In this document: positions 1 to 42,212 of the stretch, piece after piece
How positions within the stretch are numbered: position 1 is the first letter of the stretch
Layout of the letters: every line of letters begins with the position of its first letter
Assembly: GCA_913057205.1 (NCBI GenBank)
Contig: CAJXNO010000022.1
Coordinates: 1 to 42,212 of the forward strand
Source: an uncultured Flavobacteriales bacterium
GTDB lineage: Bacteria; Bacteroidota; Bacteroidia; Flavobacteriales_G; Salibacteraceae
Direction of reading: 5' to 3'
DNA: 42,212 nucleotides
Program-made: the position numbers and the translations under genes
Notes under the pieces: generated by a model
Told to the model about the DNA's origin: nothing
The model's database searches: none
What the model saw: only the letters and a program-made list of their open reading frames with translations

Positions 1-720
1 CAGGGTCTCCAGCTCATCTGGAAAGACGCTTTCTACCACGTATTGTTTCTTGATGCCGCGGCGGATGATGCTGTGTTCACGCTCCTCATACCAGTTGCCC
101 AGCAGCACTTGCAACGACTCCTCCATGTTGCCGATGGTCGCCGATATCCCCCAAATGCGGAGGCCTGCGCAAATGGTCTTCATACGCGAGAGGGCCAACT
201 CGATCTGCACGCCACGTTTGGAGCCGATGAGTTCATGCCATTCGTCCATCACGATGGCAAAAACATCGCGGAAGTAACGCGGATAGTCCTTCTGCGCCAA
301 TAAGAGGTGCAGGGTTTCTGGCGTAGTGATCAGAATATCGGGCGGTGTGCGCTTGAGTCGGGCTTTTTCCTTGGTGCTGGTATCGCCCGTGCGGATGGCC
401 GCTTCGATCTGGATGTCGAGTCCGGCCGCTGCGCGTTGTGCCGATTGCTGGATCTCCTTACCGAGGGCGCGGATGGGCGTGATCCAAATGGCTTGCAGTC
501 CGGGTGGTGCTTGTTTTTTACCAAAGACGACGAAGGCCTCCTTGCGCCGATGGATCTCCAACATGATGGGCAGCAAGAGCGAATAGGTCTTCCCGCTGCC
601 GGTGGGGGCATTCACAATGCCGTTGTAGCCGGCTTGAAACTTGATCCATGCTTCTTCTTGGAATGGAAAAACGCTCCATCCCTGTTGTTTGAACCATGCT
701 TCAGCCGGAGCCAGACTCAT
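1..720 (-). CDS. Ligase-associated DEXH-box DNA helicase (N-terminal part; runs off the window)
   Basis: The minus strand is open from an ATG at 718-720 to the first base of the window, giving 240 residues with the C-terminus missing. Walker A APTGSGKT lies at residues 38-45, the Walker B box is DEWH (159-162) and SAT (193-195) is motif III. This is the RecA1 half of an Lhr-like superfamily 2 helicase of the type called ligase-associated DNA damage response DEXH helicase, which works with a bacterial ATP-dependent ligase in DNA repair. The matching ligase lies at 2438-4030 on the same strand but is separated from it by a peroxidase gene. The start overlaps the upstream small membrane-protein gene in an ATGA, so the two are probably translationally coupled. 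Confidence 0.9.
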   Translation of the reverse strand, partial: MSLAPAEAWFKQQGWSVFPFQEEAWIKFQAGYNGIVNAPTGSGKTYSLLLPIMLEIHRRKEAFVVFGKKQAPPGLQAIWITPIRALGKEIQQSAQRAAAGLDIQIEAAIRTGDTSTKEKARLKRTPPDILITTPETLHLLLAQKDYPRYFRDVFAIVMDEWHELIGSKRGVQIELALSRMKTICAGLRIWGISATIGNMEESLQVLLGNWYEEREHSIIRRGIKKQYVVESVFPDELETL

Positions 721-974
721 AGCTCAAGCTCCATGATCAGGGCGGTGAGGGTCCACAAGAACCCGATGGCGATCCCCCATTGTGAAACACGTTTGATATC
801 CTTCTTCGGCTGCATAAAAGCGATGAATGAAATGATAACAAAGCTTCCGAGGGTTCGGTTGATCATCAAGTACAGCTCGGGCAGTCCTTTCAACATGTGC
901 CAAAGTCCCAAAGCCATGATGATGCCGGGAACAACTGCGATAAGTCCGATGCTGAGGTTGATGATGCGATCCAT
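717..974 (-). CDS. Small membrane protein, function unknown
   Basis: The product is 85 aa with two or three hydrophobic segments (about residues 5-27, 38-54 and 66-82) and a short KKDIKR loop, so it should be an inner-membrane protein. I do not recognise the family. Its stop codon overlaps the helicase start by 4 bp (ATGA), which suggests co-transcription and coupled translation. A perfect -7 box, TACATTTG, sits at 986-979 on the minus strand and ends only 4 bp before the ATG, so the transcript may be leaderless. Whether the protein takes part in DNA repair cannot be told from sequence. Confidence 0.75.
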   Translation of the reverse strand: MDRIINLSIGLIAVVPGIIMALGLWHMLKGLPELYLMINRTLGSFVIISFIAFMQPKKDIKRVSQWGIAIGFLWTLTALIMELEL

Positions 975-978
975 GGGT

Positions 979-986
979 CAAATGTA
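979..986 (-). promoter_or_regulatory. -7 promoter box TACATTTG, leaderless type
   Basis: It matches TAnnTTTG exactly and ends 4 bp before the start codon at 974. No convincing TTG -33 element is visible 17-23 bp upstream. Confidence 0.55.
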
Positions 987-992
987 ATGCGC

Positions 993-1021
993 ATTGCAGC
1001 TCGTGTAAAAGCTTAAATTTG
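993..1021 (+). promoter_or_regulatory. Promoter of the di-haem peroxidase gene
   Basis: ATTG at 993-996 and TAAATTTG at 1014-1021 are separated by 17 bp and fit the Bacteroidota -33/-7 consensus. The -7 box ends 23 bp before the ATG at 1045. Confidence 0.6.
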
Positions 1022-1044
1022 CTGCATACCCAGAACACTCCACT

Positions 1045-2436
1045 ATGAAATCAACACGAACCTGGGTGGGGATGACTGTACTCGCGCTACCGCTGATCGC
1101 GGGTACCATCGACCTCAATGACCTCTTCGATTATCAAGGTCAGGAAGCACCCACCTACATTACCCAAGACAATACACCTGCCAATAACCACATAAGCAAT
1201 GCGGGCGCTACCCTTGGCCGGGTGCTGTTCTACGACAAGAAGTTGAGCATCAACAACACGGTAGCCTGCGCGAGCTGCCACCAGCAGGAGTTTGCATTCA
1301 GTGATCCTTCAATACAAAGCAAGGGTTTTGACGGAGGAGTAACCGGACGGCATTCGATGCGTTTGGTCAATGGTCGTTACAGCGAAGAGTCTGCTTTCTT
1401 TTGGGATGAACGCGCTAGCGTGCTTGAGTTTCAGACGGTAATGCCGATCCAAGACCATATTGAGATGGGTTTTAGTGGAACCAACGGTCAACCAAGTATC
1501 GACTCGTTGATCAATAAGCTCAACGCCACGGATTATTATCCGAAATTGGTGGAAGAGGCGTTTTGGGGAACGGAGTTATCTGAAGACAGGATCGCCTATG
1601 CTTTGGCGCAGTTCGTTCGAAGCATCCAAAGTTTTGATTCAAAGTTTGATGAAGGCCTTGCGCAAGCCGGGAACATCAATGCCAACTTTTCCAACTTCAC
1701 CGCACAGGAGAACCAAGGGAAAAACCTATTCATTGCACCACCACCTGCCGGAGCGGGATGCCAAGGCTGCCACCGAGCGCCAGCATTCGATATCGATCCA
1801 GATGCGCAGAACAATGGAGTGATCACCGTTGCTGGCGATACAGGAACCGATCTTACCAACACAAAGTCGCCCTCTCTGCGCGATGTGGTGAATCCTGATG
1901 GTGACCCCAACGGGCCATTCATGCATGATGGTAGCCTAACTACCTTGGAGGAGGTGATCGAGCATTATAACCTGATCGTATTTGATGCCAACGAGAACCC
2001 TAATCTGGATCAACGGCTGCGCGGGCCAACCAATACCGGACAAAACCTCAACCTGAGCGATGATCAAAAAGCTGCGCTGGTCGCCTTTTTGAAGACACTC
2101 ACTGGTGAGGCCATCTACACCGCGGCGCAATGGTCAGATCCTTTTGACGCACAAGGGAACCTATCTGTTTTACCGCTCGGACGAGTGGATATAGCAGGTT
2201 CCATGGAGGTTCAAGCCTTTCCTAATCCATGCAGCGATCAGCTGACGCTGAACTTACCTGCAGGAAACTATGCGGTGAGTTTTCGTGCTGTAGATGGCCG
2301 ATTGATTCGATCCATGCAGCAGAATGGTGGACAGCAAGTCTTCTGGGTAAACGGCCTTCCTGCCGGACTGTTCCTTATCGATGTGCTGGATCAGAACACG
2401 GGTCAGCATAAAGTGATCAAGGTATTCAAACACTGA
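1045..2436 (+). CDS. Secreted cytochrome c peroxidase (CcpA/MauG family) with type IX sorting tail
   Basis: 463 aa. Two haem c sites are visible: CASCH at residues 75-79 and CQGCH at 239-243. The FMHDGSLTTLEEVIEHYN stretch is typical of di-haem cytochrome c peroxidases of the CcpA/MauG family, which reduce H2O2 or oxidise protein-bound substrates. The N-terminus is a hydrophobic export signal. The last 75 or so residues form a Por-type C-terminal domain (starting near VQAFPNPCSD), so the enzyme is probably exported by the type IX system to the cell surface. It sits in opposite orientation between a DNA ligase gene and the ligase-associated helicase, and its stop is 1 bp from the ligase stop. 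Confidence 0.92.
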   Translation: MKSTRTWVGMTVLALPLIAGTIDLNDLFDYQGQEAPTYITQDNTPANNHISNAGATLGRVLFYDKKLSINNTVACASCHQQEFAFSDPSIQSKGFDGGVTGRHSMRLVNGRYSEESAFFWDERASVLEFQTVMPIQDHIEMGFSGTNGQPSIDSLINKLNATDYYPKLVEEAFWGTELSEDRIAYALAQFVRSIQSFDSKFDEGLAQAGNINANFSNFTAQENQGKNLFIAPPPAGAGCQGCHRAPAFDIDPDAQNNGVITVAGDTGTDLTNTKSPSLRDVVNPDGDPNGPFMHDGSLTTLEEVIEHYNLIVFDANENPNLDQRLRGPTNTGQNLNLSDDQKAALVAFLKTLTGEAIYTAAQWSDPFDAQGNLSVLPLGRVDIAGSMEVQAFPNPCSDQLTLNLPAGNYAVSFRAVDGRLIRSMQQNGGQQVFWVNGLPAGLFLIDVLDQNTGQHKVIKVFKH

Positions 2437-2437
2437 G

Positions 2438-4030
2438 CTAACCGTACTGCTTCAACAGCGCCTTCAGGTCATCCAGCGTATTAGCCTCTTCCATTTTCTT
2501 GTCCTTCCGCCAGCGTTTCATCCGCGGAAAGCGCAGGGCCACGCCTGATTTGTGTCGCTTCGATTCAGCGATGCCCTCAAATGCGATCTCAAATACCAGC
2601 TCCGGCGTCACCGATCGCACCGGCCCGAACCGCTCGATGGTGTTTTGCTTCACAAAGGCATCCACCGCTCGGAATTCTTTGTCGGTGAGTCCGCTGTAGG
2701 CTTTCGTAAACGGCACCAACTGGCCGCCGTCGTGTACCGCGAAGGTGTAGTCGGTGTAGAGGTTGGCGCGCCTTCCATGGCCACGCATGGCATAGATCAT
2801 CACGGCATCAATGGTCAGCGGATCTACCTTCCATTTCCACCAATCACCGCGCTTTCTGCCGACTTGGTAGGGGGCACTTTTGCGCTTAAGCATCAAGCCT
2901 TCGGCGTAGTGTTCGCGGCTTTGGGTTCGGGTTTCGGTCAGGCTGGCCCAGTCATCAAAGGCAACAACGGGCGAGAGCAACAAAGAAGACCCATCGCTTT
3001 GCTTGACCAAGGTTTCCAGGTGCTCGCGGCGGGTGGTCAAAGGCTCCTCGCGGATGTCTTTTCCTTCCCATTCCAGCAGGTCATAAGCCATGAAGACCAC
3101 GGGAGCCTCTTCGAGGATCTTTTTACCGACTGTCTTCCGACCGATGCGCGTTTGCAGCACGTGAAAATTCAAGGGCACCCCATCCCGATACGCCAAGATC
3201 TCCCCATCGATCACCGTACCGTTGGGCAAGGCATCCGCGAATGCGGCATACTCCGGATACTTATCCGTCACCAGTTCTTCGCCTCGGCTCCACACATAGC
3301 ACACGTCATCGCGTACGATCACCTGTCCACGGATGCCGTCCCACTTCCATTCGGCTTGCCATTCCGCTGGATCGCCCAAGCCATCGGGGTCTTCCTCCAA
3401 TGCATAGGCCAAGTAGAAGGGGTAAGGCTTGCTCAGGTCATCCCCCTGATCATCGCTCCGCAGGAGGGTGTCAAAACTGGTATCATCGGGATGCCAGTTC
3501 CCCATCAAGCGATGAGCGATGGCTGCTTCATCTTTGTCCAAGTAACGCGCCAAGGCCTTGGTCATCATCTTCTGCGAAACACCGATGCGGAAGCCTCCCG
3601 TGAGCAATTTATTAAAGACAAACCGACCCTCTCGGTTCAAGCGTTCCCAGGCCTCAAAGACCTGATCTCTTTGCGCTTCCTCCTCCAAACCCTGCATGGA
3701 GCGGATCAACGTAATCCAGTCGCTCAGGCGCTGCTCATCTGGTTCAACTGCATTGGGCGGTAGCATCAACGCGATGGTCTCGGCCAGATCGCCCACGATG
3801 TGGTAGGATTCTTCAAAGAGCCATAGGGGTATGTTGGCGTGTTCGGCCGCCCATTCGCGCAGGCGGGTGCTGGTCATCGGACGTTTTGGTCTTCGACCTG
3901 TGAAGAGGGCAACGGCCCACAGGATATCCGTCTCATGGGAGGCTTCAAAGTAGCGCACCAAGGCCTCTAAACGCACGTTGGTTTTCGTGGTCTGATCCAG
4001 TTCCGTGATGAGTTCTGCGAAGCGCTTCAT
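2438..4030 (-). CDS. ATP-dependent DNA ligase (ligase-associated repair type)
   Basis: 530 aa, close to full length for this bacterial LigB/LigC-like group. The nucleotidyltransferase motif I is KWDGIR at residues 229-234, with K229 the expected AMP-accepting lysine. An N-terminal alpha-helical DNA-binding domain (about 1-200) precedes it and an OB-fold domain with motif VI (FRCPRM-like ALRFPRMKRWRKDK) ends it. It seals nicks using ATP and normally works with a DEXH helicase, an exonuclease and the PdeM phosphoesterase. The helicase is nearby at 1-720, but no exonuclease or PdeM gene is visible in this window. Confidence 0.95.
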   Translation of the reverse strand: MKRFAELITELDQTTKTNVRLEALVRYFEASHETDILWAVALFTGRRPKRPMTSTRLREWAAEHANIPLWLFEESYHIVGDLAETIALMLPPNAVEPDEQRLSDWITLIRSMQGLEEEAQRDQVFEAWERLNREGRFVFNKLLTGGFRIGVSQKMMTKALARYLDKDEAAIAHRLMGNWHPDDTSFDTLLRSDDQGDDLSKPYPFYLAYALEEDPDGLGDPAEWQAEWKWDGIRGQVIVRDDVCYVWSRGEELVTDKYPEYAAFADALPNGTVIDGEILAYRDGVPLNFHVLQTRIGRKTVGKKILEEAPVVFMAYDLLEWEGKDIREEPLTTRREHLETLVKQSDGSSLLLSPVVAFDDWASLTETRTQSREHYAEGLMLKRKSAPYQVGRKRGDWWKWKVDPLTIDAVMIYAMRGHGRRANLYTDYTFAVHDGGQLVPFTKAYSGLTDKEFRAVDAFVKQNTIERFGPVRSVTPELVFEIAFEGIAESKRHKSGVALRFPRMKRWRKDKKMEEANTLDDLKALLKQYG

Positions 4031-4083
4031 TTCAACTTATTCGTCAACACCATCCTGCCAAAAAAAAGCTTGATACACACGTA

Positions 4084-4112
4084 TTTGCAGCTCTAAAACG
4101 TTCATAGCTTTG
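4084..4112 (+). promoter_or_regulatory. Promoter of the coiled-coil membrane protein gene
   Basis: TTTG at 4084-4087 and TAGCTTTG at 4105-4112 are separated by 17 bp, a complete Bacteroidota -33/-7 pair. The -7 box ends 19 bp before the ATG at 4132. Confidence 0.7.
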
Positions 4113-4131
4113 CATCAACAAGCAAAGAACC

Positions 4132-5037
4132 ATGGCAGAGTCCAAAGAAAAGAATAACCGCACGCTCATCATCCTGTTGATCCTGTTGGCTGTAACCAAC
4201 GTAGCAACTTTGTTCTTGTTCTACAGCGAACGACAAGAGAACATTGAGCTCATCACCAACAACACGGACCTCACTACAGAGAAGGACGCCCTAACGGCAG
4301 AGCTGCAAGAAATGCTTGCGGCCTATGACTCGGTTTCTACCGATAATGTGGAGATGCTGGCCCAGATCGAGGAGCAGAAGGCAGAGATAGAGAAGTTGAT
4401 GAAGGAGGCGGAGAAGCACAAAGACGACGCTTGGATCATCTACAAACTGCGCAAGGAAGCCAAAACGCTGCGCGAAGTGATGCGCAATTACTTAGTGACG
4501 ATCGACTCTTTGAACACGGTGAACCAAGAGCTCGTTGCCCAGAAGGCAGAGGTAGAAACGAAGCTCACCGAGCAGAAGGTGCAGAACGAAGAACTGAGCA
4601 CCAAGAATGAAGAGTTGGCGGAGAAGGTGAAATTAGGCTCCAAGCTGAAGGTGGTGGACCTCTTCTCCTTGGGTCAGCGCGTGAAGAGCAACAACGTACA
4701 CCGCGAAACCGACCGTGCGCACCGTGTAGACAAGATCAAAACCTGCTTCACGATCGATAAGAACGAGGTGACCAAGCCAGGAAAAAAGGATGTGTACTTG
4801 CGCATCATCGGTCCGGATGGCGAGGTGTTGGCCTACGATCAGACCAAGGAATACATGTTCACCTACGATGGCAAGGAAGGACTCTACTCCAGAAAGTCAG
4901 AGATCACCTATGAGAACGAGGAGATGGACATGTGCCTCTACTGGGACTTGGAAGAAGAAGCCGTTGAAGGCACCTACATCGTAGAGGTGTATGCCGAGGA
5001 TTACATGATGGGCACCACCAGCTTTGAGTTGAAGTAG
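4132..5037 (+). CDS. Membrane-anchored coiled-coil protein, function unknown
   Basis: 301 aa. A charged N-terminus is followed by one transmembrane segment (about residues 10-31) and no signal-peptidase site. Heptad-rich coiled coil runs through about 35-165, and a compact C-terminal domain of about 120 residues looks beta-rich (LRIIGPDGEVLAYDQ, TYIVEVYAEDYMMGTTSFELK). This layout recurs in Bacteroidota proteins of unknown role, sometimes misnamed chromosome-partitioning proteins because of the coiled coil; I see no ATPase motif. The long coiled coil probably places the C-terminal domain in the periplasm at a distance from the membrane. Confidence 0.8.
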   Translation: MAESKEKNNRTLIILLILLAVTNVATLFLFYSERQENIELITNNTDLTTEKDALTAELQEMLAAYDSVSTDNVEMLAQIEEQKAEIEKLMKEAEKHKDDAWIIYKLRKEAKTLREVMRNYLVTIDSLNTVNQELVAQKAEVETKLTEQKVQNEELSTKNEELAEKVKLGSKLKVVDLFSLGQRVKSNNVHRETDRAHRVDKIKTCFTIDKNEVTKPGKKDVYLRIIGPDGEVLAYDQTKEYMFTYDGKEGLYSRKSEITYENEEMDMCLYWDLEEEAVEGTYIVEVYAEDYMMGTTSFELK

Positions 5038-5049
5038 GGGGCCAGACCA

Positions 5050-5484
5050 CTATTCAAAATCAAGTACCCGATCCTCCGCCTTGGCCTTGTTATCCAGTCC
5101 AGCGCCGATGGCAACTCCGATGGCCAAGCCAATGGGTATGCCGATACTGATTAATGCCATATTTTCCATCGCCGAACCAAAGGCTACTCCCATAGGCACC
5201 CCAAAGGCACCCATACCTAGTCCGGTCCAAAGATTGGTATAGTATTTCGGTGGCGTGAGCTTTTCTTTCTGCGCCAGTCGGTTGATGATCCTTGACTGCG
5301 CTCGCAGCACCCTGCGGGAGAACTGTTTCCCCTCTCCGCTGATTGAGCCTACCTGTTCAGCAATGTAGGCTTCGGTCTCTGGCTTCAGCTCAAACTCATT
5401 GGCTGCGGCGATCAAGCGCTCAAGGCGGGCATAGCGTTTTTGGGTCTTTTCATTCGCGTCGGCAGGTAGTGGAGGTAGCTTCAT
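5050..5484 (-). CDS. Small membrane protein with glycine-rich hairpin
   Basis: 144 aa. The N-terminal half is charged and helical. The C-terminal half (about 85-135) holds two glycine-rich hydrophobic segments, GMGAFGVPMGVAFG and SIGIPIGLAIGVAIGAGLD, which look like a membrane hairpin. I do not recognise the family. It lies 18 bp downstream of the large outer-membrane protein gene on the same strand and is probably co-transcribed with it. Confidence 0.75.
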   Translation of the reverse strand: MKLPPLPADANEKTQKRYARLERLIAAANEFELKPETEAYIAEQVGSISGEGKQFSRRVLRAQSRIINRLAQKEKLTPPKYYTNLWTGLGMGAFGVPMGVAFGSAMENMALISIGIPIGLAIGVAIGAGLDNKAKAEDRVLDFE

Positions 5485-5502
5485 TCAGTTGTTGGATTTA
5501 CG

Positions 5503-8500
5503 CTAAAAATAAGCCCTTGCTTCGATACCACCCGTGTGGATGACATTCAATCCCGGACTTTGTCGACCGTTGTAGGTCAGGTTGAGCTGCAGGTTGTTGG
5601 CCAAGGTGCGCTGGTAAGAGATGCCCCAGGTGCCGTTGAGTCCGGGTTGCAGACCCTCCAGCATCTCGAAGCCCACCGGGCTATCGGGCGCACCAGAATA
5701 ATTGATCTGGATGAGGTTTCCTGTTATGAACAGGCTCCCTTTCTCCGGCGAACTCAAGGTGAATTCCATTCCACTCTTTCGAGAGAAGGCACGCTCACCA
5801 CCGCTGTTCACCACAACGCTTGCTAAGGTGTTCTGCTGCTCTCGGTAGCTGAAGTTGAAGCTTAAACGCCACTTCGCGCCGGGTTGGATGACCAATCGGG
5901 GCTCCACCTCTTGGTAGTTGATGTTGAAGTTTCGGCTGCTCAGTACGTTCGCATCGGATCCGCTGGCCTTGGTTCCTTGCTCTCCACGGGCCTCCAAACT
6001 CAGCATGGTGGTGAAGTTCCAACGGAAAGCGAGTCCGCAGCGTTCCATAGAGCGCGATTCAAATCCAGAGGTCAGTAGGTTACGCCCATCCAGCCGCTGG
6101 TAGGTAAAGTCTGCCCCGAAGATGGGGTGGCTTTGGTTGAAGTAGAAGATGTTCCGCAGGTTGCTGTTGGTAGACTGTAGCACGCTGTCGGCAATGTCGA
6201 ACACAAAGGGGTTGAACTGATCCACCAGTTCCATCTCCAAGGTGCGACGGTCAACCGAATAGGTGAACTGATCCGAGAAGCATCCTAAGAACTTGCGCAA
6301 TCCGGTTTTACTGCGCCAAACCGCGGCCGGACGCAGGTAAAGGCTTTGGGTGAACTGGTTTCGGAATACGCGGATGTAGTCGTTCGTTGGTACGAATACC
6401 TTGAGGTAGTTGGCAGACGCCACCTGGTCTGCTTGTACGGCCAATTCAAATTCATCGAGTTCCTTTTCACCGTTCTCGTTGTAGTCGATGTGGATGTGGG
6501 TTCCTTGTCCGGGCGTGGTCTCAATGTAGACAAACTCGCGTCGGTTCTCTAACCCAGAGCCAATCTCGTAGAAGGAGTTGGAGGTCAAGGCACCCTTCAG
6601 CAAGCGCACCTGGTATTCGGTTCGGGTAAGCAAGGTGTTCTCCGGTGCCTGCTGGGTGATTTCGTCATTGAGGATCTCCAACGTCCGGTAGTTCACCCGA
6701 AAGTTCAAGCTGGAGTTGCGCATCTTGTTCAGCCCCATCTCATAGCCATAAATCCGTGCGAAGGTGGCCCTACCGAGGTCTTGGCCTTGTTTCAGCCAGT
6801 CGGTACGTTCTGCGTAGCTCACTTTGTAGCGGTTCTCGGCGCTGTTGGCATTGGAGATCGATGCCTCCCATTCCCACCACTTGAAGGAAAGGTCGCTCAG
6901 GGTGTCGGTCTTCGGTTCAAAGCGTTGGTTGTCTTCAAAATCGTCTTTGAAGCCGATGTTGAGCTTCCAAAGCGGAATGCGGATGTTGGTGTTGTGCTGG
7001 TAGTACCGGCTTTGGATCAGATCGCCCTCTTGCTCGGTGAGTGTAGCGCCAAAATCTCCCTGTACGCGCTGGTGGGTCGATTTTAGATCAAGGCTGTTCT
7101 GGATACCGCTGAACGATGGTCCGGCCGTGAAGGATTTGATCCCGTACAAGACCTGCGCCTCATCGTTGTAGTCTGCTCCCACGCCCGCGCCGATGATGTT
7201 CTGGTTGTCAGGAATGAGCACATCACGAATGTTCCAATCCCGGTCGAATTCCACGCTCCGAAAGCGTTCCACTTGTTCAAAATCCCGGTGTACGAACTCA
7301 TAGTCGAGCTTACCCAAGGCGCTCCATTTTCCGGCGATGGGCTGCTTACCGTCGATCAGCACCTTCGTACCCATACCGAAGTCATCTGCGCGGTCGGCGG
7401 TGCTGAAGGTGTTGATGTCGTCCTTGCTGCCTGCCCATTCTACGGAAGCCTTGAGTTGTTCGCTGATCTGGTAGTTGGCGCGGGCCACGACCATCTGCCG
7501 TTGTTTCGGTGAGATGAGCTGGATCACAGGTTCATGATCACCCTGAGGCACGCCATTCACCGGCGGCACCCAGCGGAAGATCCGTCCGAAGGCCACTTGC
7601 CGATCAAAGACGTAGTTGCCGTTTCCTTGTCCTACGTTGGAGAACGCGGCCTGGTACTGTGCGCTGTCTGGGTCGGTGGCGTAGACCAGTACATACTCTG
7701 CGGGGATGGTCAGGTCGAGTACGGGATCATAGTAGCTGGTGTCGATACGAGCATAGAGGATCTGGTTCTCGCTGAATCCTACTGAGTCTACGCTGGAAGC
7801 CACGGCTTGGTTGAGGCTGTCACCGATGGTGCGGAGCACGTCCTTCTGTTGGTCGGAGAGCTCTTGCTGCAGGGGTTGATTCTTCGCGTCTTGTTCAGAG
7901 TAGAAGGCCAGTTCAACCTCCGCCCGCTTGCTTTTGTAATTTGCTGCACCGTACAAAAGCGAGCGGGCGTAATTGCGATCGGAGTACTGAAATTCTGCTA
8001 CGATTCGGCGGTCTTTGGTGATCGGCATCTTCGCCGTGAAGGTGATCTCAGCGGTGTTGTAGTTGATCACGTAATCGTGCTCCTGACCACGGGTCAACAA
8101 GCGGCCATCCAAATAGACCCGTTCCGTACCCGAGAGTACTACAATGAAGGGCTCGTTCTCTGCACCGGTCAAGCGATACGGACCTTGGTTGCCCTCTACA
8201 CCTTGAATCGTCTTTCGCGCAAATTTTCCCCGTGATACGGCCGCACTGGCCTCGAGCTGTAGCACTTGGCTGCTGTCTTCCTTGATCGGATGGATGCTCG
8301 ACTCTACGCGGCCACCCTGCAAGCGCTTGTTGAACTGCATGAAGTAGCCGTCGTTGCGGATGATCTGATAATCACCGGCGGTGATGCGGTTGTTGTCATC
8401 ATAGACCTGGATGTAGACCTGATCGAAATCCTGCAGCTGTTGCGTATTGCCATCGGGTTGGATCGGGATGTTCTGATCAGCGATGGCCGCCACCAGTGAA

Positions 8501-9048
8501 AAGCGTTCGTTCAGTCTGCCCGCAAGCTGTAAGTTCAAACTGGAGTTGACAGATAGGTTCTGGTTATTGCCCGCGATGATCCCCCGCGAGATGCTACCCC
8601 GCTTTTCAATATCGCCGAAATCGAGGATGTCGTTCGTTCCACCGGAGGTGCCTGGTTTAGATCGGAAGGGGTTGTAAACGCGCTGACTGCGCAGGATCTC
8701 ACAGCGGTCTTTGTTTTGGTAAGGTTTGGAGAAATTGAACGAAAAGCTTCGAAAAGCCACTTGTACCTCTTCAGGATAGCGAACGGATGGGTCGCTCACC
8801 ACCAGCAGTGCCCGCGCAGGGTCGAGGGTGTACTGATCTTCGTTGAGTCCGCTCAGTACGAAGCTTTCCGGGATGATGCTGTTGGTATCGAGCACGGTAG
8901 AATCCGATAGCAAGGTAAGCGGACTTAGGCCTTCCTGCCCGAATGCAATCCTTCCATGCAGTACACCCGCCAGAAGCAACAGGCTCAGCAGGAGTGACCT
9001 AGGGCATATACGGGTTGTAAGGATGCTTGAATGCATGTGGATCGACAT
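5503..9048 (-). CDS. Large outer-membrane beta-barrel surface protein, function unknown
   Basis: 1181 aa with an N-terminal signal peptide (hydrophobic run about residues 18-37, likely cleavage near AFGQE). The body is built of alternating aromatic/polar beta strands (for example FSLVAAIADQNIPIQPDG, RVNYRTLEIL, LQLNLTYNGRQ) and ends in ARAYF, an aromatic-terminated strand typical of outer-membrane barrels. An SprA-like repetitive barrel is one possibility, but at 1181 aa it is about half the length of SprA and I see no diagnostic motif. Large barrel proteins like this are common in Bacteroidota and uncharacterised. The start is at the first ATG; a second in-frame ATG four codons later is equally possible. 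Confidence 0.8.
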   Translation of the reverse strand: MSIHMHSSILTTRICPRSLLLSLLLLAGVLHGRIAFGQEGLSPLTLLSDSTVLDTNSIIPESFVLSGLNEDQYTLDPARALLVVSDPSVRYPEEVQVAFRSFSFNFSKPYQNKDRCEILRSQRVYNPFRSKPGTSGGTNDILDFGDIEKRGSISRGIIAGNNQNLSVNSSLNLQLAGRLNERFSLVAAIADQNIPIQPDGNTQQLQDFDQVYIQVYDDNNRITAGDYQIIRNDGYFMQFNKRLQGGRVESSIHPIKEDSSQVLQLEASAAVSRGKFARKTIQGVEGNQGPYRLTGAENEPFIVVLSGTERVYLDGRLLTRGQEHDYVINYNTAEITFTAKMPITKDRRIVAEFQYSDRNYARSLLYGAANYKSKRAEVELAFYSEQDAKNQPLQQELSDQQKDVLRTIGDSLNQAVASSVDSVGFSENQILYARIDTSYYDPVLDLTIPAEYVLVYATDPDSAQYQAAFSNVGQGNGNYVFDRQVAFGRIFRWVPPVNGVPQGDHEPVIQLISPKQRQMVVARANYQISEQLKASVEWAGSKDDINTFSTADRADDFGMGTKVLIDGKQPIAGKWSALGKLDYEFVHRDFEQVERFRSVEFDRDWNIRDVLIPDNQNIIGAGVGADYNDEAQVLYGIKSFTAGPSFSGIQNSLDLKSTHQRVQGDFGATLTEQEGDLIQSRYYQHNTNIRIPLWKLNIGFKDDFEDNQRFEPKTDTLSDLSFKWWEWEASISNANSAENRYKVSYAERTDWLKQGQDLGRATFARIYGYEMGLNKMRNSSLNFRVNYRTLEILNDEITQQAPENTLLTRTEYQVRLLKGALTSNSFYEIGSGLENRREFVYIETTPGQGTHIHIDYNENGEKELDEFELAVQADQVASANYLKVFVPTNDYIRVFRNQFTQSLYLRPAAVWRSKTGLRKFLGCFSDQFTYSVDRRTLEMELVDQFNPFVFDIADSVLQSTNSNLRNIFYFNQSHPIFGADFTYQRLDGRNLLTSGFESRSMERCGLAFRWNFTTMLSLEARGEQGTKASGSDANVLSSRNFNINYQEVEPRLVIQPGAKWRLSFNFSYREQQNTLASVVVNSGGERAFSRKSGMEFTLSSPEKGSLFITGNLIQINYSGAPDSPVGFEMLEGLQPGLNGTWGISYQRTLANNLQLNLTYNGRQSPGLNVIHTGGIEARAYF

Positions 9049-9128
9049 TCAAAGTAACGTTTCGCGCGGCATATGGTCGCCATCGCTTCATCATTAACGT
9101 GCATTGGACTATATTAGCACCCTACCCT

Positions 9129-10868
9129 ATGAAGAAATTAGTTGGTCTTCTCGCCGTTGCACTGCTGACCTTTAGCTGCGGATCAGAATCAAACGAATGA
9201 GGCCAGGAAGGCAAAGGCGGCATCCGTCTAGGCGGTGTCTTTCGGGTCAACGAGGTCATGGACACTCGAAGTCTTTTCCCCTTAGAGATCACCGAAGTTG
9301 CTACACACCGCGTAGCCAGTCAGGTGTATGAATCGGTGGTGAAGATGGACCAAGCTACCTTGGAGCCCGTTGCGGGTTTGGCAGAGAGCTGGGAGTCGAA
9401 TGAAGACGCTACCGAATGGACCTTCCGCTTGCGTAAGGGTGTTTTCTTTCACGATGACCCATGCTTTCCAAATGGTAAAGGCCGTGAGCTGGTAGCCAAA
9501 GACCTTGCCTTTGTGGTCCGACAATTATGCTCACCCGCAGCCAACAACCGCATGTTCTGGTTGGTGCGTGACCGACTCTTAGGAGCGCGTGAGTACTACG
9601 ATGCACAATTGGAAGGCGAAAAGCCAGAGAACCTGGAAGCCGTTGAGGTCATCGATGAGCATACCATCAAGATCAAGCTCGCTTTTCCATTCGCTTCCTT
9701 CCTAAGGTTAATGGCCCACAATGCGTTCTACGTTTACCCAAGAGAAGCCTTGGAGATGTATGGCGAAGACATGGCAAACAAGGCGATCGGCACAGGTCCC
9801 TTTCGTTTGAAGGTCTTTAAGCGCGATGAGATGGTGGTGTTGGAACGCAATGACAACTACTGGGCCATGGATGAACATGGCAACAAACTTCCCTACCTCG
9901 ATGCAATCCAGACCTCTTTTGTATAATACAAGAGAAGCGAGCTGTTGATGTTCCGAAATGGGGAGCTCGACATGGTTTTCACGCTGCCGCTGGAGATGTA
10001 TGATGATGTGATGGGAAGCCTAGAGAACGCCAACGATGAACGGGTAGACTTTCGTCCGCAGGTGAAGCCCTCCTTGAGCGTCCACTACTATTCTTTCAAC
10101 CATGAAGCGGAACCATTTGACGATGTTCGGGTGCGAAGGGACTTCAACCTGGCCATTGATCGGGCATCCATGATCACGCACACCCTGCAGGGGGAAGGAA
10201 CACCCGGTGAATATGGCATCGTTCCTCCTGTCTTCCCCAATTATCCCTACGGGATGTTGAAGGGGAATGGATTCGATCCTGAGAAAGCGCGTGCCTTGCT
10301 GGCAGACGCTGGTTATCCAGACGGTGAAGGTTTTCCGAAGGTGACCTTACAGACCACGAGCGGCGGACAGAACTACGAGTTGGTGGCCCAAGTCGTGCAG
10401 GAAATGCTGAAAGAGAACCTGAACATTGATGTGGAGATGAAGGTCTTGACCATGACCGAACAAGGCGAGAAAGAGGAGAGTGGAAACTCGGTTTTCTGGC
10501 GATCAGCGTGGTTGGCAGATTATCCAGACCCTGAGAACTTCTTGTGTCTCTTCATCGGTGAGGATACCGAGGAGAACAGCTCGTCCTATCTGAATACGGT
10601 GAATTACCACAGCGATTTGTACGACAGCCTCTACACCACAGCGATCCGACAGCTGGATGAGAAGGAGCGCTTCATGACCTTCGCAGAGATGGACCAACTG
10701 ATCATCAACGACGCGGTGGTGATGCCGTTGTACTATGAAGAGTTTACCCGCTTGATCCCTCGGTATGTGAAAGGCTTCCACCAAAACAGCATGGAATACC
10801 GCGATTACAGCGAAGTATGGATGAACCATGCCATCGAGATCCCAGAAGCGAAAGCCAAGCGCGAATAA
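9129..10868 (+). pseudogene. Peptide ABC-transporter substrate-binding lipoprotein (SBP family 5), interrupted by two in-frame stops
   Basis: One continuous frame runs from ATG 9129 to the stop ending at 10868 and is broken only by TGA at 9198-9200 and TAA at 9924-9926, with no frameshift. The first fragment is a lipoprotein signal peptide (lipobox LTFSC, Cys17). The second and third fragments are a family 5 solute-binding protein of the OppA/DppA type: VASQVYESVVKMD, LRKGVFFHDDPCF, then VRRDFNLAIDRASMI and GYPDGEGFPKVTLQT. An intact copy would be about 579 aa and capture oligopeptides for import. No permease or ATPase gene is next to it. The two stops could be real nonsense mutations, sequence errors or readthrough sites; see findings. 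Confidence 0.85.
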
Positions 10869-10929
10869 AACCAAACATCGACTGTTAGTAATTCCTGTTT
10901 AGGGAAGCATTCATGGGCCGAGAGCGCGG

Positions 10930-10937
10930 TAGCTTTG
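10930..10937 (+). promoter_or_regulatory. -7 promoter box TAGCTTTG of the OmpA lipoprotein gene
   Basis: This is an exact TAnnTTTG match ending 22 bp before the ATG at 10960. That spacing supports the ATG rather than the in-frame GTG at 10954. No clear -33 TTG is visible at the right distance. Confidence 0.6.
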
Positions 10938-10959
10938 TGCTACACATAAATCAGTGTCC

Positions 10960-11955
10960 ATGAAGAAGATGATAATGGCCCTTGCATTGCTGGGCGCGAT
11001 GCAGGCCTGTGTACCGAGCAAGCAATACAAAGAGCTGCAAGCCAAGCAACAGGAGTGTGAAGAAGAGCGCGCTAGCTTGACCAACGAGAACCGTACGCTC
11101 ACCGCGGAGAACGACGAGCTCAGCGCCGACCTCATGAACATCAAGAAGCGGTTGGCAGACCTCACCCAAGACACGATCTACTTGGGCAAGCGTCACCGCC
11201 AAACCCAAGCCAAGTACCAAGAGCTGACCAAGTTGAACGATGACTTGATGGACAAGCTCGATAAGATTCGTAAGGAAGGCGATATGGAAAACCGCGAGTT
11301 GTTGGATGCCTTGCGTGACACGCAGCTCGATCTACAGCGTAGAGAAGACGACCTCCGTGAATTGGAAGAGTTGCTGAATGCAAAGGAGAAGCGCTTGAAC
11401 GACCTGGAGGCAGAGTTGCAGAAGCGAGAAGCACGGGTGAAGGAGTTGGAAGACATCATCGCCCAGAAGGATGCCGCTGTTCGCGCTTTGAAAGACCGTA
11501 TTGCTCAGGCTTTGATGGGTTTCAAAGACAAAGGACTTACCGTGGAACAGCGCAACGGAAAAATCTACGTGAGCCTTGAGGCGAAATTGCTCTTCCCATC
11601 AGGCAGCACGGTGGTGAATGCTGAGGGTAAGCGAGCCTTGGTGGATCTCGCCAACGTGGTGAAGGAAGAAGAAGACATCACCATATTGGTAGAAGGTCAC
11701 ACCGACACCGATCCGTTGAACGGAGCAGGGGCCATCAAAGACAACTGGGACCTTTCTGTGATGCGGGCAACCTCTGTGGTGCGCATCATGACTGAAGAAG
11801 GCGGCATGGATGAAGACATGTTGACGGCGGCCGGACGCGGAGAGTTCATGCCGGTAGCAGACAACAACACCCCAGAAGGCAAAGCGAAGAACCGCCGCAT
11901 CGAGATCATCCTTACACCGAACCTGGATCGCTTGTTCGAGATCATCAATGAGTGA
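10960..11955 (+). CDS. OmpA-family peptidoglycan-binding lipoprotein with coiled coil
   Basis: 331 aa. The N-terminus is a lipoprotein signal with lipobox AMQAC (Cys17). Residues about 25-180 form a long coiled coil, and the C-terminal 130 residues are an OmpA/MotB-type domain: LLFPSGSTVV, VEGHTDTDPL, NWDLSVMRATSVVRIM and NRRIEIILTP, which includes the Asp and Arg that normally bind diaminopimelate in peptidoglycan. The protein should be anchored in the outer membrane and tether it to the cell wall. An in-frame GTG at 10954 would add two residues. Confidence 0.9.
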   Translation: MKKMIMALALLGAMQACVPSKQYKELQAKQQECEEERASLTNENRTLTAENDELSADLMNIKKRLADLTQDTIYLGKRHRQTQAKYQELTKLNDDLMDKLDKIRKEGDMENRELLDALRDTQLDLQRREDDLRELEELLNAKEKRLNDLEAELQKREARVKELEDIIAQKDAAVRALKDRIAQALMGFKDKGLTVEQRNGKIYVSLEAKLLFPSGSTVVNAEGKRALVDLANVVKEEEDITILVEGHTDTDPLNGAGAIKDNWDLSVMRATSVVRIMTEEGGMDEDMLTAAGRGEFMPVADNNTPEGKAKNRRIEIILTPNLDRLFEIINE

Positions 11956-11995
11956 TCGGAGCGTTTTAGGGGCTGGATAAGCGCGGCATTAATGG

Positions 11996-12003
11996 TACTT
12001 TCG
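11996..12003 (+). promoter_or_regulatory. Likely -7 box TACTTTCG of tyrS
   Basis: It matches TAnnTTTG in seven of eight positions and ends 22 bp before the tyrS ATG, the same spacing as several other boxes in this window. A -33 element is not evident. Confidence 0.4.
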
Positions 12004-12025
12004 GCGCCTCAAAGCAATCGAAGAC

Positions 12026-13300
12026 ATGAAGAATTTCGTTGAGGAGCTCCGCTGGCGCGGGATGTTGCATGACATGATCCCGGGGTCAGAAGACCTCTTG
12101 GCCAAAGGTGGTGTTACCGGATACATCGGGTTTGATCCAACGGCAGATTCCTTGGGGATCGGCAACATGGTGCAGATCATGACCTTAACCCACTTTCAGC
12201 GTTCGGGTAATACGCCCATCGCGTTGATCGGTGGCGCTACGGGTATGGTGGGTGACCCCAGTGGAAAATCCGCCGAGCGTAACCTGCTCGACCTCGAGCA
12301 ACTGGAGCACAACCTCCAATGTCAAAAGAAGCAGTTGGAGAAGTTCTTGAATTTTGAGGGGGAGCATGCTGCCCAGATCGTGAACAACTACGATTGGTTC
12401 TCGAAGTTCGGCTACTTGGAGTTTATCCGGGACGTAGGAAAGCACATCAGCGTGAACTACATGATGGCCAAGGATTCGGTGAAGAACCGATTGGAGACAG
12501 GCATGAGCTTTACGGAGTTCAGTTACCAGTTGATCCAAGGCTACGATTTCTACTACCTCTGGAAGCACTTTGGATGTAAGATCCAAATGGGCGGAAGTGA
12601 CCAGTGGGGAAACATTACGACCGGTACCGAGCTCATTCGCAGGATGGAGGGAGGGGAAGCATTTGCGATCACTACCCCGCTCATAAAGAAGGCGGATGGC
12701 AGCAAGTTTGGTAAGTCTGAGGGCGGCAACATCTGGTTAGACCCGAAGCGCACATCGCCGTATAAGTTCTACCAGTTCTTACTCAACACGGCCGATGCAG
12801 ACGTAGGCACCTACATGCGCGTCTTCTCCATCAAAGAGCGCGAAGAGATCGAAGCCATCGAAGCAGAGCATGCGCAAGTACCCCACATGCGCTTGATGCA
12901 ACGCAGCTTGGCAGAAGAGCTGACTACCCGTGTGCATTCAGAAGAATACCTCCAGAAAGCCATTGACGCATCGGAGGTGCTGTTTGGGAAAGCCACCAGC
13001 GAGGCACTCAAGGCATTGGATGAAGCCACGATATTGGATGTCTTTGAAGGGGTGCCTCAAGGACATATAGCCAAGAGCAAGATCGAAAACGGCTTGTCGA
13101 GCGTTGACCTCTTATCCGGAGAAAGTGGGTTCTTAGCATCGAATGGTGAGGCGAGAAGAGCATTAAAGGAGAACTCCATCTCGGTGAACAAGAACAAGGT
13201 GCAGGAAGCATTCCAAACCAGTGCCGATGACCTCATTGCAGGCAAGTACCTCCTGCTCCAGCGCGGCAAGAAGAACTACTTCTTGGTGATCGCAGAGTAA
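12026..13300 (+). CDS. tyrS: Tyrosyl-tRNA synthetase
   Basis: 424 aa, normal length. It attaches tyrosine to tRNA-Tyr. Class I motifs are present: [14 protein letters not shown] at the HIGH position, [20 protein letters not shown], the tyrosine/tRNA-binding stretch [26 protein letters not shown], and KFGKS for KMSKS. The C-terminal 70 residues resemble an S4 RNA-binding domain. The HIGH motif reads GIGN, with Gly where the first His usually stands. The gene is followed by a strong terminator at 13322-13357. Confidence 0.97.
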
Positions 13301-13321
13301 GACCTCAAACCGCTATACATG

Positions 13322-13357
13322 AAAAAACCCCCGCCATTGGCGAGGGTTTTCTTTTTT
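13322..13357. terminator. Bidirectional rho-independent terminator
   Basis: A 12-bp stem (13324-13335 with 13339-13350, one C-A mismatch, loop ATT) is flanked by A-runs on the left and T-runs on the right. It sits between the convergent tyrS and 268-aa lipoprotein genes and can serve both. Confidence 0.9.
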
Positions 13358-13373
13358 GTGTTGTAAGCGGTTC

Positions 13374-14180
13374 TTACTTCTCTTCGAGGGTCATTGAACC
13401 AGAAGAAGTGTAAGTATACATATATGAAGAACCTGATTCAGAAGAGCTGTAGTTGTTGGTGTACTCCACCATCATTTCACCACCGCCCAATTCAGAGATG
13501 TTCCAAACCATTGCTTCCGTAGACTCCATGGTAATGGTCTCTGTTCCGGTTTCAGAAGTTGGGAAAGGAACGTAGTCACCTTCGCTCCAATCATACCAGT
13601 ACTTACCTGCAACGCTAGCAGAAGTACCGTTCTCAGAATCAGTGTACGTGTATGTGTCAGTATAGGTCTCTGTGCGTGTACGCTCTTGGAAAACCACTTG
13701 AGAGTTTGGCTCGATCTCATCACCAGCGTCTCCTGTGATGGTGAACAAACCTTCGATGTCTGTAGTAGAGGTACGGCTTGTGTTACGGTCAACATAAGTC
13801 AATTCTGACCAGTTTCCGTCAGCGTCATCGTAAACCTGAATATAGGTCCACTCGCTGTACTCAGGATCCGTCATCACAGAAGTAGACATGTACTCGCCTG
13901 TGCTGCGATCGAAAGAGTAATCGATGGTTTCTGTTACCGTGTAGGTTTCTGTTTCACCGCTTTCCGTTTCAGTAACGGTCCAGGTAGTTCCGTTGTAGGT
14001 ACTGTTGGTTGAGCTGGTGTAAGTAACACCGTCATAGGTGTCTGATGCAGTAGTGCTGCGCTCTCCACTCACTACGGTCCAATCGCCGTCGAGTTTACGT
14101 GGAGTAACGGTTCGGTTACAGCTGGTTACAAGGATGCTTCCTGCAACAAGCAATGCGGATAGAGTAAATAACTTTTTCAT
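13374..14180 (-). CDS. Lipoprotein rich in Thr, Ser, Tyr and Glu, function unknown
   Basis: 268 aa. Lipobox LVTSC places the lipidated residue at Cys21. The mature part starts RKLDGDWTVVSGE, like the opening of lipocalin-type lipoproteins of Bacteroidota, and then becomes highly repetitive in T/S/Y/E (for example TVTETESGETETYTVTET and SSSESGSSYMYTYTSSGS), suggesting a beta-rich extracytoplasmic domain. It stands alone with its own promoter (TAGCTTTG at 14210-14203, minus strand) and shares the terminator with tyrS. No enzymatic motif is visible. Confidence 0.82.
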   Translation of the reverse strand: MKKLFTLSALLVAGSILVTSCNRTVTPRKLDGDWTVVSGERSTTASDTYDGVTYTSSTNSTYNGTTWTVTETESGETETYTVTETIDYSFDRSTGEYMSTSVMTDPEYSEWTYIQVYDDADGNWSELTYVDRNTSRTSTTDIEGLFTITGDAGDEIEPNSQVVFQERTRTETYTDTYTYTDSENGTSASVAGKYWYDWSEGDYVPFPTSETGTETITMESTEAMVWNISELGGGEMMVEYTNNYSSSESGSSYMYTYTSSGSMTLEEK

Positions 14181-14202
14181 AATAGAAGTATTAGTTCGGG
14201 TG

Positions 14203-14245
14203 CAAAGCTAACGGTATTTGCCTACGGAAAAACCTACGGTATTTG
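14203..14245 (-). promoter_or_regulatory. Promoter with repeated CAAATACCGT element
   Basis: The -7 box TAGCTTTG lies at 14210-14203, 22 bp before the ATG at 14180. Directly upstream is CAAATACCGT (14220-14211), and an identical copy lies at 14245-14236, exactly 25 bp away. The same AAATACCGTT abuts the -7 box of the small lipoprotein gene at 36627. Confidence 0.55.
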
Positions 14246-14379
14246 TCGTATTTCTCTAGGAGCACTGATTTTGGTCATTGAAATTGAGGGATTTGTAGGT
14301 GCTAAGCCACTGATTTTAGGCCACCATGCGGATGCACTTTCGCTAACCTTGGCGTAATCCAAGCGTAAACTGCGTGGTC

Positions 14380-14387
14380 TATGTTCG
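14380..14387 (+). promoter_or_regulatory. Likely -7 box TATGTTCG of the truncated lipoprotein gene
   Basis: It matches TAnnTTTG in seven of eight positions and ends 4 bp before the ATG at 14392, which supports that ATG and a nearly leaderless transcript. Confidence 0.35.
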
Positions 14388-14391
14388 CGCC

Positions 14392-14757
14392 ATGTTCAAC
14401 AAGTGGACCTTACCGCTGAGCTGCGTTGTCCTCGCCACCATTACCCTCTATTGCGGCAGCGGAAGGGTAGAAGAGAACCAGCAGAAGTCAAGCACACCAG
14501 AAGAGCGCGGCAAGCAACTCGCTCAAGGTGTCGTTTGCCGTGTCGCGTGTAACGCGGAAAGAAGACATACCACCACCGTCGCCGATGTTTTCGTTCTGTA
14601 CGATCATCTCGTGGTTCACGGTGATCCACCCAAGGCTATTGCCCGTTTCGTCTGGTGTGAATCCGATGAAATCGTGCCATTCTTTAGCAGGATAGGCACC
14701 TGCAGGGTTTCCATAGGTAGCGTTGGTCTGCACCAAGCTGGTACTACCGATGAATAG
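14392..14757 (+). pseudogene. 5' remnant of a lipoprotein gene, possibly a cytochrome c, fused out of context
   Basis: The first 45 or so residues look genuine: an N-terminal hydrophobic segment, lipobox ITLYC (Cys21), a polar linker, then STPEERGKQLAQ, which resembles the helix that precedes a CxxCH haem site in bacterial cytochromes c. From about 14526 on, the frame (to the stop ending at 14757) is simply antisense to the PhoX remnant on the other strand and should be read as nonsense. The 3' part of the gene is missing. The cytochrome assignment rests only on the ERGKQLA-like helix and is weak; the truncation itself is well supported. Confidence 0.6.
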
Positions 14758-14898
14758 GTGTTGCATGATCAGTGGAGATGCAGGAACTACAACTTCACTG
14801 GTCACGTACGTAGGGTCGATCTCTGGATCGAACTGGATCTGCGCTGAGGCAGTCAGTGCACCTACTAGAGCGAGAGCTGAGAGGTAAACGTTTTTCAT
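14488..14898 (-). pseudogene. 5' remnant of a PhoX/DUF839-type alkaline phosphatase gene
   Basis: The frame encodes 136 aa. Residues 1-20 are a signal peptide ending TASAQ. Residues 30-125 match the start of PhoX-family phosphatases (EWHDFIGFTPD, LGWITVNHEMI, GGGMSSFRVTRDT), which release phosphate from phosphoesters outside the cytoplasm and are usually several hundred residues long. After about residue 125 (near 14525) the match stops and the frame runs into the antisense of the + strand remnant. The promoter has tandem 11-bp TAAT units shared with the other phosphate genes here. Confidence 0.75.
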
Positions 14899-15196
14899 GA
14901 CGTGTTTTTAGTTTGATTGGTGCAAAGCAACCGCCACGTCATTAGCCCTATTTTCCACCAGCATTAGCTTTTGATTAAAAGCCATTAAGCGATAAACTGA
15001 TAAATGTCAGTTATTCAGCGCTTTACTTATCAGCCTGTACTGGAGGTGTTTGTGAAGAACATGAAGGGGATGTAATTGATGGGTCGACAGAACATTAAGC
15101 CAGTGTTATCGGATTGAAGTTGATGTGAAGGGAGGAGCGGTGAACACTGCTCCAAAGCCTTTGATCATCAATGATTCGATGAGCGGTAAACTTTCC
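14899..15196. other. Intergenic stretch with hairpins
   Basis: Besides the Pho-type operator it holds a perfect 6-bp inverted repeat (14967-14972 with 14977-14982) and another at 14995-15000 with 15007-15012. Either might end transcription from the 15197-15721 gene, but neither has a good T-tract. I see no gene in the rest. Confidence 0.4.
14923..14977 (-). promoter_or_regulatory. Candidate Pho operator and promoter of the PhoX remnant
   Basis: Reading the minus strand, 11-bp units begin TAAT at 14977, TAAT at 14966, GAAA at 14955 and TAAT at 14944, and the next unit (14933-14923) holds the -7 box TTGCTTTG at 14930-14923. The last TAAT starts 14 bp before the box, the same offset as in the promoter at 23955-24031. 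The box ends 24 bp before the ATG at 14898. Confidence 0.6.
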
Positions 15197-15721
15197 TTAA
15201 ACCTTTTGTCCCTTTGCAAATGAAGTTCGGGTGTGGTGCTCATATTTACGTTTCATGCGAAATGTCAGTTGACATCGCTCGGCTCCTTGGTTGGTTAGGT
15301 AGGATGCTTCACCGTAGGGAAGGAGTCCACGCCCATTGGCCCACTTCTTTGCTTGCAAGGTATAGTCTCCTGTAGCTGGATTAGGTCCGAATACCAAGAA
15401 GCGATTGGGGTCATCGTCAAATTGCACCGCCAGTTTACCATCTCCCAAGTGTTTGATTACGCGACCGCGCGTATTGGCTCGGATGATGATGCGCTCGATG
15501 CTTCCGCTGGTGTTGGTGGTGAGGGTGCCGTTCTTTGTGGAGCTGCTGGCTTCGGCCTCGGCAACCCGACTCAAAACAATATCGCTTGAGTTGTAGAATT
15601 GGATCTTTTCGATGAGGGCATGTTCCAAGTTGTGGGTTTCAATGCCGGATCTGCTGAGGACGGTGGGGGTGCCACAGCTCTGCAGCAGCAGAGCTAAACT
15701 AAGGGTGAGAAGTGCTCGCAT
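15197..15721 (-). CDS. Lipoprotein, function unknown
   Basis: 174 aa with lipobox LLLQSC (Cys16). The mature protein looks beta-rich, with a Ser/Thr stretch (ASSSTKNGTLTTNTSGS) in the middle followed by IERIIIRANTRGRVIKHLGDGKLAVQFDDDPNRFLVFGP, which resembles a small SH3-like or barrel fold. I do not recognise the family. It lies 42 bp downstream of the LuxE-like gene on the same strand and may be transcribed with it. Confidence 0.75.
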   Translation of the reverse strand: MRALLTLSLALLLQSCGTPTVLSRSGIETHNLEHALIEKIQFYNSSDIVLSRVAEAEASSSTKNGTLTTNTSGSIERIIIRANTRGRVIKHLGDGKLAVQFDDDPNRFLVFGPNPATGDYTLQAKKWANGRGLLPYGEASYLTNQGAERCQLTFRMKRKYEHHTRTSFAKGQKV

Positions 15722-15763
15722 GGATTCACGTTTTGAAAATAAAAACCAAGAATTGTTCCAAAC

Positions 15764-16741
15764 TTACACGTAGAGGAGGTTGCAGCCCCGCAGGTCACTG
15801 TTGTCCATCCGACCTTCTACTTGAAAGCGGCCATGTTCATCCACCAAACCGATGTCTTTGGTTTGAATGAAGGCGCAGCTATCGAGGTTTCCGAGGTCTG
15901 TGAAGGCGAGGAGTCCACGTCTGCCAGTTTCCAGCACCTGCAGGGGGTCGCTGATATCAACGGTCACAGCCCTGAACCAAGGTGGTGGAGTGAACCATTT
16001 TCCGTCGAGCGCATAGGCTTGCGAGAGCAATTCGGTCATGCCGTATTCGGAGTTGATGGTAGCATCTGGAAAGCCGTTGCGTATCGCTTCATGTAAGGCG
16101 CTGCGGGTGAGTTCTGCCCTGCGACCCTTCATGCCTCCGGTTTCCATGATGGTGAGTTCAGGAAATGAAATGCGCTGTTGCTCGGCCACGTCTAGCAGGG
16201 CATAACTCACCCCAAACAAAAGGGTCTTTTGTTTGAGCGAGCGAAGCTCAGCCAGCAGCGCCGCCAATCGTGACGGATCATGCAATACGAACCCTGAACC
16301 TTCCTTCGCGTACTGTATGAAATGATCCACCATGTACACCAAACTGCTATCTCCATTCTCTTGGTATGAGGGCAGCAAGGCGAGGATCACCCAGTCGTTC
16401 AATGGACCATAACACCGTTCAAAATGAATGCGACTCACTCTTTCATACCAAGAAGCATTCGCAACTGCATGCATGGAACGCACTTGCCCTGTAGTGCCAC
16501 TGCTTTTGAAGATCAGCTCTTCTAGTGGTTCACAGCTCACCCGGTGATGCTTGAATAATTCCACTGGTAGATAGACCGGATGCTTGCCACTTACGTCTTT
16601 TAAATGCAGTTGCTGAACGAATTCCCTCAATACGGCGTTATTACCGTACTGGTGCTCCCACACTTCATTCACGAGTTCTGGTGCACCGTGGAAAGATTCC
16701 AGCGATAGGATTCGCTCTGCTATTTGTAATTTCGACAACAC
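15764..16741 (-). CDS. LuxE-like acyl-protein synthetase / acyltransferase
   Basis: 325 aa. It belongs to the LuxE branch of adenylate-forming enzymes: the AMP-binding loop KSSGTTGQ is at residues 79-86, followed by METGGMKGRR and the INSEYGMTELLSQAY motif. Such enzymes activate a carboxylate with ATP and pass it to a protein or carrier; the substrate here is unknown. In Bacteroidota these stand-alone genes are usually named acyl transferase. The start is GTG at 16739-16741, chosen because homology to the family begins almost at once and no ATG is available. That places it only 2 bp from the divergent ATG at 16744. Confidence 0.82.
   Translation of the reverse strand: MLSKLQIAERILSLESFHGAPELVNEVWEHQYGNNAVLREFVQQLHLKDVSGKHPVYLPVELFKHHRVSCEPLEELIFKSSGTTGQVRSMHAVANASWYERVSRIHFERCYGPLNDWVILALLPSYQENGDSSLVYMVDHFIQYAKEGSGFVLHDPSRLAALLAELRSLKQKTLLFGVSYALLDVAEQQRISFPELTIMETGGMKGRRAELTRSALHEAIRNGFPDATINSEYGMTELLSQAYALDGKWFTPPPWFRAVTVDISDPLQVLETGRRGLLAFTDLGNLDSCAFIQTKDIGLVDEHGRFQVEGRMDNSDLRGCNLLYV
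16727..16734 (+). promoter_or_regulatory. Possible -7 box TAATTTCG inside the LuxE-like gene
   Basis: This seven-of-eight match to TAnnTTTG ends 9 bp before the ATG at 16744 and lies within the first codons of the divergent LuxE-like gene. No -33 element is seen. Confidence 0.35.
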
Positions 16742-16743
16742 GG

Positions 16744-17259
16744 ATGAACAAACGTACTTGGAATATCACCTCAAAGGTAGCTGCAATTGCACTCCTGCTT
16801 GCCGCCAACGTGGCATGCGATAAGATCAATTGTGAAGAAGAACCCCCGAGTCTTGCGCACGATACCCTGCGGTTGAATGATAGCCGTGACTCTTTGATCT
16901 TCCTGTTGGAGTTCGAAGACTGCCAGGGAGACATCGGTCATATCGGACAGATCGATTCTACGACCATCCGCTCGGTGCGCACCTTTATGTTTGAACTGAT
17001 CGACGGGGAGTGGGAGCGCTGGTTCCCAGATAACCTGGATGATACCGTCGGCTTCTTCTCCGTGATCCCTGGCTCACGTAAAAACCGGGAAGGCTGGTTG
17101 TTGAAAGGTACCATCGAACAGAAGTTCGGGTTGAGCAACCTTAGGCAGAACAGCGATACGATCCGTTTTGAGACCTACATCTTGGATCAAGCGGAGAACA
17201 AGAGTAATACTGTGGTGAGTCCGAGCTTCATCTTTCCCGAAGCTTACCGCCCCGAGTGA
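16744..17259 (+). CDS. Lipoprotein, function unknown
   Basis: 171 aa with lipobox ANVAC (Cys25). The mature part contains DTLRLNDSRDSLIFLLEFEDCQGDIGHIG, which resembles the beta-sandwich lipoproteins of Bacteroidota that begin with a statement of differences or forces, and ends FIFPEAYRPE. I cannot assign a function. The ATG at 16744 is preferred over one at 16681, which would put the signal peptide too far in and overlap the divergent gene by 61 bp. Its stop codon directly abuts the stop of the Na/Pi transporter gene, with no base between. Confidence 0.78.
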   Translation: MNKRTWNITSKVAAIALLLAANVACDKINCEEEPPSLAHDTLRLNDSRDSLIFLLEFEDCQGDIGHIGQIDSTTIRSVRTFMFELIDGEWERWFPDNLDDTVGFFSVIPGSRKNREGWLLKGTIEQKFGLSNLRQNSDTIRFETYILDQAENKSNTVVSPSFIFPEAYRPE

Positions 17260-18951
17260 TCAAACCTTACCGGCGATCGCCTCGTTGATCTGGAAGATAT
17301 GATCGCCCACCTGCTCTAAAGAAGAATAGAGGTCGTTGTAGATCATTCCACTGTCAATGTTGTAATCCCCTTTCCCCATGTTATCCAGATGCTCCTTCCG
17401 GATGCGGTCGCGCAGCTTGTTGGTTTGCTCTTCTAGCGATTGCGCTTTCTCTAAGTCGATGTCAGAATAGCGTTGTTCTAGGTTCATGACCATGTTCTCA
17501 AACGAAAGGTCGATCAGGTCGAACATCTCCAATAAGTTCCGGCGCTGCTCCAAGGTGAACCATGCTTTGGTTTGGATCTTACGGTCATAGGTGAGCGACA
17601 TTTGAAAGAATACATCTGCGATCTGCTCGATTTCACTTACGATATCCAGCATACTTCGAACGGTCTTGCTCGACTCATCGCTCAACTCTCCCTGTGAAAC
17701 GGTCATGAGGTAGTCTGCTACCTCCACCTCGATGTTGTCTGTGATCTGCTCATACTTCTCGATGCGTTCGAGCTTGATCTTCTGTTCTTTCTTGTCCTTT
17801 TCAAAGAGGAGTTCCTTCAAGAAGCCAAGCATTCGGTGGGTGATGCCGCTGAACTTCACCAGTTCCTTTTGCGCTTCAACCAAGGATAATTCGGGCGTAT
17901 TCATGATGCCGCCGCCGATGTATTCCAAGGAGAACTGCTCGTCTTCATCAGAGCGGGTCGGTACCATCTTCGTCACGAAATTGGCGATGGTGCCTACGAA
18001 CCACACAAGCATGGTGGTATTCACCACGTTGAAGCTCATGTGGAACAAGGTCAATGCCCACTTCGTGGCCTGGCTGTTCTCAGCAGAGGGAACACCGATG
18101 GGGGTTGTTTCCATGTACACATTGATGCCGTTCAAGAAAACAGGGAATACAAAGAGCATCCACGTTACACCGATCACGTTGAAAATGAAGTGCGCCCGAG
18201 CCGCACGCTTGGCATGTACGTTTCCGATCAATGCAGCAAGGTTGGCGGTGATCGTAGTACCGATGTTCTCCCCCAATACGATGGCGGCTGCCATTTCAAG
18301 TGGCATGCCACGCTCACACATGATGATGGTCAAGGCCATGGCCGCACTGGAAGACTGCACAACAATCGTTAGCACCGTTCCGATCACCACAAAGAGTAGG
18401 GTAGAGAAAATACCATGTTGACTCAAATCGATTAGGAATTCGAGTTGAGACGGACTGATCGGTGGAACGCTCGATTTCAAGAAGTCGAGCCCCATGAACA
18501 AGACGCTGAATCCGATGATGGTTTCCCCGGCAGACTTGAGTTGATTGTTCTTGAAGAACAGCATCGGGAAACCGAATGCGATCAATGGCAAGGCATAGTC
18601 AGCAATGGAGAACTTAGAGAAACCGAAAACCAAGATCAGCACGGCCGTCATGGTGGTGCCAATGTTCGCACCCATGATCACCCCGATGGCTTGACGCAGC
18701 GTTAGGAGTCCGGCATTCACAAAACTCACGATCATGACCGTGGTTGCAGAGCTTGACTGGATTAAGGCAGTTGTAAAGAAACCCGTGATCAATCCGGTGA
18801 ATCGATTGGAGGTCATGGCGCCCAGGATGTCGCGCATCTTGTTGCCGGCAACTTTTTGGATGCCATCGCTCATCATCTTCATGCCGTAGATGAAGAGACC
18901 GAGTGAACCGATCAGCCTTAGGATCTCAAAAATGCCGAATGAACCTTCCAT
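17260..18951 (-). CDS. Na+/phosphate cotransporter with PhoU-like C-terminal domain
   Basis: 563 aa. About nine hydrophobic segments fill the first 330 residues and contain the inverted-repeat signature QSSSA twice (65-69 and 199-203), which forms the phosphate/Na+ site in type II Na/Pi cotransporters (NptA/SLC34 family). The last 200 residues are helical and PhoU-like. The protein should import phosphate across the inner membrane using the sodium gradient, or regulate phosphate efflux. Its promoter (18972-19026) carries two TAAT/TAAC units 11 bp apart, in phase with the -7 box, so I infer control by the PhoB-like regulator at 24186. Confidence 0.93.
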   Translation of the reverse strand: MEGSFGIFEILRLIGSLGLFIYGMKMMSDGIQKVAGNKMRDILGAMTSNRFTGLITGFFTTALIQSSSATTVMIVSFVNAGLLTLRQAIGVIMGANIGTTMTAVLILVFGFSKFSIADYALPLIAFGFPMLFFKNNQLKSAGETIIGFSVLFMGLDFLKSSVPPISPSQLEFLIDLSQHGIFSTLLFVVIGTVLTIVVQSSSAAMALTIIMCERGMPLEMAAAIVLGENIGTTITANLAALIGNVHAKRAARAHFIFNVIGVTWMLFVFPVFLNGINVYMETTPIGVPSAENSQATKWALTLFHMSFNVVNTTMLVWFVGTIANFVTKMVPTRSDEDEQFSLEYIGGGIMNTPELSLVEAQKELVKFSGITHRMLGFLKELLFEKDKKEQKIKLERIEKYEQITDNIEVEVADYLMTVSQGELSDESSKTVRSMLDIVSEIEQIADVFFQMSLTYDRKIQTKAWFTLEQRRNLLEMFDLIDLSFENMVMNLEQRYSDIDLEKAQSLEEQTNKLRDRIRKEHLDNMGKGDYNIDSGMIYNDLYSSLEQVGDHIFQINEAIAGKV

Positions 18952-18971
18952 GGGGTGGGTTTGAGAACGAG

Positions 18972-19026
18972 CAAAAGTAGAGCCTTCTCAAGCTGCGCTA
19001 TTCGGGCAGAAGTTAACTTATCATTA
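18972..19026 (-). promoter_or_regulatory. Promoter and candidate Pho operator of the Na/Pi transporter
   Basis: On the minus strand TAAT starts at 19026 and TAAC at 19015, exactly 11 bp apart. Two degenerate units follow at 19004 and 18993, and the unit at 18982-18972 contains the exact -7 box TACTTTTG (18979-18972). The box has the same offset of 3 within its unit as in the PhoX and beta-helix lipoprotein promoters. It ends 20 bp before the ATG. Confidence 0.5.
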
Positions 19027-19197
19027 AAATACCCTAGACCTAAAAGGCCGTGAAACCGGTGATTTGAAGCATTTGACTGATTAAAGTGAGGAGAGAGTAT
19101 GGTGGGTTAACGAAAACCAGCGCAGATCGTGGTTTTTGCTAAGATGCGCAAAAGGCTGATAAACAGTAGAAAGCAGGCCTCTTATCGGTGAATGGAG

Positions 19198-19259
19198 TTA
19201 ACATGAGATTAAAAAACGTAACATTGGCGTAACATTGAACGAATAATTGGTTAACTTTA
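19198..19259 (+). promoter_or_regulatory. Candidate Pho operator and promoter of the 104-aa secreted protein
   Basis: CGTAACATTG occurs twice, at 19217-19226 and 19228-19237, an exact direct repeat with 11-bp period. The phase continues with GAAT at 19241 and the -7 box TAACTTTA at 19252-19259. A second pair of the same type, TTAACAT at 19198 and TTAAAAA at 19209, lies just upstream and is also 11 bp apart. The box ends 21 bp before the ATG. No TTG -33 element is present, as expected for an activator-dependent promoter. Confidence 0.65.
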
Positions 19260-19280
19260 CTGAAGTTAAAGAAACGAGCC

Positions 19281-19595
19281 ATGAAAAGTTTTGGAATAGT
19301 ATTGATGATGATGTTGCTGGCTCATGCAGGCATGTCCCAAGCACCAGGTGAATTGAAAGCTGTAGAGAATGCAGCAGATGGTGGGTATGTAGTAACGGGT
19401 GTTGATCCGCTTGGAGCGGATGTAACCGTTGTTTACAACGCAGACCTTATGAAGACCTATCAAGAGCGTACCATAGATGGAGAAACGGTGTACGCACGCT
19501 ATGCGAATGGATCATTGACAGACTACGGCGTTTACATCAAGCCAATGGCTTTAGATACGAAGAATGACGTGTTGTTCTCCAGCAAGGACGAATAG
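19281..19595 (+). CDS. Small secreted protein, function unknown
   Basis: 104 aa. Residues 1-20 are a signal peptide ending GMSQA. The mature 84 residues contain GGYVVTGVDPLGADVTVVYNADLMKTYQERTIDGETVYARYANGSL, a compact beta-rich chain without cysteines; I do not know the family. It has its own promoter with the best direct-repeat operator of the region and its own terminator at 19619-19655, so it is a single-gene unit that I infer to be induced by phosphate starvation. Confidence 0.78.
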   Translation: MKSFGIVLMMMLLAHAGMSQAPGELKAVENAADGGYVVTGVDPLGADVTVVYNADLMKTYQERTIDGETVYARYANGSLTDYGVYIKPMALDTKNDVLFSSKDE

Positions 19596-19618
19596 CAAGA
19601 AACCTAATTAGACGGTAG

Positions 19619-19655
19619 AAAAAAGGCAGCAGTTCCGAGGAACGCTGCCTTTTTT
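19619..19655. terminator. Strong bidirectional rho-independent terminator
   Basis: Six A's and GGCAGC (19619-19630) pair with GCTGCC and six T's (19644-19655), continued by GTTC/GAAC around a CGAG loop, with one bulged A at 19631. It separates the convergent 104-aa gene and TonB receptor gene and can serve both. Confidence 0.93.
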
Positions 19656-19686
19656 CATATAGACGGATAGTTAATCGTTTACACCA

Positions 19687-22530
19687 TTAGAAGGTATAGT
19701 TGTATTTCAAGCTGATACCAACACCTGGTTTGAAGGTGGTGAAAATGCCATCTTCAGCGTTGTATGAGCGATAAACCAAGGTGCGGTCTTCGTTTAAGAT
19801 GTTGTCTACCCCAAAGGTCAAACGGTGTTGGAAGTCAGCACCGAAGCTCTTGTAAGCGTTGAAGTTCAAGCTGTGGAATGGGATCGTGTAGATATCTGGC
19901 ACCCGACCGGAGGCGATGATGGTCAACTGCTCACCCTGCACGTTGTAGGCCAACGATACGTTCGCTTGGCGCTCGATGTCTTCATAAGACAAGGCTACGT
20001 TGATCGCGTAAGGCGACTGTCCAGACATCGGACGATAACGGTTTAAGGTTTCGCCGGTACGGAGGTTGTTCTCGCGCAGTTCGAATTCAGTATTGCCATT
20101 GTTGTCTACCAATACCGTCTGCATATCCACACGCGACTGAACCAAGGAAACATTGGTGCTCAAGAACATTCTGCTCAGGAAGGTGTAGGACACATTTGGA
20201 AGTCCTTTTCTCAATTCCATTTCCACCCCGAAGGTCTCTGCCAATCCTGAGTTACGTGGCTTCATGTTGTCTGGTGCAGTGGAGAAAGACACCAATTCAA
20301 TGTGGCCGTCAAATTGCTTGTAGAAAGCACCCACGGAGATCAATTCCTTCGCGCCCAAGAAGAACTCGTAGCGTACGTCAAAGTTGTTGATCATGGTTTG
20401 CTGTAGATCGATGTTACCAGAGAAGGTACGCTTGGTGATTGGGTCATAGATCTGCGCGATCGACTTCTCTTTGAACGATGGACGCGCCAGCGTTCGGTTG
20501 GCACCTAAACGAAGGTTCATGTCTTCGGTTACCTTGAACACGACGTTGGCAGAAGGAAGAATATTCACTTCATTCAAGGTCAAGGAGTCGAGGTAGCGAA
20601 CCGTACCGGAGTTGTTCTCACCGGTGTAGAACATCTGGGTGGCCTCCACACGTGCACCATACACCAACTTGATGAAGTTGAATAGGCTGTGGTTGGCCAT
20701 CAAGTAACCTGCAGCAAGCCACTGACGGGAGTCAAACGAGTTAGCAGGTTGAAAGGTACCGATGGTGTAGGTTCCGTCTGGGTTGGCATTCTCTGCATTT
20801 TCAGGAGTCCAGACGTTCTCTGGCTGCAAGTACCAATCAGGGTCAAACGAGATCTCACTGAGGTTTTCACGGGTGTGCTTGTAGGAATAGGTTTCAAATA
20901 CTCGGGTCTTGTAGGTACCCAATCCACCCATTTTGATGAAGGCCTTTTCTGCAACCGGAATCTTCAGGTCCATCTTGAAACTCTCATTGAATTCATTCAG
21001 GTCTCGCCAGAAGCGGAACAGTCCGGAACCGTTACCCGTACTCAAAGTGGTATCGCCATCGGTAACCGAGATACGCGTTTCACGGAAGTCGGGATCATAG
21101 ACGCGAGAATAAGAGAAGGCATTTGCCCAACTCAATTCTACTATTCCTAAACGGTGCTCACCGCTCACGATCGCAGATGAAAGGGTGCGTTGGCTGTACG
21201 TAAGGATGTCTTCGATCAGGGTAGCTTGGTTCTGGTTGAAATCCTGGTTGCGACGTCTAGAGGCGGAGGTCTCAGCACTTTGGCTGTTCAAAAGCGTAAC
21301 CGAAAGGGTAGAGTTATCTTTCTTGTATGCTCCGGAAAGCAAGCCCGACCAGAGAATCGTATTTCGTCCCACATCACCTATGCGTTCGATCTGACGGAAC
21401 AGTGGATACACGTCGCGTTCATTTGGCTTCAGGTAGTCGTTCGATTGAAAATCACGGTAAAAGGTGGTTTCATTCGAGTAGTTGAATACGGCATTGTAGC
21501 CGAAGGTGGCACCGGTTTCTTTATTGATCTGGTTGCCGTGGCTGAAACTGAATGATCCGTTAGGCAAAGCCATTTTGCTCTTCACCGCCATTTGAGGGCT
21601 GAAGCTTCGGGTGAGCTCTTCCTGAACGGGATCTTCCAATACAGGGTCTGGAATGCGCTCGTATTCGATCGGATCGAAAGGCAATTTGCGCTGTCCGAAG
21701 TCATAACCGGTAAACGATGTAGCTTGGCGGTCGTAAAGGATGTAGTCTGGATTGAAGTGCATACCAGGAATGAAGGTGGCACCGAATCCGATCTGTGTCG
21801 ACTTCGCATCTGGGAAGCTCTTGGTTACCACATTTACGAGTCCACCGGTAAAGTCTCCATCTAAGTCTGGACTGAATGTTTTAGATACCGCAACGTTCTC
21901 TAGGATAGACGTTGGGAAGATATCGATCTGAACAGCGTTCACGTCTGGATCCAATCCAGGAAGTGCCATGCCGTTCAAGGTTGTTTTGGTATAACGGTCT
22001 CCGAGTCCGCGTACATAAACGTATTTACCGCCTTGTACTGTAACGCCGGTAACGCGCTTGATGGCTCCGGAAAGATCAGAGTCACCGATCTTGCGGAACG
22101 ATTGAGCAGAAAGACCATCGGTTACAGAAGTTGCATTCTTCATGTCCATCAACATGGCTACTTCAGAGGTGCGTCGTACTTCTGCAGTCACTTCTACTGT
22201 TGCCAGCTCTTCCATGGCGGAAGACAGAACAGCATCGATCATCACAACTTCCCCTGGCTTCACCACAACGTCGGTAAAACTCTGAGTAGTGTAAGAGATG
22301 AACGAAACCTCGATGGTATAGGTGCCAGGATTCAATGGGAGGGAGTAGTTACCATCGAAGTCGGTGGTTGTACCTACGCCTGGCATTCCCTTTACGGTGA
22401 TGGCTGCGCCGATCATGGGTCCTCCGAAATCGCCGTCGCCGACGTTTCCTCTAACGAACCCTTTTTCTTGAGCAAGCAATGTACCTGAAAACAGGATGCT
22501 CAATAAGAGTGATATAACTATACGTGTCAT
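19687..22530 (-). CDS. TonB-dependent outer-membrane receptor with carboxypeptidase-like N-terminal domain
   Basis: 947 aa. A signal peptide (to about LLAQE) is followed by a carboxypeptidase-D-regulatory-like beta domain (about 24-110: GFVRGNVGDGDFGGPMIGAA, TDFDGNYSLPLNPGTYTIEV), a plug domain (YVRGLGDRYTKTTLNGMALPG) and a 22-strand barrel ending ISLKYNYTF with terminal Phe. It imports a ligand across the outer membrane using TonB energy. It lies 97 bp downstream of the beta-helix lipoprotein gene, with a hairpin between, as in receptor/surface-lipoprotein pairs. No SusD-type gene is present. From context the ligand may be phosphate or a phosphoester. Confidence 0.92.
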   Translation of the reverse strand: MTRIVISLLLSILFSGTLLAQEKGFVRGNVGDGDFGGPMIGAAITVKGMPGVGTTTDFDGNYSLPLNPGTYTIEVSFISYTTQSFTDVVVKPGEVVMIDAVLSSAMEELATVEVTAEVRRTSEVAMLMDMKNATSVTDGLSAQSFRKIGDSDLSGAIKRVTGVTVQGGKYVYVRGLGDRYTKTTLNGMALPGLDPDVNAVQIDIFPTSILENVAVSKTFSPDLDGDFTGGLVNVVTKSFPDAKSTQIGFGATFIPGMHFNPDYILYDRQATSFTGYDFGQRKLPFDPIEYERIPDPVLEDPVQEELTRSFSPQMAVKSKMALPNGSFSFSHGNQINKETGATFGYNAVFNYSNETTFYRDFQSNDYLKPNERDVYPLFRQIERIGDVGRNTILWSGLLSGAYKKDNSTLSVTLLNSQSAETSASRRRNQDFNQNQATLIEDILTYSQRTLSSAIVSGEHRLGIVELSWANAFSYSRVYDPDFRETRISVTDGDTTLSTGNGSGLFRFWRDLNEFNESFKMDLKIPVAEKAFIKMGGLGTYKTRVFETYSYKHTRENLSEISFDPDWYLQPENVWTPENAENANPDGTYTIGTFQPANSFDSRQWLAAGYLMANHSLFNFIKLVYGARVEATQMFYTGENNSGTVRYLDSLTLNEVNILPSANVVFKVTEDMNLRLGANRTLARPSFKEKSIAQIYDPITKRTFSGNIDLQQTMINNFDVRYEFFLGAKELISVGAFYKQFDGHIELVSFSTAPDNMKPRNSGLAETFGVEMELRKGLPNVSYTFLSRMFLSTNVSLVQSRVDMQTVLVDNNGNTEFELRENNLRTGETLNRYRPMSGQSPYAINVALSYEDIERQANVSLAYNVQGEQLTIIASGRVPDIYTIPFHSLNFNAYKSFGADFQHRLTFGVDNILNEDRTLVYRSYNAEDGIFTTFKPGVGISLKYNYTF

Positions 22531-22558
22531 GATTTTAACTTTCCGTCTAACAATAATG

Positions 22559-22589
22559 AAACCCCTGCGCTGTCCAGACGCAGGGGTTT
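22559..22589 (-). terminator. Perfect 11-bp hairpin between the lipoprotein and TonB receptor genes
   Basis: Positions 22559-22569 pair perfectly with 22579-22589 around a 9-base loop (stem AAACCCCTGCG). On the minus strand the stem ends in TTT and is followed by CATTATTG, so it is a weak intrinsic terminator at most. It may reduce read-through from the lipoprotein gene into the receptor gene or protect the upstream mRNA. No separate promoter for the receptor is visible. Confidence 0.75.
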
Positions 22590-22627
22590 TGAAAAAACTA
22601 ACTCTACTAGATAATCTTCAAGATCAA

Positions 22628-23932
22628 TTAGATTTCGCTGTTCAAGCCAGCAGCACCCCATGACCAAGTAGAAAGGTCAATCGTAGTGCCAGAGCCATCA
22701 ACAATTACAGCGTTTGCAACAGCTGTTTGAGCAGCTTCAGTTTCAGCAACACAAGTTGCTTCGTCTGCGTTCTCGTAAACCTCAACAGCAGCCATTGCAC
22801 AGTTGTCGAATACAAGGTCGCCGTCAAGTACATTAACAGCGGCGTCGTTCTTAGTTGAACAATCGTCTTCGAAAGAAGCACGGATTTTAACTGGCTTGTT
22901 GCCGTATTCGAAGGTTACGTTGCGAACTGTTCCTTGTGCCTTAGACTTGAAGTCTGCAGCAGAACCTTCAGAACCTTCAGCACGGCAAAGTCCGTTCACC
23001 AAAGTGAACATACCATCCGTGTAGGTAGAACCTTCAGGACCGTCGATCTCCAAACCTTCATCTGTACCGATTCCGTCACCGTGGATCACAGCGAAGTTTG
23101 TGATGGTGCCAGAGTAGTTCTGGTCGATGTCGATTCCGTCGTCCCCTTGGTAGTATACGAACAAGTTAGAAGCGTTCACTGTACCACCGAAGAACTCGAT
23201 ACCATCATCCAAAGTAGCGTAGATCTCGATGTGATCGATGGTAGTACCGTTACCAACACCAGCAAGGGTCAAGCCATTCAATTCGTTACCCTCACCGATA
23301 GAGATACCACCGTGACGGATAGAAACGTAGCGCATAACACCAGAGTTGTCGCTAGCGTTGTCGCCACCGTACTCACCGTATCCTTCATCAGCAGGAATAC
23401 CTTCAAGGTTACCGACCTTGTCACCGTTCTCAGTTGAGCTAGGAGCATCACCCAAGATAGCAACACCACCCCACTTCTCGTTGTCTGTACGAGTAAGGTT
23501 GGTTCCTACTTTCTCTCCTACTTGAATGTTGTCAAGGATAGTAGTGAAAATGATCGGGTTCTCAGCAGTACCTTCAGCCATGATCTTACCGCCTTTTGCG
23601 ATGATCAATGCAGAAGCAGCTGCCTCTTGTCCTTCAAGACCTTTAATAATAGTACCGGGCTCAATCGTAAGTGTAGCACCGTCACGAACAACAACTTTAC
23701 CATCAAGCTCCCAAATACGGTCAGCAGTCCAAGTTGTGTTTGAAGTAATGTCACCACTAACAGCTTGATCAGCGAAGTCGCAAGAACCGTCGTCTTCTTT
23801 TGCGCGGTCATCGTAGTTAGTAGCGTCTGGGTCAGTACATCCCTCTCGGTTACAAGAAGAAACTGACAATACAAATCCTAGTGACAGAAGTACTGCCATA
23901 GATCTTGTAGCGGATAGGTAAATTCTTTTCAT
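22628..23932 (-). CDS. Surface lipoprotein with right-handed beta-helix, partner of the TonB receptor
   Basis: 434 aa. The lipobox is SVSSC (Cys27). Right after it is GCTDPDATNYDDRAKEDDGSC (split motif with Asp-rich, probably Ca-binding residues), seen singly or in repeats in Bacteroidota surface proteins. Residues about 60-370 have the Gly/Asn/Asp-rich repeats of a parallel beta-helix (GATLTIEPGTIIKG, GGVAILGDAP, IEIYATLDDGIEFFGGTVNASNLFVYYQGDDGIDI). Composition is acidic. It is the first gene of a two-gene unit with the TonB receptor and is preceded by seven in-phase 11-bp operator units. I infer it captures a phosphorus-containing ligand at the cell surface; no enzyme motif is visible. Confidence 0.85.
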   Translation of the reverse strand: MKRIYLSATRSMAVLLSLGFVLSVSSCNREGCTDPDATNYDDRAKEDDGSCDFADQAVSGDITSNTTWTADRIWELDGKVVVRDGATLTIEPGTIIKGLEGQEAAASALIIAKGGKIMAEGTAENPIIFTTILDNIQVGEKVGTNLTRTDNEKWGGVAILGDAPSSTENGDKVGNLEGIPADEGYGEYGGDNASDNSGVMRYVSIRHGGISIGEGNELNGLTLAGVGNGTTIDHIEIYATLDDGIEFFGGTVNASNLFVYYQGDDGIDIDQNYSGTITNFAVIHGDGIGTDEGLEIDGPEGSTYTDGMFTLVNGLCRAEGSEGSAADFKSKAQGTVRNVTFEYGNKPVKIRASFEDDCSTKNDAAVNVLDGDLVFDNCAMAAVEVYENADEATCVAETEAAQTAVANAVIVDGSGTTIDLSTWSWGAAGLNSEI

Positions 23933-23954
23933 TGCTTTGGAATTTTGTTTGGGG

Positions 23955-24031
23955 CAAAGAAATTGCGGTCAGATTACCGTGGAATTAGAGTCCTATTAAC
24001 GCTACGTTACGAAAGTGTTTCTCGAATGTTT
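23955..24031 (-). promoter_or_regulatory. Seven tandem 11-bp units ending in a -7 box: candidate Pho operator
   Basis: On the minus strand, consecutive 11-bp units start AAAC (24031), AAAC (24020), TAAC (24009), TAAT (23998), TAAT (23987), TAAT (23976) and CAAT (23965). The last unit contains the -7 box TTTCTTTG at 23962-23955, which ends 22 bp before the ATG at 23932. There is no TTG -33 element. OmpR/PhoB-type regulators bind tandem repeats with 11-bp period, and a PhoB-like regulator gene lies directly upstream in the opposite direction. Confidence 0.7.
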
Positions 24032-24108
24032 TTCGGATGCAGCTTGGTTAATGTTCACGCAATACCGCGTCTTCTTTGCCTTGCGTGCGCTGACTTCAGG
24101 AAAAGTGT

Positions 24109-24160
24109 TTACATTCGAGTAAGTTAGAATTAACACTATGTGAAGAATTCTAATATTTTG
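24109..24160 (+). promoter_or_regulatory. Candidate Pho operator of the PhoB-like regulator gene (autoregulation)
   Basis: Units of 11 bp start TTAC at 24109, TAAG at 24120, TAAC at 24131 and GAAG at 24142, followed in phase by ATATTTTG at 24153-24160, a poor -7 box that keeps TTTG. The order TAA, TAA, GAA, box is the same as in the 104-aa gene promoter (19219-19259). The box ends 25 bp before the ATG at 24186. Confidence 0.5.
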
Positions 24161-24185
24161 ATAACCCTCCCATAAATACAAGTGC

Positions 24186-24914
24186 ATGGCAGCCCGTCTA
24201 CATTCGAAGCCAGATTCTGATAACAGCGAACCAATGCTTTCAAAAAAGAAGATCCTGGTGGTTGACGATGAAGAAGACATCGTTGAATTCCTGAGCTATA
24301 ACCTCGAAAAGGAAGGTGCGAAGGTGTACAAGGCGTACAACGGACTTGCCGCCATCGACATTGCCAAGAAGAAAAAACCGGATCTCATCCTATTAGATGT
24401 AATGATGCCCGAAATGGATGGGGTGGAAACCTGCATCCAGATCCGCGAAAAGCAAGATACCAAGAACATCATCGTTGCGTTCCTTACCGCTCGCGGTGAA
24501 GACTACTCGCAGATCGCGGGATTCGATGCCGGTGCAGATGATTACATCACGAAGCCAGTTAAGCCACGTGTGCTCATCAGTCGTTTAAAGGCCTTGCTTC
24601 GACGCAAAGAGGGAGCCATCCAAACCGAAGGTACCACCGAAGTGAAGTCGCTTAAGATCGATCGCGACCGCTATGTTGTGGTGAAAGATGAAGAAGAACT
24701 GAACCTGCCGAAGAAGGAGTTTGAACTCCTAGCTTTGTTGATATCGATCCCTGGAAAGGTGTTTACGCGTGAGACCATTCTATCCTCCGTATGGGGCGAA
24801 GACGTAGTGGTGGGAGATCGTACCATCGACGTTCATATCCGTAAGCTGCGGGAGAAGATCGGAAGCTCCCACATCAAAACCATCAAGGGCGTAGGCTACA
24901 AGTTTGAGGAGTAA
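24186..24914 (+). CDS. PhoB/OmpR-family response regulator
   Basis: 242 aa. The receiver domain (about 20-137) has the acidic pocket VVDDEED, the phospho-accepting D71 in LLDVMMPEMDG, a Thr in FLTARG and a Lys in DYITKPVKP. A winged-helix DNA-binding domain follows (about 150-240: KEFELLALLISIPGKVFTRETIL, DRTIDVHIRKLREKIG, IKGVGYKFEE). This is a transcription factor of the PhoB type, paired with the kinase 30 bp downstream. I keep the ATG at 24186 because a promoter-like element lies 25 bp before it; ATG 24234 (MLSKKK) is an alternative giving 226 aa. The phosphate assignment rests on the kinase type, the neighbours and the 11-bp operators. Confidence 0.93.
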   Translation: MAARLHSKPDSDNSEPMLSKKKILVVDDEEDIVEFLSYNLEKEGAKVYKAYNGLAAIDIAKKKKPDLILLDVMMPEMDGVETCIQIREKQDTKNIIVAFLTARGEDYSQIAGFDAGADDYITKPVKPRVLISRLKALLRRKEGAIQTEGTTEVKSLKIDRDRYVVVKDEEELNLPKKEFELLALLISIPGKVFTRETILSSVWGEDVVVGDRTIDVHIRKLREKIGSSHIKTIKGVGYKFEE

Positions 24915-24937
24915 TCCCTCGGTCCTTCCTAGCTTTG
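24903..24937 (+). promoter_or_regulatory. Internal promoter for the sensor kinase gene
   Basis: TTTG at 24903-24906 and the exact -7 box TAGCTTTG at 24930-24937 are 23 bp apart. The -33 element lies inside the end of the regulator gene. The box ends 7 bp before the kinase ATG, so a transcript from here would have almost no leader. Confidence 0.55.
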
Positions 24938-24944
24938 TACCCGC

Positions 24945-25991
24945 ATGAGAATCGAAAACCCCAACCAAGTAGCGGTATTCATCGCGGGTTCGATCACCTT
25001 GATCGGCTTGTTGATCCTGCTCTCGGTGCAAGCTTATGTGACCCGATTCATGCCGGCTTGGGGTTGGTTCGCTTTCGTCATTCTATCCTTTTCTAGCTCC
25101 TTCGCGCTTACCTGGTGGGCAGTGGAAACCTTCATTCATGGTAAGATCATGACCTTGTTTCGCTCTATCCATACCCCTTCACAAACAGAAGAACGCGCCA
25201 AGGAAGCCATCCGCTCGCGCGATGTCTTGGGTGAGGTTCAAAAGGATGTGGAAGAATGGGCTAGTGTGAAGCAAAGTGAGATCCAGACCTTGAAGGAACA
25301 AGCAAGGTTTCGGCGCGACTTCATCGGAAACCTGGCCCATGAGCTGAAGACCCCGATCTTCAATATGCAGGGCTACCTGCTCACGTTGATTGAAGGTGGC
25401 TTGGAAGATCCGAAGATCAATTATGAATACCTGTCGCGCGCAGACAAGAACCTCGAACGCCTGATCGCCTTGATCGAAGACCTTGACAGTATTTCAAAAC
25501 TCGAGGCGGGTAATGAGGTCTTGAAGTTTGAGAAGTTCAACATCATCGGTTTGGTGGAGGATGTGTTCAGCATGTTCGAGCTGCGGGCACATGAGCAAGA
25601 CATTACCCTGCGCTTCAATAAGAAGTACGATCGTCCTATTTGGGTGAAGGCAGACAAGAGCAAAATCCAGCAGGTGCTCACCAACCTCATTTCGAATGCC
25701 ATCAACTACGGACATAAAGGCGGGTACTGCGAAATTCGCTTCTTTGATATGTCGCAAACCATACTCATCGAGGTGGCGGACGACGGAATCGGAGTGCCTG
25801 CTGAAAAGCTTCCCCGCTTGTTTGAGCGTTTTTATCGCGTAGATCAAAGCCGATCACGCCACGAAGGAGGTACCGGTCTCGGCCTGGCGATCTGTAAACA
25901 CATTGTGGAGTCGCACGGACAAACCATCAGTGCGCGTAGTGTCGTGGATAAGGGAACCACGTTTTCATTAACCCTGGAGAAGGCCAAATAA
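24945..25991 (+). CDS. PhoR-like sensor histidine kinase
   Basis: 348 aa. Two transmembrane segments (about 10-31 and 40-62) enclose only a very short periplasmic loop, so there is no extracellular sensor domain. The HisKA box is RRDFIGNLAHELKTPI with the phosphorylated H132, as in PhoR. The ATPase domain shows the N box TNLISNAINYG, G1 DDGIGVP and G2 GGTGLGLAICKHIV. It should phosphorylate the regulator encoded just upstream. PhoR-type kinases without a sensor loop often take their signal from a transporter/PhoU complex; the PhoU-like domain of the Na/Pi protein is a candidate partner. Confidence 0.93.
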   Translation: MRIENPNQVAVFIAGSITLIGLLILLSVQAYVTRFMPAWGWFAFVILSFSSSFALTWWAVETFIHGKIMTLFRSIHTPSQTEERAKEAIRSRDVLGEVQKDVEEWASVKQSEIQTLKEQARFRRDFIGNLAHELKTPIFNMQGYLLTLIEGGLEDPKINYEYLSRADKNLERLIALIEDLDSISKLEAGNEVLKFEKFNIIGLVEDVFSMFELRAHEQDITLRFNKKYDRPIWVKADKSKIQQVLTNLISNAINYGHKGGYCEIRFFDMSQTILIEVADDGIGVPAEKLPRLFERFYRVDQSRSRHEGGTGLGLAICKHIVESHGQTISARSVVDKGTTFSLTLEKAK

Positions 25992-25998
25992 GCGAGCA

Positions 25999-26985
25999 AT
26001 GGATCAATTCAGAACGGAGGTGAATCCTCCCTCATTTCCCTTTTCCATCCATCACGGCTCCAAGCTCACTTTGATGGGTTCGTGCTTTACCGAGAACATG
26101 GGTGCGCGTTTACAGGAGCATAAGATTGATGCTCTGGTGAACCCGTTTGGCATCCTCTTCAACCCGTTCTCCATCATGAATGCGCTCGAGCGCATGCTGA
26201 ATGAACGTACCTATGCCAAGGAGGAACTGGTTCAAACAGGAGAACACTGGGCAAGCCTCGATCACCACGGCCGATTCAATGCATCGAACCAAGAGGAGGT
26301 CTTGGAGCGCATCAATCGATCGCTTTTGGAAGGGCGCTCACAATTGCTGGCGTCAGACGTGATCTTCATCACCCTGGGCAGCGCATGGGTCTATGAGCAT
26401 CTGGATACCGGACACACCGTTGCGAATTGCCACAAGATCCCTAACAAGGAATTCAAAAAGCGACTCCTTACCCACCAAGAAGTACACCTGATCTTACGTC
26501 ACATTCCAGACTTCCTTAAATCCAAGGGCATAAACGCGGAGATCGTATTCACCGTGAGCCCGGTGCGCCATTGGAAGGATGGTGCGGTAGAGAACCAGCG
26601 CAGCAAGGCTCATTTGATCAGTGCGGTACACCAAGTGGTGGAGGCCTATGATCAATGCCACTACTTCCCTGCCTACGAAATGCAGATGGATGACCTGCGC
26701 GACTATCGCTTCTATGCAAACGATATGTTGCACCCGAACAGCCAGGCCATCGACTACATCTGGGAAGGCTTTCAGCATTCGTTTTTTACGGATGAGACCC
26801 GCATCATCTGCCAAGAACTCAAGGCGGTGGTACAAGCCGCTTCTCACCGACCGGTAGACCCAGAGAGCAATGCCTTCCAGCGCTTTTTACGCAAGCAACT
26901 CGAAATCATCGGAGCCTTGGAGCAGCGTTATCCGAATGTGGACCTCAGCGCAGAGCGAGCGCGTTTTCAGGCCTACGTGTTGTGA
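25999..26985 (+). CDS. GSCFA-domain protein
   Basis: 328 aa. The family signature is intact: LMGSCFTENMG (residues 25-35) and NPFGILFNPFSI, later TLGSAWVYE, TVSPVRHWKDG and ANDMLHPNSQAIDYIW. GSCFA proteins are SGNH-hydrolase relatives of Bacteroidota and Proteobacteria with no firmly known substrate; the spaced Ser, Asp and His suggest an esterase or acyltransferase. It begins 7 bp after the kinase stop and is probably in the same operon. Its 3' end overlaps the convergent glycosyltransferase gene by 13 bp. Confidence 0.9.
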   Translation: MDQFRTEVNPPSFPFSIHHGSKLTLMGSCFTENMGARLQEHKIDALVNPFGILFNPFSIMNALERMLNERTYAKEELVQTGEHWASLDHHGRFNASNQEEVLERINRSLLEGRSQLLASDVIFITLGSAWVYEHLDTGHTVANCHKIPNKEFKKRLLTHQEVHLILRHIPDFLKSKGINAEIVFTVSPVRHWKDGAVENQRSKAHLISAVHQVVEAYDQCHYFPAYEMQMDDLRDYRFYANDMLHPNSQAIDYIWEGFQHSFFTDETRIICQELKAVVQAASHRPVDPESNAFQRFLRKQLEIIGALEQRYPNVDLSAERARFQAYVL

Positions 26986-27914
26986 AGCTGAGCCAGGTAG
27001 ATCTGCTCGGTTTGTCCGGGTGTTGGATGGTATTCAACTTCCATGATACCTAGAACATGCAGGTCCATGATGGTAGAGTACCCACTCCGTGCGATCACTT
27101 TTTTGGTCCTTGCCAGTGCATGCAACAAGGCTTCATCAGGCAGGTGAGGCACGATTTCGATGTTTCCGTCCGAACGCTTTGCTCCAACATCGGGTCTACC
27201 GCGGAGTAAAAGCAAACGCTCACCGGTTTCTTTGAAACGTTCGATCAGTTCAGCTTCAAACGCACTCCGTTGGGGTTCAGGTCCGCTTAAGATGGCCACA
27301 GCATCCCACACGGGGGATTCAAACTGCTCAATCGCATGCTCAAATCGACTCAGCGGACCGATGTAACGGAGCTTTTCTTGCGGCTTCGTTGGATGAGAGA
27401 GCTTACCGGCCAATCCGGGAGCCTGTTCATGGTCAGGCACCCACACTTCATCGTACTGCCGCATCACCCAGCGGTTCAGGGCGTTGATGATGCCTTGGAA
27501 GTATGGGCTCTGGATCTCGATCTGGTGGTGGATGAAGATGCTTTTGGCATGCTTACTCCAAAGACCGAAGCGTGCATCAGACAGTACCCGATCGATCTGT
27601 TGTTCTTGTATGATTCGTTGAAGGATACGATGTTCTCGTACAATACTCCAAAGCAACCGGGGGCCGCGAAAGAAGAAGTGCCGCGCCATGTTCCCATCCT
27701 TCGGATACGTGATCTTCATGAAGGGGATGGAAACAAAGGTCAAGGCTGGAAACACCTCTTTAAGTAGGGCCTTTGGCCCACCTTCAGCTGCAATGACCAC
27801 TTCATTTCCAGCGGCAAGTTCGGCCTTGATCAGTGGAATGCAACGGGTGGCATGTCCGAGCCCCCAATGAAGCGGAGCAACCAAAACACATTCATGTCCG
27901 CGAGGGGTGTTCAT
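26973..27914 (-). CDS. MurG-like glycosyltransferase (GT28/GT1 fold)
   Basis: 313 aa. The N-terminus VLVAPLHWGLGHATRCIPLI is the glycine-rich loop of MurG/GT-B type transferases, and the C-terminal part has the donor-site features IARSGYSTIMDLHVLG and PTPGQTEQIYLA. It should transfer a sugar from a nucleotide donor; the acceptor is unknown. It is the last gene of an operon behind the metalloprotease gene (3 bp gap). The chain stops about 10 residues after the GQTEQ motif, earlier than I would expect for the family, exactly where it runs into the 3' end of the GSCFA gene. Confidence 0.8.
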   Translation of the reverse strand: MNTPRGHECVLVAPLHWGLGHATRCIPLIKAELAAGNEVVIAAEGGPKALLKEVFPALTFVSIPFMKITYPKDGNMARHFFFRGPRLLWSIVREHRILQRIIQEQQIDRVLSDARFGLWSKHAKSIFIHHQIEIQSPYFQGIINALNRWVMRQYDEVWVPDHEQAPGLAGKLSHPTKPQEKLRYIGPLSRFEHAIEQFESPVWDAVAILSGPEPQRSAFEAELIERFKETGERLLLLRGRPDVGAKRSDGNIEIVPHLPDEALLHALARTKKVIARSGYSTIMDLHVLGIMEVEYHPTPGQTEQIYLAQLHNT

Positions 27915-27917
27915 GCA

Positions 27918-30359
27918 TCATCGTGCAACATGCACCGGAGTAACCAAGACACCTTGTTCCTCGGTTTGCACCTCTAGGAAGTAGCTTCCAGCAGGGAGGT
28001 CATCGATGTTAATCGCTGCATCGTTCAACCCAATGCGGCGCACCACTCGACCTTCTACGTTTCGGAGAACGCCTTCCACTACCTGTACATTGCTGACCTC
28101 TACATTCAGCAACTCTGACGCTGGGTTTGGATAGACCCGGATGAACTGGCTGCTCAACTCCCGCATACCCACGCCCAACCAGCTCACCTCATTGCTGAGG
28201 TTGGAGTTGCCGAGCGGATTCACGGCGTAAACACGGTAGTAGTATTCCGTGCCAAACATGTTCACATCATCATCTGTGTAAGTAGTGCTGTTCACACCGA
28301 TGGTATCCATTACCTCGAAGTTGGCATTCCCACCAACAGATCGCTCAATCACCCATTCATTTTCATTGTTGAATGGGTCGTTCCACTCCAGATCAAGGTC
28401 TCCATTCGGCCAGTCTGGCGTTAGGTTCAATTGGATGTTGGCGTTAGAAAGTTCTTCCAGCTCAACGATGAAGAAGTTGCCGGGGTTGTAATTGAAGAAT
28501 ACGTTATCAGCAGCTTCCACACGGATGCGGTAGCCGAAGCCAAGCGTTGTTGGCATCAGCACATTATGCGAACCGGTGTTCGGCACGTTGACGGCGAGCG
28601 TATCCTCGAGGTCAAAACCAAATTCGCTGTACAGCAGGATATGAACCACGCTGCAATTCACCGGGGCTACATCCGTTCCTGCCACGTTCCATTCTACCGT
28701 GTAGTTCACGCCGGCTTGCACTTCTTCAAGAGATGCTGGGGTGTTCACTACGAATGGACCACTCTCACCGTCTACCCCAATGTCAACCTTGTCAAACGCA
28801 ACACCCCCGCCGTTGATGTTGTTGTCGCGAACGGTCAAGCGGAAATCCATGTTTCGGGTGTAGAAAGGATAGATCTCTCCTACTACCAGGTTGCCGTTCA
28901 ATACGCTCTCTAACCGTGGGAAGGTGCGTTCGTTCGTATCCACAGGGTCAAAAGACCGAAACATCGGTGCATTGCCAATGGGATCGTCAGGTGGGGAGGA
29001 TGGACCAATGTCGATCTGTTCCCAGCAGTAGGTGAGGTCATCACCATCAATGTCTGTAGCGCTTCCCCTGAGCACAAAAGGCGTTTCCATCGGGATGGTG
29101 TATTCATTCGGGTCAACGGTCACAACAGGAGGCGTGTTTCCCGTATTGCTGATCACGGCACAGGTATTGCCATTTCCATTCTGAAAGAAGGCGCGCATCT
29201 CAGAATAATTGCCTCCATGGAAATAGTCGTCGGAGTTGTTTTGCAAGTTCGGGGCACAGATGCCTGCATAACCCATGATGGTGGAAGCGCTCCCGGGCTC
29301 CCAGGCCGTGGATGGATTCCGGTTGCAGTTGTTGTTTTGGGTATGGTTTCCGCGGAATTGGTGTCCCATTTCGTGTGCCACATAATCGATGTCAAATGGG
29401 TCTCCTACTGGAGAAAAGCCTCCGGTAACACCCCGTGCTTTGTTGCTAAAAGAACAAACCGACCCTAGGCTAGCGATGCCACCACCACCGGTACTGAAGA
29501 CGTGTCCGATGTCATAGTTCGCCGGTCCGATGATGTTATCTATGGTCGTCTGATTTTCATCCAACATGGTGAAACCGCTGTTATTCGTGTAGGGGTCTGT
29601 GCTTGGGTTAAAGAAAATGATCTGGTCGTTGTTTCCGATGATCTCCATGGTGATGCAGAACTCGCGCTCATAGACACCATTTACCCGGTTCATGGAAACC
29701 ACCATTGCGCTGAGGACCGAAGAGGTGGTACCACCATGAAATTGTGCATACTCACCCGTACAGGCCAAAGCCAAACGGTAGGTGCGCAGTTGATCTCCGG
29801 TGCGTTGTCCACGCTGGGCGTCGTTTTCTCCCAGTCCGCCTGGGGTGAAATGGTAGTCATCTACGAGACATATGTGGCGCTTAGCGTCGCGGTTATGATC
29901 CATGTAATCTTTGCGGTGATAGGTGTGATAGCTGCCCGCCTCTCCTTCCATGGGGTCGATGTACAAGGTGCCTTTGGTGCTGAACAGGATCGCATGAAAA
30001 CCTTTGTCTGTGTAGCCGATGCGTCCGTTAATGCCCTTGCCCTTAACCTTGTAGGTCTTGATGTGCGGGAAGCGGCTCGCCAGTTCAGGGGCCATGATCG
30101 GACTTTCAAAGGCCTCCAATTCGATGGGCATTCCTTGTTCATCCGGCAGTGTGATCTTCAGGCCCGCACCTTTGGCCGTGTGTTCGTTCAACAACGGCGC
30201 CGCCAACAAGGCGTCTGCAAAGGCTTCATCGTTCAAGCTGAAAACATGTGAAGGATAGGCAGTGGATACGTGTTCCAACTTGCTGTAAAAACGGTCTTGT
30301 GCTTGCGTGTTTCCAAAAACGAGGCCGATGAAGGCCAGGATCAAAGCGGTCTTTTTCAT
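27918..30359 (-). CDS. Secreted reprolysin-like zinc metalloprotease with type IX sorting tail
   Basis: 813 aa from the ATG at 30359, chosen because a clean signal peptide (MKKTALILAFIGLVFGNTQAQ) starts there. A propeptide (about 22-180), a metzincin protease domain and beta-sandwich/fibronectin-like domains follow, then a C-terminal sorting domain (FIRVYPNPASELLNVEV). The zinc motif is HEMGHQFRGNH at residues 329-339, with ligands H329, H333 and H339 and catalytic E330, and the Met-turn is STIMGYAG. Position 336 is Arg where HExxHxxGxxH has Gly; the next residue is Gly. The enzyme should be secreted and degrade protein. A lipoprotein resembling its propeptide is encoded 7 bp upstream. Confidence 0.92.
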   Translation of the reverse strand: MKKTALILAFIGLVFGNTQAQDRFYSKLEHVSTAYPSHVFSLNDEAFADALLAAPLLNEHTAKGAGLKITLPDEQGMPIELEAFESPIMAPELASRFPHIKTYKVKGKGINGRIGYTDKGFHAILFSTKGTLYIDPMEGEAGSYHTYHRKDYMDHNRDAKRHICLVDDYHFTPGGLGENDAQRGQRTGDQLRTYRLALACTGEYAQFHGGTTSSVLSAMVVSMNRVNGVYEREFCITMEIIGNNDQIIFFNPSTDPYTNNSGFTMLDENQTTIDNIIGPANYDIGHVFSTGGGGIASLGSVCSFSNKARGVTGGFSPVGDPFDIDYVAHEMGHQFRGNHTQNNNCNRNPSTAWEPGSASTIMGYAGICAPNLQNNSDDYFHGGNYSEMRAFFQNGNGNTCAVISNTGNTPPVVTVDPNEYTIPMETPFVLRGSATDIDGDDLTYCWEQIDIGPSSPPDDPIGNAPMFRSFDPVDTNERTFPRLESVLNGNLVVGEIYPFYTRNMDFRLTVRDNNINGGGVAFDKVDIGVDGESGPFVVNTPASLEEVQAGVNYTVEWNVAGTDVAPVNCSVVHILLYSEFGFDLEDTLAVNVPNTGSHNVLMPTTLGFGYRIRVEAADNVFFNYNPGNFFIVELEELSNANIQLNLTPDWPNGDLDLEWNDPFNNENEWVIERSVGGNANFEVMDTIGVNSTTYTDDDVNMFGTEYYYRVYAVNPLGNSNLSNEVSWLGVGMRELSSQFIRVYPNPASELLNVEVSNVQVVEGVLRNVEGRVVRRIGLNDAAINIDDLPAGSYFLEVQTEEQGVLVTPVHVAR

Positions 30360-30366
30360 AACATCA

Positions 30367-30972
30367 TCATTCATATGACCCATCTCGAGGGGTGCCCCCA
30401 TCCAGGTCTTCTTCTTTGTAAACGGCATAGTGCCTTGAATCTCCTTTGAAAAGTGGAGCGATAAGTTCTTTTCTGTTGGTTCCAGATACCTCTGCAAAAA
30501 AGCCATCATCATTGGTATCTAAACGCAATCGCAGCGATCCATCCTCTGACTCTCCTTTGTATGAGCGAATGTTGGGAAACTTAGCGGCGAGGCTTTCACT
30601 CATCGTATTTGAGTTTTGGATGTTGAAACTTACCATCCCGCTTGTGGTGGGCAAGCTTATCGTTGTTGCACCAGCATCCAATGCTGCGGTGAGCTGATCA
30701 TATGCGCAAGCATAAGCGGAGTACGTATTCGGTTCGATGCGTTTTTCTCCAGAAGGCAACGCAGTGGGCGGTTTTTGTTCCCATAGGGGTTGGCTTGTGG
30801 GAGCTTCAACCGGTCGTTGTACGGCATTCACCACTTCTTCGGCTCCACCGGCCGTATTGATTTCTACAGCGGGCTGTTTTTCGCGTGTTTCTACCTGTGC
30901 CTCCATGTTCTTTTTCGATGAAGAACAACTCACACAGGCCATGAGGAGCAGGATATTTAGGTTCAGCTTCAT
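30367..30972 (-). CDS. Lipoprotein with a stand-alone metalloprotease-propeptide domain
   Basis: 201 aa. A lipoprotein signal (LMAC or ACVSC, Cys13 or Cys16) is followed by a polar linker (about 20-80) and a domain at about 85-195 that reads like the propeptide of the protease encoded next: ISLPTTSGMVSF, SLAAKFPNIRSYKG, GSLRLRLDTNDDGFFAEVSG and HYAVYKEEDLDGG line up with ITLPDEQGMPIE, ELASRFPHIKTYKV, GRIGYTDKGFHAILFS and YHTYHRKDYMDH. It lies 7 bp before the protease start, so it is the first gene of the operon. I infer a membrane-held chaperone or inhibitor of the protease. No catalytic motif is present. Confidence 0.85.
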   Translation of the reverse strand: MKLNLNILLLMACVSCSSSKKNMEAQVETREKQPAVEINTAGGAEEVVNAVQRPVEAPTSQPLWEQKPPTALPSGEKRIEPNTYSAYACAYDQLTAALDAGATTISLPTTSGMVSFNIQNSNTMSESLAAKFPNIRSYKGESEDGSLRLRLDTNDDGFFAEVSGTNRKELIAPLFKGDSRHYAVYKEEDLDGGTPRDGSYE

Positions 30973-31059
30973 AGCAAAGCAGCTAAGATAGCATCTGCAG
31001 TTATTTTATCTGTCTTGCAATTGCATCATCCTTGGATTGGTATACGCGGACATTCTGCT

Positions 31060-31067
31060 CATCTTTG
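31060..31067 (+). promoter_or_regulatory. Likely -7 box CATCTTTG of the SDR gene, leaderless type
   Basis: It matches TAnnTTTG except for the first base, with TTG at 31037-31039 a suitable -33 element (20-bp spacer). It ends 5 bp before the ATG at 31073. Confidence 0.45.
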
Positions 31068-31072
31068 CCGCC

Positions 31073-31771
31073 ATGAAAAACGCAGTGATTACGGGCTCGT
31101 CAAGAGGGCTGGGTAAGGCCATAGCCTTGCGACTAGCAGACGAGGGCTATCATGTACACCTTTCAGCCAGAGGAGAGGCTGAGCTTCAGGAAGTGACTCA
31201 GTGCATTGAAAAGGGCGGTAAAGGAAAGGCAAACTACCGTGTGGTAGATTTTGGAAAGACCGCTGAGGTCAGTGCCTACGCGCAAAGCTTAACCGGAGAC
31301 CTCGTTTCCATCGATGTCTTGGTCAATAATGTCGGCATCTACCAGCTGGATGACGTGACCGGGGGCTTGGCACACCTCGATCAACAAATGGCGGTCAATT
31401 TTCACGCGCCCGTAGCCTTGACACAGGGATTGATGGAACGTTTGACGGTACAGAAGCATGGACATATCTTCAACATCGCTTCGGTGGTGAACCGTGAGCC
31501 GCGAGCATCCGCTGCGAGTTACAGCATGGCGAAGGCGGCCTTTTTCGCTTATCACCGCCTTCTGCACCAACAGTTGAAGCCGATTGGGGTAAAGGTGACT
31601 GCCTTCTTACCAGCATCAGTGAATACCAGCAGTTGGGATGGCATTGAAGCGCCAAAGCATCAGTTCATCCAGCCGGAAGACATTGCAGACCTTCTAGTAA
31701 CCATCCTCAACTCGAAAGCCGGCACGGTAGTTTCGGAGATCGATCTAACCACATTGCATCCAGATTACTGA
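31073..31771 (+). CDS. Short-chain dehydrogenase/reductase
   Basis: 232 aa. The cofactor loop TGSSRGLG is at residues 7-14, the NNAG motif appears as NNVG, and the catalytic YxxxK is YSMAK with the preceding Ser in NIASV. This is a classical NAD(P)H-dependent oxidoreductase resembling 3-oxoacyl-ACP reductase; the substrate cannot be told. The start at 31073 places the Rossmann strand (MKNAVITG) at the N-terminus, as usual for the family; an in-frame ATG 12 codons upstream is unlikely. trmB follows after 3 bp. Confidence 0.92.
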   Translation: MKNAVITGSSRGLGKAIALRLADEGYHVHLSARGEAELQEVTQCIEKGGKGKANYRVVDFGKTAEVSAYAQSLTGDLVSIDVLVNNVGIYQLDDVTGGLAHLDQQMAVNFHAPVALTQGLMERLTVQKHGHIFNIASVVNREPRASAASYSMAKAAFFAYHRLLHQQLKPIGVKVTAFLPASVNTSSWDGIEAPKHQFIQPEDIADLLVTILNSKAGTVVSEIDLTTLHPDY

Positions 31772-31774
31772 TAC

Positions 31775-32482
31775 ATGGGAAAGAATAAACTGAAGAAGTT
31801 CGCCAAGGTTAAAGACATGGACCATGTGCTTGAACCGCCGTTTAGCGAAGTGTTGAACAAAGACTTTCGATTAAAAGGCAAGTGGAAGGAGGAGTTCGGT
31901 AACGACAACCCGATCGTTTTAGAGCTGGCGTGTGGAAAAGGCGAATATTCCGTCGGTATGGGCGAGCGCTTCCCTGAGAAGAACTTTATCGGTATCGATA
32001 TCAAGGGTGCACGGATGTTTAGCGGAGCCGCTGAGGTAGAAGAGAAGGGGCTAACGAATGTTCGATTCTTGCGAACGAAGATCGATATGATCACCTCTTT
32101 CTTCGCGCAAGATGAAGTGGAGGAGATCTGGATCCTTTTTGCGGACCCCCAATTGCGCAGAGCGCGGAAGCGGCTCACGAGCTGGCTCTTTTTGGAGCGC
32201 TACATTCAATTGCTCAAGCCCGGTGGCACCTTGCATTTGAAGTCAGACAGCGATGACCTCTATTCCTACACGAAAGAGGAGTCCATACCGGAGTTCAACC
32301 AGAAAAACGAGCATTTTCAATGGCGGCAAGACTTTGATACTAATCGTCTTTACGAGGAAGGGATCAACGCATTCGATGGTCGCATGAAGGAGGTGTTGAA
32401 CATCCGGACCTTCTACGAGCAGATGTGGTTGCAACAAGGAAAATCCATCAAATACCTGAAATACACCCTCGAGAAACGCTGA
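31775..32482 (+). CDS. trmB: tRNA (guanine-N7-)-methyltransferase
   Basis: 235 aa. It has the TrmB features: a basic N-terminus, the SAM-binding motif LELACGKGEYSVG, FIGIDIKGARM, the FADPQLRRARKRLTS block (the FPDPxPKxRHxKRR motif of other bacteria in its Bacteroidota form) and LKPGGTLHLKSDSDDLY. The enzyme methylates G46 in the variable loop of many tRNAs. It follows the SDR gene by 3 bp and its stop codon directly abuts the stop of the convergent DUF5916 gene. Confidence 0.95.
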   Translation: MGKNKLKKFAKVKDMDHVLEPPFSEVLNKDFRLKGKWKEEFGNDNPIVLELACGKGEYSVGMGERFPEKNFIGIDIKGARMFSGAAEVEEKGLTNVRFLRTKIDMITSFFAQDEVEEIWILFADPQLRRARKRLTSWLFLERYIQLLKPGGTLHLKSDSDDLYSYTKEESIPEFNQKNEHFQWRQDFDTNRLYEEGINAFDGRMKEVLNIRTFYEQMWLQQGKSIKYLKYTLEKR

Positions 32483-34906
32483 TTAAGCGCGGTTCTTGAG
32501 GTGCTGATTGGTGGTGTAGTAGTCCAAGAAGTAGGTTAAGCGCACAGAAACGTTGTTCTGCATCGGTGAGGTCAAGGTCTGTTCGAGGTTATACAGGTAA
32601 TCTACGCCAACGGTATTACCCGCTGTAGCGATCACATTGCGGTAGAGGAAAACCAATTCACTCGCTGGTGCGAACCACCACGAGAAGCGTAAGTCTACAT
32701 TGAAGGTGTTGAAATTCAAGTCGTTGATGCCGGTAAGCTCTGCTGGGGTGAGATCGCCAGACTGCTCAAGCAAGTAATAGTCTTGGTAGTCTACATCGGT
32801 ATAGGAGTGCCGCAGTGCCAGAGACAGCGAAGAGGTTGGTGTGAAGACGTAGCTCGCATTGATGCTGTTCTCTACTGTGAAGTTGTTGCGCCTACCGAAA
32901 AACACTTCATTGGCGCTATCCGCAGGCACGAAACCATAATCGTTTCGGGTATCGCTAACGATCGATTCAATGACGGTGAAGAAGTGATCACCAAGGCGGA
33001 GTCTTGGTGCCAAGCGAATGCGGAACGCCTGCCGATCAAGCTCAGTAGCGTACTGATAAGTCAAGCGGCTATCGATGGCCAGTATCCTTCGGTAGTCGGA
33101 AGAGATGAATCCGGAAGATTCCAATTGCGGCGGTAAGCGGAACCAGCGACCTGGACTTCTTGGCTCAAAATAATCATAGGTGTCTGCTGGACGAAACGTA
33201 CCATTGACCCCAAAAGCAAAGAAGTTTCGGGTCATATAGAAGGTACGGTAGGAAAGAAAGAAGTCCTCATACCGGTAAGGCTCGAAAAGAGTTTCGTAGC
33301 CTACGGATCCTTCATGTTCAAACCGTACCCACGCACCCACCGGCTGAATGGTCAAATAGCGCAGACTCGCATAATGTCCGATCTGGTTGTTGCGCTGCTG
33401 GAAACCGAGGTCATTGATGTCATAGTTGTCTGTGATCAAAACCTGATCTACCCGCCAACGCCAATTGCCTTCGATGTCTCCAAAGGTCCACCCACCGCTG
33501 TAGCCATCGTCGACCTGTCCGTCTTCAAACAAAGCACTCTGCTTCGCATTGAACCCCAACGCCATCGTTCCCTTCTTAGAGATGAACTCTCCAACAATAG
33601 CCGCTACATTGGCATCGCGAGAAGGACCTCGCCGCAGGGTGTTTGTATTCACGAAGCTCAAGGATGAGTTGCGGTTGATCCGCTGATCCAACACAAAGAC
33701 ATTATAGTTGGTCATCGGCTCGGTGAGCAATTGGGTCTCTACCCCGTCTTCGATCCGCGTGCTGAAGTTATCGTCGGTGATAGCGTTCAAGACCCCGATA
33801 CCTAGGTTCTTATTGGTTCTACCGGAGATCTTGGTGGCGTTCAGCATCCGGGTGAACTCCTGACGGATGGTTACACTGTCATTGCTGTTGAGGTCTTGTC
33901 CACGTATGTTCTTGGGCTGTCCGCCGATCCGTCGGGTATACAACAAGCCACCAATGTTGAAAAGCTCTGTGCCCTCATTGAAGAACTGTCGGTTCTCATC
34001 GAACTGATTCTCAAACGGCGAAAGGTTCAAGAATTGTTGGTCAAAAGCCACCTGACCGAAATCCGGGATCACCGTCATATCAAGCGTGAAGCTCTCGTTG
34101 ATGCCGTACTTCAAGTCGAGCCCTGCATTGAGGTCGTAGGTGGTGTTCCCACGATAATCGTCCAAATAGGCCGAGGAGTAAGGCATGGCCGAAAGTCGCA
34201 CGGGCGGCTCGATGTCTGCCATATCGGTAAGCAGACCACACTGGTACTCTAAGCGGTAGCCAGAACTCTTGTCCAGAAAGTTCCATGTCGACATCTTTCG
34301 GCTCCTGCGGATGTTCCGCATGAAATTCAATCCCCAGTCGGCAACGGGGGTTTCTGGAAAACGCAATGCGATGTAGGGAATGTAGGCTTCAACGATCCAA
34401 CCGGAGTCCACTATGCTTGCCTTGCTCTTCCAAACCGAGTTGAGCGAGAAGTCATCGCCACTGGGCGTGGTTCTGGCATCTGCTTGCGTGCCAGCTGCGG
34501 TAACCCAGAAGTTGAAGTCACTCAGTCCATCGTTATACGGATTGATGAAAAATCCGAACCAGTCTGTGTTTTCGTTGTAGGTATCGCGCTGTGTGAGCTG
34601 CGTAAGGATGCTATCGGCGGAAGGGTCGCGCATGAAGGCTCCGATGTACAATCCAGAGTTGTCATACAGCACACGAACAAGCGTTTGAAAAGCCTGTGGA
34701 ATGACATCGCCGTTCTCTGGCTCAAACATCACGAAATCGGTGGCTACGGGCGCCGTTTCCCATGCGGAGTCCGATAGGTCTCCGTCGATCTTGGGGGCTT
34801 CGCTGGCGCGGGTTGCAGGAATGGTCTTTCGGTCGATCTCCTGGGCGGCGATGGAGCTTCCCATCAGCACGGCCAACAATCCCATGAACCACCCATTCCA
34901 TTTCAT
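32483..34906 (-). CDS. DUF5916 outer-membrane protein with CBM9-like N-terminal domain
   Basis: 807 aa from the ATG at 34906, which starts a clear signal peptide (ending SSIAAQE). Residues about 30-210 form a family 9 carbohydrate-binding-like sandwich (APKIDGDLSDSAWETAPVATDFV, VLYDNSGLYIGAFMRDPSAD, TDWFGFFINPYNDG), and the rest is a long outer-membrane barrel of alternating strands. This is the DUF5916 type common in Bacteroidota, of unknown function and sometimes loosely called a membrane-associated hydrolase. An in-frame ATG at 34963 would add 19 residues and bury the signal peptide. A TACTTTCG box ends 4 bp before the chosen start. Confidence 0.9.
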   Translation of the reverse strand: MKWNGWFMGLLAVLMGSSIAAQEIDRKTIPATRASEAPKIDGDLSDSAWETAPVATDFVMFEPENGDVIPQAFQTLVRVLYDNSGLYIGAFMRDPSADSILTQLTQRDTYNENTDWFGFFINPYNDGLSDFNFWVTAAGTQADARTTPSGDDFSLNSVWKSKASIVDSGWIVEAYIPYIALRFPETPVADWGLNFMRNIRRSRKMSTWNFLDKSSGYRLEYQCGLLTDMADIEPPVRLSAMPYSSAYLDDYRGNTTYDLNAGLDLKYGINESFTLDMTVIPDFGQVAFDQQFLNLSPFENQFDENRQFFNEGTELFNIGGLLYTRRIGGQPKNIRGQDLNSNDSVTIRQEFTRMLNATKISGRTNKNLGIGVLNAITDDNFSTRIEDGVETQLLTEPMTNYNVFVLDQRINRNSSLSFVNTNTLRRGPSRDANVAAIVGEFISKKGTMALGFNAKQSALFEDGQVDDGYSGGWTFGDIEGNWRWRVDQVLITDNYDINDLGFQQRNNQIGHYASLRYLTIQPVGAWVRFEHEGSVGYETLFEPYRYEDFFLSYRTFYMTRNFFAFGVNGTFRPADTYDYFEPRSPGRWFRLPPQLESSGFISSDYRRILAIDSRLTYQYATELDRQAFRIRLAPRLRLGDHFFTVIESIVSDTRNDYGFVPADSANEVFFGRRNNFTVENSINASYVFTPTSSLSLALRHSYTDVDYQDYYLLEQSGDLTPAELTGINDLNFNTFNVDLRFSWWFAPASELVFLYRNVIATAGNTVGVDYLYNLEQTLTSPMQNNVSVRLTYFLDYYTTNQHLKNRA

Positions 34907-34910
34907 GGCG

Positions 34911-34918
34911 CGAAAGTA
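34911..34918 (-). promoter_or_regulatory. Likely -7 box TACTTTCG of the DUF5916 gene, leaderless type
   Basis: This seven-of-eight match to TAnnTTTG ends 4 bp before the ATG at 34906. Confidence 0.4.
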
Positions 34919-34984
34919 CCAACTGAAGAACGAAAAGATTTGAAAAGTGAGCGAACGGTTCATTGAGGTTTGAACAACACCGTT

Positions 34985-34992
34985 TAGCTTCG
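34985..34992 (+). promoter_or_regulatory. Likely -7 box TAGCTTCG of the MGMT-family gene, leaderless type
   Basis: It matches TAnnTTTG in seven of eight positions, with TTG at 34963-34965 a possible -33 element (19-bp spacer). It ends 5 bp before the ATG at 34998. Confidence 0.4.
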
Positions 34993-34997
34993 TAAGG

Positions 34998-35333
34998 ATG
35001 GAGCAGGACTTTTTTGATCAGGTCTACCAAGTGGTGCGATTGATCCCTGAAGGAAGGGTGACCAGCTATGGTGCGATCGGCAAGTATTTGGGCGCTGCTA
35101 GAAGTGCCCGCATGGTAGGTTGGGCGATGAATGCTGCCCATCGGCTGCATCCTCCTGTTCCAGCACACCGTGTTGTGAATGCTAAAGGATTGCTGACCGG
35201 AAAGATGCATTTTGAAACCCCGTATACCATGCAAGAAAGGCTAGAATCTGAAGGTATTGCGGTGGTAAAGGACCAGGTCCAAAACTTTCAGCAGCACTAT
35301 TGGGATCCGTCCACAGAACTCAGCATAGAGTGA
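34998..35333 (+). CDS. Alkyltransferase-like protein (ATL, MGMT family without the active Cys)
   Basis: 111 aa, just the C-terminal DNA-binding domain of O6-alkylguanine transferases. Helix-turn-helix features (RLIPEGRVTSYGAIGKYLGAARSARMVGWAMNA) are intact, but the PCHR active-site motif reads PAHRV, so alkyl transfer is not possible. ATL proteins bind O6-alkylguanine, flip it out and recruit nucleotide excision repair. The DNA-repair helicase and ligase at the window start are unrelated in position. Its stop is 1 bp from that of the convergent GT9 gene. Confidence 0.9.
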   Translation: MEQDFFDQVYQVVRLIPEGRVTSYGAIGKYLGAARSARMVGWAMNAAHRLHPPVPAHRVVNAKGLLTGKMHFETPYTMQERLESEGIAVVKDQVQNFQQHYWDPSTELSIE

Positions 35334-35334
35334 C

Positions 35335-36324
35335 CTAATCGAAGGGAGCATTCACGGCAGCCACTACCTCATCTAGGTCTATGTTGAAGACACATCCGTC
35401 TTTGTAGCCGCGGTTGCCCAATTTGCTGGTAGGACGTTTCGAGCACTTCGCTTCGATCATCACAGATGGCGCGCTGGGTTGCCAAGGAGCGAACCCCAAC
35501 TCAGGCGTGGTGGCGAGCCATAAGCTGACCAGAGGCTTCTTTAAGGCCACAGCGATGTGCATGAGTCCAGTGTCATGGGTGATCACCCGTTCGGCACCTT
35601 CAAGGAGGGACGCGCTTTGGTGTAGGCTAAATGCACCGCACGCATTGAAGACCTGATCGCCAAGTGCCGCTTTTACCTTATCCCCTTCACTGCGATCCTC
35701 AGGTCCGCCCAGCAGCACAACCGGCAAGCGGAGTCGGTGACACAGCCGGGGGATTTGTGTACTCGGAAGGATCTTTCCCTTCATCTGTCCGCCAATGGCG
35801 TAGGCAAAATAGCCTGTCTGGAAACACTCCGGAAGAATGGCCTTTTCCATCTTAGTTGTAGTGGGGAAATAGAAATCGAGCCCCCGTTGGTCGTCCTTTA
35901 TGCCCAGAGGCGCCACACAAGCGAAACTGCGTGCTACCACATGACCAATCTCTAGGTACGGACGCTTAAGTTGCACATATACCCATTTGGCAACGTTGCG
36001 TTTGTCGAGTGTGAAATGAAGGGCTTTCACCAAACGTTTCACCTGCTTAGATCGAATGTTATTGTGAAGGTCAATAACGTAGTCGTACATCCCATCGCGG
36101 AGACGCTCGGCTACTTCTGAAACCGACTTTTCAATGGTGATTACCTCATCGATATGAGGATTGGCCTCTACGATGGAGGCGAAGGATCGTTTGGTGATGA
36201 AATCGATCTGAACCTCCCCTTCCAGTTGTTCCTTGACGCATCGAATGATGGGCGACGTGAGCACGATATCGCCGATCGAGCTGAAGCGTATGATCAAAAT
36301 GCGTGTGGGTTGAGAAGCACTCAT
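35335..36324 (-). CDS. Glycosyltransferase family 9 (heptosyltransferase-like)
   Basis: 329 aa. The N-terminal ILIIRFSSIGDIVLTSPIIRCVK is the signature of ADP-heptose:LPS heptosyltransferases, with VDLHNNIRSKQVKRL following and the C-terminal donor-site stretch HDTGLMHIAVALKKPLVSLW. It should add a heptose or similar sugar to the LPS core at the inner membrane. It stands alone. A box TATTTTAG (36337-36330, minus strand; seven of eight) ends 5 bp before the ATG, so the mRNA may be leaderless. Confidence 0.92.
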   Translation of the reverse strand: MSASQPTRILIIRFSSIGDIVLTSPIIRCVKEQLEGEVQIDFITKRSFASIVEANPHIDEVITIEKSVSEVAERLRDGMYDYVIDLHNNIRSKQVKRLVKALHFTLDKRNVAKWVYVQLKRPYLEIGHVVARSFACVAPLGIKDDQRGLDFYFPTTTKMEKAILPECFQTGYFAYAIGGQMKGKILPSTQIPRLCHRLRLPVVLLGGPEDRSEGDKVKAALGDQVFNACGAFSLHQSASLLEGAERVITHDTGLMHIAVALKKPLVSLWLATTPELGFAPWQPSAPSVMIEAKCSKRPTSKLGNRGYKDGCVFNIDLDEVVAAVNAPFD

Positions 36325-36374
36325 GCAGGCTAAAATAGAATTAGCGTCGCAGCTTAGAAACTAAAAATTTGGAC

Positions 36375-36405
36375 AAAAAAAAGAGGCCATCTAAAAGATG
36401 ACCTC
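36375..36405 (-). terminator. Rho-independent terminator of the small lipoprotein gene
   Basis: On the minus strand a 10-bp stem with one mismatch (36405-36396 with 36392-36383, loop TTT) is followed by eight T's (36382-36375). Confidence 0.88.
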
Positions 36406-36429
36406 CAATGCTTTAGGTAAGAGCTGTTC

Positions 36430-36627
36430 TTAAGCTTCAGACCAAGTGCAGATACCTGTAGAAGTACAAGCAGCCTCAGCATCGTCAGCCTCGCTTCGAG
36501 AAAGACCCTCGTAAGTCTGAGAAGAAGAGATACCAAGAATTTCACAAGTACAAGTGTAATCTTTAGTACAAGAAGTACCTGCGAATACGAAAGCTACAAG
36601 AGCAGCTGGCAACAATAATTTTTTCAT
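36430..36627 (-). CDS. Very small cysteine-rich lipoprotein
   Basis: 65 aa from the ATG at 36627. The lipobox is AGTSC (Cys20), and the mature 46 residues contain five further cysteines (CTCE and ACTSTGIC among them), suggesting a disulfide-rich or metal-binding mini-domain. The motif DAEAACTSTG near the end recurs in short Bacteroidota lipoproteins, but no function is known to me. It has a complete promoter and its own terminator, so it is a self-contained transcription unit, probably well expressed. A longer frame from 36660 is unlikely because it would precede the signal peptide with 11 residues. Confidence 0.8.
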   Translation of the reverse strand: MKKLLLPAALVAFVFAGTSCTKDYTCTCEILGISSSQTYEGLSRSEADDAEAACTSTGICTWSEA

Positions 36628-36657
36628 TTTGAATAAGTTTTGATTAGCAATTAGAGG

Positions 36658-36687
36658 CAAATGTAACGGTATTTCAATTACGACAAA
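36658..36687 (-). promoter_or_regulatory. Promoter of the small lipoprotein gene
   Basis: TTTG at 36687-36684 and the exact -7 box TACATTTG at 36665-36658 are separated by 18 bp. The box is directly preceded by AAATACCGT, as in the promoter of the 268-aa lipoprotein gene at 14180. It ends 30 bp before the ATG. Confidence 0.7.
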
Positions 36688-36784
36688 AAAAATTTAAATG
36701 ACTGCTGTCAGGCTTTTTCCTGACGAAACCTAAAGATTTGTTCTCGAGCTAGGACGAACGATGGCCAGTCATTAGGGATTGAAC

Positions 36785-36792
36785 TAACTTTG
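36785..36792 (+). promoter_or_regulatory. -7 box TAACTTTG of the tatD-porin-asparaginase operon, leaderless type
   Basis: It is an exact TAnnTTTG match ending 5 bp before the GTG at 36798, and supports GTG as the start. No -33 TTG is seen at the usual distance. Confidence 0.5.
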
Positions 36793-36797
36793 AATCA

Positions 36798-37625
36798 GTG
36801 ATCATAGACACCCACAATCACATCTATTCGGAGGCCTTTGATGAGGATCGGGAAGCGGCTGTTGAGCGTGCAAGGGCTGCTGGCGTTGGGATTCTACTCA
36901 TGCCGAATGTTGACAGCGCTACGATACTGGCGATGCACAAAGTGGCAGACCGGTACCCCGATATGGCCCTACCGATGATGGGGCTGCACCCGTGTTCGGT
37001 GAATGCCGCGTCATGGGAAGCTGAATTAGAGACGATTAAACAGCATCTCTTCAAGCCGGTGCGCAAGTACTGGGCTGTTGGCGAGATTGGTATTGACCTG
37101 TATTGGGAAAAGGAAACCCTCGACCTACAGATCATCGCCTTCGAGCAGCAGATCAATTGGGCAAAGGCCTTGGATCTTCCGATCGTGATCCACGTCCGTG
37201 ATGCCTTCGATGAGGTTTTCGAGGTGGTAGACCGGTACAATGATGATCGTTTACGAGGGGTCTTTCACTGCTTTACAGGAACCGAGGCACAAGCAAGGCA
37301 CATCATTGAGTACGGCGGATTCAAACTGGGCATTGGGGGAGTGCTCACCTTCAAAAACGGAAAGATCGATCGCTTCATGCATGTGATCGGAATTGAGCAT
37401 CTCGTGCTGGAAACCGATGCACCTTACTTGGCGCCTGTTCCGCATCGGGGGAAGCGCAATGAACCGGCATATACCAAGCTCGTGTCGGAAAAACTTGCAG
37501 CGTGTTATAACATGTCAACCGATGAATTGGCGAGGATCACCACAGAGAATGCTGCCGAACTTTTTAGACTAGATCTACATTCCTATGAGAACACTGATCC
37601 TGATCACACTCCTTTCGACGACTAA
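36798..37625 (+). CDS. TatD-family metal-dependent DNase / hydrolase
   Basis: 275 aa, normal length. Metal ligands are in place: DTHNH (residues 4-8), the Glu in VGEIGIDLYW, His in VIHVRDAF, His in GVFHCFTG and Asp in LETDAPYLAP. TatD proteins are magnesium-dependent 3'-5' exonucleases or related hydrolases with a TIM barrel. The start is GTG; the family's conserved N-terminus MIIDTHNH begins there. The last 41 bp overlap the signal-peptide region of the porin gene, so translation of the two is probably coupled. Confidence 0.94.
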   Translation: MIIDTHNHIYSEAFDEDREAAVERARAAGVGILLMPNVDSATILAMHKVADRYPDMALPMMGLHPCSVNAASWEAELETIKQHLFKPVRKYWAVGEIGIDLYWEKETLDLQIIAFEQQINWAKALDLPIVIHVRDAFDEVFEVVDRYNDDRLRGVFHCFTGTEAQARHIIEYGGFKLGIGGVLTFKNGKIDRFMHVIGIEHLVLETDAPYLAPVPHRGKRNEPAYTKLVSEKLAACYNMSTDELARITTENAAELFRLDLHSYENTDPDHTPFDD

Positions 37626-38727
37626 GCTCTTGGCTCAAGAAGCAGACAGCTCTATGGTCAGCTTTGGGGCTTATGCGGATGGCTACTATTCATGGTACAG
37701 TAACGGCGATCAGACCATCTACCAAGAGAGTGATGTCATCGGGGCCTTTCACAACAACTTTGGCTTGAATGTGGCTCAGTTCACCGGGTCCTACGAAGGA
37801 GACAGAGCACGTGGTGTGGCTACGATCCACGCCGGGGATATCCCAGCCATCGCTTGGGGCAACGACTATCGTTTCATTCAAGAAGCCAATGCCGGTGTGC
37901 GCATTGCTCAAGGCCTTTGGCTGGATGTAGGCTTCTTCAAGATCCATGTGGGCACGGAGAGCTTCTTACCAAGAGACAACATGCTCAGCATCGTTACCCT
38001 AGGTACTTTCTACGGTCCGTTTTACCAAGGAGGCGCACGCTTGAGTTATGATACCAAGAGCGACTGGCATTTTGAGCTGCATGCCATCAATGGCTATAAC
38101 CTTCACATTGACAACAATGAATACAAAAGCTATGGAAGCTTGATCGCGAAGCAGTGGACGGATAACATTTACACGAGCTACAGCAACTTGGTTGGGCAAG
38201 AACGCATCGGTGGAACAACGGATGATAGCTACTTGGTGTACCAGAACATCTATGCGAACCTAGAAGGCGAGCGCTGGAGCCTGCAGGCTGGGTTGGATGT
38301 CGCAAGTAGTTTTGACTGGCGGGTGATGAACGACTGGGAACAAGACCTCTTGATTGCAGCTTTGGTAACGGCGCAATACCGATGGGATGAACACTGGGCT
38401 ACGACGCTTCGGTTTGAACTATTCTCGGATGAAAGCCAGATCAATAGTTTTCAAACACACTACCTCGACGCTGGTAACATGGTGGTACCTGTACAAGATG
38501 GCATGACCGTTTTTGGTCCTACCGCAGGCATCGCTTACACCCCGGTTTCCGGATCATTTCTGAGATTGGAGTCGAGGTACCTGATGGATCCTGACTTCCC
38601 ATCAGCACAACACGCGTCTGACTTCTCGCCAGACCCTGCTTTGGGCAATCCCATGTTGGAAAATCGTTTACAGTTCTTACTCACGGCGGGGTTTTATTTC
38701 GATAAAACCTTCAAATTCGCGCGGTGA
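37585..38727 (+). CDS. Outer-membrane beta-barrel porin
   Basis: 380 aa. Residues 1-17 are a signal peptide (LLAQ). The mature chain is made of alternating strands (VSFGAYADGYYSWYS, GARLSYDTKSDWHFELHAIN, LQFLLTAGFYFDKTFKFAR) with the Bacteroidota porin feature of a wide loop around LPRDNMLSIVTLGTFYGPFYQGGARLSY. It resembles the BBP2/OmpL-like porins. It overlaps tatD by 41 bp and ends in a GTGA overlap with the asparaginase gene. Confidence 0.88.
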   Translation: MRTLILITLLSTTKLLAQEADSSMVSFGAYADGYYSWYSNGDQTIYQESDVIGAFHNNFGLNVAQFTGSYEGDRARGVATIHAGDIPAIAWGNDYRFIQEANAGVRIAQGLWLDVGFFKIHVGTESFLPRDNMLSIVTLGTFYGPFYQGGARLSYDTKSDWHFELHAINGYNLHIDNNEYKSYGSLIAKQWTDNIYTSYSNLVGQERIGGTTDDSYLVYQNIYANLEGERWSLQAGLDVASSFDWRVMNDWEQDLLIAALVTAQYRWDEHWATTLRFELFSDESQINSFQTHYLDAGNMVVPVQDGMTVFGPTAGIAYTPVSGSFLRLESRYLMDPDFPSAQHASDFSPDPALGNPMLENRLQFLLTAGFYFDKTFKFAR

Positions 38728-39743
38728 CCTCCATCTTGATCATATATACGGGAGGAACGATCGGCATGATCGAGTCTGTAGACCGGCAAACGCTTGTACC
38801 GTTTGACCTGCCACATGTGCTCGATACCATTCCAGAGCTCAGAAAGCTCGATGCCAAGCTCGACTCCATCGCGTTTGAAAAGCCGATCGATAGCTCAGAC
38901 ATGGAGCCTACAGGATGGATGAAGATCGCGGCGATGGTGGCGGATAACTACGATGCTTATGATGGTTTCGTGATCTTGCATGGCTCAGATACCTTGGCAT
39001 ATACAGCGTCGGCATTGAGCTATATGTTCAGTGGACTACGCAAGCCGGTGGTACTGACCGGGTCTCAGTTGCCCATCGGTATGATCCGAACCGATGCGCG
39101 CGATAACCTGATCACCTCCGTAGAGTTTGCGGCGCGCTCCATGAACGATGAACCGGTGGTACAAGAAGTGGTGGTATGCTTTGAAGACCTGCTCTATCGT
39201 GGTAACCGCACCAAGAAATACAGTACAGAGGCGTTCGATGCCTTCATTTCTCCGAATTATCCGGTCTTAGGTGAAGCAGGCGTAAACCTCAATTTTGATT
39301 TTGAAGAGCTTTACCGTTCAGATGAAGAAGCATTCAAGGTGGTAGGGGGCTTTGATCAGCGCGTAGCCGTCTTGACCATGTTCCCAGGCATCATGCCGGA
39401 GTTGGTGCGTTCCGTGCTGCGCAACACAGACTTACGCGGATTGGTGATGATGACCTTCGGATCAGGCAATGCCCCCAGCGATAAGGCGCTCATAGACGAA
39501 CTGACCCTTGCTGTGGAACGAGGCATGGTGATCGTGAACGTAACGCAATGTGCAAAAGGGAAGGTGGAGCAAGGCAAGTACGAAACCAGCGTGGGCTTGA
39601 TGAATGCCGGGGTGGTGAGCTGCGGCGATATGACCTTGGAAGCCACCTTGACCAAGTTAATGTTCTTGCTCGACAAGTCAGATGATGCTGACTGGGTCAA
39701 GGAGCAGATGCTAACCAATCTTAGAGGAGAACTCACTGTTTGA
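38724..39743 (+). CDS. Type I L-asparaginase
   Basis: 339 aa. It shows the two threonine motifs of bacterial asparaginases: IYTGGTIGM near the N-terminus and LHGSDTLAYTASAL. The absence of a signal peptide points to the cytoplasmic type I enzyme, which hydrolyses asparagine to aspartate and ammonia. The start is GTG at 38724, overlapping the porin stop (GTGA), so translation is likely coupled. TGATG at its end overlaps the start of the next gene. Confidence 0.94.
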   Translation: MTSILIIYTGGTIGMIESVDRQTLVPFDLPHVLDTIPELRKLDAKLDSIAFEKPIDSSDMEPTGWMKIAAMVADNYDAYDGFVILHGSDTLAYTASALSYMFSGLRKPVVLTGSQLPIGMIRTDARDNLITSVEFAARSMNDEPVVQEVVVCFEDLLYRGNRTKKYSTEAFDAFISPNYPVLGEAGVNLNFDFEELYRSDEEAFKVVGGFDQRVAVLTMFPGIMPELVRSVLRNTDLRGLVMMTFGSGNAPSDKALIDELTLAVERGMVIVNVTQCAKGKVEQGKYETSVGLMNAGVVSCGDMTLEATLTKLMFLLDKSDDADWVKEQMLTNLRGELTV

Positions 39744-41866
39744 TGGCTAGAAAAGGGAAATACAAGAAGCATCAAAAGTCTGTACAGGCCACAGCCGAAG
39801 ATGATGCAGTGGCTGCGGCTGAAACGACTGCGCAACCGGAAGTGCGGACCGCTTCCAAGATGCCTTATTTACTCGTTTTCCTGCTCGGATTTGTGCTTTA
39901 TGCAAACACGATCCCGTTTGAGTATGCGCTTGATGACAAGATCTACATCACCTCCAACAGTTTCACTAAGAAGGGCTTGGATGGGTTAAACGAGATATGG
40001 ACGAACGACCTGATGACCGGGTTTTTCGGCACCAAGAAGAACCTAGTAGAGGGCGGGCGCTACCGTCCGCTTGCATTGACCACCCACGCCATTGAATGGG
40101 AGTTATTCGAAGAGAATCCGCAGATCAGCCACTTTATCAACGTGTTCTTGTATGGACTTACAGGGGTGGTGCTCCTCGCTGTTTTGGTAAGGATATTCGG
40201 CTGGAAGGAGGATCGTTGGTGGTGGAGTATTCCATTCGTAACAACGCTCATTTTCCTAGCACACCCATTGCATACAGAGGTAACCGCCAACATCAAGAGC
40301 AGGGATGAGATCATGAGCTTGCTCTTTGCGTTGCTGGCTTTCTTAGAGGTATTGAGGTATTTGAAGGTGTCGGAAACCAAGCACTTGCTGTTCGCGGGAT
40401 TGTGGTTTCTGGCGAGCCTCTTTTCCAAAGAATCTTCGGTCACCTTCCTCGGGGTGATTCCGCTTACGCTCTTGTTTTTCCCGCAGGCTGATCTTAAGAA
40501 GAGTTTGATGGCATTATCACCACTTTTGTTCTTCACCTTGGCCTATCTGCTCGTGCGATGGAGCGTTTTTGCCGATCAAGGCGGAAGCCTAGAAGTGGCG
40601 AAGGAATTGATGAACAAGCCTTACCTGAATGCCACGGATAGCGAGCGCTTGGCGAGCATCTTTTTCACTATGGCCTTGTACCTGAAACTGTTGGTTTGGC
40701 CGCATCCATTGACGCACGACTATTATCCTTACCACCCCTTCCGCACCTATGCAGAGCTTGTCTTTGGTGAACGACCTTATGTGGACTGGTCGAGTGGCAT
40801 GGCGATCCTTGGTGTGGTAGCGTATGCCGTGATCTTGGGCTATGGACTGTACGGGGTCTACAAGGCCTGGAAATTCCAGAAGGCGGATATGTACGCCTTT
40901 GGCGGACTGATCTACTTCGGAACCTTCATCCTCTTCAGCAACCTGTTCTTTGATATCGGCGCCTTTATGAACGAGCGTTTTCTGTACATCCCATCCTTGG
41001 GATTTGCGTTGGTGGTGGCATACCTTATAGTGGAGAAACTGGGCAAAGGCTCGCGTCAGCAGTTGGCCTTAGGTGTACTTGCGGTCTTTATGATCGGCTT
41101 GAGCGTAAAAACCATCGCTAGGAACTACGCCTGGGAGAATGATCGCAGTCTAGCTCAGGCGGATGTTGGCACTTCTGACGGTTCAGCGAAGGTGAAGATG
41201 ACCATGGGAAGTGAGATGCTAGAGCTCTCAAGGGAAGTGTCAAACCCAACGGAGCGCATGCGCATCCTCAAGGAAGGCGAGCGATATTCCCTGCAATCCC
41301 TTCAGATCTATCCGGGCTACTTTCCGCCACTCGACATCTTGGGGAACCTCTATTATGAGATGGGTGACTACGCCGCCAGTGTGAACTATTTTATACGTGC
41401 GGTAGAACGGAGGTCAAGTGTAGAGCGCATCACCAGGAATTTGGAGGTGGTAGCCAACAAGGCCGTAGAAGAAGGTGCCTACCAACCTGCCATGCAAGGG
41501 TACCAGGTCTTGCTGCAAGTCATAGGAGGTTCAGACAAAGCACGCGTCTACTCTGCCATGGGCGAACTCTACGGAAAGCATTTGAATGACCTAAGGCAGT
41601 CAAAGCGCTACCTCAACCTGGCCATCAAGTCAGACCCTAATAACGCAGGGGCCTACCAAAAGATCGGCATTGTATATGCCATGACCAACCAACGCGACAG
41701 CGCCCTATATGCCTTCAATAAGTCCCTGGAAATTGAACCAGAGAACGCCAGGGTACTGCTGAACCTTGGTATCCTCTACAACCAAATGAGCAGGCCATTG
41801 GAAGGCCAGCGCTACATTCAAGAAGCATCCAAGCTCGACCCAAGCGTTACACAGGGAATCAGATAG
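39743..41866 (+). CDS. TMTC-like membrane glycosyltransferase with C-terminal TPR repeats
   Basis: 707 aa from the ATG at 39743, which overlaps the asparaginase stop (TGATG). After a charged N-terminus about ten transmembrane segments fill residues 35-470, and four or five TPR units occupy about 500-690. YANTIPFEYALDDKIYI, GGRYRPLALTTHAIEW and HPLHTEVTANIKSRDEIMSLLFALLAFL match TMTC-type protein O-mannosyltransferases (GT105 fold) and their bacterial relatives. I infer a lipid-linked sugar donor and transfer to extracytoplasmic protein, in keeping with O-glycosylation known in Bacteroidota. The first Asp-Asp (AL-DDK) is the likely catalytic pair. Confidence 0.87.
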   Translation: MARKGKYKKHQKSVQATAEDDAVAAAETTAQPEVRTASKMPYLLVFLLGFVLYANTIPFEYALDDKIYITSNSFTKKGLDGLNEIWTNDLMTGFFGTKKNLVEGGRYRPLALTTHAIEWELFEENPQISHFINVFLYGLTGVVLLAVLVRIFGWKEDRWWWSIPFVTTLIFLAHPLHTEVTANIKSRDEIMSLLFALLAFLEVLRYLKVSETKHLLFAGLWFLASLFSKESSVTFLGVIPLTLLFFPQADLKKSLMALSPLLFFTLAYLLVRWSVFADQGGSLEVAKELMNKPYLNATDSERLASIFFTMALYLKLLVWPHPLTHDYYPYHPFRTYAELVFGERPYVDWSSGMAILGVVAYAVILGYGLYGVYKAWKFQKADMYAFGGLIYFGTFILFSNLFFDIGAFMNERFLYIPSLGFALVVAYLIVEKLGKGSRQQLALGVLAVFMIGLSVKTIARNYAWENDRSLAQADVGTSDGSAKVKMTMGSEMLELSREVSNPTERMRILKEGERYSLQSLQIYPGYFPPLDILGNLYYEMGDYAASVNYFIRAVERRSSVERITRNLEVVANKAVEEGAYQPAMQGYQVLLQVIGGSDKARVYSAMGELYGKHLNDLRQSKRYLNLAIKSDPNNAGAYQKIGIVYAMTNQRDSALYAFNKSLEIEPENARVLLNLGILYNQMSRPLEGQRYIQEASKLDPSVTQGIR

Positions 41867-41898
41867 CGTATTATGTATTAAGTTTACCGCCCCATTCA

Positions 41899-41983
41899 GG
41901 AGAGGTGGCAGAGTGGCTGATCGCGCACGCTTGGAAAGCGTGTTTACGGAAACGTAACGGGGGTTCGAATCCCCCTCTCTCCG
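41899..41983 (+). tRNA. tRNA-Ser (anticodon GGA)
   Basis: 85 nt. The acceptor stem GGAGAGG pairs with the 7 bases ending at 41982 (one G-U pair). The anticodon loop CTTGGAAAG carries GGA, which reads UCC and UCU. The long variable arm (GTTTACGGAAACGTAAC region) is typical of tRNA-Ser, and GGTTCGAATCC forms the T arm. CCA is not encoded in full. A terminator follows at once. Confidence 0.97.
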
Positions 41984-41990
41984 CAACTAT

Positions 41991-42030
41991 AAAGCGTAAC
42001 TACTTGTTTAATAAGTGGTTACGCTTTTTT
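41991..42030 (+). terminator. Rho-independent terminator after tRNA-Ser
   Basis: Ten-bp stem AAAGCGTAAC (41991-42000) with GTTACGCTTT (42018-42027), extended by ACTT/AAGT and ending in a T-run. It ends the tRNA transcript. Confidence 0.9.
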
Positions 42031-42212
42031 GATTATCGATTCTGACAACTATTAGCCAACCAAAGTGGATTTGCCGTTTAGGCTGCCTTAAGATACAACT
42101 GTTTTGATATTCAAAATCCTTTCTGCTAAGCTCAACTAATTGAATCTAACCGAGCTGGTTGATAAAGCAGATATCCTAATTGATTAATCCAGTTTAGTGA
42201 GGCTTGTGTCAG
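42031..42212. other. AT-richer flank behind tRNA-Ser
   Basis: I see no gene here. The stretch looks richer in A and T than the rest of the window. On the minus strand a frame from the window edge to a TGA at 42134-42132 stays open for 26 codons, which is too little to call. Confidence 0.5.

Follow-up and report, generated by a model that had tools for sequence, protein, structure and literature searches.

Bacteroidota play a major part in phosphorus cycling in the sea and in soils. In other phyla, TTAACA-like repeats with a period of 11 bp make up the PhoP boxes of Bacillus subtilis, and TTAAC-type repeats the Pho box of cyanobacteria, with several tandem units per promoter in both cases. PhoB binds 11-nt direct repeats arranged head to tail, and its boxes overlap the -35 region of the activated promoters (PMC4415409; PMC2695467), with a consensus that varies between species (PMC4415409). 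Within the Bacteroidota, PhoB of Bacteroides fragilis binds the pstC promoter in an EMSA on a 512-bp fragment, in which no site or consensus was defined (PMC3547664). Flavobacterium johnsoniae harbors PUSIV, a PhoBR-linked low-phosphate cluster comprising the TBDT Fjoh_0545 and the FII lipoprotein Fjoh_0546 (PMC8115612). For the 'PhoBR operon' of this species, an increase of about 2^10 for the FII lipoprotein and 2^8 for the TBDT was reported upon phosphate depletion; no operator is described in that study, and the Pho box is absent from its main text (PMC8115612).

The window analysed here, a stretch of 42,212 nucleotides from an uncultured Flavobacteriales bacterium, contains an array of 11-bp repeats situated between a divergent phoB-kinase pair (24186–25991, plus strand) and a minus-strand operon encoding a lipoprotein and a TonB receptor, which is followed by a Na/Pi cotransporter gene. 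As in PUSIV, which is strongly induced by phosphate depletion, a beta-helix lipoprotein and a TonB receptor adjoin phoBR, and the genes are homologous. With a probability of roughly 0.9, the array represents a Bacteroidota Pho box at which PhoB, the product of the divergent gene, would bind as head-to-tail dimers and activate the lipoprotein/TonB-receptor operon. It resembles the Pho box of E. coli in its 11-nt head-to-tail units, in a regulator of the same subfamily and in its position in the -35 zone (PMC4415409; PMC2695467). It differs in its core, which is TTAAC, with no E. coli-type CTGTCAT consensus in the array, in the number of units (six compared with the basic two of E. coli) and in its register, which is set to the Bacteroidota -7 box (TTTG). 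The boxes of B. subtilis PhoP and of cyanobacteria have the same 11-bp period and an almost identical half-site word, but belong to other phyla and other promoters. While operators of this kind are already known, neither the phylum-specific word nor the exact register to the -7 box was found described; no account of a Bacteroidota Pho box was found in the open literature, subscription journals lying mostly outside the scope of the search, which is weak evidence of novelty.

Architecture of the array and the promoter

On the minus strand between positions 24032 and 23956, seven AAY cores can be read directly from the sequence, one every 11 bp. With one base added at the 5' side, the units start with AAAAC (24032), GAAAC (24021), GTAAC (24010), TTAAT (23999), CTAAT (23988), GTAAT (23977) and GCAAT (23966), every step being exactly 11 bp. 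Direct reading and a period scan agree here with the initial annotation, which had listed seven units, their start coordinates and the 11-bp phase. Within the intergenic region of 253 bp, in-phase runs of AAY reach seven units at period 11 and at most two at any other period, except for four at the harmonic period 22; across the whole window, with both strands and periods 3 to 30 considered, runs do not exceed four at any period but 11. Scored with a matrix built from 105 training regions, from which the own-genus cluster was left out, the array reaches 22.3 bits, compared with a maximum of 17.5 in 1,000 dinucleotide shuffles. This score is equalled by one of 156 control upstream regions, and no array of at least 22 bits occurs in a further 300 kb of this genome, in stretches that were partly picked around matches of a TWAAY pattern search. 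When the complete 2.8-Mb genome is scanned with a sequence profile (R1), the array ranks first (E 0.005); unlike the matrix, this profile includes close orthologues, and its matches at orthologous sites within the genus arise partly by construction. The 11-bp repeat is not due to chance.

The position of the repeat is fixed relative to the promoter. When 99 related promoters, the window's own excluded, are aligned at the TTTG of their -7 boxes, AAY cores form sharp single-base peaks at 15, 26, 37, 48, 59 and 70 bp before TTTG, each position being occupied in 35–60% of the promoters compared with 3–12% in the controls, which are flat. At 81 bp nothing rises above background. Altogether, 44% of all AAY cores are in register, compared with 10% in controls; 10 of 97 related promoters have no in-register core, which counts against the reading as a Pho box. 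The cores of the window occupy all six register positions and, in addition, the position at 4 bp. A core at this last distance, which corresponds to the seventh unit (CAAT at 23965), is present in just 10% of the related promoters. Because the peaks are confined to the six distances from 15 to 70 bp, the functional array is assigned on comparative grounds to six half-sites, extending from 24032 to 23967, and what had been counted as a seventh operator unit is taken to be part of the promoter element itself.

All six half-sites lie on the minus strand. The cores of half-site 1, AAAACATTCGA (24022–24032), and half-site 2, GAAACACTTTC (24011–24021), end 70 and 59 bp before TTTG and coincide with peaks in the related promoters, and half-site 3, GTAACGTAGCG (24000–24010, 48 bp), is the strongest unit with 7.95 bits. 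Half-sites 4, TTAATAGGACT (23989–23999), 5, CTAATTCCACG (23978–23988), and 6, GTAATCTGACC (23967–23977), located 37, 26 and 15 bp before TTTG, are defined by both matrix and register. The array as a whole displays tandem 11-nt direct repeats with a conserved core and a less conserved remainder, placed in the -35 (here -33) zone at a fixed spacing of 15+11n bp to TTTG.

The -7 element TTTCTTTG (23955–23962, minus strand; TTTG at 23958–23955) overlaps the former seventh unit. As initially described, it is not accompanied by a -33 TTG, and a TTG in this zone is also rare in relatives (5 of 79 related promoters). The TTTGC of the -7 box is invariant in an alignment of five relatives.

Conservation of the repeat in related genomes

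Relatives of the lipoprotein gene are present in 32 of the 35 genomes of the family, and 80 further lipoprotein loci were collected, nearly all from Bacteroidota. The kinship of these sequences inflates the figures for conservation and regulon, which are descriptive. In a motif-free autocorrelation, in which identities at distance p are counted in upstream regions, period 11 is the sole enriched period in the 30 regions taken from the family (z 9.7). For the wider Bacteroidota loci, z amounts to 10.1 where phoB is not nearby and to 5.0 where it is, compared with 3.0 in the control set, 156 regions upstream of other genes, despite its larger number of sequences. With a family-trained matrix applied to the wider loci, 72% of the lipoprotein promoters score at least 12 at period 11, compared with 12% of controls, and a fraction of 0.01–0.04 of regions does so at periods 9, 10, 12 and 13. 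The 11-bp phase, the absence of which at orthologues had been named initially as an argument against an operator, is kept.

Within the motif of the 105-region matrix, positions 2–5 are T (0.92), A (0.83), A (0.99) and C (0.59; T 0.23), followed by an A/T-rich part. Among five close relatives, identity reaches 96% in the columns of the AAY cores, compared with 66% elsewhere in the array (p = 4e-5), and drops to about 38% immediately upstream of the array. Of 84 arrays, 30 comprise six units and 24 comprise four. The preference for even unit numbers fits dimers but is only a hint, as both the choice of matrix and the relatedness of the sequences influence it.

The divergent regulator and its proposed mode of action

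The candidate ligand of the array is the PhoB-like response regulator encoded at 24186–24914 (plus strand), followed by a PhoR-like sensor histidine kinase (24945–25991, plus strand; family matches). The best families of the regulator are PhoB models, with scores under the curated cut-offs (219.6 vs 296.2 and 216.7 vs 270). Of the four OmpR-family regulators (Trans_reg_C) in the genome, it alone carries a PhoB-like recognition helix TxDVHxRxLR (DRTIDVHIRKLREK), which is close to the recognition helix of E. coli PhoB; the helices of the other three are TRTIDNFIVNFRKY, GRSMDVFITKLRKY and SRSMDVYIAKLRKY. A regulator of PhoB type with a matching recognition helix is present in the genome, though with scores below those cut-offs. 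The adjoining, divergent PhoB-like gene noted in the initial annotation is thereby recovered, and the 11-bp period cited there as the spacing of 'PhoB/OmpR' sites applies to PhoB and PhoP, not to OmpR-type regulators in general.

The first gene of the facing operon (22628–23932, minus strand) encodes a lipoprotein of 434 residues without a Pfam match. Its AlphaFold2 model (mean pLDDT 88) contains many short strands; parallel beta-helices, such as those of pectate lyases, epimerases and tailspikes, account for nearly all of the best structural matches, although these matches are weak and none has an E below 0.001; homologues are located in PhoBR-linked low-phosphate clusters (PMC8115612). The second gene (19687–22530, minus strand) is assigned to a TonB-dependent receptor by its Plug and CarboxypepD_reg matches and by synteny. 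The divergent phoB-kinase pair is found in many lipoprotein loci. In some loci (L054, L056, L058, L095 and L108), two PhoB-like regulators are encoded close to the lipoprotein/TonB-receptor pair, and two lipoprotein genes are present in L054, L079 and L087.

An operator of the same architecture could serve another OmpR-family regulator, its association with phosphate being incidental. The genome has three further Trans_reg_C regulators, and most lipoprotein loci of the wider set have no phoB within the fetched flank. However, the other three regulators do not have the TxDVHxRxLR helix, the motif is also located before nptA and pst, and expression of the homologous operon in F. johnsoniae rises at low phosphate (PMC8115612), which makes this explanation improbable. 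The cooperative tandem operator for the PhoB-like protein that had been proposed initially is instead supported by the conserved phase, the recurrence before nptA and pst and the sole PhoB-like helix; the protein would bind there under the control of phosphate.

According to the proposed mechanism, the operator would consist of six half-sites of 11 bp in head-to-tail order, with the consensus TTAAC followed by A/T-rich sequence, the last ending 15 bp before TTTG, and would take the place of the -33 element of a normal promoter. Upon phosphate starvation, the adjacent PhoR-like kinase would phosphorylate the divergently encoded PhoB, and PhoB~P would bind to the six half-sites as three cooperative head-to-tail dimers. 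The promoter-proximal dimer might then touch sigma at the vacant -33 position and recruit sigma-A RNA polymerase to the weak -7 box, switching on the beta-helix lipoprotein/TonB-receptor operon of this organism at low phosphate. The helical register offers a clean test of activator action at the unusual -33/-7 promoters of the phylum.

Alternatively, PhoB might bind and repress, with six bound monomers over the -33 zone excluding RNA polymerase, as the overlap of the array with the place of the -33 element would allow. However, activation is in keeping with the missing -33 element and with a phase relative to the -7 box that is exact across distant genera, and the homologues are induced, not repressed, upon phosphate depletion (PMC8115612), so that repression is even less likely than a different regulator. 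That the period reflects a mere DNA-shape signal (phased A-tracts or an UP-like element), as the A/T-rich cores and the weak period-11 excess in control upstream regions (z 3.0) could suggest, is very improbable given that period 10 is not enriched, though the helical repeat is about 10.5, that positions 2–5 form a specific core, and that control cores have no register to TTTG.

Further arrays and phosphate genes

Among phosphate-acquisition genes, nptA and pst are classical members of Pho regulons, and the motif recurs before both. In the window, the Na/Pi cotransporter with C-terminal PhoU domains (17260–18951, minus strand; family matches) is preceded by a two-unit box, TTAATGATAAG TTAACTTCTGC (19006–19027, minus strand), the last core of which lies 37 bp before the TTTG of the -7 box TACTTTTG (18972–18979, minus strand) used in the register test. 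With the 105-region matrix, a two-unit box is found upstream of nptA genes throughout the family; the distance from the last core to TTTG is 37 bp in 17 and 26 bp in 3 cases, and 20 of 24 are in register, including the gene of the window. Upstream of pst operons from the whole class, the strand of the gene carries stronger arrays than the opposite one (p = 3e-4), arrays of at least 17 bits are not found at other periods in the pst upstream regions, and 12 of the 20 pst upstream regions with a TTTG hold the 15+11n distance. The recurrence anticipated initially for nptA, pst and phoX is found for the first two; PhoX genes of relatives show scattered arrays only, with poorly fixed start codons, and the own genome has neither PhoA (PF00245) nor PhoX (PF05787). 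It is well supported by these comparisons that recurrence of the layout before Bacteroidota phosphate genes marks the array as the putative PhoB docking site of the phylum. This provides a searchable Bacteroidota Pho operator, TTAAC every 11 bp with the last core 15 bp (or 15+11n) before TTTG, a definition that lets Pho regulons be predicted across Bacteroidota. The looser pattern TWAAY-N6-TWAAY-N6-TWAAY with one mismatch, which occurs at 17 places compared with 8 for the reversed pattern, was too unspecific for defining a regulon.

None of the 35 family genomes contains a PstC at or over the cut-off, and the PhoU domains listed in these genomes coincide with the reading frames of Na/Pi cotransporters. 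Tentatively, the family might run its Pho regulon without Pst or a free-standing PhoU, the PhoU tail of the cotransporter replacing Pst-PhoU as the phosphate sensor that quiets PhoR. The gene of this PhoU-tailed cotransporter has itself a predicted in-register Pho box, as described above; if the proposal is true, the PhoU tail would close the loop on the six-half-site operator.

A three-unit array, TTTACATTCGA GTAAGTTAGAA TTAACACTATG (24108–24140, plus strand; 15.4 bits), faces phoB, is a conserved block in five relatives and points to possible autoregulation of phoB. The 17-bp block TCGAATGTAAACACTTT (24118–24102, minus strand), invariant in the five relatives, overlaps this array. The second-best profile match of the genome (E 0.03; matched at 19218–19259) is a four-unit array (19218–19261, plus strand) about 20 bp before an ORF for a secreted protein of 104 residues (19281–19595), with no TTTG at the expected distance. 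Neither this array nor that before phoB has a 15+11n distance to a clear -7 box, which counts against the Pho-box reading. Array and ORF are kept together in relatives, and a further copy of the array is located near a second Na/Pi cotransporter in another genome (G011, locus L221).

The third-best array of the genome (E 1.2) precedes a ChaN-like gene (PF04187), and its counterpart is present in a relative. In both (L013, 1496–1538; L235, 1501–1547), the array ends 5–7 bp before the gene start in a 60-bp divergent gap, which is too close for a usual promoter. Two more arrays in the window, of 17.5 bits (15055–15109, minus strand) and 17.1 bits (14343–14375, plus strand), are situated beside ORFs without Pfam matches.
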